Shown one piece after another: positions 1-64,000 of a stretch of 64,000 nucleotides of DNA. A program made the position numbers and the translations under genes. Numbering within the stretch: the stretch's first letter is position 1; every line of letters begins with the position of its first letter. The stretch spans positions 1 through 64,000 of the IMG/VR virus record IMGVR_UViG_3300044981_000315; one strand, written 5' to 3'. Below the pieces are notes generated by a model. It was not told the DNA's origin and made no database searches. It saw only the letters and a list, made by a program, of their open reading frames with translations. Source of the DNA: a virus.

Positions 1-1
1 A

Positions 2-328
2 TGTAAGCCCGCCAAAGACACTAATCATGTCGATATCGTAGGTAATGAAAGAGAGTATATTAGTGATAATAGGGATACTTACTTGGATGAAAGTCGTCAG
101 GATTCTTGGGCTCCGTATTTAGATCATACTCGTCAAGACCCTATGGACGCCGTTTACAATTATATAAACGATCAGTCGCCCACACGAGAGAATTATAATC
201 AAGAGCCAATAAAACAACATAATGATAACAAGGATGAAACCATTCCTCAAGTTGGTGTTTTCAATAATGATGCCGGCGCAAGAGGTTTTGGACCAACCGA
301 AAATTATGGCGGGTTCTTTTATGATTAA
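2..328 (+). CDS. C-terminal end of a truncated gene (possible portal tail)
   Basis: The frame is open from base 2 to the TAA at 326-328, so only the last 108 codons are visible and the start lies outside the window. An ATG at 83 is in the same frame but no stop precedes it, so it is probably internal. The peptide is hydrophilic and rich in Asp, Asn, Gln and Tyr, ends in GGFFYD, and shows no recognisable domain. Tailed phages often place the portal gene just before the prohead protease, so this could be the flexible C-terminus of a portal protein. That is inference from position only. Its stop overlaps the next gene by 8 bases. Confidence 0.6.
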   Translation, partial: CKPAKDTNHVDIVGNEREYISDNRDTYLDESRQDSWAPYLDHTRQDPMDAVYNYINDQSPTRENYNQEPIKQHNDNKDETIPQVGVFNNDAGARGFGPTENYGGFFYD

Positions 329-974
329 GAAAAAGGCATATTCTATACAAATGAGCTATGAGGTGTCTGATACTGAAAAGAAACAGGCAGAGCAGGCTCT
401 TTTGTGTTTTTCTACCGCCTTAAAAGCCCTACAACAAGCTTCCGATCATCTTAATATTATGAAAACTCCCTTCAAGGACAACCCAGATATGAGTCCAGAT
501 GAAGTTATGAAGGCTCGTGCTGCTATTCGTCGTTTTCGTGATAAGGCTATTGAAAACTTCAATCATTTCAAGGAAATAGCTTTTGAGTGTGTTAATACTA
601 TGCAATTATTTGCTTCCGATACTCAGTCTGTTAAATTAATGAAGTCTATGATATCTGCTATCGATGAATTAGAGGTAAAAGTTAATAAGTTTGCTGAGAT
701 TTTCGATGATTTGCAATCCAAAGATTTTTCCAAAAATGTAGTAACCTCTATTGAGGATGTGCAACATCAGTGTGATGATATCGATGAGATTATCGATGAA
801 AGAATTAAGCCACATGTGCAAAACAATATTTTAGCCACAAGTTGGGTAGATTCTGTAAGTCAAGATTTACAGATGAAGGTAGAAAAACAAACTCCATTAA
901 TTATGGATTTGTACCAAAAGAGACAAGATCAATTGAATGACGCTATTAAGGAAAGAAGCACGCTAGGCAATTAA
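321..974 (+). CDS. Helical protein of the head gene cluster, unknown function
   Basis: A 217-residue protein. The ATG at 321 overlaps the end of the previous gene; an in-frame ATG at 222 would overlap it by more than 100 bases and is less likely. The sequence is almost entirely helical and charged, with heptad-like stretches around residues 95-150 and 170-215, and no signal peptide or membrane segment. I do not recognise an enzyme motif. The position between the truncated gene and the protease/scaffold suggests a role in head assembly or the neck, by context only. The following gap has a perfect 12-base palindrome at 981-992. Confidence 0.75.
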   Translation: MIKKKAYSIQMSYEVSDTEKKQAEQALLCFSTALKALQQASDHLNIMKTPFKDNPDMSPDEVMKARAAIRRFRDKAIENFNHFKEIAFECVNTMQLFASDTQSVKLMKSMISAIDELEVKVNKFAEIFDDLQSKDFSKNVVTSIEDVQHQCDDIDEIIDERIKPHVQNNILATSWVDSVSQDLQMKVEKQTPLIMDLYQKRQDQLNDAIKERSTLGN

Positions 975-1021
975 TTTCATGTCAATATTGACGTATGATG
1001 GTAATAAAAGGTAATATAATT

Positions 1022-1165
1022 ATGTTCATTAAACATGCCGATGGCAAAATTACAGATATTCTTCCAGAGTCAAAATTGACGGAAGATCAAAAGAAGTCTG
1101 TCAAAGAAGCTGTCATACAAGATGAGAAAACTGATACTTCTCTTGAAAAGAAGTCAGGGAGTTAA
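1022..1165 (+). CDS. Small charged protein, 47 residues
   Basis: A 47-codon frame starting at ATG 1022 and ending with TAA 1163-1165, 3 bases before the protease/scaffold start. An SD-like AAAGGT lies about 8 bases upstream of the ATG. The product begins MFIKHADGKI and is otherwise lysine- and glutamate-rich, with no membrane segment. Tight spacing on the 3' side and the SD favour a real gene. Function unknown. Confidence 0.6.
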   Translation: MFIKHADGKITDILPESKLTEDQKKSVKEAVIQDEKTDTSLEKKSGS

Positions 1166-1168
1166 TAC

Positions 1169-4100
1169 ATGTCATTTAGTAAATTTGGTGAAACCACTGA
1201 AATTAGAATTGAGAATACAGAGTCTTGTATTCCTGCCGTTAGTGCAGATATTCTAGAGAACTTCCAAAAGTTTGCTAACAATCTAAAAAAGATTGCTCCC
1301 AAGGCGGAGGATTTCTTATATTTCAGTGCCGTTATGATGCATGCTGCCGAAGCTGCCGCTCTTAATGATGATGGCACCCCCAAGTTAACTGCTAAAGGGG
1401 AAGCCGTTCAAGTAGGTTGGGATACTAGCAATAACACTTGGAAGTGGACTACTACTGATCCTAGTGTAAAACCATATAAAAATTCTAATGGTGATATTTT
1501 CCCTGAAGCAGAATTAGTTAAAGCACATAAAAAGTGGGTCCACAAGCCTCTTTGCATCGATCATAAGTCCAGTTCGGTAGACCATGTCAGAGGTTTTATT
1601 GTTGATACCTATTATGATCGTAATCTCAAGAGAGTGATTGCCCTTTGCGCTTTGGATAAAGCTGGCTATCCACAATTGGCTCGCAATGTTTCCACGGGTA
1701 TTTCTAATTGCGTTTCCATGGGAACTGCGGTAGGTCGAGCTATCTGTTCTGACTGTGCTCGTGTGGCTCGTACTGAACAAGACTTCTGTCAGCATATGAA
1801 GAACAAGTCTTGTTATGGTGAAATTAACGTAGATCTAAATCCCATTGAATTATCTATAGTTATGAATGGTGCCGATAACAGAGCTACCATTAAACATGTG
1901 TTGGCTGCCGCCAATACTCTCAATACCTATGTAGAAAATAAAGCCCAAGAATTGGCAAAACTGGCTGATTTAGGCTTTTCTGCAGATTTACACTTACAGG
2001 ATCCGAAAGGTAATGAGGGCGGGGGCTCTACTGACATTCATATTAATGCCAATAATATTGAAAAGTTTAAGGCTGATTTAGATGAAGCCTTCCAAAGATT
2101 GGCTGAAATTGCTCAATCTACAAAAATTTCTGAAAAAGATACTAATTCTTCAGTATATAATCAGTCGTCAGGTTCTATAGCCATGGATGAAGGCGCACCG
2201 ACGGATTCGGGATTGGCTCTCCAAACTCCGCAAACTGCAAGGTTTGCATCTGCTGAAGAGGCAGGTATTAGCGAGCTTCGTGAAGTTACAGCCGCTATCG
2301 AAGCCAAGTTAAACCAAATGAAACAAAGCTTGGATAAGTTAGCAAAAACTTCTATTAATACACAAGAGGAAAATATGACTGGATCAAACGAACTTAATAA
2401 AAAGGGCTACTTCCAGGGTGCTGGTGGCGTAAACGAACCAACCCCAGGTCAAGTGAAATATCCTAAAGACCCACTCAACGAACAACTTCGTGAGCATGAG
2501 GACAAGCAAATGGTAGGACAACCTCCATTTCCAGAAGTCGGTCCAGTTGATGGAATGCATCCATCCCCAGCTTCCGCTGATCCATCAGATGAACTAGCTC
2601 GTAAGAAGATGTTAGCTCGTGCTGAAGTGGAAGAGCGTGCTATGCGACGTGAAGCTATCGTTCAATTAGCTAAAGATGCTCTAGAGAGCAAGTCTTACTA
2701 CCAAGGTGGCGGTGGTGTTAATGAACCAACCCCAGGTAAAGCTAAGTACCCCAAGGATAAGCTCAATGAAGAGCTACGTGAGTATGAAGATAAGCAGATG
2801 GTTGGACAACCACCTTTTCCAGGTGTGGGTCCAGTTGATGGTCTTCACCCTTCTCCAAGCTCTGCTGAGCCAAAAGACGAACTCAAGCGTAAAGAAATGT
2901 TAGCCCGCGCCTCTTTGAGAGCTCGTTTTATCAAGGCTTCTAACGAAGATGGTACCCAAAACCTAGGCAAGAGTGCCTGGGAAGTTTTCTTGGGTGACAA
3001 ACTATTATTGACCGCATCAGTGGATGACTTATCCGCTGGTCGTTCTGAGATATTTTATGACAGCATTGCTACCAAGCCATTCGGCGCCAAATTAATTGAA
3101 AAGATTAAGTTGGAAGGCGCTCCTGCTGTAGCCAAACTTATCAAGAAAGCACAAGTTGCTCCACCTGCCCCAGATATGGGCGCTCCAGGTGGTGATGTAG
3201 GCGCTCCTCCAGGTGGTCCAGATACGGCTGCCCCTCCAGCTGAAGATACCGGTAAGTCTGGTGATCCAAAAGCTACTGCTGTTGAATTGGCTGAAAAAGT
3301 AAGAGACCTCAGCTCCGATCTAGTAGAAGCCGTCCGCGCTTTAACTGGTGAACAAGCTGAAATGGGTACTGAAGATGGTTCTAGTGCTCCTCCAGCAGGC
3401 GATATGGGTGGCGTAGGCGGTCCAGCAGGTGGTCCTGCCGCTATGGCTGATGATTCTTCCAAGTCTGCTTCCGATCTTACCTCTATGAGGAAGCACATTA
3501 ATGGTTCTTTGATTCAGGCTATGAAAGAGTCTGTTGCTGAACTCAATGATCACAAGCAAGAGCTTGAAATGATTATCAGTTTATATGACAAAGGCATTAA
3601 TGAAACTAGCAAGGAATTACTTAATTCCCTAGTGGGTGATGCTTTCAATCAATCTAAGTCTGCTGTGGCAGACGGCTTTAAGTTGATGGCTGCTTTCGTG
3701 AAGTATGCTCGTGGTACTAATGCCATCGTTAAGCGCGCTGAAATCGAGGCAGAACTTGATGCATTAGCTACCGACGAAGGAGATGCTATGAGCGATAAAA
3801 AGGATAGTCACTCCGCTGATGGTGGTGACTTAATGGGACTAATTAACGACACCAATGCAGATTTGGATGCCGTTCATAGTCTAATGAATGACGAGGGTCT
3901 TGCTGATGATGAACTAGAAGCTCTCGATGGAGAACTAGAAGCTGCTGCTGAAGATAATAATGATGCAGTGACAGTTAAAACACCACAAGAGGCTGCTATG
4001 ATTGCTAAACAAAACCCAGATGCCAGCGTAACGGTGCAAGCTTCTTTGAATACCAGAGAAGGTCGTGCCGCACTACGTGCCAAGTTGGCTGCCGATGCTT

Positions 4101-4813
4101 TGGGCAAGGAAGAAACTGGAGAAATCCAAGACGCTTCCAAGCTTCAATTCAGCGACATGCTAGACCAAGCTGACAGACTAGCTGACGGTCAAACTCAACT
4201 AGACACTAAGCCATCCGATTCTCTCGGATTGGTTGAGACCCTACCAGAAGTTAATAAGGCTATGTTGGAAGTTGCTAAAGCTCCACCAAAGGTTCGTAAG
4301 GAAGCAGAAGCTATTCAAAAGTTGGTATCTGAGGGTTCTCTAGATCCAGCCGACCTAGATGCTCTAGTAGCCGAAGGTTTAGACAAGGACGCCGTTGCTT
4401 ACTGGAAGAAATACTACGGTCAAACTGACGGTGGTAGCGAATTTGCTAGCGAACTAGTTAAAGAGCATGTAAAGGCTCAACTAGAAGAGCAACTAAACAA
4501 GTATCGTGTCAAATTGGCCAGAGCTTATGAGCTAGCCTATGACATGGCTGAACGTGGTTTAGTCAATGCTGACAGAGCTTCTATCTCTCTACAGGTAGAC
4601 GAAGTTATGAAGTTTGATGACCCAAGCTTTGAATCTCTCAAGAGAGTAGTTGCCAGACACCCAGTGACTGGTTTACGTAAGCAAGCCGGACGTCTACCAT
4701 TAGTTGGTGTGAAAGACGAAAGCGAACTACAAGCAGTTGCTGCCGAAGGAACTGAAGAAGATGCATATTCACAACTATCTTCAATGTTCGGTACCAAAAA
4801 AGGTGCATTCTAA
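1169..4813 (+). CDS. Prohead protease fused to scaffold/core protein
   Basis: A 1214-residue protein behind a good SD (AGGGAG). Residues 50-245 fit the prohead (assemblin-like) serine protease pattern: a candidate catalytic His132 in IDHKS, a candidate nucleophile Ser183 in CVSMG, and a family-like ELSIV strand at 227-231. A Cys cluster (Cys193, Cys196, Cys207, His209) follows the Ser and could bind zinc. After residue 260 the protein becomes charged and helical, as expected of scaffold, with two copies of a 74-residue repeat from residues 412 and 508, a Gly/Pro-rich linker near 670-710, an acidic stretch near 870-960 and a helical C-terminus. Most phages encode protease and scaffold separately or nested. 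Two internal SD-ATG pairs could yield scaffold-only products of 812 and 341 residues. Family assignment is by motif reading. Confidence 0.8.
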   Translation: MSFSKFGETTEIRIENTESCIPAVSADILENFQKFANNLKKIAPKAEDFLYFSAVMMHAAEAAALNDDGTPKLTAKGEAVQVGWDTSNNTWKWTTTDPSVKPYKNSNGDIFPEAELVKAHKKWVHKPLCIDHKSSSVDHVRGFIVDTYYDRNLKRVIALCALDKAGYPQLARNVSTGISNCVSMGTAVGRAICSDCARVARTEQDFCQHMKNKSCYGEINVDLNPIELSIVMNGADNRATIKHVLAAANTLNTYVENKAQELAKLADLGFSADLHLQDPKGNEGGGSTDIHINANNIEKFKADLDEAFQRLAEIAQSTKISEKDTNSSVYNQSSGSIAMDEGAPTDSGLALQTPQTARFASAEEAGISELREVTAAIEAKLNQMKQSLDKLAKTSINTQEENMTGSNELNKKGYFQGAGGVNEPTPGQVKYPKDPLNEQLREHEDKQMVGQPPFPEVGPVDGMHPSPASADPSDELARKKMLARAEVEERAMRREAIVQLAKDALESKSYYQGGGGVNEPTPGKAKYPKDKLNEELREYEDKQMVGQPPFPGVGPVDGLHPSPSSAEPKDELKRKEMLARASLRARFIKASNEDGTQNLGKSAWEVFLGDKLLLTASVDDLSAGRSEIFYDSIATKPFGAKLIEKIKLEGAPAVAKLIKKAQVAPPAPDMGAPGGDVGAPPGGPDTAAPPAEDTGKSGDPKATAVELAEKVRDLSSDLVEAVRALTGEQAEMGTEDGSSAPPAGDMGGVGGPAGGPAAMADDSSKSASDLTSMRKHINGSLIQAMKESVAELNDHKQELEMIISLYDKGINETSKELLNSLVGDAFNQSKSAVADGFKLMAAFVKYARGTNAIVKRAEIEAELDALATDEGDAMSDKKDSHSADGGDLMGLINDTNADLDAVHSLMNDEGLADDELEALDGELEAAAEDNNDAVTVKTPQEAAMIAKQNPDASVTVQASLNTREGRAALRAKLAADALGKEETGEIQDASKLQFSDMLDQADRLADGQTQLDTKPSDSLGLVETLPEVNKAMLEVAKAPPKVRKEAEAIQKLVSEGSLDPADLDALVAEGLDKDAVAYWKKYYGQTDGGSEFASELVKEHVKAQLEEQLNKYRVKLARAYELAYDMAERGLVNADRASISLQVDEVMKFDDPSFESLKRVVARHPVTGLRKQAGRLPLVGVKDESELQAVAAEGTEEDAYSQLSSMFGTKKGAF
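2364..2377 (+). promoter_or_regulatory. Internal ribosome binding site and in-frame start
   Basis: AAGAGGA at 2364-2370 sits 4 bases before an ATG at 2375-2377 that is in frame with the protease/scaffold gene (residue 403). Initiation here would make an 812-residue protein lacking the protease domain but keeping both 74-residue repeats. In phage lambda the scaffold Nu3 starts inside the protease gene C in the same frame, so this arrangement has a precedent. Confidence 0.5.
2402..2623 (+). repeat. Scaffold repeat, copy 1
   Basis: First copy of a 74-residue coding repeat (residues 412-485 of the protease/scaffold protein). Shared blocks include GGVNEPTPG, KYPKD, EDKQMVGQPPFP and MLARA. Copy 2 begins 288 bases downstream with only scattered substitutions, indicating a tandem duplication with linker. 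The repeat begins just after the internal start at 2375. Confidence 0.85.
2690..2911 (+). repeat. Scaffold repeat, copy 2
   Basis: Second copy of the 74-residue repeat (residues 508-581), keeping GGVNEPTPG, KYPKDKLNEELRE and KQMVGQPPFP. It is followed by a different segment (NLGKSAWEVF onward) that does not repeat. Confidence 0.85.
3777..3790 (+). promoter_or_regulatory. Second internal ribosome binding site and in-frame start
   Basis: AAGGAG at 3777-3782 lies 5 bases before an ATG at 3788-3790, in frame at residue 874 of the protease/scaffold protein. Initiation would give a 341-residue C-terminal product that opens with an acidic region and ends in the helical tail. The SD is as good as those of the main genes, but purine-rich codons (Asp-Glu-Gly) could produce it by chance. 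Confidence 0.4.
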
Positions 4814-4835
4814 AACTAGGAATAGGGATTAAACG

Positions 4836-5624
4836 ATGAAAAACCAAAGCGTATCAGATTTTGTCGCCGCAGCAATGGATGCGGTATTAAAAAGCCAAGA
4901 GCACAAATCTCTATTCGGCACTCAATACAAGTTCGCAAGTGACTTGAATGATGCTAAGGACAAGTGCCCCAAATGCAGCAAAGATAAGGATAGTTGCATG
5001 TGTGATTCTGCTATGGCAGATGATAACGAAGCCAAAAAGGGCAAGTGCTCTGAATGTGGTAAACCAAATTTCCTTTGTAAGTGTGATAAGGGAAGTGCGG
5101 ATGACCAAGATGCCAAGAAAAAGAAGGATTCTTCCAAGGACTCTTCCTCTGCTGATGACAACGATGCTAAGAAGCACAAGGATTTCAAGGATAGTAGCAA
5201 GGATTCGTCTTCCGCTGATGATAACGATGCTAAAAAGAAGGATTCTTCTAAGGACTCTTCCTCTGCTGACGATCAAGACGCCAAAAAGAAGAAGGAAGAT
5301 TCTTCTGAGGCTGATGATTCTGAAGAAAAAGTATCTTCTGCCTTTGATGTTGCTATCGACAGTTTGCTAACCGCATCTGCCGCTCTAGATAACGTCGGTC
5401 TCGTCAGAGGCGCCTCTCTCAGCTTGAAACTAGCCTCTTTGGTAGTAGAAGCTAAGAAGAAGGAAAAGGATTCTAAGAAGTCTAAGAAGGATTCTAAGAA
5501 GTCTGATTCCAAGAAATCAGATTCTAAGAAGGATTCTCATTCCGCTAAGGACAAGAAGAGCGATTCTAAAAAGAGTGACTCCAAGAAAGATTCTAAGGAT
5601 TCCAAGAAGTCTTCCAAAAAGTAA
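4836..5624 (+). CDS. Zinc-motif protein with low-complexity Asp/Ser/Lys repeats
   Basis: A 262-residue protein with SD AGGG. The N-terminus (1-40) is helical. Residues 43-90 hold two short cysteine motifs, CPKCSKDKDSCMC and CSECGKPNFLCKC, likely zinc-binding. Then come about four imperfect repeats built on DSSSADDNDAKK. A more ordered helical segment follows near 165-205, and the last 55 residues are almost only Lys, Ser and Asp. Its place between the scaffold and small head proteins suggests an internal core or DNA-associated head protein; no known family is recognised. The repetitive DNA also creates long frames on both strands, which I treat as artefacts. Confidence 0.75.
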   Translation: MKNQSVSDFVAAAMDAVLKSQEHKSLFGTQYKFASDLNDAKDKCPKCSKDKDSCMCDSAMADDNEAKKGKCSECGKPNFLCKCDKGSADDQDAKKKKDSSKDSSSADDNDAKKHKDFKDSSKDSSSADDNDAKKKDSSKDSSSADDQDAKKKKEDSSEADDSEEKVSSAFDVAIDSLLTASAALDNVGLVRGASLSLKLASLVVEAKKKEKDSKKSKKDSKKSDSKKSDSKKDSHSAKDKKSDSKKSDSKKDSKDSKKSSKK

Positions 5625-5641
5625 CTCATAAGTAGGTGCCA

Positions 5642-5857
5642 ATGTTCAAACAACAAGCCGACGGAGACGAAATCTTTCGTTCGATGGAAAAGACTTTGGT
5701 TAAAAGCCAGGTGGAAAATACATACGGACTAAGCAAACTAGCCAAAGCTGTTGATTATTTGAACGATGCCGCTGCTATTTTTGAGCGTGCCGGTATGCTT
5801 GAAGAAGCCGCTTTAATCACGACAGTCTTACAGGGCCTAGCTAAGGACGTTCAATGA
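5642..5857 (+). CDS. Small helical head-cluster protein
   Basis: A 71-residue protein. I chose ATG 5642, 5 bases after an AGGTG SD; an in-frame GTG at 5636 lies inside that SD. The product is helical, with a segment resembling the next protein: both contain a block of the form A-x-I-hydrophobic-E-x-A-G-hydrophobic and end with a short leucine-rich helix (VLQGLAK here, VLQVLTKIA there). The stop overlaps the next start (ATGA). Likely a small structural or assembly protein; function unknown. Confidence 0.7.
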   Translation: MFKQQADGDEIFRSMEKTLVKSQVENTYGLSKLAKAVDYLNDAAAIFERAGMLEEAALITTVLQGLAKDVQ

Positions 5858-6357
5858 TTAAAAAATCCGTTTTTGAGAACGATTTAATCGTTGGAATGCA
5901 ACAAGAACTACGCAAACAAGCCTCGGGAGAAACTCCTGATTTGGTGAAGGCGGGTGAGTGTTTGCATGCTGCTTTGGAAATTCTAGAAGAAGCTGGATTA
6001 CAGGTTAGAGCCGAGCAAGTGCTACAAGTTTTGACTAAAATTGCCATTAAGCATCACAAAAAGGATAAGGTTAAGGATCCTGGAAAGCCTCATAATTTCC
6101 ATATGAAGAACCTAACTCCAGAACGTATGGTAGAAAATCTGAAACATCATGGTACTGTTTTCAATATGGCGGATGACCAAGGTGCTGACAATGCTGATTT
6201 CGACCCCGAAGTGGCAGAAGCATTAGACGCCATGAGTGTGGATGATTTGCGAGCAGATGAGTTGTTTGATATGGATATTGCCGATGTTGATGATAACTTA
6301 AATATTAACATGGATACTTTGGAAGACTTTGAGGATGAAGTATCGTCTCCTAAATAA
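5854..6357 (+). CDS. Helical protein with acidic C-terminus, paralogue of its upstream neighbour
   Basis: A 167-residue protein, translationally coupled to the preceding gene by an ATGA overlap. Residues 20-65 share the helical pattern of the upstream 71-residue protein. A basic stretch (HHKKDKVKDPGK) follows near residue 66, and the last 60 residues are very acidic (DDNLNINMDTLEDFEDE). Basic core plus acidic tail fits a scaffold- or core-interacting protein. No enzyme motif seen. The 184 bases after it (6358-6541) hold no supported gene and no clear terminator. Confidence 0.7.
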   Translation: MIKKSVFENDLIVGMQQELRKQASGETPDLVKAGECLHAALEILEEAGLQVRAEQVLQVLTKIAIKHHKKDKVKDPGKPHNFHMKNLTPERMVENLKHHGTVFNMADDQGADNADFDPEVAEALDAMSVDDLRADELFDMDIADVDDNLNINMDTLEDFEDEVSSPK

Positions 6358-6541
6358 GCGCATTAAACTCAAGATATTTTTCATATTTGCGTAGTAGATA
6401 GATAGTGGCGTCTTGGTACAGCCAGTCTAAAGACATATGCCTTTTCTTCTGTATCAATAATATCAAAGAAGTTTTCGTTGGATATATATTCTTGTATATG
6501 ACTGTGGAGTTAGCCGGGTTGAAATTTTACGAGGAATAAAA

Positions 6542-6604
6542 ATGAAAACAGTTAGAATGCCGAACATTGCGGCTCCAAAAAACTCAATGATTTCAGGTAG
6601 TTAA
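6542..6604 (+). CDS. 20-codon leader frame in phase with the next gene
   Basis: A short frame (MKTVRMPNIA, 20 residues in all) with a better SD (GAGGA) than the downstream gene. Its TAA at 6602-6604 directly abuts ATG 6605, and both are in the same phase, so only one stop codon separates them. It may be a leader that couples translation to the next gene, or an N-terminal extension reached by stop-codon readthrough. The paralogue at 13963 lacks such a leader. Confidence 0.4.
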   Translation: MKTVRMPNIAAPKNSMISGS

Positions 6605-7294
6605 ATGCTCAGACTTGTTCAAGTGGGCAACACGCTCCCAGTATCTTTTATATGTGATCCTAGTGCGGAGTTTCAACCAGGGATGGTGGCTGAGCTTACC
6701 GTTATTGGTAATCAAGTAATGTGTACCGTTAGTAATGGTACGGCTCCTATCGGCATCATTGACGATATTAAAACCAAAGCTTTTACCAATGTCTCTTGGA
6801 ATGAAGTGGTTATTGTGCCGGCGATTGGTGTGCCAGGGCCCAACAATACTATCGTTACCCCAGTAGCTATCAATTATGCTTTGAGAAGGCCCAATATTGT
6901 CCCTTCTAGTTTTAATTCTACTGTTAATGTAGTATTAAATCCAATTAATGGTATTGTTACTTTTGTTTCCGGAACTCAACTTAATTTGGATCTAAATGGT
7001 AGTGGAACCCCTAATGCTATTAGGGCGGTAGTTAATTACACTTATCAAGTAGCTAATATTCCAGGTGATGATAGCACACAGGGTTCGGGTCGTATGACAG
7101 TATGGTTTGAGCGTATGTTCTTCCAGACTGACCAATACGAAAGCAATCAACAATACCCGGTCCGTGCCAATTTATACTGTAGCGAAGTGGGCTTCTTGAC
7201 CACTCGTAGGCCTAGTCCCATTCATCCTGCTATTGCGATGGTGACAGCCCCGCCTACGCCCATGAATCCAATGATTGAATGCCTTCTCTATTGA
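6605..7294 (+). CDS. Putative capsid decoration protein (paralogue of the 13963 product)
   Basis: A 229-residue beta-rich protein without charged helices. It begins MLRLVQVGNTLP, like MSLKLLQPGTEP in the protein encoded just before the major capsid gene. Both also share a central GSGRMTVW / GSGKMTLW block. Two paralogues in the head cluster, one directly beside the capsid gene, suggest capsid-surface (cement or decoration) or vertex proteins; this is inference. The 153 bases after it contain a strong promoter-like element. Confidence 0.6.
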   Translation: MLRLVQVGNTLPVSFICDPSAEFQPGMVAELTVIGNQVMCTVSNGTAPIGIIDDIKTKAFTNVSWNEVVIVPAIGVPGPNNTIVTPVAINYALRRPNIVPSSFNSTVNVVLNPINGIVTFVSGTQLNLDLNGSGTPNAIRAVVNYTYQVANIPGDDSTQGSGRMTVWFERMFFQTDQYESNQQYPVRANLYCSEVGFLTTRRPSPIHPAIAMVTAPPTPMNPMIECLLY

Positions 7295-7401
7295 AAATAT
7301 CAATAAGTGGGTAAGTACGGTTTCGTATGCTGTGCCATGGTAGGTTGGACCGTTAAATGCCCCAACATAGCTGCATAAACTATTATTTATGGTAGGAGCT
7401 T

Positions 7402-7424
7402 TCTATATTCTGGTATAATATAGA
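7402..7424 (+). promoter_or_regulatory. Extended -10 promoter inside an inverted repeat
   Basis: TGGTATAAT at 7411-7419 matches the extended -10 consensus of sigma70-type promoters; no good -35 is seen. The same DNA forms an 8-base perfect inverted repeat (TCTATATT 7402-7409, AATATAGA 7417-7424). It lies 24 bases before ATG 7448 in an otherwise gene-free gap, so a start near 7426 would give a short leader with SD GAGG. Confidence 0.45.
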
Positions 7425-7447
7425 CATTTACTCATTGAGGCCCGCCT

Positions 7448-8911
7448 ATGACTTATAAACATATAGATTTTTCATCGTCTCCCACCATGAGATCACTTGA
7501 ACGAGTGGCCAAGGAAAAAGGCTGGATTAAAGAGGAGCCTTTGACTAAAACCGCTGCGGTAAAAACCGATCTAACTCCTTCTAATAGTTTGTTAGATAAT
7601 GTGCTCAAACTATGCGCTGGTTTACGTGATCGTGGTTTTGAGAAACAGGCCAGTGAATTGGAAATTAATCTTCTCAATTACAAACAAGCTCAAACTTTAT
7701 ATGAAACTACGCCTGAAAAAGGTGAAGATTTGGTGCATGCTGCTCATCCACAAGGCAGCCATAAACTAGAGGGTCTTGATGCCGAGAATGATGGGGCAGT
7801 GGTGGAAGACATTTTAGATCAACATGCTAAAAACCTACAAATGATAGAGAAAAAACCTACTGGTAAGTTAGCTTCCATTTCAGAGGCCATCGAGGCAGTA
7901 AAGGTAGCTATAGGTGCTCCCCCTTTAGTAGTAAAAAGGGCAGCTAAGGTTTCCTTAGGTGCCGTTCCAGTAGTGTTCGACCCAGCGGGCGGGTATGCTT
8001 ATGGTGGTGGCTGGAGCAAATTAATGGGCCTATTAGGTTCAGGCGGAACTACGGCGGAAGGCGCTTCTGCGGCTACTGTTGGTGCTATGGGCGCTTTAGC
8101 TGGTACAGCCCTAGTCAGTGCCATAGGTGGTGCTATGGTGGGTAATGCTTTATTCAAAGATTTTCTATCACCAAATATAATTCAGGATGCGGGTCAAAAA
8201 TTAATTGAGGCCACACAAAAATCACTCACTGATTACGATAGTGATGATACTAAGTATTCTGTTCCTATTCAGAAGGCTTTATCAGATTTTGATAGCATTT
8301 TCGGGCAAATAAAAGAAAACTATTCAGCTATTTCTGAAGTACAAGCCAATCCATCGAAAGAAACTTTAGCAAAATTAAAAATACTAGATGATTTGATTTG
8401 GAAAAGTCGTCAATCAGCTCAAGCTATTTGGAGTTGGACACAATCTTTCAAAGACGAATCTGTAGTAAGAACTTATATGCCCTTTTTCAACATCTATATG
8501 GATGTAGTAGCTTTGGCTAAAAATTATATGGAGAGAGCGGCTAGCCTGAACGCTCTTAATGACAAGTTTGCAAATGATGCTGTTGCCAAGATAACATCTC
8601 AAACTCAACAACAATCATCTTCACAAGGTGGTGATGCTGCGACACAGCTTTCCCAAAATTATCAAGATCTTTTGAATCAAATTAAGGGCTATGTGGTTCA
8701 AATACAAGCTAATAGGCCAACTAATCAAGTCGCCGCTCTCAACTGGTTAAATAGTAAAAGTCAACAAATTACGAGTGAACAATCTAAGTTTGATAGTGCC
8801 CCACCAGAATACAAAGATAAAGCAGTAGCCGGTTTTGCTGGCAGATTAAATGGCGCTAATGGCTATAAAGCTCAGTTAGATGCTTTTAGAAATTATATGA
8901 AGTTATCGTGA
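7448..8911 (+). CDS. Large head-cluster protein with a hydrophobic segment
   Basis: A 487-residue protein. The N-terminus carries a SLERVAKEKGWI helix resembling SFVKIAEEKGLV in the 12582 product, and both have an AHP motif further on (near residue 98 here), so they look like distant paralogues. Residues 205-232 form a Gly/Ala-rich hydrophobic stretch (GAMGALAGTALVSAIGGAM) that could span a membrane. The remainder is helical and Gln/Ser-rich. No catalytic motif found. Location between protease/scaffold and capsid genes fits a protein packaged in the head and released with the DNA; that role is inferred. Confidence 0.7.
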   Translation: MTYKHIDFSSSPTMRSLERVAKEKGWIKEEPLTKTAAVKTDLTPSNSLLDNVLKLCAGLRDRGFEKQASELEINLLNYKQAQTLYETTPEKGEDLVHAAHPQGSHKLEGLDAENDGAVVEDILDQHAKNLQMIEKKPTGKLASISEAIEAVKVAIGAPPLVVKRAAKVSLGAVPVVFDPAGGYAYGGGWSKLMGLLGSGGTTAEGASAATVGAMGALAGTALVSAIGGAMVGNALFKDFLSPNIIQDAGQKLIEATQKSLTDYDSDDTKYSVPIQKALSDFDSIFGQIKENYSAISEVQANPSKETLAKLKILDDLIWKSRQSAQAIWSWTQSFKDESVVRTYMPFFNIYMDVVALAKNYMERAASLNALNDKFANDAVAKITSQTQQQSSSQGGDAATQLSQNYQDLLNQIKGYVVQIQANRPTNQVAALNWLNSKSQQITSEQSKFDSAPPEYKDKAVAGFAGRLNGANGYKAQLDAFRNYMKLS

Positions 8912-8917
8912 GAGAAT

Positions 8918-9970
8918 ATGAGCAAATCAAATAGTAAACAGATAGTAGAAAAAATCAAAAAGTTGGCACAAAATATGCCAGTTGGACTGACAGGGTTTTT
9001 TCCTGGTTCGGAGCCTAAAGGAACTACTACGCCTGCTGTCCCCGGTACAACTTCTTTTGTTGGTCCACCTGCGCCTGATACAGCAGTTCCAGCTGGTGTT
9101 GGAGGACATACTCCTCGTGATGTAGCTAGAATGCAATCCGAGCTAATGAATTTATCTCGTGCTGTCAGTAGTCAAATAGCCACTCCTGCTACAGGTACTC
9201 CACAAACACCAGAAGAAAAGAAAGAGGCTGATAGTCGTCTTTCTTTTAATAATTTTATTGTAGAACATTATTTGCGTCCAGCTGGTGGTGTAGAGTTCGA
9301 TGCCGATCCATCTCAAACACAGATGGCTAACAAAAATCCTAATCAACCTGCCAGAATGAATATGATCGCTGATACCATGTCCAGAGTGGGTGGTCCTGCT
9401 AATGAACTATCTGCGGATAATAACTGGGGACCACGTACCAACGGAGCTTTGTGGGATGCCTATGCTTTAGCTTCCGGTTTATTGAAGATGGCTCATGATT
9501 TTCATCTTGTATCACAAGTTTTTGATGATGCAAATCTATCTAATCTCAAAGAAATGCTTCCATATAAGGCTACCGATCTAACTCCCCAAGAAAAAACAGA
9601 GAGAGCCCAAAAATTAGAAGGATATATTGTAGCTATTAGGCATTTATTCAATGAAGTGCAACAACACATCTTGAATAAGCCAGCTTATCGTGCCACCATT
9701 GAAGGAGATCAGGCTTATCTTACCTATAAAGCTCAACCTACTTCTCAATTAGCCCCTCAACAAGTGGAAGCTATTAAACAAAAGTTTCCTAATGGATTTT
9801 CGGTTCCATTGGATCAACAGGGCAAGCAGAATGCACAGTTTACGGTAGATGATTTGGTGAATTTAGCCTCTCTCAATAAAAAAATTGATAGCGTAAATAC
9901 ACAATACCAAGTCAAATTAGATCCATATAATACTTTGACGGCTATTAGTAATCAAATTGGTGGGAGTTAA
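8918..9970 (+). CDS. Head-cluster protein with a peptidoglycan-binding-like motif
   Basis: A 350-residue protein starting 6 bases after the preceding stop, with SD GAGAG. A basic N-terminal helix is followed by a Pro/Gly/Thr-rich linker (residues 20-70). Near residue 163 the sequence ADNNWGPRTNGALWDAY resembles the wGp-T-x-x-A signature of peptidoglycan-binding domain 1, but only this short block fits. The rest is helical. If real, the motif would suit a protein acting at the cell wall during DNA entry. Otherwise unknown; grouped by position with the neighbouring internal head candidates. Confidence 0.65.
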   Translation: MSKSNSKQIVEKIKKLAQNMPVGLTGFFPGSEPKGTTTPAVPGTTSFVGPPAPDTAVPAGVGGHTPRDVARMQSELMNLSRAVSSQIATPATGTPQTPEEKKEADSRLSFNNFIVEHYLRPAGGVEFDADPSQTQMANKNPNQPARMNMIADTMSRVGGPANELSADNNWGPRTNGALWDAYALASGLLKMAHDFHLVSQVFDDANLSNLKEMLPYKATDLTPQEKTERAQKLEGYIVAIRHLFNEVQQHILNKPAYRATIEGDQAYLTYKAQPTSQLAPQQVEAIKQKFPNGFSVPLDQQGKQNAQFTVDDLVNLASLNKKIDSVNTQYQVKLDPYNTLTAISNQIGGS

Positions 9971-9971
9971 T

Positions 9972-11462
9972 ATGTCTTTTATTTACAACGACCCCAAATT
10001 AATAAAACAGCTAGTCGAACATGGATTAGAGTTTGAGAAGAAGTTTCTCAAAAAAGGTCAAACTGTTCCAGATCCTGCATCGCCTCCCCCAGATATGGCT
10101 GCTTTGCAAAACCATATTAAACAATTGCAGGCACAATTGCGCCCACCAGCTAAAGATCCCAATGCTCCAGCTGTTGGTTCTCAGAGTGGTAATGATGTAT
10201 CGTTAGATGTTACGCATCTCAAAAACTTAGCCACTCTAATAGCTTGGTTGGCTAATAATCAAATTGTGATGGATGGTAAGCGTGTAGCTTATGCCCCTAA
10301 TGAAAATGTGCAAGATCCCTCCTATCAGCTTTACAAGTTAGAAGGTGTTGCCGATACACGAGATCCAAAAGCTCAAAACATTCAGTATAACTATCGTGTC
10401 AATAAGGATTTGTTGGTGGCTTATGTGACTAGTGTACAGGCTCATTTGGCCCAGAATCCCAATCCAGTCTTGAATGTACAACTACAAAATATTATTCAGC
10501 AAGCCAATGATCAATTAGATGCCAATATAAGTTCTACCTATAAAGAACCGGCAAAAACTTTAACGCCCGATAAAGTGGTAGATAATGTGCCACAAAATAT
10601 ACAAACTCAAGAAACTAATGAAGATGGCAATATACCTTTGACTTTTGGTGATATTAGTTCTAAGACTGCTTTTAATGCGTGGATACAAAAGAATAATATT
10701 TTTGTTGATGGTAAAAATTGGAAAACTCTACAGTATGATACGATGTTAACCGCTTTATACAAGAGGGCTCAAGATGATAAACAACGAGCTAAGTCTGATG
10801 ATGCCGAACTAACTGCTACTGTTTATGTGGCGCAGATACCTAAGTTGGCCCAAATGTTCAATGTGACTTTGGGTGTGGGAACTACCCCCTCTACTTCTTC
10901 ACAAGAAGGTCAAAGTGGCGCTACTGCACAACCACTTCCGGGTTTAGAACAACTCATTAGTGCTCTTCCATTAGATACCAACCAACTATATTTCGGAAAA
11001 GTTAGGGACTTCATCAATCTATATCGTAGTACCGTACTATCCAGTACTGATCCCGCCAGAAAACAACAGGCTAGTACCGCTATGCAACAAGCAGAGCAGT
11101 ATATGCAAGGAGCCACTCAGAATACGATAGATAATAGAATAAACTTTAATATGGATGGTTTAACGGCTAGCGATTTGATGAGTTGGTCTACTCCCGCTTC
11201 GCCAGGTCAAGCTGTTCGTTCTCGAGGTAGTGCTAGGGCTTTAGCTGACTATTTAGAATATACTGTGCGCGCAGTAGGCACGCTCATCAATGACTTATAT
11301 AATGCTCATTATGAGCAATTATCTAAAAACCCGCAATTATTACAAGCTATTGAGCAACAAGTGGGAGGTCATAGTATTCCATATGGTAGTTCCATCGAAG
11401 CTAGTAATTTGGATAGTATCAGCGCAGCTCGTTCCAGCTTACCTCAAGCAGGAGCACAATGA
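9972..11462 (+). CDS. Large head-cluster protein with two related motifs
   Basis: A 496-residue protein. ATG 9972 follows an SD GGGAG that overlaps the stop of the previous gene; an upstream in-frame TTG is less likely. Two segments share a hydrophobic-W / N-x-I / V-DGK pattern: LIAWLANNQIVMDGK (near residue 85) and FNAWIQKNNIFVDGK (near 235), suggesting an internal duplication. The protein is Gln- and Asn-rich with no membrane segment. Its stop overlaps the next start (ATGA). Likely a virion-internal protein on context; no family recognised. Confidence 0.7.
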   Translation: MSFIYNDPKLIKQLVEHGLEFEKKFLKKGQTVPDPASPPPDMAALQNHIKQLQAQLRPPAKDPNAPAVGSQSGNDVSLDVTHLKNLATLIAWLANNQIVMDGKRVAYAPNENVQDPSYQLYKLEGVADTRDPKAQNIQYNYRVNKDLLVAYVTSVQAHLAQNPNPVLNVQLQNIIQQANDQLDANISSTYKEPAKTLTPDKVVDNVPQNIQTQETNEDGNIPLTFGDISSKTAFNAWIQKNNIFVDGKNWKTLQYDTMLTALYKRAQDDKQRAKSDDAELTATVYVAQIPKLAQMFNVTLGVGTTPSTSSQEGQSGATAQPLPGLEQLISALPLDTNQLYFGKVRDFINLYRSTVLSSTDPARKQQASTAMQQAEQYMQGATQNTIDNRINFNMDGLTASDLMSWSTPASPGQAVRSRGSARALADYLEYTVRAVGTLINDLYNAHYEQLSKNPQLLQAIEQQVGGHSIPYGSSIEASNLDSISAARSSLPQAGAQ

Positions 11463-12532
11463 GCAGTGCCGATATCAGATTTTATGTAGATACTTTGATA
11501 GTGGAAACCATTATGGGAGATCCCTCTTTAGTAAAAAGAGGGGATACTAATGGCATGTTATCCGGTGTTGCTCCACTCATTACTGATTATGTCAGTCAAC
11601 ATATCAACCCAGAAGATAAGGTGGGCAGCGTTATCGATATGTTAGCTCCAACTGCCATTTTTGGTCTCTTCAAATTATTTGGTCATGGTACTTTAGGATT
11701 ATTGTTTGGTGTATTGGCTAGTGCTCTGCACATTAATATAGGTGGTATGGTAGAAGTATTGTGGCAAGAAGTTAAAAACACTTTAAGTAATGGGCAAAAA
11801 GTAGTTCCATCTCAAATAGACAGTGCGGTTTCTCAAGCCGTGCAACAATATGCTCCACAAGAAGAGGATCAATCTCCAGCCGATACCATGGAAAATAGTA
11901 TAGCCCAGGATTTGAGACATGCTCGTGGGTTAAGGCTGTCTCTAGAACAATATGATAGACAATTATTTCGACTCACCAAACAAACTATTCCCGAGCAGCA
12001 ACTTTTTGCCTATGCTATTGGTCGAGGTGCTAGAACTACTAGTATGTTAGGTAGGATTTTAGGATGGATTTTTAAGGTAGCATTAATGTCTGCCGGTTTT
12101 ATGGTGGCAGGTGATGTGGCTAATAAGATGTTGGGTCGACCTAATGCTTTAAGTGGTAATTATCAAGCCGGTTCGCCACAAACTGCCAGTCCAGCTGCTG
12201 TTCCTACGCCCATTACTACTCAAACCACATTTAAGGTTAACCCCTCCTATCAAAATACGCCGGCGCCACAACCTTGGGCAGAAAATGTGACTAACGATGC
12301 TAGTTCTATTGAAAATATGCTGGTCAATTTCACTAAAGACGTCTACGCCGGACTAGACGGTAAAGAAAGTGCCATTCAATCCTCCCCCACTTTCCAAGCT
12401 GTTAGGGACCAAATTGTGTGGTATAATCATGCTGCCGCCGGAGAACCTAAAGTTTATCTTCCTTCTATGTATGCCAATAAAAAAGCTATTGTGGATCATT
12501 ATATCGATGAGGTCGCAAAAGCATCCGTATGA
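11459..12532 (+). CDS. Head-cluster protein with two hydrophobic segments
   Basis: A 357-residue protein coupled to the previous gene by an ATGA overlap. Hydrophobic stretches occur at about residues 65-95 (FGLFKLFGHGTLGLLFGVLA) and 198-222 (LGWIFKVALMSAGFMVAGDV), long enough to span a membrane. Between them lies a charged helix region, and after the second a Pro/Thr/Ala linker. A membrane-interacting protein in a head cluster suggests a role at genome ejection. No known domain recognised. Confidence 0.7.
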   Translation: MSSADIRFYVDTLIVETIMGDPSLVKRGDTNGMLSGVAPLITDYVSQHINPEDKVGSVIDMLAPTAIFGLFKLFGHGTLGLLFGVLASALHINIGGMVEVLWQEVKNTLSNGQKVVPSQIDSAVSQAVQQYAPQEEDQSPADTMENSIAQDLRHARGLRLSLEQYDRQLFRLTKQTIPEQQLFAYAIGRGARTTSMLGRILGWIFKVALMSAGFMVAGDVANKMLGRPNALSGNYQAGSPQTASPAAVPTPITTQTTFKVNPSYQNTPAPQPWAENVTNDASSIENMLVNFTKDVYAGLDGKESAIQSSPTFQAVRDQIVWYNHAAAGEPKVYLPSMYANKKAIVDHYIDEVAKASV

Positions 12533-12581
12533 TTTACCTGCATATTAAGGAATATCCATATAATTTACCCATGGTGATAAA

Positions 12582-13847
12582 ATGAGACGATCTGAAATAT
12601 TTGAGTCATTTGTCAAAATAGCCGAAGAGAAGGGCTTAGTGTCCAAAGCTACTCCCGAAGAAAATAAGGCTGATCTTGAGAAAACTCATCGTGCTGACTC
12701 TTTGAGCATCGATGATATTGCTCATTTATATGGCGTTAAGCCTCCAGCTCCTAAAGAAGTAGAATATAAGCGTAATATTGTGGAAGTGGCTCATCCCAAT
12801 CCATTAGTATTGGCACCATCTTATGATAAACTTAATGGTTTGGTGGAAAATGTCAATGAACGTCAAGATATTTTATTACATATCGTCAATAAAAATAACA
12901 CTGGCTCTATTGTGCAAACCAAATATGCGGAACGCGAATTGGTTTTATCTTTAGTACGTGTGGGCAACGAAATGGATAATAGGGGGCATGACGAGCTAAG
13001 AACTTTAGCGGACGTCTGTCTTAGGCAAGCTAGCTCAAAAACTCTAAAAAAACAAGGTCTGTTAGGGCAAATGGTTTTGGGCGGAATAGTGGCCCTCTTG
13101 GCTGGCTGGTATGCTAAGCAACATTTACCTTTCCATAGTGATGGTTTTGATATCGATTATCAAAAAGCGGTTAGTGAACTAAATGACTTAATTACTTCCA
13201 ATGATAATTTGGGTTGGGGATATAAATTAACTGATGATACTATTGAACAAGCCCATGATATTAAAGCTAAATTAGATCAGTTAAAACAAGCAATTAATCG
13301 AGTAATGCCAGCCATCAATAATATAAGTAAGCCACGAATGGGTGGCGATTTAGCCCAAATGTTAGGGCCTATAGAACAAGAAGCTGCCGCCGCTTATCAG
13401 CAATTAGATACAGTAGTTAAGCAAATAAGTCCCTATTTACAACAAGTTATTGCTAATTTTCAGAATAGCGTCTATAAACAACAACATATTGCTGAAAAAG
13501 GTGTGATCACTCAAATGATAGATGCAACTGGCATTTTGCACGGTGGTCATGGTAATATTGCTGGTGATTTAGAAGGTGGCGGTCTAATAGCTGATGATTT
13601 TGATGACGTGGCCCACGCTTTAGAAGCCATTCTAAAAGATGTAACCGATCTGGAAACATTACTAACTAACTGTAATAATCAGGCCAAAGTCACTGTAGAT
13701 ACTGTAGCTGCTAATGCCCAAAATACCTCTCCTACTAAAGTAACTACGCCAGCTGGTACCACCATTCAAGAAGATGATGAATTGCACACTAAAGAACTAG
13801 AAAATAGCCCAGATATGATAGATTTGATGGAGCAATTCGGCTCTTAA
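12582..13847 (+). CDS. Head-cluster protein with one hydrophobic segment
   Basis: A 421-residue protein. It shares an N-terminal SFVKIAEEKG helix and a VEVAHP motif with the 7448 product, so the two are probably paralogous. One hydrophobic stretch lies near residues 160-180 (GQMVLGGIVALLAGW). The rest is coiled-coil-like helix (residues 195-310) and an Asp/Glu-rich tail. A TATAAT lies at 12559-12564, 18 bases upstream, and may be a promoter. Probably the last member of the internal head protein set; function by context only. Confidence 0.7.
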   Translation: MRRSEIFESFVKIAEEKGLVSKATPEENKADLEKTHRADSLSIDDIAHLYGVKPPAPKEVEYKRNIVEVAHPNPLVLAPSYDKLNGLVENVNERQDILLHIVNKNNTGSIVQTKYAERELVLSLVRVGNEMDNRGHDELRTLADVCLRQASSKTLKKQGLLGQMVLGGIVALLAGWYAKQHLPFHSDGFDIDYQKAVSELNDLITSNDNLGWGYKLTDDTIEQAHDIKAKLDQLKQAINRVMPAINNISKPRMGGDLAQMLGPIEQEAAAAYQQLDTVVKQISPYLQQVIANFQNSVYKQQHIAEKGVITQMIDATGILHGGHGNIAGDLEGGGLIADDFDDVAHALEAILKDVTDLETLLTNCNNQAKVTVDTVAANAQNTSPTKVTTPAGTTIQEDDELHTKELENSPDMIDLMEQFGS

Positions 13848-13962
13848 TCAATTAAGTTGCAATATTTTATCACATTTCTGGTAATAATTGTATATGTAGT
13901 TATTGTAAGTCCAAAGTGTAAGACCAGCGTTTAATATACGCTTTAATTTCAAGGAAAATAAA

Positions 13963-14760
13963 ATGTCTCTAAAACTTTTACAGCCAGGTACAGAACCCCT
14001 TGGCCAATTTGATGTTCGTGATGCCGAACTAACCTCCTTTAAGGGTGGCGAAGTTTGTGCTTTTGCTGCTGTTCCAACCAACACTCAACCAGGCGTTACT
14101 ACCGCTGGTCTAGACCAAGCCGCTTATGATGTATTCGACGGTTATGTTCAAGAAACTGCCGGCATCTATATGCGTCCAGCCGTTTCTAAGAACTGGGTTG
14201 CTTCCAACTCCGCTCTTCCAGCTGTTCAATTTCCAAACTATACTTCTCTAGCTGCTGCTACTCGTCCAGTCTTCTTGGCTGACGATGGTATCTTAGGATA
14301 CGGTACTCTATTCGGCGCTGTCGTCGGTGGAACTGTCGGTCAACAAGTAAACGGTCCTAACACCTACACTGGTGCCATCCTCGGACCTAACACTGCTACT
14401 GGCTCTGGCAAGATGACTTTGTGGGATAAGCCAGGTCTTTACGCCGTCTCTTTGGACGCCGTGGATACCACTGCTTCTACTGGTCTAGTACCAACTAACC
14501 TCACCTTAACTGTCGGAACTCAACTGTCCTTCACTTCTGGATCTTTCGGTCTCGGTGGTGGTTTGTTAACCCCAGTCGGTGGAAACCCAGCCCTTGCAAC
14601 CTATGTTGTAGGAACTTTCATTGAGTTCAACACCAACGGTTCTTTGGTAACTACTCCTAATTACTTGGTTGCCGCTCTCAACAGCCCATCCGGTAACGTT
14701 AGCTCTGTAACCAACAGAAACTTCCAGTTCGCAACTATCGCTTTCAGACCATTCGTCTAA
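13963..14760 (+). CDS. Putative major decoration protein of the capsid
   Basis: A 265-residue beta-rich, Gly/Thr-rich protein with a strong SD (AAGGA). It shares its N-terminal pattern and a GSGKMTLW block with the 6605 product. Codons are biased toward C-ending forms (gtc, ctc, tac, ttc, aac) as in the adjacent capsid gene, suggesting high expression. It is enclosed by its own signals: a small AGCGT/ACGCT hairpin upstream and a strong terminator downstream. These features suit an abundant capsid-surface protein; the decoration role is inferred. The 115-base gap before it holds no gene. Confidence 0.65.
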   Translation: MSLKLLQPGTEPLGQFDVRDAELTSFKGGEVCAFAAVPTNTQPGVTTAGLDQAAYDVFDGYVQETAGIYMRPAVSKNWVASNSALPAVQFPNYTSLAAATRPVFLADDGILGYGTLFGAVVGGTVGQQVNGPNTYTGAILGPNTATGSGKMTLWDKPGLYAVSLDAVDTTASTGLVPTNLTLTVGTQLSFTSGSFGLGGGLLTPVGGNPALATYVVGTFIEFNTNGSLVTTPNYLVAALNSPSGNVSSVTNRNFQFATIAFRPFV

Positions 14761-14783
14761 TTAGCTGACTAGTTAAAAATATT

Positions 14784-14820
14784 AAACGACCTATCAGAAA
14801 CGGTAGGTCGTTTTCTTTTG
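14784..14820 (+). terminator. Rho-independent terminator after the decoration gene
   Basis: A perfect 10-base stem (AAACGACCTA 14784-14793, TAGGTCGTTT 14804-14813) with a 10-base loop, followed by a T-rich tract. It starts 24 bases after the stop of the 13963 gene and separates that gene from the major capsid gene. Confidence 0.9.
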
Positions 14821-14840
14821 TGTTTTTATTTTTCAATTAT

Positions 14841-14912
14841 GGGAATAATTTGTTATTCAATTAACGCGCTTTTGCGTGGCTGGTCTGATGACTGGCAAAT
14901 AATTCCTATAAT
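14841..14912 (+). promoter_or_regulatory. Structured leader and promoter candidate of the major capsid gene
   Basis: GGAATAATTTG (14842-14852) and CAAATAATTCC (14896-14906) pair as an 11-base stem with one central mismatch, enclosing a small ACGC/GCGT hairpin. TATAAT follows at once (14907-14912), then the SD GTGGAG at 14915-14920. Transcription from this TATAAT would begin almost at the SD, so it could alternatively be part of the untranslated leader. The region from the terminator to here has no gene. Confidence 0.4.
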
Positions 14913-14926
14913 AAGTGGAGACACTG

Positions 14927-15940
14927 ATGAATATGTTTAATAACCAAAACCAAGTAAATGCAAGCTCACTACGTGACTGTTTGCAAACTTTGGTTAAATA
15001 TGCAGCAATTTTGGAAGAGAACACTCCTTCCAATCAAGGTCTAGCAGGCCAACCATCCCTCAGTGATGACAAACGTGACGAATTAATTTCTCGCGCTATC
15101 ATGACTCAAGACGGTAAAATTGCTCTAGCTCAGGCTATGGCAAACCCAATCCGTAGAAACCTCGATTACCACGGTATCGCTCGTCGTGCCCTAGTTGTCG
15201 ATCCATTGCCACAAGGTGCTATGCCAACTTACGATAGAGATATCGACGTTGCCGCTGTAGTTATCTCTAGCAACGGTACTGGTCCAGAATCTCGTGTCTT
15301 CGGTGACCGTGTAGTGGTTCCAGAATTCGAAATCTACGCAAACCCAACGGTGAGAATCGCTGAAGTTAAGCGTCGTAGATTCAACGTCATTGACAGAGCT
15401 GTGCAGAAGGCTCGTCAAGAAATCATGGCTCAAGAAGACGCAAACGTTTTCGCAGCCTTGGACGCAGCCTCTTCTGTGGAAAACACCCTAACTGACATCG
15501 CTGATGCTGGTCTTCTCAAGAGAGACTTGGTTGAAATCAAGCAACAGATTGATCGTTGGGACTTAGTTACTACCAAGTACTTCATGAATATCAATGAATT
15601 CACTGATATTCTAAAGTGGGGTAGCGGTGGTGGACAAGGCGTAGGCGGCGGTGATTTCGATCCCGTAACCATGCGTGAAGTTCTACAAACTGGTCTATAT
15701 GCCCATATCTGGGGTACTGACATTATGGTATCTAAGATCGTCCCACCTGGAACTATATACGGCGTAGCTGATCCGGAGTTTGTTGGGGTCATGCCAATTC
15801 GTCAGGACATTGAAGTTCTACCAGCCGACGAGCCAAAGCAATTGAAGCTTGGATGGGTAGTTTCAGAAATTATTGGTATCGCTATTGTGAACCCACGTGG
15901 TTGCGCAGCCGGGCGCAAATCGGTCGTAATCGGAGCTTGA
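14927..15940 (+). CDS. Major capsid protein (HK97 fold)
   Basis: A 337-residue protein. I chose ATG 14927 because the in-frame GTG at 14915 is itself the SD (GTGGAG). The sequence has the layout of jumbo-phage HK97-fold capsid proteins: an N-terminal helical region, an E-loop-like region with VFGDRVVVPEFEIYANP, a long spine-helix region (VIDRAVQKARQEIMAQEDANVF) and a C-terminal A-domain with Gly-rich and Pro-containing loops (VPPGTIYGVADP). Length is normal for the fold. Flanking terminators make it an independent, strongly expressed unit, and codon choice is biased as in the decoration gene. It would be the substrate of the scaffold and protease encoded at 1169. Confidence 0.88.
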   Translation: MNMFNNQNQVNASSLRDCLQTLVKYAAILEENTPSNQGLAGQPSLSDDKRDELISRAIMTQDGKIALAQAMANPIRRNLDYHGIARRALVVDPLPQGAMPTYDRDIDVAAVVISSNGTGPESRVFGDRVVVPEFEIYANPTVRIAEVKRRRFNVIDRAVQKARQEIMAQEDANVFAALDAASSVENTLTDIADAGLLKRDLVEIKQQIDRWDLVTTKYFMNINEFTDILKWGSGGGQGVGGGDFDPVTMREVLQTGLYAHIWGTDIMVSKIVPPGTIYGVADPEFVGVMPIRQDIEVLPADEPKQLKLGWVVSEIIGIAIVNPRGCAAGRKSVVIGA

Positions 15941-15978
15941 TCAATAATATCAAGTAGTTAGATAACGAAATAAATATT

Positions 15979-16012
15979 GAAAAAGCTACCTCTTAACGGG
16001 TAGCTTTTTCTT
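15979..16012 (+). terminator. Strong Rho-independent terminator after the capsid gene
   Basis: A perfect 12-base stem (GAAAAAGCTACC 15979-15990, GGTAGCTTTTTC 15999-16010) with an 8-base loop and a T-rich end. It ends capsid transcription before the homing endonuclease gene. Confidence 0.93.
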
Positions 16013-16034
16013 TGTTATATAGCAGGTGTATATG

Positions 16035-16056
16035 CATAATCAGGGATATAATTATG
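16035..16056 (+). promoter_or_regulatory. Inverted repeat holding the endonuclease start codon
   Basis: CATAAT (16035-16040) and ATTATG (16051-16056) are perfect inverted arms; the second contains the ATG of the homing endonuclease, and the loop contains its SD (AGGG). Folding in RNA would hide the start. The stem is short (6 pairs), so this is only suggestive on its own; other endonuclease genes in the window have the same arrangement. Confidence 0.35.
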
Positions 16057-16941
16057 AACCTAATTCCAATAAAACAACGCAACACCAAGGCTAACGCGCT
16101 CATTGACACGCATATCGAAGAAATAAATGCTCTTTATGAGGGCGGTATGTCTTTAACTAAAATTAGTAAAAAACTATCGATAGACCGAAAGGCACTTGCC
16201 CGACTATTAAAAAATAATGGAGTTGAGTCGCGCAAAGGGTTTTCTTATGCACGCAAATACGATCTTAATGAGCACTACTTCGACGTTATCGACATCGAAG
16301 AAAAGGCCTATATTCTGGGCTTTATTTATGCAGACGGCAATAATTTATTTCGCACTAATAGGATATCTATCCACCTATCTAAAACGGACGAAGAGATACT
16401 TCAGAAAATGTCGCAAATCTTTTATGGAGAAGAGATCCTCAAATATAATACGCGTAAAAATAAGAATGGAAAGATATTTTACTATGTATGGCTTAACCTT
16501 CATAGCAAGCATATGAGCCAACATCTCGCTACTCTTGGCGTGGTCGAAGCCAAATCGCATAAAATTGTCTTTCCCGAATGGCTGGATAAATCCCTATACC
16601 GCCATTTTATCCGAGGACTAATCGATGGAGATGGCTGGATCTATCTGCCCAAAATAGAAGATAATAGAAACAGTCCTAACGTGGGACTAATTTGCACTCG
16701 TAAATTAAATGATTTTCTGAAGGAATACTTTGAGGAAGAATTGGGGCTCAAATCCTATTTGATCAAGGCACACAAACAAGACTTTGAAGTTATGTGCGAG
16801 ATCCGAGTCAAGAACTATCATCAATGCAAGATATTTTTGGACTGGCTATATAAGGATGCTACCATCTTTTTGCAGAGGAAGCACAATTTGTATTTGGACT
16901 TCTTGAATAGATATAATCAATTGAGGGAGCAGAATAAATAA
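16054..16941 (+). CDS. LAGLIDADG homing endonuclease
   Basis: A 295-residue site-specific DNA endonuclease of the two-motif LAGLIDADG family. ATG 16054 has SD AGGG; an upstream in-frame TTG at 16012 lies inside the terminator tail and is unlikely. Residues 22-60 look like a helix-turn-helix (SLTKISKKLSIDRKALARLL). The two signature helices are AYILGFIYADGN (85-96) and FIRGLIDGDGWI (185-196), each with the acidic catalytic residue. It stands free between virion genes, the usual pattern for mobile endonuclease genes that spread by cutting a related phage lacking them. It converges with the minus-strand toxin-like gene 4 bases downstream. Confidence 0.9.
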   Translation: MNLIPIKQRNTKANALIDTHIEEINALYEGGMSLTKISKKLSIDRKALARLLKNNGVESRKGFSYARKYDLNEHYFDVIDIEEKAYILGFIYADGNNLFRTNRISIHLSKTDEEILQKMSQIFYGEEILKYNTRKNKNGKIFYYVWLNLHSKHMSQHLATLGVVEAKSHKIVFPEWLDKSLYRHFIRGLIDGDGWIYLPKIEDNRNSPNVGLICTRKLNDFLKEYFEEELGLKSYLIKAHKQDFEVMCEIRVKNYHQCKIFLDWLYKDATIFLQRKHNLYLDFLNRYNQLREQNK

Positions 16942-16945
16942 GTTT

Positions 16946-17266
16946 TCATCGCTTATAGTGATCGTGTGGACCAATACTGACAATAAGAATGCGACCTTGT
17001 GGTTTCGGTATGTCTTCTGATGGTTTTGGTGTATTATAAACCCAGCAAATACGGTAATCATCATTAGCACGCGAATGCCACAACTCTCTTCCGTCATCTG
17101 AAGTTTGACCAGTTAATTTGGAAGTGCCTTTACGTCCAAGTTGACCAGCTGCCAAATAATCTAATGCTTTCTCTATAGATTTCAAAAGTGGTTCTTGTGA
17201 TTTGTCTTCTTTAAGACTTTTGAGAGTATCGTGTGCTTTCTTGCTGAAATCTAATATAAAATTCAT
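16946..17266 (-). CDS. RelE/ParE-superfamily toxin-like protein
   Basis: A 106-residue protein on the minus strand. The C-terminal half has the order typical of RelE/ParE toxins: a strand with ELWHSRANDDYRICWVY, then RILIVSIGPHDHYKR, matching the family's terminal V-x-x-H-x-x-Y block. A central KLTG turn also fits. RelE members cut ribosome-bound mRNA; ParE members poison gyrase; the subfamily cannot be fixed here. A small antitoxin-like gene precedes it by 21 bases, as expected for a toxin-antitoxin pair. It may serve phage exclusion or be a moron gene. Confidence 0.75.
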   Translation of the reverse strand: MNFILDFSKKAHDTLKSLKEDKSQEPLLKSIEKALDYLAAGQLGRKGTSKLTGQTSDDGRELWHSRANDDYRICWVYNTPKPSEDIPKPQGRILIVSIGPHDHYKR

Positions 17267-17287
17267 AAATACTTACTCATCATATTC

Positions 17288-17464
17288 TTATTTAGATAAG
17301 AATTCTTTCCAGTTCCATCCAGATATGATTTTACCTTCTTTGATATCTTTAAGACCAGCTTTGATTTCAGCTTGAACCTCTGGCGACAAAGATGCAAATT
17401 CTACCTCTGTAATTTCTGTGTTTTTTGCTGGAGATGCTCCAGTTATATTTTCTTGGACTTCCAT
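17288..17464 (-). CDS. Small antitoxin-like protein
   Basis: A 58-residue protein immediately upstream of the RelE-like gene on the minus strand. I prefer the start at 17464, which has an AGAGG SD; an in-frame start at 17482 gives six more residues. The C-terminal half (EIKAGLKDIKEGKIISGW) resembles the helix and G-x-I-I-S element that close many RelB-type antitoxins. No DNA-binding domain is seen in the short N-terminus, so self-repression may be weak or absent. Confidence 0.65.
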   Translation of the reverse strand: MEVQENITGASPAKNTEITEVEFASLSPEVQAEIKAGLKDIKEGKIISGWNWKEFLSK

Positions 17465-17508
17465 TTTTTCCTCTTTGACCATACTAATATACCGAACCAG
17501 CCGCAGTT

Positions 17509-18726
17509 TTACAACAATTTTTTAACTACCGTATTCAACAAATAGTCTCTATTATTATTCTCCGGGTGTTCCAATATTTCCAAGTAGCATCCATCCAAGA
17601 GCATTTTAAGAATTGGTCCGGCTGCAAACCCATGGGCCATCAAGTCAATGCCGTCAATGGCCAACTCTTTGCGAGCATACACCACCACGTTTTGGTGTTG
17701 ATCCAACCAGTCTTGGATTGGGGCACCAAGGGCCCTGGTTAACTCTACAAATTGAGATAAGGCATGTTCCCAAGCATCGGGGGCTTCATTCTTAAAGCGC
17801 GCTATAAACGCTGTATAGTTGGTGTGGTCATGAAGATTTAGGGTTTCCAACAAAAAATTGACATGTTTAATTTCTTTATTAGAAAACTTTAGGTTCACTA
17901 ATTCTTCTTTAGCTATTTTAGTGGGCACAAAAGCATACATAAGGGCCAATCTAGTTTCTAATTCGCCCGAATAATTCCCATATAAGGGAAATAAGTGGGT
18001 GGGCTGATCCATTAAACGTGGGCAAATAATAGCTAATGCCCCACATACCGATAGGTATTGCAATCCTAAAGAAGGGTAATTGGTCATCAATGTTTTGCGC
18101 AATTCATCGCTAATGCGTTCTTTTGACACTTTTTTGAGAGTCTCAATACTATCTTTCATTCCTTGTAAAGTATTGGATTTTACTTGATAACCAAAACGAG
18201 CTGCAAAACGAGCTGCTCGCATGATGCGAAGACCATCCTCTTGAAATCTTTCTACCGGGTTACCCACGGCACGGATAACGCCATCTTGCAAATCTTGCCA
18301 ACCATTAAAGGGATCGACTATTATATTATTAACCGGATCATAAGCCATGGCATTGATGGTTAAGTCTCGACGAGCCAAGTCTTCTTCCACATTTTGCACA
18401 AAATGGACTTCTTCCGGTCTTCGACCATCCAAGTATTTACCTTCCACTCGAAAAGTAGTTACCTCAAAGTGGTTCTCTGCCCCTTCATCCATACACACCG
18501 TCACCGTCCCGTGTTGCAGTCCGGTAGGGATAGTGCGAGAAAATAATTGTATCACCTGTTCAGGAGTTGCGCTAGTGGTGATATCCCAGTCTTTGGGTGC
18601 GATATTGAGATACAAATCTCTGACACATCCGCCTACAATGAAGGCTTGATAGCCGGCTTCCTGTAAGGTCAGACATATTTTTATGGCCAACGGATGGATG
18701 GGCTGTTGAAACTGGGAAATAAACAT
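17509..18726 (-). CDS. CCA-adding enzyme (tRNA nucleotidyltransferase, class II)
   Basis: A 405-residue enzyme that would add or repair the CCA end of tRNAs. Residues 32-37 GGCVRD form the nucleotide-binding loop, DWD at 46-48 holds the catalytic acidic pair, ARRDLTINAMAYD is the conserved RRD region, and EDGLRIMRAARFAARFGY and ERISDEL match the neck and body motifs of class II polymerases. No HD domain follows. The start could be ATG 18726 or an in-frame GTG 18744; neither has a clear SD. It leads a minus-strand unit with the antitoxin and toxin genes. Jumbo phages often pair such enzymes with their own tRNA genes; none is seen in this window. Confidence 0.93.
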   Translation of the reverse strand: MFISQFQQPIHPLAIKICLTLQEAGYQAFIVGGCVRDLYLNIAPKDWDITTSATPEQVIQLFSRTIPTGLQHGTVTVCMDEGAENHFEVTTFRVEGKYLDGRRPEEVHFVQNVEEDLARRDLTINAMAYDPVNNIIVDPFNGWQDLQDGVIRAVGNPVERFQEDGLRIMRAARFAARFGYQVKSNTLQGMKDSIETLKKVSKERISDELRKTLMTNYPSLGLQYLSVCGALAIICPRLMDQPTHLFPLYGNYSGELETRLALMYAFVPTKIAKEELVNLKFSNKEIKHVNFLLETLNLHDHTNYTAFIARFKNEAPDAWEHALSQFVELTRALGAPIQDWLDQHQNVVVYARKELAIDGIDLMAHGFAAGPILKMLLDGCYLEILEHPENNNRDYLLNTVVKKLL

Positions 18727-18782
18727 CCGGATAATGTAAAACACGTAAAATAGGCTGTCAAGTGTTGGATAAGATAATATTT

Positions 18783-18791
18783 TGATATACT
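18783..18791 (+). promoter_or_regulatory. Extended -10 promoter candidate
   Basis: TGATATACT fits the extended -10 form (TGnTATAAT) with one mismatch; a TTGGAT at 18765-18770 lies 15 bases upstream, short of the ideal 17. It lies between the divergent CCA-enzyme and 18816 genes, where a promoter for the rightward fibre module is expected. Confidence 0.4.
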
Positions 18792-18815
18792 AATGTAATC
18801 TCACCGGAAAACCAT

Positions 18816-19529
18816 ATGAAGCTTGATCAACTAACCGATTTATACAATTTGATTTCCAGGGGCACGGAAAATGTGTCTTCTCGAAAGCTATCTCTAAAAT
18901 TGAGAAAATCAGGTTTTGAGTCTGCGGTTAATAATATCGGTTTTACCAAATTAGCTTTTGACACCCGTCGAATTGATCAAGAAACAGAATATAACCCAAG
19001 ACGAGGTTTACAGAATTATAATCGTAGTGAGGCTTTCATTACAGAAGCCATGTCACAAAAGATTATTAATTTTAGCAAATTGCGTAAAGTATTAATTGGT
19101 CTCAAAGAAGTATATGGTAAAGAACCAGAATGGCAAGATAGTAATGCTCGTGTTCTATTATCTACTTTAGATAATGGTTTGCGAACTATTACTAAAGATG
19201 GTGATTTTACTGAAAGTCAACCTGGTATGGGTAGTTTTGACTATCTAGAAGAATTAATGCACGTTAGATATCGTCTAGGGTTTGATAATTTAGCTAAAAT
19301 GAATGAAGAAGAGTTAAAAAGAGTTATATTATCTAAAGATGAAGAGTTAATTCGTAAGGGCGTTAATCAGGCTTTAGAAATTACTAAGCAAGATGTAGCT
19401 AAAGAAGGGTATGACTCATTGATCAATAAATTATTCGATGGATGTCGTGCTAGTGCCGAAAATCCAAATGTAGAACGAAGTATAACGATAACGATCAGAG
19501 ATACATTTTTAGATAAAAAGGGAAGTTAA
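18816..19529 (+). CDS. Helical protein at the start of the fibre module, unknown
   Basis: A 237-residue protein with a helical, charged sequence and no membrane segment. It contains FTKLAFDTRRIDQETEYNPR near residue 43 and ends with an ITITIRDTFLDKKGS strand. I recognise no family. It is the first gene rightward from the divergent promoter region and is followed after 1 base by a beta-rich tail gene, suggesting a baseplate or connector part. Confidence 0.7.
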   Translation: MKLDQLTDLYNLISRGTENVSSRKLSLKLRKSGFESAVNNIGFTKLAFDTRRIDQETEYNPRRGLQNYNRSEAFITEAMSQKIINFSKLRKVLIGLKEVYGKEPEWQDSNARVLLSTLDNGLRTITKDGDFTESQPGMGSFDYLEELMHVRYRLGFDNLAKMNEEELKRVILSKDEELIRKGVNQALEITKQDVAKEGYDSLINKLFDGCRASAENPNVERSITITIRDTFLDKKGS

Positions 19530-19530
19530 A

Positions 19531-20214
19531 ATGGATGTCTTTGCTCCAGGTCGTAATGAATGTGGGATGTTCATTGTCAGGAACATTTCGCCCCAAAAAA
19601 AGACCATTAACATTTTTCAATACCCCATCAATTTAGGTTATACTAGAGATTTGCTTCAGATTCCTGGTGTTTCCGAAGGTGATATTAAATCAGCTTTGAT
19701 GAAGGGTGAAATACGACATAAGTTCAAGGTCGGCGATATTCAATTAGTTTTCAGCAATATTGATTTATTACAATTTAATGATTGTGGCATTCAATATCTA
19801 GAAGGTTATGGATTTACTACTGGTGTTCAAGTAGGATTCGATCAACTTGACGGTTATGTACAGAACTTAATCACTCAAGGTGGCGGTGGTGGTCTTACTC
19901 CCGATGAACACGAAACGCTTCGACAACTCATTCACTTTATTGATGAGGGTCCAGGACATGGTTTTGCTGCCACTGCTTATAAGGTAATTTTGCCTACTGG
20001 GAATCCATTTCCTACTAGTATGACTTGGTATTTAGATGCCGGACTAACTATTAAATTAGTGGATAAATTAATTACCTACAATGCCATGAAGTTCCCAACT
20101 ATTCTCGAATGGAGAATGTATGATACCGATGGTGTCACCATTATTCATACCGTTACCGATACCATTACCTATAGTTCCGCATTTGAGTCTACTCGAACGC
20201 GTATGGTGACGTAA
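19531..20214 (+). CDS. Tail/baseplate structural protein
   Basis: A 227-residue protein with SD AAGGGAAG. An N-terminal beta domain (NISPQKKTINIFQYPINLGY) leads to a Gly linker (TQGGGGG, near 112) and a C-terminal segment with LRQLIHFIDEGPGHGF, a Ser/Thr-Pro turn, and a strand pair ending TDTITYSS. This two-part layout suits a baseplate-associated attachment protein. Its stop overlaps the next start (TAATG), so it is coupled to the first fibre gene. Family name unknown to me. Confidence 0.65.
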   Translation: MDVFAPGRNECGMFIVRNISPQKKTINIFQYPINLGYTRDLLQIPGVSEGDIKSALMKGEIRHKFKVGDIQLVFSNIDLLQFNDCGIQYLEGYGFTTGVQVGFDQLDGYVQNLITQGGGGGLTPDEHETLRQLIHFIDEGPGHGFAATAYKVILPTGNPFPTSMTWYLDAGLTIKLVDKLITYNAMKFPTILEWRMYDTDGVTIIHTVTDTITYSSAFESTRTRMVT

Positions 20215-21893
20215 TGTCTAATGAGTCGCCTGCGGCAATTATTTTTGATGAGTTAGGTAATCCAGTTGGTGTTACTAATGCGGATGATGGATATTATCGC
20301 CTTCAAGTAGATTCTACTACTGTAAAAATTATTCCTACTGTTTCAGTTGCAAACTCCACCACCACACCTTTAGGAGCTGGTGCTACTTTTAGCGGATCTT
20401 CTGAAGATGTTTCTGGTTTCGTTTCTGCCGATATTACTGTTTTATCTGATGTAGCTAGTGCCGATGGTGGATTACTTTTTGAATGGTCTCAAGATAACAT
20501 TACTTTTGATTATTCAGAATCGTTTACTATTTTAGCTGGTGTTGGGTCCTTTTATTCTTTATCTGCTAGAGCCAAGTATTTTAGATTAAGTTATACCAAT
20601 GGTGCCGCCCCCCAAACTAGTTTTGCTTTATCCACCGTTTATTATCCAATAGATAGATCTATTTTTATTCAAAATCTAGATACCGATATTCCTGCCCAAA
20701 AAGCAGTAGAAGTAGTTAGATCAGTATTATCCGCCCAAAAAACAGGTGGAGTTAGTAATAATTACACCAACTTGCAAGCTACTACTGGTGGTGTTTTAAG
20801 AGTTTCTGTAGATACTACAACGGTTCCAGCACTTGGACCAGCTGCGGTGGTACAGCAAGCTAGTATTGGCCCCACTATTGGAACCTCTTTTTCTCAAACT
20901 GTTGCCGATACGGTGTTGGGTAATGCACTTATTGTTTTAGTTATGCAGGGTCAGGGATCTGCAGGCGCTACCTATAATTTTTTTGATTCTCAAGGTAATT
21001 TATATGCTCAAAATGGTTCAGTTGAAACTCCAGGAGTAGGGCAAATTGATTTATGGTCTACTATCACACAAAATGGTCCCTGTACCGTTACAGCTGATAA
21101 TTTCAGTTCAGTTTCGACCGTGGTACTACAGTGTTATGAAGTATCTGGATTGCTTAGTTCAGCACATATTTTTGATCAAATTAGCACTAATACGGGAGTA
21201 GGTACTTCACTTTCGGCGGGCTCAGTTACGACAAATTATGATGGAGAGTTTTGTATTGCCGCTTTTGCTACTTCTGGCTCCTCTACCATTACGGCTGGAG
21301 CAGGCTGGACTCAAGATTTGAGTGTGATTGATTTTGGAAGTGAATCTCAAACCCAAAGTGTTGGTGGCATTTTATCTGGAACTGCCACGGCAACGCCTTC
21401 TGTTCCTTATGTTGGTTTGTTAGCTACTTTTTTTCCAGCTCTTACCTCTAGACCTCTCGTAACCAATTCCAGCGGTCAACTGATAACATTAACAGAAATT
21501 ACAGATGGTTATGGTAATGGACCGGTTGCAGTTGCGCCACCATTCACATCCGCCACTGCGGCTCAACCAGCTTTGGTTGTTGCTTTTTCTCCCAATACTC
21601 CTCTTACCGTTACTGAAGCCCGTCCTTCTGTCAATACTACTCATAGTGTCGCAGCATCTCTGACCAACGTATCCCTTTTATCATCTAATAGCATTAGGCT
21701 GGGAGCCACCCTTTATAATGACTCTTCCTCTGTTCTATATGTTAAGTTAGGAACTTTAGCTAGTTTAACTGATTTTACTATTCGACTATTTCCATTTTGT
21801 TATTATGAGATACCATATGGGTATGTAGGCGAGATTGATGGATTTTGGACACGGGCAACGGGCTTTGCCCGTGTTGGAGAACTAACACTTTAA
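20214..21893 (+). CDS. Tail fibre / adhesin protein, paralogue 1
   Basis: A 559-residue beta-rich, Ser/Thr/Gly-rich protein. The first residues (SPAAIIFDELGNPVGV) match the openings of the next two fibre proteins (SPAVVLY..DGTE, SPNVILYDVNGQE), marking an attachment domain. The C-terminal 90 residues share a domain with the 21952 product: strand, then RLGATLYNDSS / RIFASLYNNTN and a pattern ending near LPSSYLEVP / FPFCYYEIP. A middle region (residues 220-400) looks like a separate jelly-roll-type adhesin. Two DGY motifs occur. Likely host-binding. Confidence 0.7.
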   Translation: MSNESPAAIIFDELGNPVGVTNADDGYYRLQVDSTTVKIIPTVSVANSTTTPLGAGATFSGSSEDVSGFVSADITVLSDVASADGGLLFEWSQDNITFDYSESFTILAGVGSFYSLSARAKYFRLSYTNGAAPQTSFALSTVYYPIDRSIFIQNLDTDIPAQKAVEVVRSVLSAQKTGGVSNNYTNLQATTGGVLRVSVDTTTVPALGPAAVVQQASIGPTIGTSFSQTVADTVLGNALIVLVMQGQGSAGATYNFFDSQGNLYAQNGSVETPGVGQIDLWSTITQNGPCTVTADNFSSVSTVVLQCYEVSGLLSSAHIFDQISTNTGVGTSLSAGSVTTNYDGEFCIAAFATSGSSTITAGAGWTQDLSVIDFGSESQTQSVGGILSGTATATPSVPYVGLLATFFPALTSRPLVTNSSGQLITLTEITDGYGNGPVAVAPPFTSATAAQPALVVAFSPNTPLTVTEARPSVNTTHSVAASLTNVSLLSSNSIRLGATLYNDSSSVLYVKLGTLASLTDFTIRLFPFCYYEIPYGYVGEIDGFWTRATGFARVGELTL

Positions 21894-21951
21894 TACTATG
21901 AATAAAAACACATTATACATAGAAAGATAACTCTTACTTACAGGAATACTC

Positions 21952-23430
21952 ATGTCAGGACAATCCCCCGCCGTCGTACTTTATTCTAGCGATGGTACCG
22001 AACTTACCGTACCTAGTGGCAGCATAGTTCCTGCTGGTACACGAACAGTTCTCATTTCAGGACGGAACCCAGCTAGTGATGCTCTCTACGTACCAAGCGC
22101 AATTAATGGCAATCTAGGTATTGCCATCATGAGCGATGGATACTATGTGCAATCGTCTGCTACAGTAACCGCTTCAGGTTCTCAAATTGTTGCGCTTAAT
22201 TATTTCGGTACCCAAGAAATTGCTCTCATCGTTAATGTTGGAACAGTAACTGGTGCCGGCTCTATTCAATACACCATTCAAGAACTTGATCCAGGTGACG
22301 GTGTAACGGTCTATGGTAATTCTGCCACTACTTCTGTTATCAACTCTGGTAATACTCCTGGCGTCTTTACTGCTGTTTTAAACGTTACCACTAGCCCATC
22401 GGTTAAAGTTACTTGGACCGTCACTGGCACTTTCAGTGCAACCATTTACTCTACTATCTCCACTAAGAGTACTCCAGCTACTCAGACTATTAATGGTACC
22501 GTTGCTGTCAGTTCTGTCGGCGGTACTGTCGCTGTTACCCAATCTACTAGTCCTTGGGTAGTAAGCGGAACCATAACTGCTAATCAAGGTACTCCAAACA
22601 GTTTAGCTAACGCATGGCCAATTGAAATAACCGATGGTTATGGCAATATTCAGGGTTCATCTGTTAATCCGGTCTGGGTGCAAGGTTCTATTATGGTTGC
22701 CAACCCATCTGTTGGTCCAACTGCTTCTGCTCCCCCAGCAGACGCTACTTATGTTGGCGCCTTGGTTACTACAGCTGCTGAATCTGGCTTGACCAGCGGT
22801 GATATGTATCCATTCAACTTAACTACTACCGGTCAATTACGTATCGACGGTGTGTACCCACTTACTACGGCTGTAGCTACAGCAGTTGATATGAATCAAG
22901 TTGGTGGAGTTGTGACTACAGCTGCACCAACTTATACTACGGCTACGGTTAATGCTTTATCTTTAACTACTGCTGGTTTGTTGCGTATTGATGGTGTGTA
23001 TCCGATCAACGCTACTACCCCAACTACTGACGTAACTTTCGTAGGTGGTGCCGTAACTACTTCTGCTCCAACTTATACTACCGGTCAGTTAAGTGCCCTA
23101 TCTTTGGATACTCTTGGTAATTTGCGCGTCACTGCTTTGACTAACAAAGCAAGTACATCTAACGTTACTTCTGTGGCTGTTACTGCAAACGCTGCAACTC
23201 AATTATTAGCAGCTAACACTACCCCTAGAATTTTTGCATCACTTTATAATAATACTAACAAAAGTGCTTACATTTTATATGGATCCGGAACGGCTAGTGC
23301 TACTAACTTTTCTATCGTATTATTGCCAAGCTCTTATTTGGAAGTTCCAGTTGATTGGATTGGGATTGTGAGTGAATTTTCTCCATCGGGCGCGTCAGGA
23401 AATTTCCTCTGTACAGAACTCACACCATAA
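21952..23430 (+). CDS. Tail fibre protein, paralogue 2
   Basis: A 492-residue fibre. It opens with the shared MSGQSPAVVLY domain. Residues 255-400 contain tandem repeats of the type VGGVVTTAAPTYTTATVNAL followed by LSLTTAGLLRIDGVYP, which are typical shaft-like repeats. The C-terminal 85 residues form the domain shared with paralogue 1. SD is AGGA. Two DGY motifs occur. The 58-base gap upstream holds no gene. Confidence 0.72.
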   Translation: MSGQSPAVVLYSSDGTELTVPSGSIVPAGTRTVLISGRNPASDALYVPSAINGNLGIAIMSDGYYVQSSATVTASGSQIVALNYFGTQEIALIVNVGTVTGAGSIQYTIQELDPGDGVTVYGNSATTSVINSGNTPGVFTAVLNVTTSPSVKVTWTVTGTFSATIYSTISTKSTPATQTINGTVAVSSVGGTVAVTQSTSPWVVSGTITANQGTPNSLANAWPIEITDGYGNIQGSSVNPVWVQGSIMVANPSVGPTASAPPADATYVGALVTTAAESGLTSGDMYPFNLTTTGQLRIDGVYPLTTAVATAVDMNQVGGVVTTAAPTYTTATVNALSLTTAGLLRIDGVYPINATTPTTDVTFVGGAVTTSAPTYTTGQLSALSLDTLGNLRVTALTNKASTSNVTSVAVTANAATQLLAANTTPRIFASLYNNTNKSAYILYGSGTASATNFSIVLLPSSYLEVPVDWIGIVSEFSPSGASGNFLCTELTP

Positions 23431-23523
23431 CAGATCTAACTGTATGATATGATTGGTGAAAATCAAATATTAGGTGACTATAGACCGTTGATATATAATG
23501 ATAGTAATGAGAAAGAAAGTTTG

Positions 23524-23583
23524 ATGAAATCAATTTATATCAATGAGGTAAGAAGAGCCGCTCAAAAAAGGAAAATACAGTGA
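23524..23583 (+). CDS. 19-codon basic leader frame
   Basis: A short frame (MKSIYINEVRRAAQKRK) whose TGA at 23581-23583 overlaps the GTG start of the next fibre gene (GTGA). The SD is weak. It may be a coupling leader or chance; a TATAAT at 23494-23499 lies upstream in the same 149-base gap. Confidence 0.25.
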   Translation: MKSIYINEVRRAAQKRKIQ

Positions 23584-24539
23584 GCGGAGAATCCCCTAAC
23601 GTTATCCTATATGATGTCAATGGGCAGGAAATGTCCGTCTCTAATGGGGCGGCTATTCCTGCTGGCACATCAGCATTGATGATTGCTGGTTCTGATGGTA
23701 CCAACTCCAGATTTTTAACACTAGATACATCAGGAAGACAAATTGTAGTTGGCGCTGCCGCAGCGAACGCCACTCCGGCAGGTAATCCTCTTTATGTTGG
23801 TGGTAGCGTAACAACCTCTGCTCCTACCTATACTACTGCTACTGTTAATCCTTTATCTTTGACTACAATTGGACAATTGAGAATCGATGGCGCCTATCCA
23901 CTGACAACAGCAGTGGCAACAGCCGTGGATATGCATCAGGTGGGTGGTGTGGTTACTACCTCCTCCCCATCTGGTTATACTAACGCTACTATTAACGCAT
24001 TGTCATTGACTACTGCTGGTGCTTTACGTGTGGATGGATCTGCCGTTACTCAGCCGGTTTCAGGCACAGTGACTGCTAACCAAGGAACCGCAAATACACT
24101 CGCCAATGCTTGGACAACAGAAATCACCGATGGTACTCATGGCCCAGTTTCTGTTACAGCAGCCTCCACTTCTGCAGTAGCTACTAATCCAGCATTAGTG
24201 GTATCTCAAACACCTAATCTTCCACTCACCAATACTACTACTTCAGTTAATATTAATGCTAGTACCAATGGTAACAATACTTTAGTGGCTGGTGTAGCCG
24301 GGAAGACTGTTCGAGTTTTTAAGGTAGCTCTAGTTTTTTCAGTAGGAGGCACTGTTATTTTCCAAGATGGTAATTCTACGGCATTATCAGGTCCCTTTAT
24401 ATTGAATGCTGGGGCTACTATTGTGTTGGATATGGATATCACTAATCCATGGTTTCTAACTTCTACTGGTAATGCTTTTGTTATTAACTTGTCGGGTGGA
24501 GCTGCCGTTGGTGGCGTTTTATACTATACACAATCCTAA
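23580..24539 (+). CDS. Tail fibre protein, paralogue 3
   Basis: A 319-residue fibre using a GTG start behind SD AAGGA. It begins MSGESPNVILYDVNGQEM like its two upstream paralogues, has one shaft-like repeat block (VTTSAPTYTTATVNPLSL, residues 79-96) and an EITDGTHGPV segment where the paralogues have EITDGYGN. Its C-terminal 100 residues (from SVNINASTNGNN) are a different beta domain (ending GGVLYYTQS), so the tip has been exchanged. Host-binding role inferred. Confidence 0.7.
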   Translation: MSGESPNVILYDVNGQEMSVSNGAAIPAGTSALMIAGSDGTNSRFLTLDTSGRQIVVGAAAANATPAGNPLYVGGSVTTSAPTYTTATVNPLSLTTIGQLRIDGAYPLTTAVATAVDMHQVGGVVTTSSPSGYTNATINALSLTTAGALRVDGSAVTQPVSGTVTANQGTANTLANAWTTEITDGTHGPVSVTAASTSAVATNPALVVSQTPNLPLTNTTTSVNINASTNGNNTLVAGVAGKTVRVFKVALVFSVGGTVIFQDGNSTALSGPFILNAGATIVLDMDITNPWFLTSTGNAFVINLSGGAAVGGVLYYTQS

Positions 24540-24547
24540 AGGTCTAT

Positions 24548-24856
24548 ATGAGTTATATTTTTAATCCAAGTTCCGGTAGTACATTTTCTCCAGGATCTAT
24601 TGATGTGGTATTGAATGGAAAATCTGATGAAACATTGGGGTCCGTAACTGGGCTTTCGGGAACACCGGCGCATGTGATAGCTGTTTCTTTATATGAAGAA
24701 AGTGTAACCGTTCAAAGTGGGTTAATTTATGCATTTAATGTGACTGCTCTCAATTCTAATGGTTTTTCTTATAGACTACATGTCACTGGAAATGAATATT
24801 GGCCCGGTACTAGCTCAGTTACGATCAAGGTCAATTATGTCTGGTCAAGCGTATAA
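24548..24856 (+). CDS. Small beta-rich tail protein
   Basis: A 102-residue protein with SD AAAGGT, 8 bases after the previous stop. The composition is Ser/Gly/Val-rich and all-beta, beginning MSYIFNPSSGS and ending VTIKVNYVWSSV. No motif recognised. Its position among fibre genes suggests a fibre tip or collar component. Confidence 0.6.
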   Translation: MSYIFNPSSGSTFSPGSIDVVLNGKSDETLGSVTGLSGTPAHVIAVSLYEESVTVQSGLIYAFNVTALNSNGFSYRLHVTGNEYWPGTSSVTIKVNYVWSSV

Positions 24857-24868
24857 AAGGCAAATAAT

Positions 24869-24919
24869 ATGTCGCAATTTTGTAATTTTAACTCTGCCAT
24901 CCAAAAAGGTATATTATGA
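24869..24919 (+). CDS. 16-codon leader frame
   Basis: A short frame (MSQFCNFNSAIQKGIL) with an AAAGG SD, ending in a TGA that overlaps the ATG of the next gene. It may only couple translation. Weak support. Confidence 0.25.
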   Translation: MSQFCNFNSAIQKGIL

Positions 24920-26472
24920 GTCTTGTACAAGATCCAGCTACGGCGACAGCTGCTAATGTAGCACCTGCAGGTAATGCAGCTACCACCGGTGAAGCTGCCC
25001 TAGTTGTAGCTATAAGTCCTAATTCTCCAATTCCAACAGGTACCAATAGTATTGGTTCGGCGAAAGTACAGGGGCTAGAAGTTGTAGGTAACGCCCCGTC
25101 TTTCAATCCGCTTTTCCAAGCTTATATTGATATTAACGGTAATGTTAGGTATCCAACTACCAATGTTGTTGCTGGTGGTGGTTTCGGCGGGCCTACGACG
25201 TATTCCAATGTCGTCACTGACCTAGAAGGATTTAGAGACGACTTCCAGGGCACGAATCTCATACAGAACATTGCGGGCACGTGCACGTTTACGAACGGAC
25301 AAGCGACAGTCATGGGTTCCGGAACTTCGTTCATTAGCGCGCTCAATACCGCCGACATTTACGTCAAACTCTCAACAGACCCAAATTCAGATTTTACGAA
25401 GCTTGCCGTCCAACCATTCTATGAGTCAATAAATGGCAACACCGTTCTTCAACTTGTCTCCAACTATCCGGGTAGCACAGGATCGGGCACAGGCGTTTGG
25501 ACCTATTGGGCTCCTACTATTGGGACGGGAGGATCTATCGTAGAAGGTTCTTCACCTGCAGCTGCATCTCAAGTAGCTTTAGAGACTGGTACAACGAATG
25601 GTAGCTATACGTATTTGCAACACGGAACGCATTTTATCGCCCCCTGCAACATTACGGTTTACGCATCGGTTTCGCAAGCCATTGCTAACCAAGAATTTGC
25701 TATTGGCTTGGTCGATAATATTACGTCTCCAGGTTTTCAGTGTTTGCTTATTTTTAACGGAACTAATAATACGCAAGTTACATTGCGAACTGGTACACCC
25801 GCTGTCAATGGCGGAAGCGCGGCAATTGAAAATGAAGTTGGAGTTCTTCCTAATTCTCTAACTACGGCAACACAAATACGTTATAGAATAGTTGCGTCCG
25901 AGGATGCGGTTATTCTTTTTGCGAATGATGTACCGATTGCTCGTAATAAGCTACATTTGCCAACGCTATATAATCCACAACCATTGACAATAGCGGCGTA
26001 TAACACAGGAACACCAGGCTCATCTACCAACCTTATTGTGGATGTAATCGGTATCACTGCTCACGACAAGGTTGAAGTGGAAATGGCGACCACACCGCAA
26101 CCGGCACCTTCCCAGATTTCTGGATTTGATGCAAGCGGAAATTATCAGCAAGCTACCGTAGTTGGTAATGGCGCAACATCAGTCACCACCTCCTCTTCTT
26201 TGGTGGTAGCTATAAGCCCTAATTCTCCGTTGCCAGCAGGAACTAATGCTGTTGGCACTGTGACGGTAACGGGAACCAATCCTGATGGCACCATATTTAC
26301 TGGAAATCCTGTGATTGGTGGCGGTGTGGATCTTAATAGTTTAACGCAGAATATTTCAGCATTAAATTGGAATGGTTCAACATTGTTACAGGTGATAGAT
26401 CCCCAAACGCAAAATAAATTAGATACTATAATTTTGCTTTTGACAGACATTAGAGAAGCATTATTAAAATGA
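24916..26472 (+). CDS. Mosaic tail fibre protein
   Basis: A 518-residue protein. It opens MSLVQDPATATAANV, like the 27211 product. Two near-identical motifs, VVAISPNSPIPTGTN (residues 31-45) and VVAISPNSPLPAGTN (about 430-444), flank a central 300-residue beta domain. That central part (about 25185-26100) uses many G/C-ending and NCG codons (gcg, acg, ggc, ttc) unlike the flanks, suggesting transfer. The C-terminus is a short helix (LDTIILLLTDIREALLK). It looks like a modular adhesin with an exchanged binding domain. Start chosen by the ATGA overlap. Confidence 0.65.
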   Translation: MSLVQDPATATAANVAPAGNAATTGEAALVVAISPNSPIPTGTNSIGSAKVQGLEVVGNAPSFNPLFQAYIDINGNVRYPTTNVVAGGGFGGPTTYSNVVTDLEGFRDDFQGTNLIQNIAGTCTFTNGQATVMGSGTSFISALNTADIYVKLSTDPNSDFTKLAVQPFYESINGNTVLQLVSNYPGSTGSGTGVWTYWAPTIGTGGSIVEGSSPAAASQVALETGTTNGSYTYLQHGTHFIAPCNITVYASVSQAIANQEFAIGLVDNITSPGFQCLLIFNGTNNTQVTLRTGTPAVNGGSAAIENEVGVLPNSLTTATQIRYRIVASEDAVILFANDVPIARNKLHLPTLYNPQPLTIAAYNTGTPGSSTNLIVDVIGITAHDKVEVEMATTPQPAPSQISGFDASGNYQQATVVGNGATSVTTSSSLVVAISPNSPLPAGTNAVGTVTVTGTNPDGTIFTGNPVIGGGVDLNSLTQNISALNWNGSTLLQVIDPQTQNKLDTIILLLTDIREALLK

Positions 26473-26542
26473 TGTAGGTGAGCCGAGGATATAATGTGCA
26501 TTTTTGTGCATGAATAATAAGATAAAGTTTAGGAGATAAGTT

Positions 26543-27184
26543 ATGGCTATAGAAATTAATGGACGTACTGGTATTATGGGGCAACAGACATCATTGAGTG
26601 ATGGGATCAACATTGATCCATGGTTGGGGCCACAATCTCAAACGATGGTTGCTGATTGGGCTCCACGTTATTCCGAATTGGCTAGAAAAGGTATGCTATT
26701 CAATGGAGCTAATCAAGCCTCTCAAGCTGTTACGTCTCTGAATGCAACGGCTACCGGTTTAATTCTTATAAATCCATTAGGTTCTGGAAAAAACTTATGG
26801 GTAGTTGAAATAATGGTTGCTCAAACTTCAACTGCTGCAGCTACTGCTAATGCTGCCGTTACTCTAGCAGCTAATACTAATCCGCTTGCTTTAGGATCAT
26901 ATACACTCACTACATCTCTTACTATTAACTCAGCATTGCTTGGTAGCATTGCTACTCCAGTAGGTAAACTTTTATCATCTGCAACATTACCTGCAGCCCC
27001 AGTTATCGTCCGCAGCATTTGGCAACCCAGCGTAAGCGCTACCGCTACTACTGCTATTCCGCCTTTTATTAAGGATGAAGTAGCCGGTGCAGTTGGCGTT
27101 GCTCCAGGATGTGCCATTTCTCTTTCAGCAGCATCTGCTTTGTCAGCCATTTCTTCGATAACTTGGTGCGAACTACCACAATAA
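26543..27184 (+). CDS. Structural tail protein
   Basis: A 213-residue protein with a strong SD (AGGAGAT). After a short N-terminal stretch (MAIEINGRTGI) it has a jelly-roll-like beta domain containing LILINPLGSGKNLWVVEIMV, a layout I associate with phage particle proteins of unknown role. The C-terminal half is Ala/Ser-rich. A TATAAT at 26490-26495 lies 48 bases upstream. Confidence 0.6.
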   Translation: MAIEINGRTGIMGQQTSLSDGINIDPWLGPQSQTMVADWAPRYSELARKGMLFNGANQASQAVTSLNATATGLILINPLGSGKNLWVVEIMVAQTSTAAATANAAVTLAANTNPLALGSYTLTTSLTINSALLGSIATPVGKLLSSATLPAAPVIVRSIWQPSVSATATTAIPPFIKDEVAGAVGVAPGCAISLSAASALSAISSITWCELPQ

Positions 27185-27210
27185 TCTTATAAATAGGATA
27201 TGGTCAGTAT

Positions 27211-27681
27211 ATGAGTTTAATTCAAGACCCGACTACCAGTACTGCTGCCAATGTAATGTCGCCGAACCAGGTAGTTACAGATGGATATGCAGCCTTAGTT
27301 GTCACCATTTCTCCTAATAGCCCTACTACTACCATTTCGTCCGCTACGACGATTTTTAGGCTATTATCAGCTGCAACAACCAATGCAACTAGCATTAAAG
27401 CTTCTACTGGTGTTTTGTATGGATGGTCTATCCAAAATACTAACGCCTCGCAAAGATATATTAAATTATATAATAAAGCCTCTGCTCCTGCGGTTGGAAC
27501 AGATACGCCGGTAATGACTTTGCTTATTCCTGGTGCTTCTGCTGGTGCTGGTAATAACTTAGCAGGGATAGCTATCAATTTTAGTACCGGAATTGCGTTA
27601 GCCACTACGGTTAATCCAACAGATTCTGATACCACAGCAGTGGCTCTAGACGACTTAATTATTAATCTGTTTTACATCTAA
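27211..27681 (+). CDS. Small tail protein sharing an N-terminal domain with the 24916 product
   Basis: A 156-residue protein. The start MSLIQDPTTSTAANV and the motif VVTISPNSP mirror the first 40 residues of the 24916 product, so both probably dock on the same partner. The rest is a single beta domain ending in DDLIINLFYI. One DGY motif occurs. Confidence 0.6.
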   Translation: MSLIQDPTTSTAANVMSPNQVVTDGYAALVVTISPNSPTTTISSATTIFRLLSAATTNATSIKASTGVLYGWSIQNTNASQRYIKLYNKASAPAVGTDTPVMTLLIPGASAGAGNNLAGIAINFSTGIALATTVNPTDSDTTAVALDDLIINLFYI

Positions 27682-27689
27682 GGAAGAAA

Positions 27690-28844
27690 ATGACTATATC
27701 GCAACAAATAATTGTACTGAATGTAGCTGGCGAATTAGATGGTTCGTTCCAAGTATCAGGTGTCTTTTGGCTCGTTACTCCAGCCAACGATGTGGTGGCG
27801 AATCCATTATTTCGCAGTGAGGTGCCTAATATCCTCGTTTCTGACCTGGCCTATTTGCGTGCCGGAACCAATCTTGAAGTTCCGTTCAATACTCAAACTT
27901 TCCTATCTAACAATGGCACGTTTCCTCCTGGAACGACACTGGCTACTGTGCAGGCAGATCTGCAGGCCCAGTATACCGTGGTGCAGAACCAGCTCAACAC
28001 AACGAATCCAGTATTATCCAACTTGATCGAAACATCCTATAACGGTACCAGTTGGGCATCATATGCTGGAGTAGCACCTCCAGAATATTTGTTGGGTAAC
28101 CTAGTCAACGTGTCGACGACGTTAGATTTTCGTTTATCGGTGGCTATTGGATTACTTCCTAGCGTCATTTCTGGTCATACGACGGGTTATGTTGCTGCAG
28201 CATCAGCTGGAAATACCAACGTACGAGCTACCACCTACGTTCCACAGACCTCACAAGGTCAGCGCAGCCTGGTTTCCACTAGCGCACTTGATGCATCTGC
28301 TGGCGTTGGCGCCCGTACCATCACTATTAACTACCTCAACAATTCCATGCAACTGTTGCAAGACGTTGTTACGCTCAACGGCACCACAGCGGTGAACACC
28401 AACGCAACCGACATTCAGTTCATTGAGAACATGTATGTGTCAAGCTGTGGTACCGATCTAATCAATGAAGGTACCGTATCGATGATGACAGGACTAGCTG
28501 GTGCAGGAACGGCAATGGCTTCCATCAATGCTCTTGATGGGGCTACGTTCTACGCTCACCACTATGTTCCACCAGGTGTCAATTGTTACATAACCAAGGG
28601 TACAGGTAGTGGAACATTAGCTGTGGGTCGTTCTTATCTCACTGTCGGCGGTGATCCTCGAACAACTGCGCCCAAGTTACAGATCGGCGACATTGTTGTA
28701 CATCTGGCTGGAGGAACCGAAGACCACGAGTACGATACGCCCCTTGTCGTAGCTGGACCCAACTATATTCTCGCATGTGAATTTCCCGTGAGCGCAGTCG
28801 CTAGCAACACGGCTTACGCTTCTTTTGACTGGATGCAGGTGTAA
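27690..28844 (+). CDS. Virion protein with GC-rich codon use, unknown
   Basis: A 384-residue protein with SD AAGGA. N-terminal beta strands (IIVLNVAGELDGSFQVSG) are followed by a helix (TLATVQADLQAQYTVVQNQL) and a beta domain with SQGQRSLVSTSALDASAGVG and a YLNNSMQLLQDVVTLNGTT strand. Codon use is richer in G/C at third positions (gcc, cgt, ctc) than in most neighbours, suggesting recent transfer. Likely a structural adhesin; I do not know the family name. Confidence 0.62.
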   Translation: MTISQQIIVLNVAGELDGSFQVSGVFWLVTPANDVVANPLFRSEVPNILVSDLAYLRAGTNLEVPFNTQTFLSNNGTFPPGTTLATVQADLQAQYTVVQNQLNTTNPVLSNLIETSYNGTSWASYAGVAPPEYLLGNLVNVSTTLDFRLSVAIGLLPSVISGHTTGYVAAASAGNTNVRATTYVPQTSQGQRSLVSTSALDASAGVGARTITINYLNNSMQLLQDVVTLNGTTAVNTNATDIQFIENMYVSSCGTDLINEGTVSMMTGLAGAGTAMASINALDGATFYAHHYVPPGVNCYITKGTGSGTLAVGRSYLTVGGDPRTTAPKLQIGDIVVHLAGGTEDHEYDTPLVVAGPNYILACEFPVSAVASNTAYASFDWMQV

Positions 28845-28846
28845 TT

Positions 28847-29236
28847 ATGACAGTAGCACGATCAACAGGCGCTTTTGTAGGAACCAGCGAAACCGTTGGT
28901 GTCACTATTGGTAATGGTTCAACTACTACTGGTTCAGAAGTGGATTTATTTGGCAACAATACCTCAGAAGGTTGGTTTAATTTATATCTTGCTTTCACAT
29001 CTACGGTGACAGCGGGATCACTTAATGTAACTTTGTACTATGGACGTGTAACAGGTGAAGAAGCGCAACAACAGGCTAACATTGTGGCTTCTTTTGCCCC
29101 CATCAATGGAAATCAAATCATTTATTGTGGCGCCTTTCAGGCAAGCCGTTTTATGATTGGTGCGGTTACTAATAGTTCCACGGGCGCCTCAGCTACCAAC
29201 GTTTCACTCCTGTATGAATTGTTCCAGGAGAGTTAA
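28847..29236 (+). CDS. Small beta-rich virion protein
   Basis: A 129-residue protein 2 bases after the previous stop. The N-terminus (MTVARSTGAFVGTSETVG) and single beta domain look like a small tail accessory protein. The stop overlaps the next ATG (TAATG). No family recognised. Confidence 0.58.
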   Translation: MTVARSTGAFVGTSETVGVTIGNGSTTTGSEVDLFGNNTSEGWFNLYLAFTSTVTAGSLNVTLYYGRVTGEEAQQQANIVASFAPINGNQIIYCGAFQASRFMIGAVTNSSTGASATNVSLLYELFQES

Positions 29237-30030
29237 TGATTATTTATCCTAATTCCAGAAGAATTGCCACCAATCAAGGAAGTCTTAACTTCAATGGCTT
29301 TTCCAACAATGGAAATGGGCTGTACGTAGCTAACAACTTGTCCCAATTTGGGCTGTCGCAGCAGTCGTTCACTGTTACCATGTGGATCTATATCCCATAT
29401 GGGTACCAGACGAACGACACCATGGCGCTGTTCAACTTCGGATCATCTGGCACGGCAGGCGTGTTGGTCAACATGTCTACCTACAATCCGGTTCAAGTCG
29501 TGGTCTATTGTGATGGCAACTATACGCCGGGCCCAGATTTGGCCATCGGATGGAACTTCGTGGCGTACACCGGTAATGGCACGACTGGCATAGAGTATGC
29601 TCGTTCGCCGCAAACTGCATTTTCATCCGTGACCGTGACCAATTCGACGGCTACTGGGGGCGCCGGCACCAACCTCGTCTGCGGTAATTCTGTCGGTCTT
29701 AACAACTCCATGTACGTCGGCTACATGAGCGATATGAAGCTCTACAACTACCCGAAAACGCAAGCTGAACTGATGGTGGAGAGCCGCCAGCGTCAGCCCA
29801 TCTCTAAGCGAGGATTGAAGTCCTATTTGCCATTGCGAAATGTTGGCAGCATGCAAAATGATGTATTTAACAATATACAATGGACTCTTAATGGAACTCG
29901 TAGCAACTTTTTAAATTCGTTGCAGGGCTCTCCAGCTCCAGAGGTTGCAACTGTACGAAGGGCCAGATTTCTTAGCCACGCTGCTGCTTCTCAAAGTCAT
30001 TTATACATGACAATGGGTGTAGGAAGCTAA
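29236..30030 (+). CDS. LamG / concanavalin-like lectin-fold tail protein
   Basis: A 264-residue protein. Residues 10-170 fit a laminin-G-like jelly roll: SLNFNGFSNNGNGLYV, SFTVTMWIYIP, then strands with WNFVAYTGNG and MYVGYMSDMKLYNYPKT. Such domains bind sugars or proteins, so a receptor-binding role is plausible. Codon use between about 29340 and 29830 is strongly GC-biased (gcg, ggc, ctg), while the two ends use AT-rich codons, suggesting an imported central domain. Confidence 0.68.
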   Translation: MIIYPNSRRIATNQGSLNFNGFSNNGNGLYVANNLSQFGLSQQSFTVTMWIYIPYGYQTNDTMALFNFGSSGTAGVLVNMSTYNPVQVVVYCDGNYTPGPDLAIGWNFVAYTGNGTTGIEYARSPQTAFSSVTVTNSTATGGAGTNLVCGNSVGLNNSMYVGYMSDMKLYNYPKTQAELMVESRQRQPISKRGLKSYLPLRNVGSMQNDVFNNIQWTLNGTRSNFLNSLQGSPAPEVATVRRARFLSHAAASQSHLYMTMGVGS

Positions 30031-30057
30031 GTGAACCGTCATTAAATGATATATTGT

Positions 30058-30083
30058 ATATGGGCATAAGTTAGAGGTCATAT
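30058..30083 (+). promoter_or_regulatory. Weak inverted repeat around the GIY-YIG start
   Basis: ATATG (30058-30062) and CATAT (30079-30083) are inverted; the second overlaps the ATG at 30082 and the loop holds the SD AGAGG. Five pairs are too few to be convincing alone. It is listed because the other homing endonuclease genes here show the same arrangement. Confidence 0.25.
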
Positions 30084-30762
30084 GGCGAACAAATTTTATA
30101 TTTATTTAATTACCAACCTGAAAAATGGCAAAGTGTATGTTGGAAAGAGCGTAAACCCCAATAGAAGGTGGAAACGTCATATTAGCACCGCTCTCGGTGG
30201 TAAAGAAAAATATCCTAAGGAATTTTTTGCACTGCATGCCGCTATGCAAAAATATGGTGTTGAAAAATTTGAAATGAAAGTAGTTGAAGAGTGTGATAGT
30301 GAGGAACATTCATATAAATTAGAAAATGAATGGATGGATAAGCTTCAATCTTTTGAAAGAGAAAAGGGATATAATATTGATAGAGGCGATAGACATTCAA
30401 AAATACCATCGCCAGAAACTCTTAAAAAATTAAGTGATTTGATGTTAGGAGAGAAAAATCCATTTTATGGTAAGCAACACTCCGAGGAATCAAAAAATAA
30501 AATAAGTGAAAGCAAGAAAGGAAGTCAAACTAGATTGGGCGCCGTTCTTTCCGAAGAAACTAAACAGAAGATATCAGAAGGTAATATGGGAAAAGCTGCT
30601 GGTGAAAAAAGTGGAATGGCAAAATTAAATGATAGCAAAGTACAAGAAATACGCAAACTATATTCAAGTGGTATTTCGGCTGGAAAGTTAGCAAAATTAT
30701 ATAATGTAGTTAAAAGCACTATTTTAAGCATAATACATAGACGAACTTGGAAGCACATATGA
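30082..30762 (+). CDS. GIY-YIG homing endonuclease with NUMOD3 and HTH
   Basis: A 226-residue free-standing homing endonuclease. The catalytic domain has YIY at 6-8 and VYVG at 18-21 (the GIY and YIG elements), Arg28/Arg29, and a candidate metal ligand Glu83 in ENEWMDKL. It is followed by NUMOD3-type DNA-binding repeats (NPFYGKQHSEESKNKISESK near 126-145) and a C-terminal helix-turn-helix (KLAKLYNVVKSTILSII). SD is AGAGG. Its TGA overlaps the ATG of the patatin-like gene, so the two are coupled. Confidence 0.9.
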   Translation: MANKFYIYLITNLKNGKVYVGKSVNPNRRWKRHISTALGGKEKYPKEFFALHAAMQKYGVEKFEMKVVEECDSEEHSYKLENEWMDKLQSFEREKGYNIDRGDRHSKIPSPETLKKLSDLMLGEKNPFYGKQHSEESKNKISESKKGSQTRLGAVLSEETKQKISEGNMGKAAGEKSGMAKLNDSKVQEIRKLYSSGISAGKLAKLYNVVKSTILSIIHRRTWKHI

Positions 30763-31619
30763 AAGCCTTGTGCCTATCTGGGGGAGGGGTGAAAGGATCG
30801 TGGCAAGTAGGCGTATTAATTCATCTTTTAGGCGAATTAGAAACTAAATATGACATAATTTCTGGCGTTTCAGTAGGAGCTGTAAATTGTGGGTTTTTAG
30901 CTCAATATAAGCACGGACAAGAAAAAGAATCTATTGCAAAATTACAAGAACTATGGTTACAATTAATTAATTCCAAAATATATAAGCCCTGGAAAATTTG
31001 GGGTCGTTTAGCTGCTCTTTGGAGACCAAGTTTTTTCGATAGTCAGCCTCTTGTTGATCTGCTCAATGATCATATTGATCTAAATAAAATTCGTGCTACT
31101 GGCAAAAAAGCTAGTGTTGGTGCAGTCAATATGAGTTCAGGAAAGTATACTCTTTTTCATCAAGATAATGATGATTTTATTAAAGCCATTGCGGCATCAG
31201 CATCCTTTCCTGGCGTTCTTCGTCCAGTTAAGATAGGCGAGCATTTATGGGCAGATGGAGGAATTAAAGAAATAACTCCTCTTCGTGCAGCAATTGATCT
31301 TGGAGCTACTGACATAGATATTTTAACTACCTCACCGGAAAAAAGAAATAAGCTTTTTATGGAAAAACCAAACACATTAGATATGTTTAAGCGATCTATC
31401 GATTTGTCGGCTGATAAAATTATGTCTAATGATATTGAAAAGTTTCAATTGCATAACAAATTAGCGGAATACGGAATCCCTGGTTATCAATATATTAAAC
31501 TTAATATTATTCGTCCTCAATACAACTTAATTGAAGACTTTTTGGATTTTAACCCTATAAAAATAAAGAAAATGATGGAGATTGGGTATTTGGACGCCCA
31601 AAAAGCATCGATAATGTAA
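30759..31619 (+). CDS. Patatin-like phospholipase
   Basis: A 286-residue lipid acyl hydrolase of the patatin family. The glycine-rich oxyanion loop is SGGGVKGSWQ (7-16), the nucleophile elbow GVSVG at 36-40 contains Ser38, and the catalytic Asp is in the DGG at 166-168 (ADGGIKEITP). ASASFPGVLRP precedes it as in the family. There is no signal peptide, so it would act in the cytoplasm or from the virion. It shares an ATGA overlap with the GIY-YIG gene; the in-frame TTG at 30747 is inside that gene and unlikely. It could help break the host membrane at lysis or entry, or interfere with a host defence; neither is shown. Confidence 0.88.
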   Translation: MKALCLSGGGVKGSWQVGVLIHLLGELETKYDIISGVSVGAVNCGFLAQYKHGQEKESIAKLQELWLQLINSKIYKPWKIWGRLAALWRPSFFDSQPLVDLLNDHIDLNKIRATGKKASVGAVNMSSGKYTLFHQDNDDFIKAIAASASFPGVLRPVKIGEHLWADGGIKEITPLRAAIDLGATDIDILTTSPEKRNKLFMEKPNTLDMFKRSIDLSADKIMSNDIEKFQLHNKLAEYGIPGYQYIKLNIIRPQYNLIEDFLDFNPIKIKKMMEIGYLDAQKASIM

Positions 31620-31665
31620 TAATTATACATACTATTGTAGTAAAGCGTTCTAGGAGCATATCAGA

Positions 31666-32013
31666 ATGACTAATAATTTCCCTGGTATTGGATATACAAA
31701 TTACGGGCGTAATTTCAACTTCTTTCAGAAGATAACGGTTACTGCTACCACTTTTGGTGGTTCTTCGATTGATGGATACCAACCTGATATAATAATAACG
31801 TTTCCTACTCAAACGATTTTGCTTTTAAATGAAGATGGTTATGGTGCCATTGTACAGGTCTCGTATAATGGGATCACGGTGGATGACGAATTGAACAGTA
31901 ATTTACCGTCCAAAGGAATTGCCTATGATAATAGAGTAGTATCCAAGATATGGTTTAGGATTACTTCGGGAAGTTCGTGTGTCGTTTCAGTTAGGGCTTA
32001 CGGTACCAGGTAA
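31666..32013 (+). CDS. Small structural tail protein
   Basis: A 115-residue beta-rich protein with SD TAGGAGC. It contains DIIITFPTQTILLLNEDGYG and KIWFRITSGSSCVVSVRAY, a pattern seen in small phage particle proteins built as a single beta sandwich. Two DGY motifs occur. Function unknown beyond likely virion assembly. Confidence 0.58.
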   Translation: MTNNFPGIGYTNYGRNFNFFQKITVTATTFGGSSIDGYQPDIIITFPTQTILLLNEDGYGAIVQVSYNGITVDDELNSNLPSKGIAYDNRVVSKIWFRITSGSSCVVSVRAYGTR

Positions 32014-32046
32014 AGCATTAAATATATTTTTAGTTATATATTAACA

Positions 32047-32088
32047 CTCATTTGATGTTGCTAATAAAAGCATATAATATCAAATGAG
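32047..32088 (+). promoter_or_regulatory. Inverted repeat with TATAAT in its loop covering a start codon
   Basis: CTCATTTGAT (32047-32056) and ATCAAATGAG (32079-32088) are perfect 10-base inverted arms. The 3' arm contains the ATG at 32084, and the 22-base loop contains TATAAT (32073-32078). Transcripts entering from upstream would hide the start codon in a hairpin; transcripts started from the TATAAT would lack the 5' arm. No SD is visible in the leader. The layout resembles the T4 I-TevI leader, where a late promoter sits inside a stem-loop that blocks early translation. Confidence 0.55.
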
Positions 32089-32812
32089 CGGTTTTCTTAA
32101 TAATAGCAGTTCTGGGGGTACCGGCGGACCGCCAACTGGTCCAGCCGGAGGAGATCTATCAGGAAATTTCCCCAATCCAACTGTAGTATCCGTAGCAGAC
32201 GTAACTACTGGTGTTCTGCCGGCAGCCAATCAAGCTGCTCAGACTATGGGCGGTGATGTTACTGGTACCACCGCCGCTTCTGTCGTAACTAAAATTCAAG
32301 GTGTTACTATTTCTGGTACCCCTCAAGACGGTTACGTTTTAGAGGCGACAAGCTCCACCGCTGCCTCTTGGCAAAGTCCTACTAGTGCAAGTTTGTTGTT
32401 TTCTAATTTTTACGGGCTGCAAGGTACCGACAATGCGGCTACGATCGCCCAGAATGCGCCAGTATTCTTCCCACGAAATGGACCCTCCAATGGTGCGGCA
32501 ACATCTCTGGGCGCCGGCTACTTCAATCTACCAGCTATTGGTACCTATGAGGTTTCGTGGCAAGTAAGTATTGACGAAGCAGGGCAATTAATGCTAGCTA
32601 TCGGAGGGGTCGGTTTAGCTGATACGGTAGTGGGACGAGCCACTGGTAATTCTCAAATTGTTGGCAACACTATGATCACAACAACTGTTATCAATTCGCA
32701 ACTTTCCGTTATAAATCCGGTGGGGAATCCCATAGCTTTGACAGTAACTACTAATGCGGGTGGTGCGACTGCTGTTAGCTGCACACTTTCAATTAAGCTG
32801 TTATCAAGTTAA
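32084..32812 (+). CDS. Short fibre with BclA-like C-terminal trimer domain
   Basis: A 242-residue protein beginning MSGFLNNSS. Residues 15-95 carry the fibre module PTGPAGGDLSGNFPNPT, then TTGVLPAANQAAQ and GDVTGTTAAS. Residues 105-242 match the C-terminal jelly-roll of Bacillus BclA-type and related phage proteins (FYGLQGTDNAATIAQNAP, then FNLPAIGTYEVSWQVS and TVVGRATGNSQIVG), a TNF/C1q-like trimerisation and binding domain. It is a paralogue of the first 220 residues of the 33608 product. The start lacks an SD and is covered by the inverted repeat at 32047-32088. Confidence 0.78.
   Translation: MSGFLNNSSSGGTGGPPTGPAGGDLSGNFPNPTVVSVADVTTGVLPAANQAAQTMGGDVTGTTAASVVTKIQGVTISGTPQDGYVLEATSSTAASWQSPTSASLLFSNFYGLQGTDNAATIAQNAPVFFPRNGPSNGAATSLGAGYFNLPAIGTYEVSWQVSIDEAGQLMLAIGGVGLADTVVGRATGNSQIVGNTMITTTVINSQLSVINPVGNPIALTVTTNAGGATAVSCTLSIKLLSS
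32201..32280 (+). repeat. Fibre repeat module (copies also near 34442, 36413 and 46381)
   Basis: DNA coding for VTTGVLPAANQAAQTMGGDV and TGTTAAS recurs with small changes at about 34442-34518 and 36413-36490 (in the 1381-residue fibre) and at 46381-46460 (in the 387-residue fibre). The copies use partly different codons, so they are old duplications, yet stay similar enough at DNA level to allow recombination between fibre genes. Confidence 0.75.
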
Positions 32813-33505
32813 TTTTACCCATTTAATCACTGATTTGATATTACATCCAACTATTTTGGATATTTTATTGTAGGATAAGCCAGATAATCGTAATATTTTC
32901 ATTTGTTGAAGTTGATCATCAGAAAGCCTGCATTTACCTAAGTTTATTTTGTTGCCTTTCATATTTTCTGACATTTTCTTCGTATGCGTTTCAGATAGTT
33001 TTCTGCCACTCATCGTTTCCGATTGTTTTTTCTTTTGATCTTCTGAGCAGGGTTTGTCTTTATTATGAGCAATTTTGCCTTTATTAGATTTACTTATCTT
33101 ATCTTTGATCTCTTGAGGCACGTCATGATGTAAAACATACCTACCGCTATGATGTTCTAAGTTTTTATGGCTCTCTGATATTTTATTTTTCGTTATTTCT
33201 GAAAGGTTTTTACCTCTAGTCGACGAATCTCCGCCATCGCTTATGTTGTAGACATTTTCTTTGTCTAACAGATCTCTGGCACGAGCAATCCATTCTATTT
33301 CCGTATAATCAGCCTGTTCTGTCGTATCAACTTCGGTAATCACATTAAGAGAAAAATTAGCTCTTCCATATTTTTTAATAGCATAGTCAAATGGTATATT
33401 CTTATCGCCAGTTTTGTGTTGCCTGTCTCTATTTTTCAGATCATTAGTCTGCCCGATATACACTTTGCCGTTAATCAGATTTTCATAAATATAAATTGAT
33501 ATCAT
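32804..33505 (-). CDS. GIY-YIG homing endonuclease (minus strand)
   Basis: A 233-residue endonuclease. I place the start at 33505, giving MISIYIYENLINGKVYIGQT with the GIY and YIG elements intact; the 40-residue upstream extension lacks family similarity and overlaps the next fibre gene. NUMOD3-like segments follow (LSEITKNKISESHKN and LSETHTKKMSENMKG among them), ending in a helix-turn-helix (LSYNKISKIVGCNIKSVI). It sits between two paralogous BclA-like fibre genes and its 3' end overlaps the fibre at 32084 by 9 bases. A long-range inverted pair (33504-33510, 33565-33571) touches its start. Confidence 0.88.
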   Translation of the reverse strand: MISIYIYENLINGKVYIGQTNDLKNRDRQHKTGDKNIPFDYAIKKYGRANFSLNVITEVDTTEQADYTEIEWIARARDLLDKENVYNISDGGDSSTRGKNLSEITKNKISESHKNLEHHSGRYVLHHDVPQEIKDKISKSNKGKIAHNKDKPCSEDQKKKQSETMSGRKLSETHTKKMSENMKGNKINLGKCRLSDDQLQQMKILRLSGLSYNKISKIVGCNIKSVIKWVKLT

Positions 33506-33607
33506 TTTGCCCCAAAAGTCCCTATTATCTATATATCCATCGGCACTCGTATCGTTAGTTATATGCAAAATTATTGGGCTGCCAATGCCATAATTCTGTA
33601 TATAGGC

Positions 33608-36600
33608 ATGAGCGGATTTCTTCAAAGTGGTGGCGGAGGGGGAGGCACAAATACCCCAACAGGTCCAGCAGGCGGCGATTTAGGAGGAACTTATCCTGAT
33701 CCGACGGTGACCTCTATTCAAGGTAATCCTGTAGAAGCTGAAACTTTGGGCGCCTTGCAAGATGGCTATGTTTTAACTTGGGTTAATGCGGATGGTAAAT
33801 TAGAGTTTTTGCCATCGCCTTCTGGTACTCTGTATTCTCACTTTTTTGCCTTGATGCCATCGGACAACTCTGCTACTATTGCAGTAGGTGCTCCGGTATT
33901 ATTTCCTCAGAACGGTCCTTCCACAGGTGCTGCCGCCTCTTTAGGTGGGGGTATATTTAATCTACCTTCTATTGGTACTTACGAAATTAGTTGGCAAGTC
34001 AGCGTGTCGGAAGCAGGACAACTTTCTTTAGCCATTGGAGGCGTTGGTTTACCAGATACCGTAGTCGGACGCGCCGCCTTGACCAGTCAAATTGTGGGTT
34101 TTGCCGTTATTACCACTGTTGTGGCCAACTCACATTTATCTGTTATCAATCCAGCTGGAAACTCGACCGCATTAACCATAACTCCAGATGCGGGTGGTAA
34201 TAATGCAGTCAGCGCTACTTTAACTATTAAATACAATGTCAGCGGTTCTGGCGGTGTACCGGGTGTGCCGCCCACTGGTCCAGCTTTCGGAGACTTATCT
34301 GGTAATTATCCGGATCCCATTGTGGTGGGTTTGCAGGGTCATGCCATTTCTTCTTCTTCTCCATTAACGGGCAATCTTTTAGAGTGGACTGGATCCGATT
34401 GGACTCCAAGCTCTCTTAATTTAGCTGGTGGATCTAATTATGTGACAGGAGCTTTACCATCAGCTAATCAAGCTGCTCAGACTATGGGAGGTGCAGTTGG
34501 TGGTACTACTGCAGCTTCTACCATTAACTTAACTGGTAATGCTTCTATTACTGGATCTTTACCAACTACCAATCAGGTAGCACAAAGTTTAACTCTCACT
34601 GGTGATGTAACAGGTTCAGGTACCACGGCTGGAACCACCACTACTGTGGCAAAAATACAGGGCGTCACTATCTCCGGAGCCCCTCTTATAGGATATGTAT
34701 TAGAGGCAACTTCTCCTACCGCCGCCTCTTGGCAACTTCCTTCTCCTCAAACGATGGGTGGTGATGTTACTGGTACCACTGCCATATCAACTGTAGCTAA
34801 AATACAGGGCAATGCTGTTACTCCACAATCTTTGGGTGCTAGTCAAGATGGTTATACTTTAACTTGGAATGGTGCTGACTGGTTAGCCTTACCCATCAAT
34901 AGTATTATTAGTAGTGCCGTTGCGGCGCCAGGTACGCCAGCCTATAATCCAACTTGGTATGCGGCAACTAACATCTACTGGGATCCAGCAGGAACAGTTG
35001 GTGGCAGTGATGCTAATAGCGGAACAGTTATTGGTTCTCCACTTCTAACATTTGCTGAAATTGTACGACGTTATGGTTCTACCACTCCTGAGATGAACTA
35101 CGGACAAAATGTTACCATCCATCAACTAACTTCACAACCTGCGGGCATTGATCCGGTTTTCTTTTCTCCGTTACTCTCTGGTGGCGGTTATATCGCACTT
35201 ATTGGAACTCTGATTGCTAATGGTGCATCTTCCACCATTTCAGGTCTTATTGCAAAAAACAGAACCACTAACACATTTCTTCAGATTTCAACTTTTGGTT
35301 CTCTCGTCCAAAGAAACCTTATCTACAATGTAACGCGAAATAGTTACGCTTTTGCTTATGGAGTCGGTGGTGGCGTGGCGACAATGACACAGCCTATTCC
35401 CGCTAGTGTGATCACAACCATTACCTTTCCCACACTCGCCGAAGATGATACTTGGGCAAACGGCGACACGGTTCAGGCATATGAACTGCCATTCTGCAAT
35501 CTAAAACAATTTGCTAGCACTGGTGGCGATGCTTTAGGAACTAGCCGTTGTGCTTCGTGGCTTCAGTTTATAAAAGTTAGTGATAGTTCTAGTGCTGATA
35601 ATAGTTTCTTTCCAGCTGTCAGTCGTGGCAACGCGCTTCCTGTTTTCTCAGCTTGTCATTTCACAGCACGAACACAAATTGCTGGCAATACAGGAGATGA
35701 AGAAGGGTCCATGTTTATCGGTTGCTCTATGGATGGATTTACCATTCTAACTACGGGCCCGTGGCTTGTGTATGGTGGTTGCTTCGGAACACCTTTCACC
35801 CAATATGGTGGAATTTCGTTTGCAGGTGGCGATTGTCTTTTTGCTGGTGGCACTTTTATCTATGGTGGTGTTTTCTACAATTTGGGGCCAGGTCTTGAAC
35901 TCTCGAGCAATAATACGGTAACCAACGGGGGCAGCATTGAAAATGCTGGTATTATATGGGGTGGCGGCGCCATAACGATAGAGCCAGGAAGTACATTTTG
36001 GAATGTCACTGGAAGTACGTTTGCATCGACACTTTTTACCGGTACTCTTATGCTTGGCTCTAATACAACTGGTAGCTCATTTAATACAACTAACGGACTA
36101 TTTGCTAGTGGTATTCCAATAACACCTGCTAATCTGGATACCAATGGTGGTCTACAAGATCCGTCTACCGGAGCAAGATTCGCCAACACCAGTGGTGGTA
36201 CCGGATCAGCAGGATATACGGCACATTCGGTACTAGTTGGTGGTGGAACTGGTGCTATTGTCGGAGTGGGCCCAGGTACATCTGGACAAGTTTTAATAGG
36301 TCAAGGAGTTAGTACCAATCCCTCCTTTGTTACTTTATCTGGGGGAGCCACCGTTTCTAATACTGGTGTAGTGACCTTATCTGCTATTAACTTAGCTGGT
36401 GGAAGTAGTTCTGTAACTGGAATTTTGCCAGCAGCCAATCAAGCCGCACAAACAATGGGAGGTGATGTAACTGGTACTACCGCTGCGGCTACCGTAGTAG
36501 CTATACAGGGTAATGCAATTCAATCGGGAACTTTGGGAGCTCCTCAAGATGGTTATGTTCTGACTTGGACTGGTACTCAATGGGCGCCAGAAGTCGTCAC

Positions 36601-37753
36601 CAGTGGTTCTACTATTTTAGCTGGAGATGTCACTGGAATATCCACCGCCACTCATGTCATCTCTATTACTGGTGCCTCTGGTGTGGTTAATATTGCTTCT
36701 ACCGGCAACATATTTACTTGGGCAGCCGCTACTACCGCCCCTGGTCTAACTCAAGCAGCCAACACTACTGCCTCTACTACGGGCGCAGCTCTTACCATTC
36801 AAGCTCAAAACTCTACTGGATCAACTTCTATTGGAGGTAATTTAGTTCTAACTTCTGGGACAGGAACCTCTACTAATGGCACTTTGTTATTAGAGGTGGG
36901 TGGTACTACTATCGGTAGCTTTGCTAAAAATAGTACTAATGACTTTATCGCTTTGGGCGCTATTCCATCTACTACGGGTGCTGTTCGATTGGCCAACAAT
37001 ACTTTTATTAAGGAACGCAATCCAGCCAATAGTGCCGATGTTCAATTAATTGGTGTTAATAGTGCGGGCGCCCCAATCATTGGTGATAATACTCAGGGTG
37101 GAGCAATGATAATTCAATCATTGACCAACATATCTATACAGCCACAAGATAATTTGACTTTGGCTCAACAAACGGCTGGTAATATAATAGCTATTTCTTT
37201 TAATAGTATGTTATTAGAATTACCATTGGTGGAGTTTCAGTTTAATCAAGTTTCTCCTGTTATTACTCAAGTTGCTCAAATTGGTAATAGTGCTACTACT
37301 TCGTTGACGATAGCGGCTCAATCAGCTTTTTCTGGCGCCACTGGCACCAATCAAAATGGTGGCAATCTCCTATTGAATGGTGGACTTTCTTCCGCAGCAG
37401 GATCTGGACATGGTGGTGATATCATCTTGTTGGGCGGGCAACAAGTGGGCACTGTCACTAAATCAGCCGCCTACACGGTAGATACAGGATCTCAAACTTC
37501 CGACTACGTTATCTTCATGACTGGTAATGCCTTTACCGTTACATTACCAGCCCCTACTCCGGGACGCTTTTTGATCTTTAAGGATATTGCCGGCAATGCC
37601 TCCACTCAAAACAAAACCATAGCACCACACGCCTCTGAAACCATTGATGGAGCCAGTAGCTATGTACTCAATCTCAATTATGCAGGCATCAAACTTATTA
37701 GTGATGGAACTAATTGGTGGGTTACGGCAGAATATAATGGCACAGTAATTTAA
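33608..37753 (+). CDS. Giant tail fibre with BclA-like and beta-helix domains
   Basis: A 1381-residue fibre. ATG 33608 gives MSGFLQSGGGG, parallel to the 32084 product; an upstream in-frame ATG at 33563 is less likely. Order: a GPAGGDLGGTYPDPT module (residues 19-33); a BclA-like jelly roll at about 65-215; further GPAFGDLSGNYPDP and NQAAQTMGG modules to about 420; a beta-helix-like region (about 445-860) opening IYWDPAGTVGGSDANSG, as in phage pectate-lyase-like fibres; more repeat modules; and a C-terminal domain with TVTLPAPTPGRFLIFKD and NWWVTAEYNG, a common phage fibre cap. Three QDGY motifs replace the more usual DGQ before VLTW. Likely the main long fibre or an enzymatic spike; no catalytic residues can be assigned. 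Confidence 0.78.
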   Translation: MSGFLQSGGGGGGTNTPTGPAGGDLGGTYPDPTVTSIQGNPVEAETLGALQDGYVLTWVNADGKLEFLPSPSGTLYSHFFALMPSDNSATIAVGAPVLFPQNGPSTGAAASLGGGIFNLPSIGTYEISWQVSVSEAGQLSLAIGGVGLPDTVVGRAALTSQIVGFAVITTVVANSHLSVINPAGNSTALTITPDAGGNNAVSATLTIKYNVSGSGGVPGVPPTGPAFGDLSGNYPDPIVVGLQGHAISSSSPLTGNLLEWTGSDWTPSSLNLAGGSNYVTGALPSANQAAQTMGGAVGGTTAASTINLTGNASITGSLPTTNQVAQSLTLTGDVTGSGTTAGTTTTVAKIQGVTISGAPLIGYVLEATSPTAASWQLPSPQTMGGDVTGTTAISTVAKIQGNAVTPQSLGASQDGYTLTWNGADWLALPINSIISSAVAAPGTPAYNPTWYAATNIYWDPAGTVGGSDANSGTVIGSPLLTFAEIVRRYGSTTPEMNYGQNVTIHQLTSQPAGIDPVFFSPLLSGGGYIALIGTLIANGASSTISGLIAKNRTTNTFLQISTFGSLVQRNLIYNVTRNSYAFAYGVGGGVATMTQPIPASVITTITFPTLAEDDTWANGDTVQAYELPFCNLKQFASTGGDALGTSRCASWLQFIKVSDSSSADNSFFPAVSRGNALPVFSACHFTARTQIAGNTGDEEGSMFIGCSMDGFTILTTGPWLVYGGCFGTPFTQYGGISFAGGDCLFAGGTFIYGGVFYNLGPGLELSSNNTVTNGGSIENAGIIWGGGAITIEPGSTFWNVTGSTFASTLFTGTLMLGSNTTGSSFNTTNGLFASGIPITPANLDTNGGLQDPSTGARFANTSGGTGSAGYTAHSVLVGGGTGAIVGVGPGTSGQVLIGQGVSTNPSFVTLSGGATVSNTGVVTLSAINLAGGSSSVTGILPAANQAAQTMGGDVTGTTAAATVVAIQGNAIQSGTLGAPQDGYVLTWTGTQWAPEVVTSGSTILAGDVTGISTATHVISITGASGVVNIASTGNIFTWAAATTAPGLTQAANTTASTTGAALTIQAQNSTGSTSIGGNLVLTSGTGTSTNGTLLLEVGGTTIGSFAKNSTNDFIALGAIPSTTGAVRLANNTFIKERNPANSADVQLIGVNSAGAPIIGDNTQGGAMIIQSLTNISIQPQDNLTLAQQTAGNIIAISFNSMLLELPLVEFQFNQVSPVITQVAQIGNSATTSLTIAAQSAFSGATGTNQNGGNLLLNGGLSSAAGSGHGGDIILLGGQQVGTVTKSAAYTVDTGSQTSDYVIFMTGNAFTVTLPAPTPGRFLIFKDIAGNASTQNKTIAPHASETIDGASSYVLNLNYAGIKLISDGTNWWVTAEYNGTVI

Positions 37754-37783
37754 TTATATGTCCCTCTTAATAAGGAATAAAAT

Positions 37784-38077
37784 ATGTTATTATCAGTTAA
37801 TTTTCCCGTCGCCCCAGTATTACCAGCAGTAGCACAACTACAGATATTACAACATAATTTTTCTGAACTGGATAATCTTATTTATTTATCATATAATGAA
37901 TTAGATGTTGATGGTTATTTTATATCCAATAAAAATATGGTTTTGGATCCAAGTGATACCAGCTCGTTCTTTGCAACGTCGGTAGATGGCTATGTAACTT
38001 TACAAGACGTTTTTGATGCTGCCGTTGCAGCAGTATTGGCTAATATTTATGGTCCTGTTACTATTACCATTCCATAA
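37784..38077 (+). CDS. Small tail protein, possibly a fibre chaperone
   Basis: A 97-residue protein with SD AAGGAAT, 30 bases after the giant fibre gene. It begins with hydrophobic, Pro-containing residues (FPVAPVLPAVAQLQIL) and contains two DGY motifs. The place behind a long fibre gene is typical of fibre assembly chaperones, but no family resemblance supports this. Confidence 0.55.
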   Translation: MLLSVNFPVAPVLPAVAQLQILQHNFSELDNLIYLSYNELDVDGYFISNKNMVLDPSDTSSFFATSVDGYVTLQDVFDAAVAAVLANIYGPVTITIP

Positions 38078-38119
38078 TAATATAGAGTGATATTGCGGTA
38101 TTAAGAGTATAAGGTCCCC

Positions 38120-38644
38120 ATGGTTAATTCAGCGAAACTCGATCCAACCGATAATGTACGTGAATTGCTTGCTATCAACACGGAACGATCCGACTCTTTG
38201 CGACTTGCCGAACAGCAACGCGTCAATGAATTAATGGAAGCGGAACGACGCCGAGTTAATGAGCAAATGCAATTGCGTGCGGAGTATGATGCTAAACTTG
38301 CCGATGCTGAATCGAAACGCATCGACGCCATCAGGAGTGTCGACGTTAATGCACTTGCAGTAGCAAGTGACAGGGCCAGTGCTCAAGCTATTGTATTGGC
38401 CAATCAAGTGACGGTATCTGCCGAAACACTACGAGCCCTAGTGGCTTCTACTGCCGCTACTCAAGCCACCCAACTAGCTCAACTAACCACTCAGCTAACG
38501 GATCGTTTAGCCTCTTTAGAAAAATCCCAATATGAAAGTAAGGGATCTGGATCTGGCATGAGGGATATGTATGCTTGGATTTTTGCAGCGGTTATGGGTC
38601 TGGTAACTGTCGGTTCGGTGCTTTTCAATATATTTCATCATTGA
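38120..38644 (+). CDS. Coiled-coil protein with C-terminal membrane anchor
   Basis: A 174-residue protein. Residues 10-140 form a long charged coiled coil (RLAEQQRVNELMEAERRRVN), and residues 149-171 (YAWIFAAVMGLVTVGSVLFN) form one membrane segment close to the C-terminus. This tail-anchored layout occurs in phage lysis accessory and membrane proteins; a lysis role is possible but unproven. No signal peptide. Confidence 0.65.
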   Translation: MVNSAKLDPTDNVRELLAINTERSDSLRLAEQQRVNELMEAERRRVNEQMQLRAEYDAKLADAESKRIDAIRSVDVNALAVASDRASAQAIVLANQVTVSAETLRALVASTAATQATQLAQLTTQLTDRLASLEKSQYESKGSGSGMRDMYAWIFAAVMGLVTVGSVLFNIFHH

Positions 38645-38645
38645 C

Positions 38646-38676
38646 GAAGTCTGAGAAGACTTCTTAAATGTCTTCG
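38646..38676 (+). other. Alternative hairpins in a leader
   Basis: GAAGTCT (38646-38652) and AGACTTC (38657-38663) form a 7-base stem with a GAGA loop; CGAAG (38645-38649) and CTTCG (38672-38676) form a competing pair. No T-run follows, so it is not a good terminator. It lies in the leader of the 38710 gene and could act as an RNA switch or attenuator element; weak evidence. Confidence 0.35.
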
Positions 38677-38709
38677 ACGAAGGATATAAAGTAAGTTTAG
38701 AGGTGTAAG

Positions 38710-39054
38710 ATGGTATTTAAGTTAGATGAAAACGGGCAAATTGATCTCAATAATCCAGAAGATTGGAAAGTAGCTACCGAAAGAGAAACTCGCACTAAGT
38801 TATTGTCATGGGCGAGGCAGCTTGGATATGAAAAAGATATGTTATTGTTGTGGGCCAAGTTTGATAAGATGCTTAAAAACTGTCCTAACGAGGAAGAACG
38901 TAAGGATATGGCTAAATTGGGCTGGCATGAGACCCTGAAATTAATGGGTTCATACGGCACTTTTTTGATTGATGGTAAAGTGGTATATTCTAAAGAAGAG
39001 GATCAGAGATACTCTTTACTACTAAATAAAGAAACAGGAAATAAAGATGAGTGA
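38710..39054 (+). CDS. Hypothetical protein, 114 residues
   Basis: A small helical protein with SD AGAGGTG. It contains EDWKVATERETRTKLLSWAR and LMGSYGTFLIDGKVVYS. No domain is recognised. Its stop overlaps the cold-shock gene by 8 bases, suggesting an operon and shared expression. Confidence 0.6.
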   Translation: MVFKLDENGQIDLNNPEDWKVATERETRTKLLSWARQLGYEKDMLLLWAKFDKMLKNCPNEEERKDMAKLGWHETLKLMGSYGTFLIDGKVVYSKEEDQRYSLLLNKETGNKDE

Positions 39055-39286
39055 AGATAATACAGTATACTGTGGTGAAGTGATCTGGTTTGACCCCAAA
39101 AAAGGTTATGGATTCGTATCATGGAAAATTGAGGAAATCCAACAGCGTGACATTTTTTGTCACTTTAGTGACTTAGTCATGTCGAATTTTAAAACTTTAT
39201 ACAAGGGACAGCGTGTGTCATTTTCTATCGGCACCAACCGTCACGGTGACCCCAAGGCCATCAACGTTACCGTTCTAAAGAACTAA
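39047..39286 (+). CDS. Cold-shock domain protein
   Basis: A 79-residue CspA-like protein that would bind single-stranded RNA or DNA. The RNP1-like motif KKGYGFVSW (residues 18-26) and RNP2-like DIFCHFSDL (35-43) are intact, and the fold ends with GDPKAINVTVLKN. Length is right for a single cold-shock domain, with a small insertion between RNP1 and RNP2. Such phage proteins may act as RNA chaperones or influence host transcripts. SD is AGGAAA, inside the preceding gene. Confidence 0.88.
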   Translation: MSEDNTVYCGEVIWFDPKKGYGFVSWKIEEIQQRDIFCHFSDLVMSNFKTLYKGQRVSFSIGTNRHGDPKAINVTVLKN

Positions 39287-39574
39287 TTATTTATCTAGCT
39301 CTCTAATAATAGTATCTAATTTATTATTGACATTATTTGTTAGATCTCTAACCTGATCTGTTAGGCCTTGCACTTTAGTATTTAGAGTTGTAATATCTTT
39401 AGCATCCTCTAAGATATGTTCTGTTAAGCTTTTTTGTATGCCATCTAACTGGTCATTTTGTTTTTGTCTAGATGATTTAATTAGGCTTACAACAGAAATA
39501 ATTACAGCTATCATCACACCAAAGGAGCTAATAGCATCTCTAACTATTTCCCAAGTAGTTATTGGATCACTCAT
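39287..39574 (-). CDS. Membrane-anchored coiled-coil protein
   Basis: A 95-residue minus-strand protein. One hydrophobic segment (about residues 14-34, SFGVMIAVIISVVSLI) precedes a coiled coil (residues 45-95). Size and layout suit holin- or spanin-like lysis accessories, but many small phage membrane proteins share them. It is last in a three-gene minus-strand unit, overlapping its neighbour by 8 bases, and converges directly on the cold-shock gene. Confidence 0.62.
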   Translation of the reverse strand: MSDPITTWEIVRDAISSFGVMIAVIISVVSLIKSSRQKQNDQLDGIQKSLTEHILEDAKDITTLNTKVQGLTDQVRDLTNNVNNKLDTIIRELDK

Positions 39575-39761
39575 TTGTATCTCTTTTAATTTTAATTTTA
39601 GTAATAGCCTTTTTGATTTTTATTTTAGTAATTATAGCGTCGCATTTATCACTAATACTATTACAGTCTTCTACAATATTAATATGAACAGTTGGAGTAT
39701 TTGCCGTGTCATCGGTTAATATTGGTTCAATTTTTTGAGCTAATTGGTCACGTTTTGCCAT
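39567..39761 (-). CDS. Small basic protein, 64 residues
   Basis: Start placed at 39761 (MAKRDQLAQKIEPIL) because an AAGGG SD lies just upstream; an in-frame ATG at 39818 would overlap the preceding gene. The C-terminus is lysine/isoleucine-rich with a short internal repeat (TKIKIKKAITKIKIKRD). Middle gene of a minus-strand set; function unknown. Confidence 0.55.
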   Translation of the reverse strand: MAKRDQLAQKIEPILTDDTANTPTVHINIVEDCNSISDKCDAIITKIKIKKAITKIKIKRDTNE

Positions 39762-39762
39762 G

Positions 39763-40173
39763 TTAACCCTTAGTATTGGTGGGAGGTTGCACGTCAATTT
39801 CCATATCGGAGCTTTCATCAGCGAACTGCTCTTCTTTCTTTTTTTGTTCTTCTGGAAGATCTAGCTCTTCATAATGAGTTTCTTTAATGGATAGGATAGA
39901 TCTTTCTCTGGATGGAATATAAGTTTCCTCTAAAAATGGCATGTTTACTTTAATGACGGTGGGGGCCACTTGACGCACGGATAATTTATCTCTTTTATGG
40001 AAAAGGGAGCCATTTTCTGCCGACTTCTCAAGCTGTTCCATAGTATAGGAATAATGCTTTTTATCTAGCAAATTGATAGATCGAAATGCAGGCACAGTCA
40101 GATTTAGGTCTGCTAGACTAACATTACGGTTGCACAGGTTAGTTATCCAAAAAGTTGGAGCTGGTTTAGCCAT
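39763..40173 (-). CDS. Virion-associated protein of unknown function
   Basis: A 136-residue minus-strand protein. The N-terminal half (FWITNLCNRNVSLADLNLTV, then INLLDKKHYSYTMEQLEKS) looks like a compact mixed domain I associate with phage structural genes, followed by an acidic tail. It heads the three-gene minus-strand unit opposing the neighbouring virion genes. No catalytic motif. Confidence 0.6.
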   Translation of the reverse strand: MAKPAPTFWITNLCNRNVSLADLNLTVPAFRSINLLDKKHYSYTMEQLEKSAENGSLFHKRDKLSVRQVAPTVIKVNMPFLEETYIPSRERSILSIKETHYEELDLPEEQKKKEEQFADESSDMEIDVQPPTNTKG

Positions 40174-40229
40174 TTATCCTCTATCTTATGTGAGTATATT
40201 ACTAATTTGCTATAATACAAGAGGCAACG

Positions 40230-40661
40230 ATGACGACTGAGCAACTTTCTTATTTCCCCGGCATGATTGCGACCATCTTTCTAGAAACTCTAGATGGTTA
40301 TGGTCAGCGTACTGATGACGGATATGATGGGTATACCGTGCCAGTAGTTACACGTATTATTCTTCCCAGTGGTACTCTGGCTACTGGTTATCCACAACCT
40401 ATGGTACAATTAGATACTGGCTTATATAATTTTCAATTCACCCTACCTAGTGGAGCTATTTCTATAGGCAGTTATTTGGTGGATGTGGCCTATATTAACT
40501 ATCTAGGATATGTTAATTATCAGACCTATCAGATTATAGTTACGGCGCCTTTTGGTACATATTCTGTTGGACTGCCAACGGGTGCAGTAGCAGGTTATCA
40601 CTCAGATCATTCAGATCATCATTATCCGGGTCATCGTCATCCAGGTCGTCATCATGACTAA
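40230..40661 (+). CDS. Ig-like baseplate protein with a histidine-rich tail
   Basis: A 143-residue protein with SD AAGAGG and a TATAAT at 40211-40216. Residues 8-110 look like one beta-sandwich domain, homologous in outline to the first part of the next protein (PG start, then LPSG/QPSG and QLDTGLYNFQF/QFDTGRYSYIF). The last 20 residues contain nine His (HSDHSDHHYPGHRHPG), a likely metal-binding tail. Three DGY motifs occur. The stop overlaps the next gene by 8 bases. Confidence 0.65.
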   Translation: MTTEQLSYFPGMIATIFLETLDGYGQRTDDGYDGYTVPVVTRIILPSGTLATGYPQPMVQLDTGLYNFQFTLPSGAISIGSYLVDVAYINYLGYVNYQTYQIIVTAPFGTYSVGLPTGAVAGYHSDHSDHHYPGHRHPGRHHD

Positions 40662-41607
40662 TTCTTTCGTAGGTGATATGCCAGACTTTTTTCCGGGCTA
40701 TAATCCAGGACGCATTAAGGCGCGTGGCGAATTAATTGACGTTACCGATCAAGTTAATCTAATCGTACAATTTAGGGACATATCAGGAGCCCCCATCAAT
40801 ACGGACTCCTTTCCTCAAATTTCTATTGTTCAACCAAGTGGCTTGGTGCTGTTGGCTCCTACTTCAGTGGGAGTGACTCAATTTGATACTGGAAGATATT
40901 CCTATATTTTTACGGTGCCTATTAATGGACCGTACGGAGTTTTTAACGATGTTTGGAGTGGCTATATTAATGGTTTTCGTGTAGAGGCTACTTTAAGTTT
41001 TATCGTCAATCATACTCAAGTTCCAGCCATTAACACAGATGGTCATGTTCATTTGGGGGATGATCCGGGATTTGATTACTCCCAATGTGCCATCAAGAAC
41101 ATTAATAAGTTGATGAAGTCCTTAAGGGCCAGATTGAACAGTTCTGGAAAGTCCAAATCGGTAGATGGGTATGGCAACACCACGTATGTGGATTGTGATA
41201 TTTTCTCGGTCAGTATGTTAACCACTTTTCTTGCCACGGCTTTGTGGGATTTCAACCAAGTGCCTTATTTTACTTGGTTTACTTTCGATGAAGATAGTTT
41301 TGTGGATCAATTTGGTGAAATATTGGTGGAAGGGGCTACGTTGTATGCGCTGGCTTCACAGGCGCTGATTGAAAGAGGTAGGGAGTTTCAGATTACCGAT
41401 AATGGCCTCAATTTCTCACCTCCAACTGTGAGTGAGTTGTTGCAGACACAGTATAGTACTTTGTTATCGAATTATTGGGAAAAACTCAAGTATATTAAGA
41501 ATTCACTCAGACCTCATCCAAAGGGACTTGGGGTATTCTCAATGAATAGTGGGCTGAACCCGGCTTTTGCGAGAATGAGGCACTTGAGAGCCCGTAGAAT
41601 AGTGTGA
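40654..41607 (+). CDS. Baseplate-associated protein with Ig-like N-terminus
   Basis: A 317-residue protein. An N-terminal beta domain resembles the preceding protein, followed by a HVHLGDDPGFD linker and a helical C-terminal half (from residue 145: NINKLMKSLRARLN, and LLQTQYSTLLSNYWEKLKY). The two-domain form with a helical assembly part suggests a baseplate wedge or neck component. It converges on the minus-strand endonuclease 4 bases downstream, with no terminator seen. Confidence 0.62.
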   Translation: MTNSFVGDMPDFFPGYNPGRIKARGELIDVTDQVNLIVQFRDISGAPINTDSFPQISIVQPSGLVLLAPTSVGVTQFDTGRYSYIFTVPINGPYGVFNDVWSGYINGFRVEATLSFIVNHTQVPAINTDGHVHLGDDPGFDYSQCAIKNINKLMKSLRARLNSSGKSKSVDGYGNTTYVDCDIFSVSMLTTFLATALWDFNQVPYFTWFTFDEDSFVDQFGEILVEGATLYALASQALIERGREFQITDNGLNFSPPTVSELLQTQYSTLLSNYWEKLKYIKNSLRPHPKGLGVFSMNSGLNPAFARMRHLRARRIV

Positions 41608-41611
41608 TATA

Positions 41612-42487
41612 TCAAGCACTTACACGCTCTTTTAGCCATTCATCGTTTGGATATTTGGTCAATAAATAGTTGATGGCAATAGACTTTTTTCGTTCCATCC
41701 ATACCGGTGGATCGTGGTATAGGAACTTAACTATTTGATAGATATTTTTATACCCACCATATTCAACTACTTTAACGAAATTAGTATTTTTCTGCGATCC
41801 CAATTTCGTTTTTGATATATGGCACCTATCAATCAAAATTTCTTGGAATGTTTGTGCAAATTCTGTTGGTGCGATAAAATTGAAGTTCAGAAGTTTTACA
41901 TCTGGTTTTTTATAGTGTGTTTTTAGGCAAAAGCTGCCATCACTATCTACCAAGCCTAACATATAATAACATAAGAGCGTCTTTGATAGTTTTGGAAAGT
42001 CCATATAATGAGTTTTGTCTTTATGAAACCCATATTTTCTTAAATCGGATACTATTTTTTTATTAGTCAATCGCAATTCATATGACATAGAGAAGGTACC
42101 GTCATTTTTGAGCCCATTATTTTTTAATGTAATAGGATGATTAGACTGTAAAAACTCTCGCAATTTATATACATATTCTTTATCGGACTGCTCCAACGAT
42201 AGTCCAATATCGTTATCGTCAGTTATCCAGCCATCACCAGTTAGCATACCCAACCAGTAAGCCTTTTCAGGCGTATTTATGTTCTCGAAAATATCTTCGT
42301 TTATAGCATATTTTTGTTGGCAGTGTGAAAAATCACGTAGTAAAATATCTTGCTCTCGTAGGAGGGCGTTGATAGTTTGTTTAGAGCAGTTAAATTGTTT
42401 TCCAATTTGTTTACACGATGTTCTACTCTGATATAATTCGATGATTTTGCTAGTTTCTTGTTCGCTAAATATTATTTTCTTTGGCAT
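41612..42487 (-). CDS. LAGLIDADG homing endonuclease (minus strand)
   Basis: A 291-residue endonuclease. Residues 8-50 form a helix-turn-helix (KQIGKQFNCSKQTINALLRE), and the two signature helices are AYWLGMLTGDGW (76-87) and YMLGLVDSDGSF (175-186) with acidic catalytic residues. Domain order matches the LAGLIDADG protein at 16054, though sequences are divergent. Its start codon lies inside a 9-base inverted repeat. It sits between a baseplate gene and the 2H phosphoesterase, free-standing, as mobile endonucleases do. Confidence 0.9.
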   Translation of the reverse strand: MPKKIIFSEQETSKIIELYQSRTSCKQIGKQFNCSKQTINALLREQDILLRDFSHCQQKYAINEDIFENINTPEKAYWLGMLTGDGWITDDNDIGLSLEQSDKEYVYKLREFLQSNHPITLKNNGLKNDGTFSMSYELRLTNKKIVSDLRKYGFHKDKTHYMDFPKLSKTLLCYYMLGLVDSDGSFCLKTHYKKPDVKLLNFNFIAPTEFAQTFQEILIDRCHISKTKLGSQKNTNFVKVVEYGGYKNIYQIVKFLYHDPPVWMERKKSIAINYLLTKYPNDEWLKERVSA

Positions 42488-42521
42488 AAGACCCTCACCT
42501 CACTATTATGGTGTCTTATGC
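42484..42521 (-). promoter_or_regulatory. Inverted repeat sequestering the endonuclease start codon
   Basis: GCATAAGAC (42484-42492) and GTCTTATGC (42513-42521) are perfect 9-base inverted arms with a 20-base loop. On the minus strand the 3' arm contains the ATG at 42487-42485 and the loop contains SD-like GTGAGG and a CATAAT. In read-through RNA the start would be hidden. T4 controls I-TevI translation with a comparable hairpin. Confidence 0.6.
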
Positions 42522-42542
42522 ATATAACACGAGAAAATTATT

Positions 42543-43106
42543 TTACAAGCCCGATAATTTCTCAAATATCTCAATTTCCCTCATCAAACCCGCATGCTTA
42601 TGCGACTGCCCCAAGGGAAAATTGACGATGATTTTGTCATGCATTTCTTGCCCGCCCCATAAGGTAATTTCCTCCACCTTAAATTGAATGGCATGCATTT
42701 TCTTATCTTGCTTGGGCTCTTCTTCTGCATATGACAAGGTGATATGCGGTTTATATTCCTTAAATTGTTTGGAATATTCAATATTGGCTTGATCCAACTT
42801 TTGGGCCAATGTACCGCGCATGCGATGCAATTCCGTCGATTCCACTTTGGCAATGACGGCGCATTTGCCCTCTCGATGCCCCGGAAAGTGAGTAACCAAG
42901 GCGGTGCTAACGGTAAAGGGTTGCGTTTTGCCGGCTACTTCTTGGATAACGGGCAGGCATTTGGATATTTCCGAGACGGACCATTGATCTCCAAAATACA
43001 TTAAAGTAATGTGTAATTCGGCGGGATCCGATTTTTCGCCCGGCACCTGTATCTTGGAAAGGAGATGAGCCGCTTCGGGAGGAACTTGAATACCCATGAA
43101 TGCCAT
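42543..43106 (-). CDS. 2H phosphoesterase / 2'-5' RNA ligase-like protein
   Basis: A 187-residue protein with the two H-x-T motifs of the 2H superfamily: LHITL (His32) and PHITL (His121), about 90 residues apart as expected for the two-lobed fold. Members cut 2'-5' or cyclic phosphodiester bonds; phage members include Acb1, which destroys CBASS cyclic nucleotides, and RNA-repair-type enzymes. Which one this is cannot be read from the motifs. It is transcribed leftward, diverging from the metalloprotease gene 28 bases away. Confidence 0.85.
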   Translation of the reverse strand: MAFMGIQVPPEAAHLLSKIQVPGEKSDPAELHITLMYFGDQWSVSEISKCLPVIQEVAGKTQPFTVSTALVTHFPGHREGKCAVIAKVESTELHRMRGTLAQKLDQANIEYSKQFKEYKPHITLSYAEEEPKQDKKMHAIQFKVEEITLWGGQEMHDKIIVNFPLGQSHKHAGLMREIEIFEKLSGL

Positions 43107-43134
43107 GTTAATATGACTATTTAAGCATATTTAT

Positions 43135-43863
43135 ATGTCCAAAAACGAAAAGATCCCACTTTCCCAGGTTAAGAAGCTGCCCTATCAATCTCTTAACCGC
43201 ATGATTAAGAAGATGCGTGAGTATCTGAAGAAAAACGAAGTGGTACAAAAGATGTTCAAGGAATATGAGGTGGATATCTCCGAGATCGATTTGATTCCGA
43301 TGATGTTTGGCAATTTGGATGTTTCTGCCAAAACGGATCATGGTGTCATTATTTACAACTACCGACTATTAACGGATGGCGACTTCTTTAAGGACTTTTC
43401 CTATGGGGTGCATGAGATGACCCATTGGTTGCAACAAACCACCGGCAACAAAGCTACCAGAAGTTCGGATGATGGCAATTATTTGGATAACCCGTACGAA
43501 CAAGAAGGCTTCCAAAACCAAGTAGAATACATCTCCGATCAATTCGGTAAACCAGAAGCCGAAAAATATGTGGATGATTTGTTGGAACATCATGAGGTGG
43601 ATAGCAAGAAAGAGAAAGAGGAGAAGAAAGAAGTGTTGATGGCCAATGCTTCTCCAGAAACCAAGGTCAGAGTTAGTGCTATCAAACGATTGCTTCAGAA
43701 ATACCATCCCGATAACCCAGAGACGGCTGATGTGGAGAAGTTTTTGCTTCTCAAACAGGAATTGCACAAATTGCAGAATGAAGATTCCAAAGCCCTGGCA
43801 AGATCTCTGCCCTCATCATCAACGCCTAAAAGTCATCCTTGGGGTGATTGGTATAAACCATAA
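43135..43863 (+). CDS. HExxH zinc metalloprotease with a J-domain-like C-terminus
   Basis: A 242-residue protein. HEMTH at residues 93-97 is a zinc-protease active site, and NPYEQEGF (119-126) supplies a possible third ligand in Glu122 or Glu124. After a charged linker (residues 150-170), the segment IKRLLQKYHPDNPETADVEK carries an HPD motif (191-193) between two helices, as in the core of DnaJ domains, though the first J-domain helix is not evident. It could process virion or host proteins. It diverges from the 2H phosphoesterase gene. Confidence 0.75.
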   Translation: MSKNEKIPLSQVKKLPYQSLNRMIKKMREYLKKNEVVQKMFKEYEVDISEIDLIPMMFGNLDVSAKTDHGVIIYNYRLLTDGDFFKDFSYGVHEMTHWLQQTTGNKATRSSDDGNYLDNPYEQEGFQNQVEYISDQFGKPEAEKYVDDLLEHHEVDSKKEKEEKKEVLMANASPETKVRVSAIKRLLQKYHPDNPETADVEKFLLLKQELHKLQNEDSKALARSLPSSSTPKSHPWGDWYKP

Positions 43864-43888
43864 ATTATTCATAATTTGATATTATGAT

Positions 43889-45868
43889 ATGGTTGAATAT
43901 GCTTCTAAAGTTAGAGTAGGATTATCTCGAGTCTCCAGTCTCGGAGATGGTTATACCATTAATTTGCGGTGGTTTCAGGCTTATCCTAATGTACAGAGCA
44001 ATAAAATTGCTTATCATATTTATTATGGCTCCAGAAGTCAAGATGTCATTCATGGTGCTGAAGAGCCTGATATTTTTGAGGAAGGTGTCAAACTAGTAGT
44101 TATTGACGGATCTTTAGAAGCTAATGTTATTAGTTTAACACCTGGACAATTGTATTGGTTCTGTGTGCGTCCTGTGGAGTATGATCCCACCATTTTTGAT
44201 TTGGCTAATTTACCAGTAGCTTACGACAATATACGCTTTTATCCTAGTAGCATATTGAGTCAAAATATGACAGCTACTGATCTGATCGTGCCTTTAATGG
44301 ATGTGACCGGATTTCCTAGCACTGGCATTGTCAAAGTTGGATATGAGTTAATTCTGTATACTGCCGTGGATGTGCCGGATAATGAACTATTGGTCCCTGG
44401 AGGAATCGATCCTATCAGTGGTCATTTGCTTTTGCAACCTGATGGATATTACTATACTGCCAGCACAAATAATATAGGTCAAGGAACCATAAACTCTTTA
44501 ACTTTAGTGGGCGGGGATGTTAATGAAACTTGGAGCATCCGCTGTATTTTTATCCAGCGTGATAGTAGCGGTAATCCGATTGCTGGCACTGCCAAATTTG
44601 AAGCTATCGGTTCTATTACCGGACCTCCAGTAGATGGCTATGGTAACTTTTTTGTTTGGTCAGTTAATGGGCCCGTGGTTTCTAATGGTTATTTGAGTTT
44701 TTCCATCACCGAAACGGTGCCTTTCGTACCCGGAGACAATTTTGTGGCGCAAGTGGTAGGAGCTGTACCGGGCGTCAATGGGGGTCGTGGTTTTGCCAAT
44801 ACCCCTATCACGCCTCACTACATTAATGGTTTTGATGGATATTACCGTCATAACCCACAAGTTCAAGTTTTCACTTTGACCGAATCTCGAATATTCGATA
44901 ACATTTATGCGTGTCTGTCTCGTTTTGAGTATCCAAATTTCGCTTTTACTATTCTGGATGGATATAAACAAGTACCAATAGATTACTTGAGCACCGATGA
45001 CTCCGCAGCTGATGCCGCTAACATTACTTTTCCTCCCTATGATTATTGTGGTTATCACAGAACGGATCCAGTTTTGTTATTGAACGGTACTTGTGTAGGC
45101 AGTTATATTGGGGGCCAAATGGGAGGTATTGATGCTAATGGTAATTATAGTTTGTATCGTGGCATGTCATTGCAACAACAAAATACCCAAAGAGAAGATG
45201 TATTATTGTCGGTAACTGGACAGCCGGCTGTGCTGATTAAAAGACAACAAACGGGCATCGTGTGTAGTTGTTATTTATCCACTAGCGAATATCCAGATGA
45301 CCGTTGTCCTTTCTGCTATGGCACTAAGTTTGTCTTTGGATATGAGCAATATTTCAATCCTCTGGAATCGGATGGTCGTATTCTGGTAAGATTGGGGCCC
45401 ACCGCTGAAAACCTCAAGATGCAAGAAGCAGGTTTAGAGTCCACTTTTCCCTTGGATATGTGGACCTTAACCGTGCCCACCGTTAAGACGCGTGATGTCA
45501 TTGTGCTATTCGATCAAGACGACAATGAATCCTTCCGATATGAAGTGGGGGATGTGATTAGAAATAACACCATTCTAGGTTTGGATGGCGGTCAACACTT
45601 GAAGACTTTCAGAATCCGAAAGACAGATCCAGCTTACCAAATCAGAATTTTCCGAAATACTTCGGAGTTCCCAGATACTCTCAATACCACTTTGGGCTTT
45701 ACTCCCGGAATCCCACCCCATACCCACACGGTGGTCGTCAACGAAAAAGTGTTGGCAGTTAGCCAAATTAATCAGACAACAGGAATTACTCAAGGTCATA
45801 ACCATCCTATAATTAATGGTGTGGTAATGGAAGTTCTGGGGCACACACATCAAATTTTGCTCCCCTGA
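43889..45868 (+). CDS. Baseplate protein with shared sheath domain, zinc motif and HxH tail
   Basis: A 659-residue protein. The N-terminal 130 residues form a fibronectin-like beta domain. Residues 190-290 (INSLTLVGGDVNETWSIRC to SNGYLSFSITETVPFVPGD) match a domain of the tail sheath at 55135. Near 455-485 are CSCY and CPFCYGTKFVFGY, a four-cysteine zinc-binding knot seen in phage baseplate proteins. The C-terminus has three HxH motifs (HTHTV, HNHPI, HTHQI), which bind metal in some phage tips. Five DGY motifs occur. A 7-base hairpin (43869-43875 with 43881-43887) directly precedes the ATG. Likely a baseplate wedge or hub component. Confidence 0.75.
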   Translation: MVEYASKVRVGLSRVSSLGDGYTINLRWFQAYPNVQSNKIAYHIYYGSRSQDVIHGAEEPDIFEEGVKLVVIDGSLEANVISLTPGQLYWFCVRPVEYDPTIFDLANLPVAYDNIRFYPSSILSQNMTATDLIVPLMDVTGFPSTGIVKVGYELILYTAVDVPDNELLVPGGIDPISGHLLLQPDGYYYTASTNNIGQGTINSLTLVGGDVNETWSIRCIFIQRDSSGNPIAGTAKFEAIGSITGPPVDGYGNFFVWSVNGPVVSNGYLSFSITETVPFVPGDNFVAQVVGAVPGVNGGRGFANTPITPHYINGFDGYYRHNPQVQVFTLTESRIFDNIYACLSRFEYPNFAFTILDGYKQVPIDYLSTDDSAADAANITFPPYDYCGYHRTDPVLLLNGTCVGSYIGGQMGGIDANGNYSLYRGMSLQQQNTQREDVLLSVTGQPAVLIKRQQTGIVCSCYLSTSEYPDDRCPFCYGTKFVFGYEQYFNPLESDGRILVRLGPTAENLKMQEAGLESTFPLDMWTLTVPTVKTRDVIVLFDQDDNESFRYEVGDVIRNNTILGLDGGQHLKTFRIRKTDPAYQIRIFRNTSEFPDTLNTTLGFTPGIPPHTHTVVVNEKVLAVSQINQTTGITQGHNHPIINGVVMEVLGHTHQILLP

Positions 45869-45894
45869 AATAGCCAATAAAAGAACATACAATT

Positions 45895-47058
45895 ATGTCC
45901 AAACCACTCACCCCCAATTATGTACCAGGCGTAGGTCGCTTAACCACCTATCGTTTGCAATTGGAAAACCATGTTAATGGAACTGAATTCAGACAAAACG
46001 CCACCACCATAGATTTAGAGCCCAATCTTGAAGGTTTTACTACGGTGCAGGAAGCTTTGGCTGCTTTAATTTCTGATTTTCCTCCGGTTATTCCGTCAGC
46101 TACTGTTGGCATTACGTCTAGTAATCTGGGTTTAATTACTTTAGGTGGGGATTTGAGTGGGGTCGGCTCTACCGCTTTAACTCCACGAGTTGGTGGTTTA
46201 CAAGGGCGTCCAGTACAAAATATAACACCATCAGTCGGACAAGTTTTAGCTTGGATTCCCGTCGTGGGAGGCGGCTTTGCTTGGGGTCCAGCCTCTTCTA
46301 GCGGTTCAGTTCCTGGTGGACCAGCTGGTGGTGATTTAGGAGGAACTTATCCTAATCCGACAGTGTTATCTGTAGCACATGTCACCACTGGTGTGTTGCC
46401 CACCGCCAATCAAGCTGCTCAAACTATGGCAGGCGATGTTACTGGTACCACTGCCGCTTCAGTTGTATCAGCTATTAGTGGCGCTTCTCCTATTTTGATT
46501 ACACCTGACATCTTAGAATTCACTGCTGGCACTGTTTCACCAACTATTACTCAAGCCATCACTACCTCATCACCAGCGGCTAATTTAACTATTTCGGCTC
46601 AATCTACTACAGGTCCTGAGGGCGGCAATTTGATTCTTAATGCAGGAAATGGTACAAGCGTTTCTGGCGTTATTTCACTAAATATTACAGGTGGTAACCA
46701 AGCGCTTGTTATTGGTAATGATGGATTACAATATGGCAAACCATTTACGTATCCAACTACACTGACATTTACTGGTACCCCTCCAACCGCAACCTTAACT
46801 GCACAACAATTACAGTTTCCATATTTGGTTTTTAACGGAACTATATCGGATGAAAGTGTTATTGATTTTGGTTCAGTAACTATTGGAGCCACATGGATAC
46901 TCGATTTAACTGCCTTCACTTTTGGAGGCAATACTATTCAATTAAAGGCTAACGGGATTCTTGGGGCAACAATGGCAATTGCTAATGGTACATCTTTATA
47001 TCAGGTTGTTTGTGGTGGTCTCGGCGCCCTGTATGGTGTTGCTTTGGGACCATTCTAA
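45895..47058 (+). CDS. Tail fibre protein, short
   Basis: A 387-residue fibre. The first 55 residues (PNYVPGVGRLTTYRLQLEN) form a likely attachment domain. They are followed by GDLSGVGSTALTP, GPAGGDLGGTYPNPT and NQAAQTMAGDVTG modules shared with the 32084 and 33608 fibres. The C-terminal 130 residues are a distinct beta domain ending GGLGALYGVALGPF, presumably the binding tip. Directly after the baseplate gene, it may be the fibre fixed to that protein. Confidence 0.7.
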   Translation: MSKPLTPNYVPGVGRLTTYRLQLENHVNGTEFRQNATTIDLEPNLEGFTTVQEALAALISDFPPVIPSATVGITSSNLGLITLGGDLSGVGSTALTPRVGGLQGRPVQNITPSVGQVLAWIPVVGGGFAWGPASSSGSVPGGPAGGDLGGTYPNPTVLSVAHVTTGVLPTANQAAQTMAGDVTGTTAASVVSAISGASPILITPDILEFTAGTVSPTITQAITTSSPAANLTISAQSTTGPEGGNLILNAGNGTSVSGVISLNITGGNQALVIGNDGLQYGKPFTYPTTLTFTGTPPTATLTAQQLQFPYLVFNGTISDESVIDFGSVTIGATWILDLTAFTFGGNTIQLKANGILGATMAIANGTSLYQVVCGGLGALYGVALGPF

Positions 47059-47127
47059 AATAAAAACCAATAATTACGTCGAAAATTGCAATATACCAAT
47101 TATTTCGTATAAGTGCGAGGAGTTGCT

Positions 47128-47301
47128 ATGATTGATGCCGTTCAAATTACGCATATGATAGTATCTGGTTTAACCAGTGCAGCGGCACTATATTTTAAGT
47201 CGGCTCATAGCAAACTACTTACAAAAGTAGCTATTTTGGAAGAAAGAATCCAAAACGAAAAGGAACGACTAGATAGGTTAGAAAGTGGTAGGAAAAAATG
47301 A
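47128..47301 (+). CDS. Small membrane-associated coiled-coil protein
   Basis: A 57-residue protein with SD GAGGAG; the in-frame GTG at 47113 is upstream of that SD. A moderately hydrophobic stretch (residues 8-25) is followed by a charged coiled coil (KVAILEERIQNEKERLDRLE). It overlaps the next small membrane protein (ATGA). Size and pairing suit a holin-associated or other lysis protein; unproven. Confidence 0.6.
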   Translation: MIDAVQITHMIVSGLTSAAALYFKSAHSKLLTKVAILEERIQNEKERLDRLESGRKK

Positions 47302-47672
47302 ATATTTTTAATGGACTCGGAGAACTTATTACGTCTCCTTCTGGTATTTTTTCGCTTATTTCATTAGTGGTATTATCGGTGTTGACTTGGCATTTTCCTG
47401 CTTATATGGGTGGCGCTCCTTGGTGTGCATTCTTCGGAATTATTCCAGCCGCGCTTGGATATTTTGAGCATAAGGAGACTTTAGCTCAAATGAGTTTATC
47501 ACAACAAACGCCTCCACCTCCGCTCGCTCCACTTTGCGATCCAGCAGCAACTATACCTCCTGCACCAGGCGCAACCACTACAACCGCAGCTCCTACGCCA
47601 GCCATTGTTGCGCCCACTACCGCTACCATAACTATTCCGTTAGCTAATCTGCCAGCCAGAGGAACACTTTAA
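47298..47672 (+). CDS. Putative holin-like small membrane protein
   Basis: A 124-residue protein with two hydrophobic segments (about 15-34, FSLISLVVLSVLTWHF, and 40-55, PWCAFFGIIPAALGYF) and a long Pro/Thr/Ala C-terminal tail. Two closely spaced membrane segments in a small phage protein beside a coiled-coil partner suggest a holin, but no endolysin is nearby, so this is tentative. Confidence 0.55.
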   Translation: MNIFNGLGELITSPSGIFSLISLVVLSVLTWHFPAYMGGAPWCAFFGIIPAALGYFEHKETLAQMSLSQQTPPPPLAPLCDPAATIPPAPGATTTTAAPTPAIVAPTTATITIPLANLPARGTL

Positions 47673-47675
47673 CTC

Positions 47676-50600
47676 ATGAGCAACTACCCCACTGCATTAG
47701 ATACGGATGTTACGCTAACTCCAGTTAATGACAATTTGTCTCAAATTGGTGATATGGCGATCAACCAACTTCGTGACGCAGTATTTGCTATAGAGCAATA
47801 TGTTGGTACCAATCCTAATGGTGTTAGCATTGAGTCCAGGTTAGGGCTCTTGGTCAATCAAGAGGGTATGATTAATTCTTCAGTTATTACCTCTTTGGGT
47901 TTAGTGACGCTGCCCATTACGCAAGACCAAATTGCCGACAACGCTGGTATTCCAGAATCCAAATTACAGTTAAACTTTCCAACTCTTACTTTGTATAACT
48001 ACATCAGAGATTTATCTAAAGATGTTAATTTGGCTTTGGGTTGGATCGCCGTAACTGGCTCCAAATTGGAACCGCATTTAATTGGTGCTATCTATCGTCA
48101 CCAAATGTCAGATATTGATGTGAGTGAAAACCCTGCACAGTATTTGGATAACGTTTTCCGTACCCAACGCAATAATACTAATTCTTATACTTTAGTTAAT
48201 GATATCAACAACGAACTATTGGCTCATCAATGGGCAGATGGTTCCCCCTTTGGTACCCTACAAAATATCACGACTAATGATGGTTCCACGTATCCATCTT
48301 ACTACTCTCATGTAGCTAGTTCCATTTTTCTGGATACCAGCAGCTTTGTTACTATCTCGCAGACTGCCGATGACTTGCAGTTGTTTGCTGATTTTATTGA
48401 TCACTCCAGCATTTTCTTGTTGGGTACTAGAATACAAAACTTGTATGCTAACGGCATTTCTAGAGTTTCCACTTCTTCTAGTTTATTGATTGATGGTTAT
48501 GGTCAATCCATAGTTCCGTCTACTCCAGTCATTACTTATTTGCTAGGACAGTTCGGTAATAGTAGTTCCCCGATGGATAATATCAATTTTGGTGATGATA
48601 TCGTGCAATTTATGCCGACCAACACCTCTAATAATGTTTTTGCTTCACAGTTTGCTGCCGTTAATGTGGGAGATATTATCTATGTTAATTATGGCACGGT
48701 AGAAGTTGGTTTTATTATTCAAGAGAAAAGATACAACCAAAATGGTGGTAATGCCGTTTATACTATCCGTATCAATGGCAAGAATTTAGCTTTTAATTCT
48801 ACTACTGCTACCGCTTATATTGATCGCTCCCTCATCAACACCAATAAATATGGCGTGTTGGCGATGGCTCCTGCATTTATTCCAGGTGTTCCTCTTGGCG
48901 AACCTAGTCTCATCATTGGTAATCCTCGTGGTGCTCAGGCCCTAGGTAATGGTTTTGATGCTAGCCAGTTAAATAGCACTCATTACCTGCTATATTTAGG
49001 TTTATATCCTGATGGTATTCCTGCTGATGGTTATTCTATTTTACCAGCCATTGATATAACAGGTAATGCTGGTGCCACTCCAGGATCTTATACTTTGGAT
49101 AGTGTAGTACAGACAGCCAATTTAGCTTTTAGACAACCCGGTTTTAACTATCGATTTATTGCGTTTGAGTATCAGGGTAATTTTGGTATCATGCTTGCCG
49201 ACCCATACAACAACGCTTCTTTCTCCATTTTCAATGGCGTAGTTAATAGTGTTGGAGGTTATGATCCTACTGCTACTGCTATTGCTTTTCCCAACAACGT
49301 GGTAGATGTTTTTACCGATGGATATGCTGCCGCCGTAGATCCTTTGGGATTTGGATTGGGTGGTGCTAATATCGCTAGCCCTCCATATCAATCTTCTTAC
49401 ACCGTAGGATCAGCCTCTCTACCCACTCAATTATTTGTGCCACTCAAGAGAAATAACTATTACGTTAACGGTGTAGAAAAAGAGGAAATGGCTCCAGACG
49501 GATATCAAGTTACCGACACTTATGGTGATGGATACTGGGTAGCTACGGTAGACGGTTATTATATTAATCCAGGCGTTAGTGTAGAAAAAACTTATAGTAT
49601 TACATATGATTTATCTGCTACAGGACTAGAAGTAGGTAAAACCATCGTAGTGCAATCTTTGGGAGGAGATGGAACTTTTCCATTAGATTTTGGTCGATTC
49701 ATTATTAGTGCCGTTAATTTTGGTTGCTGTCCCAATGCTAGCACCACTATCACGGTGTACGATTCTGTTCAGGGTATTGGTTTTTCACCAGATAGTACGT
49801 CCGGAACCAATACTATTACAAGTGGAAAAGTAGCTATTTATTTTAGTTCCGATTCTGTCTCATTTAATGCGGAGTCAGCTACCGATTTTAGTGCAGTTAA
49901 TTTCCCATTCAAGAGACATTTTGAGGTATACATCGATCAAAATGCTCATACTTTCACTCATGAGAGAGGAAGGATGAATGTCTCTGGATCTAATCAGCTC
50001 ATTAATCCTCCATCAGTGGGTGGTATAACTTTAGCTAGCACCCCAAGTCTTTCCTATTTTGACCTAGTAGCCATCTCTCCTAAATTGCGTGGCTATCCAT
50101 TTGGTAATGGTGTAACTAAAATTACACTTAATATACTTAGTTACAACAGTGTTACTGGTGTATATTCTGGATATTTATGCTCCAGTTTAGGCAATAATTT
50201 GGGACCACTCACTGTTGGTAAGCAGGGAGAGATAACTAGGTTCTATGATGAGACTAATATTGACTACATCGATATTAATCTAAACTCTACTGTTGCTATT
50301 AGTTCTTTTGCTAACCAGCAAATTGATATCCAATTGTTCCCAACTTTGGCACTAGACGAACAGATTATGATTTTGGGAAGTTGCCAGTTAAACGATACGA
50401 ACCAACAACTAACTTATCTGACCGATAGACGACAGTTTGGTAATGTTAGCGAGGCACAACTAACTACTTCTGCTCTAGATTATATTGCAGCTCCTACTCG
50501 ACTTCTCCAAGAGAATGGCATTGTCAGGGGCTTTGATGTAGTTTCTTCGCCTACAGGTGCCGCACCTTTTTCCAGCGAAATAGTAATGAGTGGTGGTGTA

Positions 50601-52838
50601 GCGGTTGTTAATGGCAATATCGTTCAAGTCAACAATAGAACCATCAATGTTCCGGTAGTGTATGAAGTAATTGGCGCATCACACACCATCAACAATACTA
50701 TTACCTGGTTTATTTGCATCAATCAAGATGGAGAATATGAGTTTATCGCTTGTACGGATTTCAATCCAAATAGTGCGCCCATTTATTTGGACAACGGTTT
50801 GGATGAAAATAGAATTTTCTATGTAGCCAACCCTAACAACAGCCTGAGCAACTATTATCCAGTTCGCGCTACTTATTTAGCCGATTTAGTTGAGAATCAA
50901 AAAGATGTAGTGTTGGTAGGTATGATTACCTCTACCGTTACTTTACAAGACAGCGTCTATGCTATTACTATCGCCACCCCTACTGTTGATATTGATGCTC
51001 GCCGATTTGTAGCCAATGGTTATGGCGGTTTAACCGCTCCATTTGTCTTAGGTCCACAAGGCAGTTTCCGAAACTTTACTTCTTTAACCAACTGGTTAAC
51101 TCAACTAGCTAATAGTAACTCTACTGTTGATGGATATAATGACGTTGGACAAACTATCAAAGTGGTGGGCAACACCACAGTTTCCTCTACCTATACTTTG
51201 GATTATTTAAGTCAGGTAACTTTTGAAGGCATGGGTGGAAGCATCACTATCACTAACGATATTGGTTTTGCGTTAGGTAGCAATGTTGCCTTCAAAAACG
51301 TGACGGTTGATTATCTATATGATCCAGTAGTTAATAGCGATCCTGATTATTCAGATGGCTATGTATCTAACCCTCTTAAGGCAGCATTTTACGCTTCGGC
51401 TGGTGATGGTTATGGTGAACTGGCTATACCTGGGCGACTTCAGAATGTCACCTTCGAGGATTGTTTATTTACTTCTCCGAACCAAAGTAGATTTGCCTTT
51501 CTCGGTTTCAACCTTGTTTCCAGCCTTTCCACTATGCAAAATATCAGAGTAGTGAACAACAAGTTCCAAACCAGTTTTGATGGTGATGATAGACGAGCCG
51601 TTATCACTTTCGTTGGACCGACTGTTCAATCGCTTCCAACCGTGGATGCTCCTAATGGTCCGCTTCTCAACAATTGTTTAATTGATAATAACTTGTGTAA
51701 TAAGAATCAGCTTATCTTGATTAGTTCGCCATATGTTAGTGGAACAGGTCCAAGTCCTGTTGTTACGAGTTTTGCTGTCCTCGGTGCTTCTACCGTTACT
51801 AATACGGGACCCACTGTTGTTACTGGTGATGTTGGCGTTTCTCCTGGAACTTCTATTACCGGTTTCCCTCCTGGTACTGCCACAGGTGGTACTCATTCTA
51901 ATGATTCTGATGCTATCGCTGCTGCGGTAACTCTTAATGCCGCATATTTGGCTGCTCAAGCACCGCAAGGTGGCACGCTTATCGTAGCTGGTACCTATGC
52001 TAATGGTGCCGTCATAACTCCAGGCGTTTATTTCGCTACTAGCTCCCTTAACTTAACTGGTGGTACTGTTACCTTGAATGGTGCAGGTAATTATACTTTC
52101 CAAATTGCTTCTACGCTAGTAACAGCCTCCAATACTATTATTGCTTTAACTAATGGTGCTAATGCCGCCAATGTAACATGGGCAGTGGGTAGCTCAGCCA
52201 CCCTTGGTACCGGTACTGTCTTTAATGGTAGTATTTTGGCTCTAGTTTCTATTACTGATAATGGTGGTTCAACTGTTAATGGTCAATTATTTGCATCAAC
52301 TGCCGCTGTTACTCTTAATGATACAACTGTTACCATCCCAGGTGCGCCTGCAGCAATAACGCCAGTGTCAGAACTAATAGCTGCTAGCAACCTTAAGATT
52401 GTAGGCAACACTTGTGGCGCCATCAACGTCCTGGTCAAACGAAATATTACGTCTCAACTTCTCGATGATGTCTATAATTTTATGCAGGCATCAGGTACCA
52501 TTATCTCTGGCAATACTTGTCCATTTATTTACTCAGGATATGCTAATGGAAATATCTGTGATGGCGCTGGTAATAGACCGTTTATGAATGGCATCTTGCC
52601 AGCTAGCGCAACTCCACCCATTTATACAGGATACATGTTAATTTCTAACAATGTATGTTCTTACATTCAGACGGGACGCCAGGTTTCCTATGAAGATCCC
52701 TTTGAAGGAACCTCTCCGTTGATTATAGTCAACAATCAACTACAAGCCTATCCCAATATCAATTATTTGACACCTTACTATGATGGTCAAGCTGTGCAAC
52801 TAATTGCTATTCTGGTGGACGAGGTATCGGTGATATAA
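47676..52838 (+). CDS. Giant tail/baseplate protein with beta-helix and DUF3494 domain
   Basis: A 1720-residue protein. The N-terminus (NYPTALDTDVTLTPVNDNLS) and the following helix resemble fibre or baseplate attachment regions. Long beta-rich stretches follow, with nine DGY motifs. From about residue 1140 a parallel beta-helix begins (VTFEGMGGSITITND). It is interrupted at residues 1365-1559 by a DUF3494 (ice-binding-like) domain, after which beta-helix coils resume (ASNLKIVGNTCGAINV). Its TAA overlaps the ATG of the 52838 gene, whose N-terminus continues beta-helix-like coils. It is probably a tail appendage or baseplate-peripheral protein; no catalytic residues identified. Confidence 0.72.
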   Translation: MSNYPTALDTDVTLTPVNDNLSQIGDMAINQLRDAVFAIEQYVGTNPNGVSIESRLGLLVNQEGMINSSVITSLGLVTLPITQDQIADNAGIPESKLQLNFPTLTLYNYIRDLSKDVNLALGWIAVTGSKLEPHLIGAIYRHQMSDIDVSENPAQYLDNVFRTQRNNTNSYTLVNDINNELLAHQWADGSPFGTLQNITTNDGSTYPSYYSHVASSIFLDTSSFVTISQTADDLQLFADFIDHSSIFLLGTRIQNLYANGISRVSTSSSLLIDGYGQSIVPSTPVITYLLGQFGNSSSPMDNINFGDDIVQFMPTNTSNNVFASQFAAVNVGDIIYVNYGTVEVGFIIQEKRYNQNGGNAVYTIRINGKNLAFNSTTATAYIDRSLINTNKYGVLAMAPAFIPGVPLGEPSLIIGNPRGAQALGNGFDASQLNSTHYLLYLGLYPDGIPADGYSILPAIDITGNAGATPGSYTLDSVVQTANLAFRQPGFNYRFIAFEYQGNFGIMLADPYNNASFSIFNGVVNSVGGYDPTATAIAFPNNVVDVFTDGYAAAVDPLGFGLGGANIASPPYQSSYTVGSASLPTQLFVPLKRNNYYVNGVEKEEMAPDGYQVTDTYGDGYWVATVDGYYINPGVSVEKTYSITYDLSATGLEVGKTIVVQSLGGDGTFPLDFGRFIISAVNFGCCPNASTTITVYDSVQGIGFSPDSTSGTNTITSGKVAIYFSSDSVSFNAESATDFSAVNFPFKRHFEVYIDQNAHTFTHERGRMNVSGSNQLINPPSVGGITLASTPSLSYFDLVAISPKLRGYPFGNGVTKITLNILSYNSVTGVYSGYLCSSLGNNLGPLTVGKQGEITRFYDETNIDYIDINLNSTVAISSFANQQIDIQLFPTLALDEQIMILGSCQLNDTNQQLTYLTDRRQFGNVSEAQLTTSALDYIAAPTRLLQENGIVRGFDVVSSPTGAAPFSSEIVMSGGVAVVNGNIVQVNNRTINVPVVYEVIGASHTINNTITWFICINQDGEYEFIACTDFNPNSAPIYLDNGLDENRIFYVANPNNSLSNYYPVRATYLADLVENQKDVVLVGMITSTVTLQDSVYAITIATPTVDIDARRFVANGYGGLTAPFVLGPQGSFRNFTSLTNWLTQLANSNSTVDGYNDVGQTIKVVGNTTVSSTYTLDYLSQVTFEGMGGSITITNDIGFALGSNVAFKNVTVDYLYDPVVNSDPDYSDGYVSNPLKAAFYASAGDGYGELAIPGRLQNVTFEDCLFTSPNQSRFAFLGFNLVSSLSTMQNIRVVNNKFQTSFDGDDRRAVITFVGPTVQSLPTVDAPNGPLLNNCLIDNNLCNKNQLILISSPYVSGTGPSPVVTSFAVLGASTVTNTGPTVVTGDVGVSPGTSITGFPPGTATGGTHSNDSDAIAAAVTLNAAYLAAQAPQGGTLIVAGTYANGAVITPGVYFATSSLNLTGGTVTLNGAGNYTFQIASTLVTASNTIIALTNGANAANVTWAVGSSATLGTGTVFNGSILALVSITDNGGSTVNGQLFASTAAVTLNDTTVTIPGAPAAITPVSELIAASNLKIVGNTCGAINVLVKRNITSQLLDDVYNFMQASGTIISGNTCPFIYSGYANGNICDGAGNRPFMNGILPASATPPIYTGYMLISNNVCSYIQTGRQVSYEDPFEGTSPLIIVNNQLQAYPNINYLTPYYDGQAVQLIAILVDEVSVI
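51768..52352 (+). other. DUF3494 ice-binding-like domain in the 1720-residue protein
   Basis: Residues 1365-1559 begin SFAVLGASTVTNTGPTVVTG and run through GVSPGTSITGFPPG, ITPGVYFATSSLNLTGGTVT, GAGNYTFQIASTLVT, VTWAVGSSATLGTG and NGSILALVSITDNGG. This order is diagnostic of DUF3494, the beta-solenoid of many bacterial ice-binding and adhesin proteins. It interrupts a beta-helix region. Confidence 0.9.
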
Positions 52839-54127
52839 TGGCTATTTCAACAAACTCAAATATATTGATACAGGGTAATACCGTTGATTACGGCACCAAC
52901 ATGGACGCTATCAATGGAAACGGTTATACCAACTGTATTAACTTGAATTTGGATCTTAATCAAGTGGCAGATCCTGAAGCTCAATATGCTCAACCTGGTT
53001 ATGCTAAAATTACTGATAACTTTTTAAGTGGCATACCAGACGCGCCAACCACAAGCGTCCACATCGCTTTAGTAGGTGGCTCTACCATAATAACTAATAA
53101 CACTTTTATAGGTCCCGGCATCCAAAACCAAGGTATCAATATTAAAGCCTATATTACCGTTGATAGCCTTAACGATCAGGTCATTACGGACAATATTTTT
53201 GATAGTCCAACTGTAGATAGCTTGTTGGCTGGAGTTAATGAGACACTGGTTCTTGGAGTGGGTACTAATAGCTTTACCACCACCTCTACTTATCACTCTA
53301 ACAAAAACCAAACAGGCTATTTGCCAATTAGTAAAACACCTAATCTCATTGATTTTGATTATAAATCAGGGCCAGCAGCAACTACTCCTATACAAAGTTT
53401 TTATAGTTTTGATTCCGATCCCGGTAACACCACGGATGGATATGTTAGATGCAAATATGGCAATTTTACTATCGGTACAAAACCATCCCTATCAAATCCA
53501 TTTGACAACATGGTACCACCCTATACTCCACCTCCTCCCGTTAGCACTGGAACGCCCAACTATATAGGTTGTGAAGGAACAGCAATTCTTTATGGACCTA
53601 GTGATACTAGCGTAATTAGTTATACTTTTTCTATTGATGTTAATGAGTATTTACCCAATAATGTCCAAATACTTAATTTTGTTGTAGGTATAACGGCTGA
53701 TGGTTACACTCTAGAAACTGGTGTAGCTAATTATCAATTATGGTCTGCTAGTAGCGTATCAGCTGTTCCAGTTGCCCCTCCAACAGCTTATAACTCTTTC
53801 ACTATCTCTACTATATTAGCAAACAGTTTAGCGGATGTGAGAAATACTATTGGTGTTCCACCCGCTTCACAAACTACGCCAGTAGTAGCTTCTGAGCAAA
53901 CGGCTGGTTTGCAAGTAAAAAATCCAGCTGGCGCTAACCAAGTTACTGCCGCACAACTCAATAGTGCCACTCAATATATATTTTTGGACGTATCTGGAGA
54001 GCCACAATATTTTGTAACTCCTGGCACTAGAATATCCGTTGTGTATCAAGCAACTACTGCAGTAAGTGGTAATACATCTCCAGTTTATATTTATGAGTCG
54101 CCACTTATTGTTAAATATCGTTGGTAA
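52838..54127 (+). CDS. Beta-helix tail protein coupled to the 1720-residue gene
   Basis: A 429-residue protein whose ATG overlaps the preceding TAA. Its N-terminal 150 residues contain beta-helix coils with N-x-I/N-N-T ladders (NILIQGNTVDYGTN, STIITNNTFIGPG, DQVITDNIFDSP), continuing the fold at the end of the upstream protein. The C-terminal half is a different beta domain ending PVYIYESPLIVKYRW. The frames differ, so a simple nonsense split is unlikely, but an ancestral single protein is possible. Two DGY motifs occur. Confidence 0.68.
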   Translation: MAISTNSNILIQGNTVDYGTNMDAINGNGYTNCINLNLDLNQVADPEAQYAQPGYAKITDNFLSGIPDAPTTSVHIALVGGSTIITNNTFIGPGIQNQGINIKAYITVDSLNDQVITDNIFDSPTVDSLLAGVNETLVLGVGTNSFTTTSTYHSNKNQTGYLPISKTPNLIDFDYKSGPAATTPIQSFYSFDSDPGNTTDGYVRCKYGNFTIGTKPSLSNPFDNMVPPYTPPPPVSTGTPNYIGCEGTAILYGPSDTSVISYTFSIDVNEYLPNNVQILNFVVGITADGYTLETGVANYQLWSASSVSAVPVAPPTAYNSFTISTILANSLADVRNTIGVPPASQTTPVVASEQTAGLQVKNPAGANQVTAAQLNSATQYIFLDVSGEPQYFVTPGTRISVVYQATTAVSGNTSPVYIYESPLIVKYRW

Positions 54128-54147
54128 ATAAATGAGCACCAATATTG

Positions 54148-54993
54148 ATGGTGCTAGGAGAGTGCGTCATTTCATCAAACAACTTCTTCAAGTCGGACCT
54201 TTATGGCATCTATCACATCGTGCAAGCGTCGATGATGGTGTATCCTAAGGAAATGATAATAGACACTTTACGTAACTTTTTTTCCAAAGATAGCTATTAT
54301 CATTATTCTAAGGACGTTTATGGTTTCGCCAATACCACTGATCATACCGATTTGCCGCCTGGTGCTGACTTGCCTTATGGTCCGGGCGCCCATCCTGAAC
54401 TCAATCCTAACCCAATTCTCCCTACTCGTTTGTTTATTGGAGAAAATTATCGTTACGATAGTATTTACTATCCAGCTATTTTAGTAAAAAGTGGCGGCTC
54501 TACCTACGTACCAATTTCTATTAATAGAAACCAAGGCACCATCTACTATAGCGAAATGATATTGGAAGACGGCTATGGCAACCAAACCTTGCTCCGTAGA
54601 CCTCAATCCTATGTGACTGCCGGTGTATGGGAGGGCTCTATCATTGTAGATGTTTATTCCCGAAGTTTAAGGGCTAGGGATGATTTAGTGGAATTAGTTG
54701 GAATGTGTTTTGCCGAAGTGAGTTTTGATACTTTACATGAAGTGGGCATTATCGTCAAACCTCCAGTGATTGGGGCGCCTACCGAGGGAGATGATCGAAA
54801 TGATAAGTTATTTAGGCAAAGTATCACATTAAATATAAGAACTGAATGGCGCAGGGAGATCCCAATTGAGGATTTAATCGATACCATTCTTTTTACCGTA
54901 ACCTTTGGAGGTTTAACGGCAAATAGTCCGGTGGCGGCTAATTTGACTATCGATACTGAGGTTAGTATTATCGATATGCTAATAAACACGTAA
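54148..54993 (+). CDS. Tail/baseplate protein
   Basis: A 281-residue protein with a helical start (HIVQASMMVYPKEMIIDTLR) and beta-rich body, containing RNFFSKDSYYHYSKDVYGF and a C-terminal ITLNIRTEWRREIPIEDLID. I place the start at ATG 54148; in-frame TTG 54145 and GTG 54151 are alternatives and none has a clear SD. A separate 36-codon frame (54132-54242) overlaps it in another phase and is probably chance. It directly precedes the sheath leader, so a baseplate or tail-terminator role is possible. The 141-base gap after it holds a 40-codon frame (55011-55133) that I do not regard as a gene. Confidence 0.6.
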   Translation: MVLGECVISSNNFFKSDLYGIYHIVQASMMVYPKEMIIDTLRNFFSKDSYYHYSKDVYGFANTTDHTDLPPGADLPYGPGAHPELNPNPILPTRLFIGENYRYDSIYYPAILVKSGGSTYVPISINRNQGTIYYSEMILEDGYGNQTLLRRPQSYVTAGVWEGSIIVDVYSRSLRARDDLVELVGMCFAEVSFDTLHEVGIIVKPPVIGAPTEGDDRNDKLFRQSITLNIRTEWRREIPIEDLIDTILFTVTFGGLTANSPVAANLTIDTEVSIIDMLINT

Positions 54994-55134
54994 ATAGTCG
55001 TAATCAATAAATGGGTAAATTAGAAACATTAAGACCAACAAAGCTAACAAAACGCATTAATATATCCTGGAGAATAGGAATATTATTACATTTTAGTAGG
55101 CAACCCATCAAACAGAGTGAGATAAGGATTTAAC

Positions 55135-58100
55135 ATGGCGGATATCCAAGGAGCTACAAATGCATTACCAGGCGTCTTTACGCTAGTTCAGACGCAAGCC
55201 GCTGGTGCCGCTATTCCAGGCGGTTCTCGCGTAACTGCTATGATTGGTCAAGGCCAAACCAACGGTACCATCGTGGCTCAGGCTCAAGGTGGCGGTCTAG
55301 ACGGTTTAGATCCAACTTATACTTCTACTAGTGGTTCTGACGGTAGGCACTTTCTTATTACTGGTGCCCCTCTTATTCCAAATAGAACGACTTTGTTTTT
55401 GAACGGTATTCCTTTGGTGGGTATGGAGTCTGTCATTACCGCTACCACTACTTTTAGCAATCAGTTTCAGTATTTGCTAGATCCAGTTACCGGTGAAATT
55501 TTACTACAATCTGCTTATATAGTTAATCAAGGTGGCGCTTTTTATGTGCCACTTTCCACTAACGTAGGTTTGGGAGTTATCAACGGCTTGACCTTAGTGG
55601 ATGTTAACGCTCCACCAGAGACTTGGACCGTTCGTTGTATAGCTGTGCAAAGAAACTCTATGAATCAACCTATCGGCGGTACTGCTCAGTTTATCGCCAT
55701 CGGTTCTGTTTCTGGTGCTCAAGTAGATGCTAATGGCAACCCAATCATTTGGATGGTAGCTAATGGTTCCGCTCCATCAATTCTATCTTTTGGTATTTTG
55801 GCAGGTTCTGGTATTACTAATACCGGAGCTTCTACAGTTACTGGCGATGTTGGTACCTATCCAACTACCACCGAAACAGGTTTCGGAACCCTCACCATTA
55901 ATGGTACCAACCATATGGGAGACTCGGTAACTCAAGCCGCCAAAACTGCCTTAACTGCTGCCTATAATGCGGCTCAAGCTCTATCTGGTGCTGTTACCAT
56001 TCCAACCGACCTTAATGGACAGACTTTAACTCCTGGTGTTTATAGTTCTCTTTCTGGAACTTTTATGAACACTGGAACACTAACCCTTAATGGTGCTGGT
56101 AGCTATACTTTCCAGATGGCCACCACCCTAGTGACTGCTGCCTCCAGTACTGTCGTTTTGACAGGTGGTGCAACTGCTGCTAATATTACCTGGGCAGTAG
56201 GCAGTTCTGCTACTCTCGGTACCTCTTCTCATCTTGAAGGTAGTATTCTCGCCCTCACTTCTATCACTGCTACTACTGGCGCTACTGTTAATGGTAGTTT
56301 GTTAGCTCAAAACGGCGCTGTGACTTTGGATACCAATACTATTACAGCGACTGCGACTCCATCTACTTCACCATCAGGTACTGTCTCTAATGGTATTTTG
56401 AAATTCAGTATCTCTGAAACGCAAGTGATGAATGTGGTGGTTTCGCCATTCGTACCAGGCGATGCTTTCACCATTGTTGTTAATAGTGGTGTGTTGCTGA
56501 AGAATGATGCCTTAACTGCTACTTATATTCCGGTAGCCAACATTAATGCTCCTACTTTGACTCAGGGTCTTAACCAAGTAGTTACTCAATTTGGAACTCC
56601 TAGTTTAGATAATAGCTTGTCTTTGGGTGCTCAATTGTTCTATGCTAATGGAGCTTCCAGCCTTATTTGTGTACAGGCAGCCCCTCCACTTCCACGTAGA
56701 ACTTTCTTCAACCTATCTCCTTCGGTCAATGCTGCCTCCACTAATGATGATGATTTTATCTTCCCATTGCCAGTGGGCGTGGTACCAGCTTTTGATGATG
56801 ATATCTATTTCTTTGTCACCAACAACAGCACCCAGGTAGAAACACAACTTTTACCTAACAAACAAACTTACTATACCCTAGGCACTGCCGGTAATCCAAC
56901 TCAAAATCAATTCATTATGAGCAATGCTCCAGCTCCTACTGGTTTCTCCTACTTTTATACCGTCATTCAAAGTTTCGAGACGGTAGTTAGTGGTTTTGAC
57001 GGATATATAGCTCCAATCAACTCAGCTCTACCTAACCAGGGCGCCTTTAGTTCTTCGGTTACTTTTGACAATACTTACATCGGTTTAGAACTTAAAGTCA
57101 TTGATGCTGTTAACTTCGCCAACATCAATACGTATACGGTAACTAACGTAGTTAATGGTGTCTTGTATGTAACTGGACCCGTACCTCTTGCTAATTTCAC
57201 AAACCAGAATCCAACTACTTTCGAGTTGATTGACCCAGTGGATGGCTTACCTGTAACAGGTGGCAGTGGTACTGACGGCGTATTGACTATTGCTGGTGCT
57301 GGGCTAGGTAACTTAACTAGCACGGCTGTCGATTTCTCCCCTTTTAATAGCAAGCTCAATATCAACGGATACCAGCTTCAAATCAATGGATCTGCCAACA
57401 ATGATGGTCTTTACTATATTGTTGGATTTGACTCCATAACCAATACGTTAACCCTACAAACTACAGTGGTATCCGAACATAATCTTCGTTATGAGGTTAT
57501 CAATCCAGCTTTGGAAAGCAACTATATCGTTGTCAACCATAACGTAGTACCAAATGGTTATGGTCTCAGCGTCAGTTTGGTAGATAACCGTGATGCTACT
57601 TTCTACGATGCTGGATGGATCAATGCCCTAGCTGCTCTAGAAACAGTAGAATGCGATATTTTGGTTCCACTACCAAACCAGACCATTAGCGTTATTTTCC
57701 AGAACTGTGTTAACCACTGTATTGCCATGAGCAACATTGTTAACAAGAAGGAACGCGTATTGTTCATCGGAGCTATCAACGGTTTGACTCCAGCCAACTT
57801 GACTGGTGCTCAATTAGCCGCAGTAGAAGACCTAGGACCACTAGAAGGTATTCCAGGTTCCAACCCAAGCTTGATTCTACAGGCCAACCCACAAGACTTA
57901 GCCAACTATTCTGTCGCTGCCGCTTATGGTGATACTTACCGTGTAGTCTACTTCTACCCTGACCAAATCATTGTAGCTGTATCAAGTGGTAATATCCTTA
58001 TCGATGGTTTCTACATCGCTGCCGCTGCCGCTGGTTATGAGTCTGCGGATATAATCATACAAAACCCAATTACCAACAAGGTATTTTCAGGCTTCACTAT

Positions 58101-58545
58101 CCTAGGTAATAAAACCTTCTCTACTCTAACTTTGGAACAACTAGCTGCTGCCGGAGTCTGTACTCTACAACCAGTAGCCGGAGGCGGTACTGTCATTTGG
58201 GGCATCACTACTTCTCAAAGCGGTTTTCCAGAAGAACAAGAAGTTTCTATCGTCTTTATCCGAGACAGAGTGGCCAAGGTATTAAGAGCTGCCTTCAAAG
58301 GTTTCATTGGCACTCCGCAAGATGTTAATACGGCTGCCGCCCTTAATACGGAAGCTGTGGAAACCCTTAACTCCTTGGTTGGTCAAGGATTGCTAACTGC
58401 TTATACTAACTTGAATGTTTATCAGGACACTGTAGACCCTCGTCAATGGAACATCTCAGTATTGGTTAGCCCAGCTTTCCCAATCAACTGGATCTTTATA
58501 ACCGTTAATGTTGGCAATCTAAATCTTGCTAGCTCTACTGGTTAA
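55135..58545 (+). CDS. Tail sheath protein with an inserted DUF3494 domain
   Basis: A 1136-residue protein with SD AAGGA, much longer than typical sheaths (about 400-700). N-terminal residues 5-40 (NALPGVFTLVQTQAAGA) resemble sheath openings. Residues 145-450 hold a domain shared with the baseplate protein at 43889, interrupted at residues 218-405 by a DUF3494 domain. The C-terminal third carries sheath-like features: a helix region around CDILVPLPNQTISV, then IVFIRDRVAKVLRAAFKGFIGTPQ-type residues and a closing strand-helix-strand ending PINWIFITVNVGN. The tail-tube gene follows immediately, as sheath and tube genes do in myoviruses. The sheath contracts to drive the tube into the host. Confidence 0.85.
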   Translation: MADIQGATNALPGVFTLVQTQAAGAAIPGGSRVTAMIGQGQTNGTIVAQAQGGGLDGLDPTYTSTSGSDGRHFLITGAPLIPNRTTLFLNGIPLVGMESVITATTTFSNQFQYLLDPVTGEILLQSAYIVNQGGAFYVPLSTNVGLGVINGLTLVDVNAPPETWTVRCIAVQRNSMNQPIGGTAQFIAIGSVSGAQVDANGNPIIWMVANGSAPSILSFGILAGSGITNTGASTVTGDVGTYPTTTETGFGTLTINGTNHMGDSVTQAAKTALTAAYNAAQALSGAVTIPTDLNGQTLTPGVYSSLSGTFMNTGTLTLNGAGSYTFQMATTLVTAASSTVVLTGGATAANITWAVGSSATLGTSSHLEGSILALTSITATTGATVNGSLLAQNGAVTLDTNTITATATPSTSPSGTVSNGILKFSISETQVMNVVVSPFVPGDAFTIVVNSGVLLKNDALTATYIPVANINAPTLTQGLNQVVTQFGTPSLDNSLSLGAQLFYANGASSLICVQAAPPLPRRTFFNLSPSVNAASTNDDDFIFPLPVGVVPAFDDDIYFFVTNNSTQVETQLLPNKQTYYTLGTAGNPTQNQFIMSNAPAPTGFSYFYTVIQSFETVVSGFDGYIAPINSALPNQGAFSSSVTFDNTYIGLELKVIDAVNFANINTYTVTNVVNGVLYVTGPVPLANFTNQNPTTFELIDPVDGLPVTGGSGTDGVLTIAGAGLGNLTSTAVDFSPFNSKLNINGYQLQINGSANNDGLYYIVGFDSITNTLTLQTTVVSEHNLRYEVINPALESNYIVVNHNVVPNGYGLSVSLVDNRDATFYDAGWINALAALETVECDILVPLPNQTISVIFQNCVNHCIAMSNIVNKKERVLFIGAINGLTPANLTGAQLAAVEDLGPLEGIPGSNPSLILQANPQDLANYSVAAAYGDTYRVVYFYPDQIIVAVSSGNILIDGFYIAAAAAGYESADIIIQNPITNKVFSGFTILGNKTFSTLTLEQLAAAGVCTLQPVAGGGTVIWGITTSQSGFPEEQEVSIVFIRDRVAKVLRAAFKGFIGTPQDVNTAAALNTEAVETLNSLVGQGLLTAYTNLNVYQDTVDPRQWNISVLVSPAFPINWIFITVNVGNLNLASSTG
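55786..56350 (+). other. DUF3494 ice-binding-like domain inside the tail sheath
   Basis: Residues 218-405 run from SFGILAGSGITNTGASTVTG through LTPGVYSSLSGTFMNTGTLT, GAGSYTFQMATTLVT, ITWAVGSSATLGTS and EGSILALTSITATTGATVNG to AVTLDTNTIT. All characteristic DUF3494 blocks are present. It splits another domain, whose first part ends near IIWMVANGS and second part resumes at GTVSNGILKFSIS. Confidence 0.92.
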
Positions 58546-58603
58546 ATAGATAAGGCATAATTACACATAGTGATATAGTTTTAACTATCTAGGGAGTTTC
58601 AAT

Positions 58604-59272
58604 ATGGCCACCGCGCCCAACACAGGTTCTACACTAACTTATCCAAACGGTGCGAATAAAACCTCCACCGCTATCTCGACTAATATCATCATTACGGTGA
58701 GAACTCCAGCTGGACCCGTTCCGGTAGGTGCCGTTCAATCCATGGCCATCTCCGAAAAGAGATCCATCAAGATGATCGATGAAGTGGGTACTGATGGGCA
58801 TATCGACTCCGTCCCCAACCAATCTACCAATATTACGGGTACTTGTCAGCGTGTTAGATTCGACCGACTACGTATTGCAGAAGCTTTCGATCGTGGTTTT
58901 ATCCATGTCGCTTCTCAAATCTACCCTTTTGATATTATCATCTTTGATAAGCAAAAGTTAGCTGTCGGTTTGCAAATTTCTACCACTATTAAGAACGTTT
59001 GGATTGCTGGTATCGACTACACTTACCAAATCAGCGATTGGGTTATTACCGATAGCATGACTTGGGAAGCGGAAACAATTTATTCTATTTTGAATAATGG
59101 ATCTAATACACCAGTGGCTCAAGGCGGCGAAATTGGTTTGGCCTTTAGCAATATCCCAATTGAACGTGCTACTGATACGGGTCTTAATGGTCGTCGTGGA
59201 TCGTTAGATTCGCCCGGATTGATCGACCTCGGATCGGCTGCTTATAGTCCTCCTGGCACCGCAATCTTCTAA
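58604..59272 (+). CDS. Tail tube protein
   Basis: A 222-residue protein with SD AGGGAG, next to the sheath gene. The middle part (AISEKRSIKMIDEVGTDGHI, then QSTNITGTCQRVRFDRLRIAEAF) and the beta-rich remainder fit the tail-tube fold shared by T4 gp19-like proteins. Length is slightly above the usual 160-200. It would form the inner tube around the tape measure. A hairpin and terminator follow. Confidence 0.85.
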   Translation: MATAPNTGSTLTYPNGANKTSTAISTNIIITVRTPAGPVPVGAVQSMAISEKRSIKMIDEVGTDGHIDSVPNQSTNITGTCQRVRFDRLRIAEAFDRGFIHVASQIYPFDIIIFDKQKLAVGLQISTTIKNVWIAGIDYTYQISDWVITDSMTWEAETIYSILNNGSNTPVAQGGEIGLAFSNIPIERATDTGLNGRRGSLDSPGLIDLGSAAYSPPGTAIF

Positions 59273-59284
59273 TCAATTTTTAAT

Positions 59285-59313
59285 TTAGTCTAATACTCCC
59301 TAATATAGACTAA
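59285..59313 (+). other. Perfect inverted repeat after the tube gene
   Basis: TTAGTCTA (59285-59292) and TAGACTAA (59306-59313) are perfect 8-base inverted arms with a 13-base loop. No T-run follows directly; it sits just before the stronger hairpin at 59319-59349 and may help stabilise the 3' end of the tube transcript. Confidence 0.5.
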
Positions 59314-59318
59314 GAAGG

Positions 59319-59360
59319 CCTTTTACTGGTTATATAATACAGTAAGAGGCTTTTGCTTTT
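59319..59360 (+). terminator. Rho-independent terminator after the tail tube gene
   Basis: CCTTTTACTG (59319-59328) pairs with CAGTAAGAGG (59340-59349) over 10 bases including one G-T pair, with an 11-base loop, followed by CTTTTGCTTTT. The loop contains TATAAT (59333-59338), so re-initiation toward the chaperone gene is conceivable. Confidence 0.8.
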
Positions 59361-59371
59361 ATGGAGTTAAT

Positions 59372-60046
59372 ATGGCTGGTTATGATAGTCCAATAGGAAA
59401 GAAACAATTTACGGGACAACCTTTAAGGGAAACGGTTATTCCAGATGCTACTGGTTATTCTCGTTCGGTAGGTCGCCCACCACCCGATCAGCAACCGATG
59501 GATGAGGCAGCATTGCGCGACTTTGCAGCTCGTATGAACGGTGTTCCACCTCAAATGCCACCTATGTCTCAAGAGCAGGCTGCTTTGGAACAAGAGTTTC
59601 GACAAGCTCGCGAAGCTAAGAGGACTGGACAGGAAAGATTGAGCGATGGGGCTAGACGTCGCATTGAAATGTTAGTAGGTATGACTCGCGGTCATCGTAC
59701 AGTGCAAATCGAAAACAATGCTTACGTGTTGCAAACGCTCCGAGATAAAGAGTTGTCTGATGCTATTTTACAAGCTTCCGCTTTTGATGGCACCGTACGA
59801 TCTCCTTTCGAGATTAGAAAACAATTGTTATCTCGTTCTCTAGTCCAAATAGCAGGTATGGAGCTTGATCAGTTTATCGGATCTAATGAGCTAGAAGCTA
59901 AATTAGAGTTTATTGGAGAGATGGATCATTATTTGTTGGGCAGGCTGTATGATGAATATTTAGAAATGGTAAAAGAAGCCAGAGAAAGATATGCTATCAA
60001 AAATGAAACGGATGCTCAGGAGGTAGTAGAAGATCTAAAAAAATAA
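59372..60046 (+). CDS. Tail assembly chaperone, short form (G-type)
   Basis: A 224-residue mostly helical, charged protein with SD GGAG, between the tube and tape measure genes, the standard place for the tail assembly chaperone. The N-terminal 90 residues are Pro/Gln-rich and the helical core starts near ARRRIEMLVGMTRGHR. The frame ends CTA AAA AAA TAA, and a -1 shift on the A7 run (60037-60043) continues into the frame ending at 60414. The short form would be the major product and the fused form a minor one, as for lambda G and G-T. Confidence 0.85.
   Translation: MAGYDSPIGKKQFTGQPLRETVIPDATGYSRSVGRPPPDQQPMDEAALRDFAARMNGVPPQMPPMSQEQAALEQEFRQAREAKRTGQERLSDGARRRIEMLVGMTRGHRTVQIENNAYVLQTLRDKELSDAILQASAFDGTVRSPFEIRKQLLSRSLVQIAGMELDQFIGSNELEAKLEFIGEMDHYLLGRLYDEYLEMVKEARERYAIKNETDAQEVVEDLKK
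60018..60043 (+). other. Programmed -1 ribosomal frameshift site
   Basis: The slippery heptamer A AAA AAA (60037-60043) is in the canonical phase, its two AAA codons being zero-frame codons just before the TAA. An SD-like AGGAGG (60018-60023) lies 13 bases upstream, as in the E. coli dnaX stimulator. After slipping, the -1 frame is open to 60414. No stable downstream hairpin is obvious by eye. Confidence 0.85.
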
Positions 60047-60414
60047 TACATGAACCGGAACATCGTTTCACGTGGTATCTATGTAGAGAAGTTTTTCACA
60101 CCACGCCCGATGATCCTCGTATTACCGATATGGACCCGGTTCAGAAAATTTGGATGTTTCATCACTGGGTGGGCGACCAAATTGATGATGCCGAACTAGC
60201 TAAAAATCACGCATATCTATTAGCCTCCTTTGATCATCCAGAAGAAGTGAAGAAATTGATGGGTGATGGAGATGTCCATATGTCTACCGACGAAGAGTTT
60301 GAGGAATCCAGCAAGATGGTTAGGGAAGCAAGTCTTCAAGCACTTAACGCCCAAAATGCTACACTTAAGAAAAAGAGAAAGAAAAAGCTTACTTTACAAC
60401 CCGATAAACAATGA
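60043..60414 (+). CDS. T extension of the tail assembly chaperone (GT product by -1 shift)
   Basis: The -1 frame is open from the slip site to TGA 60414, adding 123 residues to give a G-T protein of about 347 residues. The segment before its first ATG at 60130 (HEPEHRFTWYLCREVFHTTP) runs without a break into LDP-like DPVQKIWMFHHWVGDQ, so starting at 60130 would remove a coherent part of the domain and has no good SD. The C-terminus is Lys-rich (KKKRKKKL). In lambda, the G-T fusion recruits tail tube subunits onto the tape measure. This 94-residue frame is therefore best read as part of a fusion, not a separate gene. Confidence 0.82.
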   Translation: MIHEPEHRFTWYLCREVFHTTPDDPRITDMDPVQKIWMFHHWVGDQIDDAELAKNHAYLLASFDHPEEVKKLMGDGDVHMSTDEEFEESSKMVREASLQALNAQNATLKKKRKKKLTLQPDKQ

Positions 60415-60422
60415 GATAATTA

Positions 60423-62702
60423 ATGGTTAACATTCCACCTTCAGGCACAGATCCTACAGTACCCAGTGCTGCCTCCATTAATGATACAGCTCAGGCTACC
60501 CAGAACCTAACTACCAACACTATTGCGCAGACTGCTGCCTATCATGACCTAAACACTGTTAGTGATTTGGTGCAAACCGGTATGGATGGTATTGAGCAAG
60601 CGGCTAAAGATGCGGGCGTTAGTTTAGGCAGTCTAACTGATTTAACACAGGAACAATCAGAAAAGTTCGCTGTTTTCACCTCAGCTGCCGTGAATGCTAG
60701 AATTGCTTTTGCTGGTTTTTCTAATGTAGATTACAGCGGGCTTTCTACTTTTACTGACCAGATTAAAGTGCTGAGAGAAGCTTTGGAAAATACCCCTCTG
60801 ACCCAAACAGTAGCTGCTGTGAAAATGCTTGCACAAGGGTTAGTAGGTGCTGGTGCTAGCCAATCTTCAGTCAATACGGCTTTAGCTAAAGGTAAAGATG
60901 CAGTATTGGCCTTAGCCACTAATATGGCCACTCATGCCGATAACATGGCTCGTGCCCAAACTGCTTATGTGCAGATGGCGGCTCGTACTGGTGAATTAGG
61001 CGATGTGATGACAAAAGCTGGCGCTGGTCTGAAAGATATGAATGCTTTATTAGAAAAGCAACAAATGATGTTGCAATACACGAGAGAGGCTACTGGTTTA
61101 ACTGCTAAACAAACGGAAGAATGGTATAGTCAATTAGGTTCCATTCCTGGAGCCCTTAAAGAAACCGTTTCATTAGGGGATAAGGCTGGCGCCTCCACCA
61201 GTATGTTAACGGCTACTATTCAAGCAGCTACCGGCTCTGGTCGTAGTATGGCTGATGTGATGAAAGATCTCAGTACGGCTTTTAGAGATTATGGTTTAGT
61301 GGGAGAAAAGGCGTTACTCTTTTCTGTGCGTATGAGTGACGTTTCTACTAGACTAAAAGCCCCCATTGAAGATGTTAGCAGCGCTTTACGCGGGTCAGCT
61401 GATGCTTTTAAAATGTTTGCTACCGGACAGGAGAATGCTGCCTCTTCAGCAGAAAGTTTAGCTAAAACACTCAATACATATGGCAAGGCTTTAGAGTCTA
61501 CTGGATTAAGCGCTACTGCAGCAGTAGAAGTAGCTGGCCAATTGAATACTCAAGTAGCTAAATTAAACACTGGGCAGCTAGCTTTCATTTCCCAACAGAC
61601 AGGTGGTGCCGGGGGATTGCAGGGCGCAGCACAAGAAACCCTCAAATTACAGAAGGATCCTGGCGCTGTTGTAGAAGATGCTATGAAGACTTTACAGCAA
61701 CAGTTTGGTAAAATAGTGACAGTACAAGAAGCCGCTACTAGTCAAGCTGCTGCCTCTCAAAACATTAAACAAACAACTATGTTACAGACCTTATTAGGTC
61801 CATTAGCTAAGGATCAAGCTTCCGCTAACAGATTATTGGAAGCTATGAAAAATAAGGCAGAAGGTAATCCTAAAGCTATTGCTGATGCTTTGAGTGAACA
61901 TCCTATCCAAGATGCCACTCAAAAAGGTGCAGAAATGCAAGCCAAAACTTATGGCGTCACTACCAAAATTATGAACTTAGTAGAGCAAATACGTGATATG
62001 GGAGATCGCGGCTCTTCTAATTTAGCAGGTAAAATGACGGCTGGCGCTACTAGTCAGACACTCACTACTGCTGAGGGCGCATTTAAAGATAGTTTAAAGC
62101 GACAAATGGCCATTTCAAGTGCGGCTGGTGGAGAACAAGTTAAAAAGGCCAATGAAGGAACTTCAGGTGGTTTAGTTAAAGATACTAGTAATAGAGACGC
62201 AGCAGCCAATATACAACAAGCCTTATCCTCTCTCAAAGATATCCCTACCTTTTTACGAGCCTCTTTCGATACGTTGACTGGAGCTTTTCGTTCGGGCGAT
62301 AAAGAAGGTGTCAGTGCTGAAGAAAATTTGTTAAAAGAGATGATAGAATCTCGTAAACTAACGGTTAAGCAATTAGAGGGCTCTCCAGGTCAAGCTCAAG
62401 CCATGTCAGAACTCAAAGCTGCTCAAACCTTATTGAATGCTGCGGAATCAGTTAGTTCTCCTTCTGGTAAAAGAGTGGGAACTGCCGCTCAACATGCAGT
62501 AGCCTATAGTGCTCCAGGCGCGGCTCATACTCCAGGCACGGGCTCTGCCTCAGCTCACGTTCCTTATAGCGCTCCGGGCTCTGCTAACGCACTTCACATC
62601 ATTGGTAAGATAACTATCGATTGTCCTCACTGTGGTAAGGCACACGATGCAAGTAGTCAGTTTAAAGCCTATACTGGACCTGCCGGACAATCACAACAAT
62701 AA
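60423..62702 (+). CDS. Tape measure protein
   Basis: A 759-residue helical, Ala/Gln/Thr-rich protein directly after the chaperone gene, the standard tape measure position. Long amphipathic helical stretches without recognisable enzyme motifs occupy residues 30-660. Assuming about 0.15 nm per residue, it would set a tail of roughly 110 nm; this is an estimate. The C-terminus has an Ala/Pro linker with YSAPG repeats, then ITIDCPHCGKAHD, a possible metal-binding end. No peptidoglycan hydrolase domain is seen. Confidence 0.82.
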   Translation: MVNIPPSGTDPTVPSAASINDTAQATQNLTTNTIAQTAAYHDLNTVSDLVQTGMDGIEQAAKDAGVSLGSLTDLTQEQSEKFAVFTSAAVNARIAFAGFSNVDYSGLSTFTDQIKVLREALENTPLTQTVAAVKMLAQGLVGAGASQSSVNTALAKGKDAVLALATNMATHADNMARAQTAYVQMAARTGELGDVMTKAGAGLKDMNALLEKQQMMLQYTREATGLTAKQTEEWYSQLGSIPGALKETVSLGDKAGASTSMLTATIQAATGSGRSMADVMKDLSTAFRDYGLVGEKALLFSVRMSDVSTRLKAPIEDVSSALRGSADAFKMFATGQENAASSAESLAKTLNTYGKALESTGLSATAAVEVAGQLNTQVAKLNTGQLAFISQQTGGAGGLQGAAQETLKLQKDPGAVVEDAMKTLQQQFGKIVTVQEAATSQAAASQNIKQTTMLQTLLGPLAKDQASANRLLEAMKNKAEGNPKAIADALSEHPIQDATQKGAEMQAKTYGVTTKIMNLVEQIRDMGDRGSSNLAGKMTAGATSQTLTTAEGAFKDSLKRQMAISSAAGGEQVKKANEGTSGGLVKDTSNRDAAANIQQALSSLKDIPTFLRASFDTLTGAFRSGDKEGVSAEENLLKEMIESRKLTVKQLEGSPGQAQAMSELKAAQTLLNAAESVSSPSGKRVGTAAQHAVAYSAPGAAHTPGTGSASAHVPYSAPGSANALHIIGKITIDCPHCGKAHDASSQFKAYTGPAGQSQQ

Positions 62703-62713
62703 ACGAGTAGACC

Positions 62714-63580
62714 ATGCCATTTTCTTTTAACGACCTTATTAACAATACCAATGCTGCACAAGCTAGTGTTAATGCAGCCACTCCAATTACCAGTAGTCTG
62801 GCTAGTACAGTGCAAAGTATTGGTAATGGCTTACCTTACAGTTTTGTTCCTAATACGGCGGATGCAGTTTTGCAGCGCAATATTATTTCATGGTTTGTAC
62901 CACAGTATGGCGTAGCGCAGATGTTTATTAACCCACAGAATATTAGCTATGCCAACAAAAAGTTAATTACCAAGGATAGAACCAAAGGCGGATTCACTTT
63001 ACAATATTGGGGTGAGGATTTGACTACCATCAATATCTCTGGCACTACGGGTAGCGCTGGCATTGAAGGTCTCAACATGTTAGAGGAAATCTATCGTGCC
63101 GAACAGTATGCTTTTGATGCGGTAGGCTTAACCTTGGCTGGTAATAATGCTTTTGCCGATATCACTCAAAATCTAGTTAACAATGTAGGTGGTAACCTAG
63201 GTCAATTTACCAATAGCTTAACGCCACCCAATACCCAAGTAGGTCCCACTGCCTCCGCTCCCGGAGCTGGTTTGTTAGGCGGTATTTTAGGGATGGATTC
63301 TCCTAACAATACCATGTCAGCTAGAAATATTCCATCGCTGGCTCAATTAGCTTTTACAGTGCAGATGTATTACAATGGATGGATTTTTACTGGCTATTTT
63401 GATAGCATGACTTTTACTGAAAGAGCTGATAACTTTTTAATTGATTATCAAATGATCTTTATGGCTACACAGCGTAGCGGATATAGAACTAACTATTTTC
63501 CTTGGACACATGCCGCCAACACTGGTTATAGTGAATACAATACGCCTAACTCTTTTAGTGGGAATATTGTGGGACAGTAA
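62714..63580 (+). CDS. Tail structural protein after the tape measure
   Basis: A 288-residue beta-rich protein following the tape measure, where baseplate hub or distal tail genes lie in myoviruses. It contains SWFVPQYGVAQMFINPQNIS, RTKGGFTLQYWGEDLTTINI and a GTTGSAGIEGLNMLEEIYR block, a layout I recognise from phage tail proteins but cannot name. The Gly/Pro-rich loop at residues 170-200 separates two parts. Confidence 0.68.
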   Translation: MPFSFNDLINNTNAAQASVNAATPITSSLASTVQSIGNGLPYSFVPNTADAVLQRNIISWFVPQYGVAQMFINPQNISYANKKLITKDRTKGGFTLQYWGEDLTTINISGTTGSAGIEGLNMLEEIYRAEQYAFDAVGLTLAGNNAFADITQNLVNNVGGNLGQFTNSLTPPNTQVGPTASAPGAGLLGGILGMDSPNNTMSARNIPSLAQLAFTVQMYYNGWIFTGYFDSMTFTERADNFLIDYQMIFMATQRSGYRTNYFPWTHAANTGYSEYNTPNSFSGNIVGQ

Positions 63581-63592
63581 AAGGAATAAGTC

Positions 63593-64000
63593 ATGAGTTT
63601 TTTGGGACAATTAGCAGATCAAATATCAAGTCAATATCCGCTGGATAATAATTCAGCTTATGGTATGAACTCTGTTATTGATGGTTCCAATAATAAATAT
63701 TCCAGTCTTGGTGATATTTCTCAAAATATCAATAGGACTACGGAGCGCAAATATGTGGAAGAGGGGTACTTAAGAAATAACCCATACACTACTACTCCTA
63801 AGCAATTTGAGATTCTCATGCAGGAACCCAATGCTACCATTCTGGTTAAGAAGAGAATGTTCTCTTCCGTTGGAGATAATTATAGACCAGATTTTATGGA
63901 TAATAGTGAAAAATTATTCTATAAAGCTAGTCGTTTTCTTTTTCAGAACAAATGCAATCAAATAGCTGCTTTGGAAAGGTTATCTAAAATTGCCAAGATT
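63593..64000 (+). CDS. Tail protein, truncated by the window end
   Basis: An open frame from ATG 63593 (SD AAGGA) through the last base, giving the first 136 residues. After MSFLGQLADQISSQYP it has FEILMQEPNATILVKKRMFS and EKLFYKASRFLFQNKCNQI, consistent with an assembly helix followed by a structured domain. Position after the post-tape-measure protein suggests a baseplate hub or tail completion protein. The C-terminus is not visible. Confidence 0.65.
   Translation, partial: MSFLGQLADQISSQYPLDNNSAYGMNSVIDGSNNKYSSLGDISQNINRTTERKYVEEGYLRNNPYTTTPKQFEILMQEPNATILVKKRMFSSVGDNYRPDFMDNSEKLFYKASRFLFQNKCNQIAALERLSKIAKI

Follow-up and report, generated by a model that had tools for sequence, protein, structure and literature searches.

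A DUF3494 beta-solenoid domain predicted within a huge-phage contractile tail sheath

The tail sheath protein encoded in a stretch of viral DNA from IMG/VR (record IMGVR_UViG_3300044981_000315, positions 1 to 64,000; these 64,000 nucleotides are called the window below) carries a complete DUF3494 domain (Pfam ID PF11999, Ice_binding) in a hairpin loop, and another DUF3494 domain lies within a probable virion protein encoded two genes upstream. Since the loop holding the solenoid is empty in all 62 full-length relatives of the sheath, the tail of the virus is probably coated with an adhesive domain, whose ligand would be ice or cells. The features are collected in Table 1.

Table 1. Positions of the sheath, its neighbors, and the DUF3494 domains; positions refer to the window unless a viral locus is named
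Feature	Position	Strand	Evidence
Contractile tail sheath protein, 1136 aa	55135..58545	+	Foldseek, VIA-align, phrog_16991, LE2-3 and phage G sheaths, 62 full-length relatives
Inserted segment, about 203 residues, sheath residues 212-415, borders +/-1 residue	55768..56379	+	Alignment with full-length relatives
DUF3494 (PF11999, Ice_binding) domain 1, sheath residues 221-404, predicted beta-solenoid with one helix	55795..56346	+	PF11999 profile; model m663eb264b0c8; Z 31.6 to 7bwy
Probable virion protein, 1720 aa, two genes upstream of the sheath	47676..52838	+	Relatives upstream of the sheath in related huge phages
DUF3494 domain 2, residues 1368-1553 of the 1720-aa protein	51777..52334	+	PF11999, 136.7 bits
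Probable tail tube protein, 222 aa	58604..59272	+	Place after the sheath, gene order; weak phrog_985 match, E 0.032
Mx1-like sheaths with permuted DUF3494	L070 7350-10115; L074 2272-5022; L056 7212-10142; near-copies		

Sequence searches give modest evidence that the 1136-residue open reading frame (ORF) is a sheath, because the sheath is divergent. The Phage_sheath_1C profile (Pfam ID PF17482) reaches 18.2 bits, which is below its cut-off of 26.9, and the tail sheath family phrog_16991 matches with an E value of 4.6e-5. The annotated sheaths of Eggerthella phage LE2-3 (tblastn E value 1e-9, 34% identity) and Bacillus phage G (7e-5, 24.5% identity) align over the C-terminal 150 to 170 residues only; this part is homologous, but neither phage record has a DUF3494 match. 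Structural comparison decides the assignment. The ColabFold model of the whole sheath was built from 60 homologues, with the DUF3494 part close to a single-sequence prediction and of low pLDDT, and its 27 best Foldseek matches in the PDB are all contractile-tail entries, the best being sheath entries of phages 812, KP1 (vB_Kpn_Lilla1), phiCD508, T4, and P1. VIA-align superposes the model on the sheath cores with Z scores of 14 to 18, at about 3.3 A over about 205 residues, and the match brackets the insert (model residues 30-1022), so that both the N- and the C-terminal part of the conserved core are present in the model. Based on this predicted structure and on its homologues, the ORF is a contractile tail sheath, which bears out the sheath of about 1136 residues proposed in the initial annotation. 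A 952-aa viral protein labelled tail sheath in BFVD is 59% identical to the sheath flank of the second, domain-centred model described below. The sheath has 80 relatives in IMG/VR (52-99% identity) on contigs of up to 480 kb, indicating that it belongs to a huge phage and that the record of 65,587 bases is most likely a piece of such a genome.

Elsewhere in the window, residues 105-214 of a 1214-aa ORF (1169-4813) resemble head maturation proteases (phrog_18299, E value 2.6e-12), and a 288-aa ORF (62714-63580) shows a sub-threshold similarity to a putative tail tube initiator (Pfam ID PF23980, E value 2.2e-5) and to phrog_1011 (7.4e-7). The tRNA and Rfam scans of the window found nothing.

Within the sheath, the PF11999 profile matches over its entire length (positions 1-208 of 208) with an E value of 2.4e-47 and 161.7 bits, against a cut-off of 28.7. 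The initial annotation had assigned residues 218-405 to DUF3494, with coordinates that prove right within a few bases. The Antarctic ice binding protein EfcIBP (PDB ID 6eio) is found with phmmer at an E value of 7.3e-38 and is 43% identical to the domain in the structure alignment. We also modelled residues 30-480 of the sheath from an alignment that included other DUF3494 domains; the rows of this alignment are partly misplaced and the sheath flanks are poor, while the domain is good, with a pLDDT of 89-98 across it, strands, and a helix at residues 235-253 of the segment. All 31 Foldseek matches of this model at an E value below 0.001 are DUF3494 ice binding proteins. VIA-align superposes domain 1 on an Antarctic ice binding protein (PDB ID 7bwy) at 1.2 A over 192 residues, and the Z score is at least 27 for every DUF3494 structure among the matches listed. 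The profile search and structure prediction that the initial annotation had proposed thus return a full-length PF11999 match and a predicted DUF3494 beta-solenoid, supporting its reading as to family, place inside the sheath, and fold, whereas the high-avidity binding that it added is something we can only infer. The domain shares with the DUF3494 ice binding proteins AnpIBP (PDB ID 7bwx), EfcIBP, and SfIBP (PDB ID 6bg8) the full-length architecture of solenoid and helix and the SSATLG strand of the B-face. It differs from them in lying inside a sheath rather than in a secreted protein or a cell adhesin and in having no cysteine.

The insert is joined to the sheath by a short N-terminal linker, SAPSIL, and a Ser/Thr/Pro-rich C-terminal one, TPSTSPSG. 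None of the 62 distinct full-length huge-phage relatives has a long insert at this position; their loop is closed, with the consensus W-(I/V)-A-N-G-x-(V/T)-V-S-N-G-(I/V)-L-S-F and small variations, and the sheath of the window alone has 203-204 extra residues, which start right after ANG (209-211) and stop before TVSNG (416-420). With the same loop closed in all these relatives, about 203 residues have been inserted cleanly. In the whole-sheath model the insertion point falls between the beta-strand segments 185-206 and 422-428, in the part that separates the N-terminal core strands (34-47) from the C-terminal core, which is also where the accessory domains of other sheaths are reported to sit, directed away from the tube (PMC9230969). 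The coils of AnpIBP follow the order beta1-beta6-beta5-beta4-beta3-beta2, making the first and last coils neighbors (PMC7277481), so that the chain ends of DUF3494 leave the domain close together. This proximity would allow the domain to be grafted into a hairpin loop, and would equally allow its circular permutation.

The second DUF3494 domain, which the initial annotation overlooked, turned up when all 65,587 bases of the record were searched. Two relatives of the 1720-aa protein (L153 and L161) align without a gap across the insertion point, up to residue 1353/1358 and then again from 1557/1559; judging from these alignments, DUF3494 is inserted into this protein in the same manner as in the sheath. 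The two domains are 55% identical to each other, and 33 other domains score closer to domain 1 than domain 2 does. When domain 1 is compared by quarters, the third quarter alone has domain 2 as its closest match, and the first quarter is 80% identical to a Ruminococcaceae domain and 50% identical to domain 2. Against these scores and identities stands a quick tree, which pairs the two domains with an SH-aLRT support of 92 on long branches. Separate acquisitions, perhaps with a later exchange, are therefore likely, and at least as likely as a common ancestry.

A scan with four DUF3494 domains yields 72 viral loci. In nine of these, all from IMG/VR (L056-L060, L070, L074, L075, and L078), DUF3494 lies inside a sheath of a different family, phrog_279 (E value 1.9e-24 for L070 and 2e-22 for L074), and all nine align to the annotated sheath of Myxococcus phage Mx1. 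These sheaths resemble the one of the window in having an internal DUF3494, but the domain is permuted there; in L070 the profile positions 42-190 come first (137.5 bits), followed by positions 1-47 (50.1 bits). Another protein with a permuted DUF3494 is encoded on the same contig as L070 (L071). DUF3494 is also found within a 2580-aa Baseplate_J protein (L031 3909-11648), with a further DUF3494 ORF downstream (14182-16560). More than one DUF3494 ORF is present in L031, L032, L041, L042, L064, L066, L069, and L077, and two domains occur in a single ORF in L041, L066, L077, and L079-L082. DUF3494 is a recurrent decoration of virion proteins, with independent occurrences in the sheaths of at least two lineages. 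Contigs as long as 186 kb encode an 824-aa ORF (L079 7422-9893, likewise L080-L082 and L085) whose two DUF3494 domains belong to a divergent viral clade, and one phage contig carries a groEL-type chaperonin (L038 4608-6212, phrog_5725, E value 4.9e-120) near its DUF3494 ORF.

Both domains of the window and two other viral queries gave no tblastn match in 50,697 phage records, a search in which low-complexity filtering may hide divergent copies. Homologues of an ice binding-like protein have been placed mostly in Synechococcus phage S-SKS1 (PMC11515562), and PF11999 was not found in the record of this phage (NC_020851). The giant virus Hyperionvirus has the DUF3494 fold as well (BFVD), in annotated DUF3494 proteins of a eukaryotic giant virus and not in a sheath. 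The open literature yielded no earlier report linking DUF3494 with a phage or ice binding with a sheath. The view of the initial annotation that no described sheath contains this domain holds for that literature and for the annotated collections searched, but not for IMG/VR, with its nine permuted examples. What is already known is that PF11999 occurs in viruses and that sheath accessory domains have been proposed to aid adhesion (PMC9230969).

The viral domains also differ from the cellular ones in their cysteine content. Cysteine is present in 8 of 69 full-length viral DUF3494 domains and in 73 of 83 cellular ones, counts in which near-copies were retained and for which the cellular set was chosen for closeness to the query. 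Such scarcity fits virion proteins folded in the reducing cytoplasm better than secreted proteins or cryoprotectants. Among cellular domains, those nearest to the sheath copy (63-66% identity) belong to Ruminococcaceae, Bathyarchaeota (with isolates named fen and palsa), Acidimicrobiaceae, and Pelosinus metagenome-assembled genomes (MAGs), and several of them are found, by eye, in proteins that have a transmembrane or LPxTG-like tail or contain Ig-like repeats.

By analogy with the Ig-like domains of other sheaths, we consider it somewhat more probable than the opposite that the tail displays the DUF3494 solenoid along its length as a multivalent adhesion domain. Horizontal transfer would have brought the beta-solenoid into a hairpin loop in the outer, non-core part of a huge-phage sheath, and a second DUF3494 would have entered another probable virion protein. 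Each sheath subunit would then expose one solenoid on the outer tail surface, or six in every ring if the sheath has the usual symmetry, and the repeated flat faces rich in Ser/Thr/Ala/Gly may act as a low-affinity adhesive, in which weak binding per copy would add up because the solenoid is repeated along the tail. The virion could in this way be held on a surface, such as host envelope or matrix glycans, biofilm, particles, or ice, before its receptor-binding proteins engage. The exposure along the tail that the initial annotation had assumed is supported indirectly, by the position in a non-core hairpin loop and by the published accessory domains that point away from the tube (PMC9230969), from which we infer that the solenoid faces outwards.

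The sheaths with additional domains described by Evseev et al. in 2022 (types 2 and 3, among them T4 gp18, 812, and jumbo phages) share the same core and carry their extra domains off the tube, with a proposed role in adhesion or stability. For their Ig-like accessory domains the help in adhesion is a proposal rather than a demonstrated function. The extra domains reported there are mostly Ig-like beta-sandwiches and some are helical, and no DUF3494 solenoid was found among them (PMC9230969). PF11999 itself has been counted among the adhesive domains that fibrillar adhesin-like proteins carry (PMC8286594). An adhesive role is further supported by the insertions in the sheath and in a neighboring probable virion protein, the occurrence in other sheaths and in a baseplate J protein, the few cysteines, and the surface protein-like cellular kin. 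Against it stands the absence of PF11999 from all 25 related huge-phage records, many of them 140-480 kb long, which suggests that the function is dispensable or lineage specific and which a neutral passenger would also fit. The sheath of phage T4 is described as able to form without its accessory domains (PMC9230969).

Characterised members of the DUF3494 family are documented to bind ice, and the solved structures closest to domain 1 are the ice binding proteins EfcIBP and AnpIBP. A sheath that binds ice could keep virions on ice or in brine channels together with ice-associated hosts, or let them survive freeze-thaw. At the B-face positions of AnpIBP, T/S/A/G residues make up 83% in domain 1 and 79% in domain 2, with 4% and 0% charged residues, and both domains have an SSATLG strand (sheath residues 357-362 in domain 1) identical to that of AnpIBP, whose S153 and T156 are required for ice binding (PMC7277481). 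The same composition, however, is equally good elsewhere (median of 88% for viral and 83% for cellular domains), and 152 other DUF3494 domains look alike at this face, including those of Streptomyces, a Ruminococcaceae MAG, and mesophiles. The predicted ice binding face is thus intact in both window domains, though not better preserved there than in other members of the family, and its composition is permissive but not diagnostic. Ice is a possible ligand of the sheath domain for which the sequences offer no support, and we regard an ice binding sheath as unlikely. A bolder version, in which a cooperative solenoid array makes the tail ice-adhesive, concentrates virions at host-bearing ice or helps them survive freezing, and in which phages repeatedly built DUF3494 in, once permuted, for that purpose, seems to us a shade less likely still. 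If the array did bind ice, we know of no earlier ice-adhesive virion.

No more probable than an ice binding sheath is a structural or neutral passenger, with the solenoid stabilising neighboring subunits or having no function and being tolerated as its loop faces away from the tube. The hairpin loop is tolerant of insertion, a role in cementing the sheath disc has been suggested for domain II of the phage 812 sheath (PMC9230969), and the absence of DUF3494 from the related records fits this reading, but the presence of DUF3494 domains with different ancestries in two probable virion proteins, the recurrence in other sheaths and a baseplate protein, and a codon usage like that of resident phage genes argue for a maintained use. 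We find it very improbable that the domains act as an auxiliary metabolic gene (AMG) that supplies the host with a phage-made cryoprotectant, the role proposed where three PF11999 genes from Arctic viral units were annotated as possible cryoprotection AMGs (PMC11515562). Those ice binding-like genes of Arctic vOTUs were read as AMGs, whereas both copies in the window are inserts within large proteins, one of them the sheath, and neither is a free-standing gene. An assembly chimera or sequencing artefact that fused a bacterial DUF3494 gene to a phage sheath is harder still to credit. The exact junction 24-mers occur in no other viral contig, so that a second contig spanning the junctions was not found, and the relative with 98% identity (L003) begins downstream of the insert. 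Both inserts nevertheless keep the reading frame on either side, sit at a precise loop in two genes, and lack cysteine as other phage copies do. Measured against the phage, their codon usage scores +0.19 and +0.22 log-odds per codon, compared with +0.10 to +0.17 for other phage genes and -0.04 to -0.16 for the nearest cellular domains, indicating that both inserts have been resident for some time.

The DUF3494 solenoid adds a further fold class to the accessory domains of contractile tails, alongside the Ig-like ones and in at least two sheath lineages. The sheath offers a testable case of domain grafting into a loop of a conserved machine, with the 62 closed-loop relatives representing the state before the insertion, and the Mx1-like sheaths offer a natural circular permutation of DUF3494. 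The findings also carry a warning that PF11999 on a viral contig should not be called a cryoprotection gene before its location has been checked for a virion protein.
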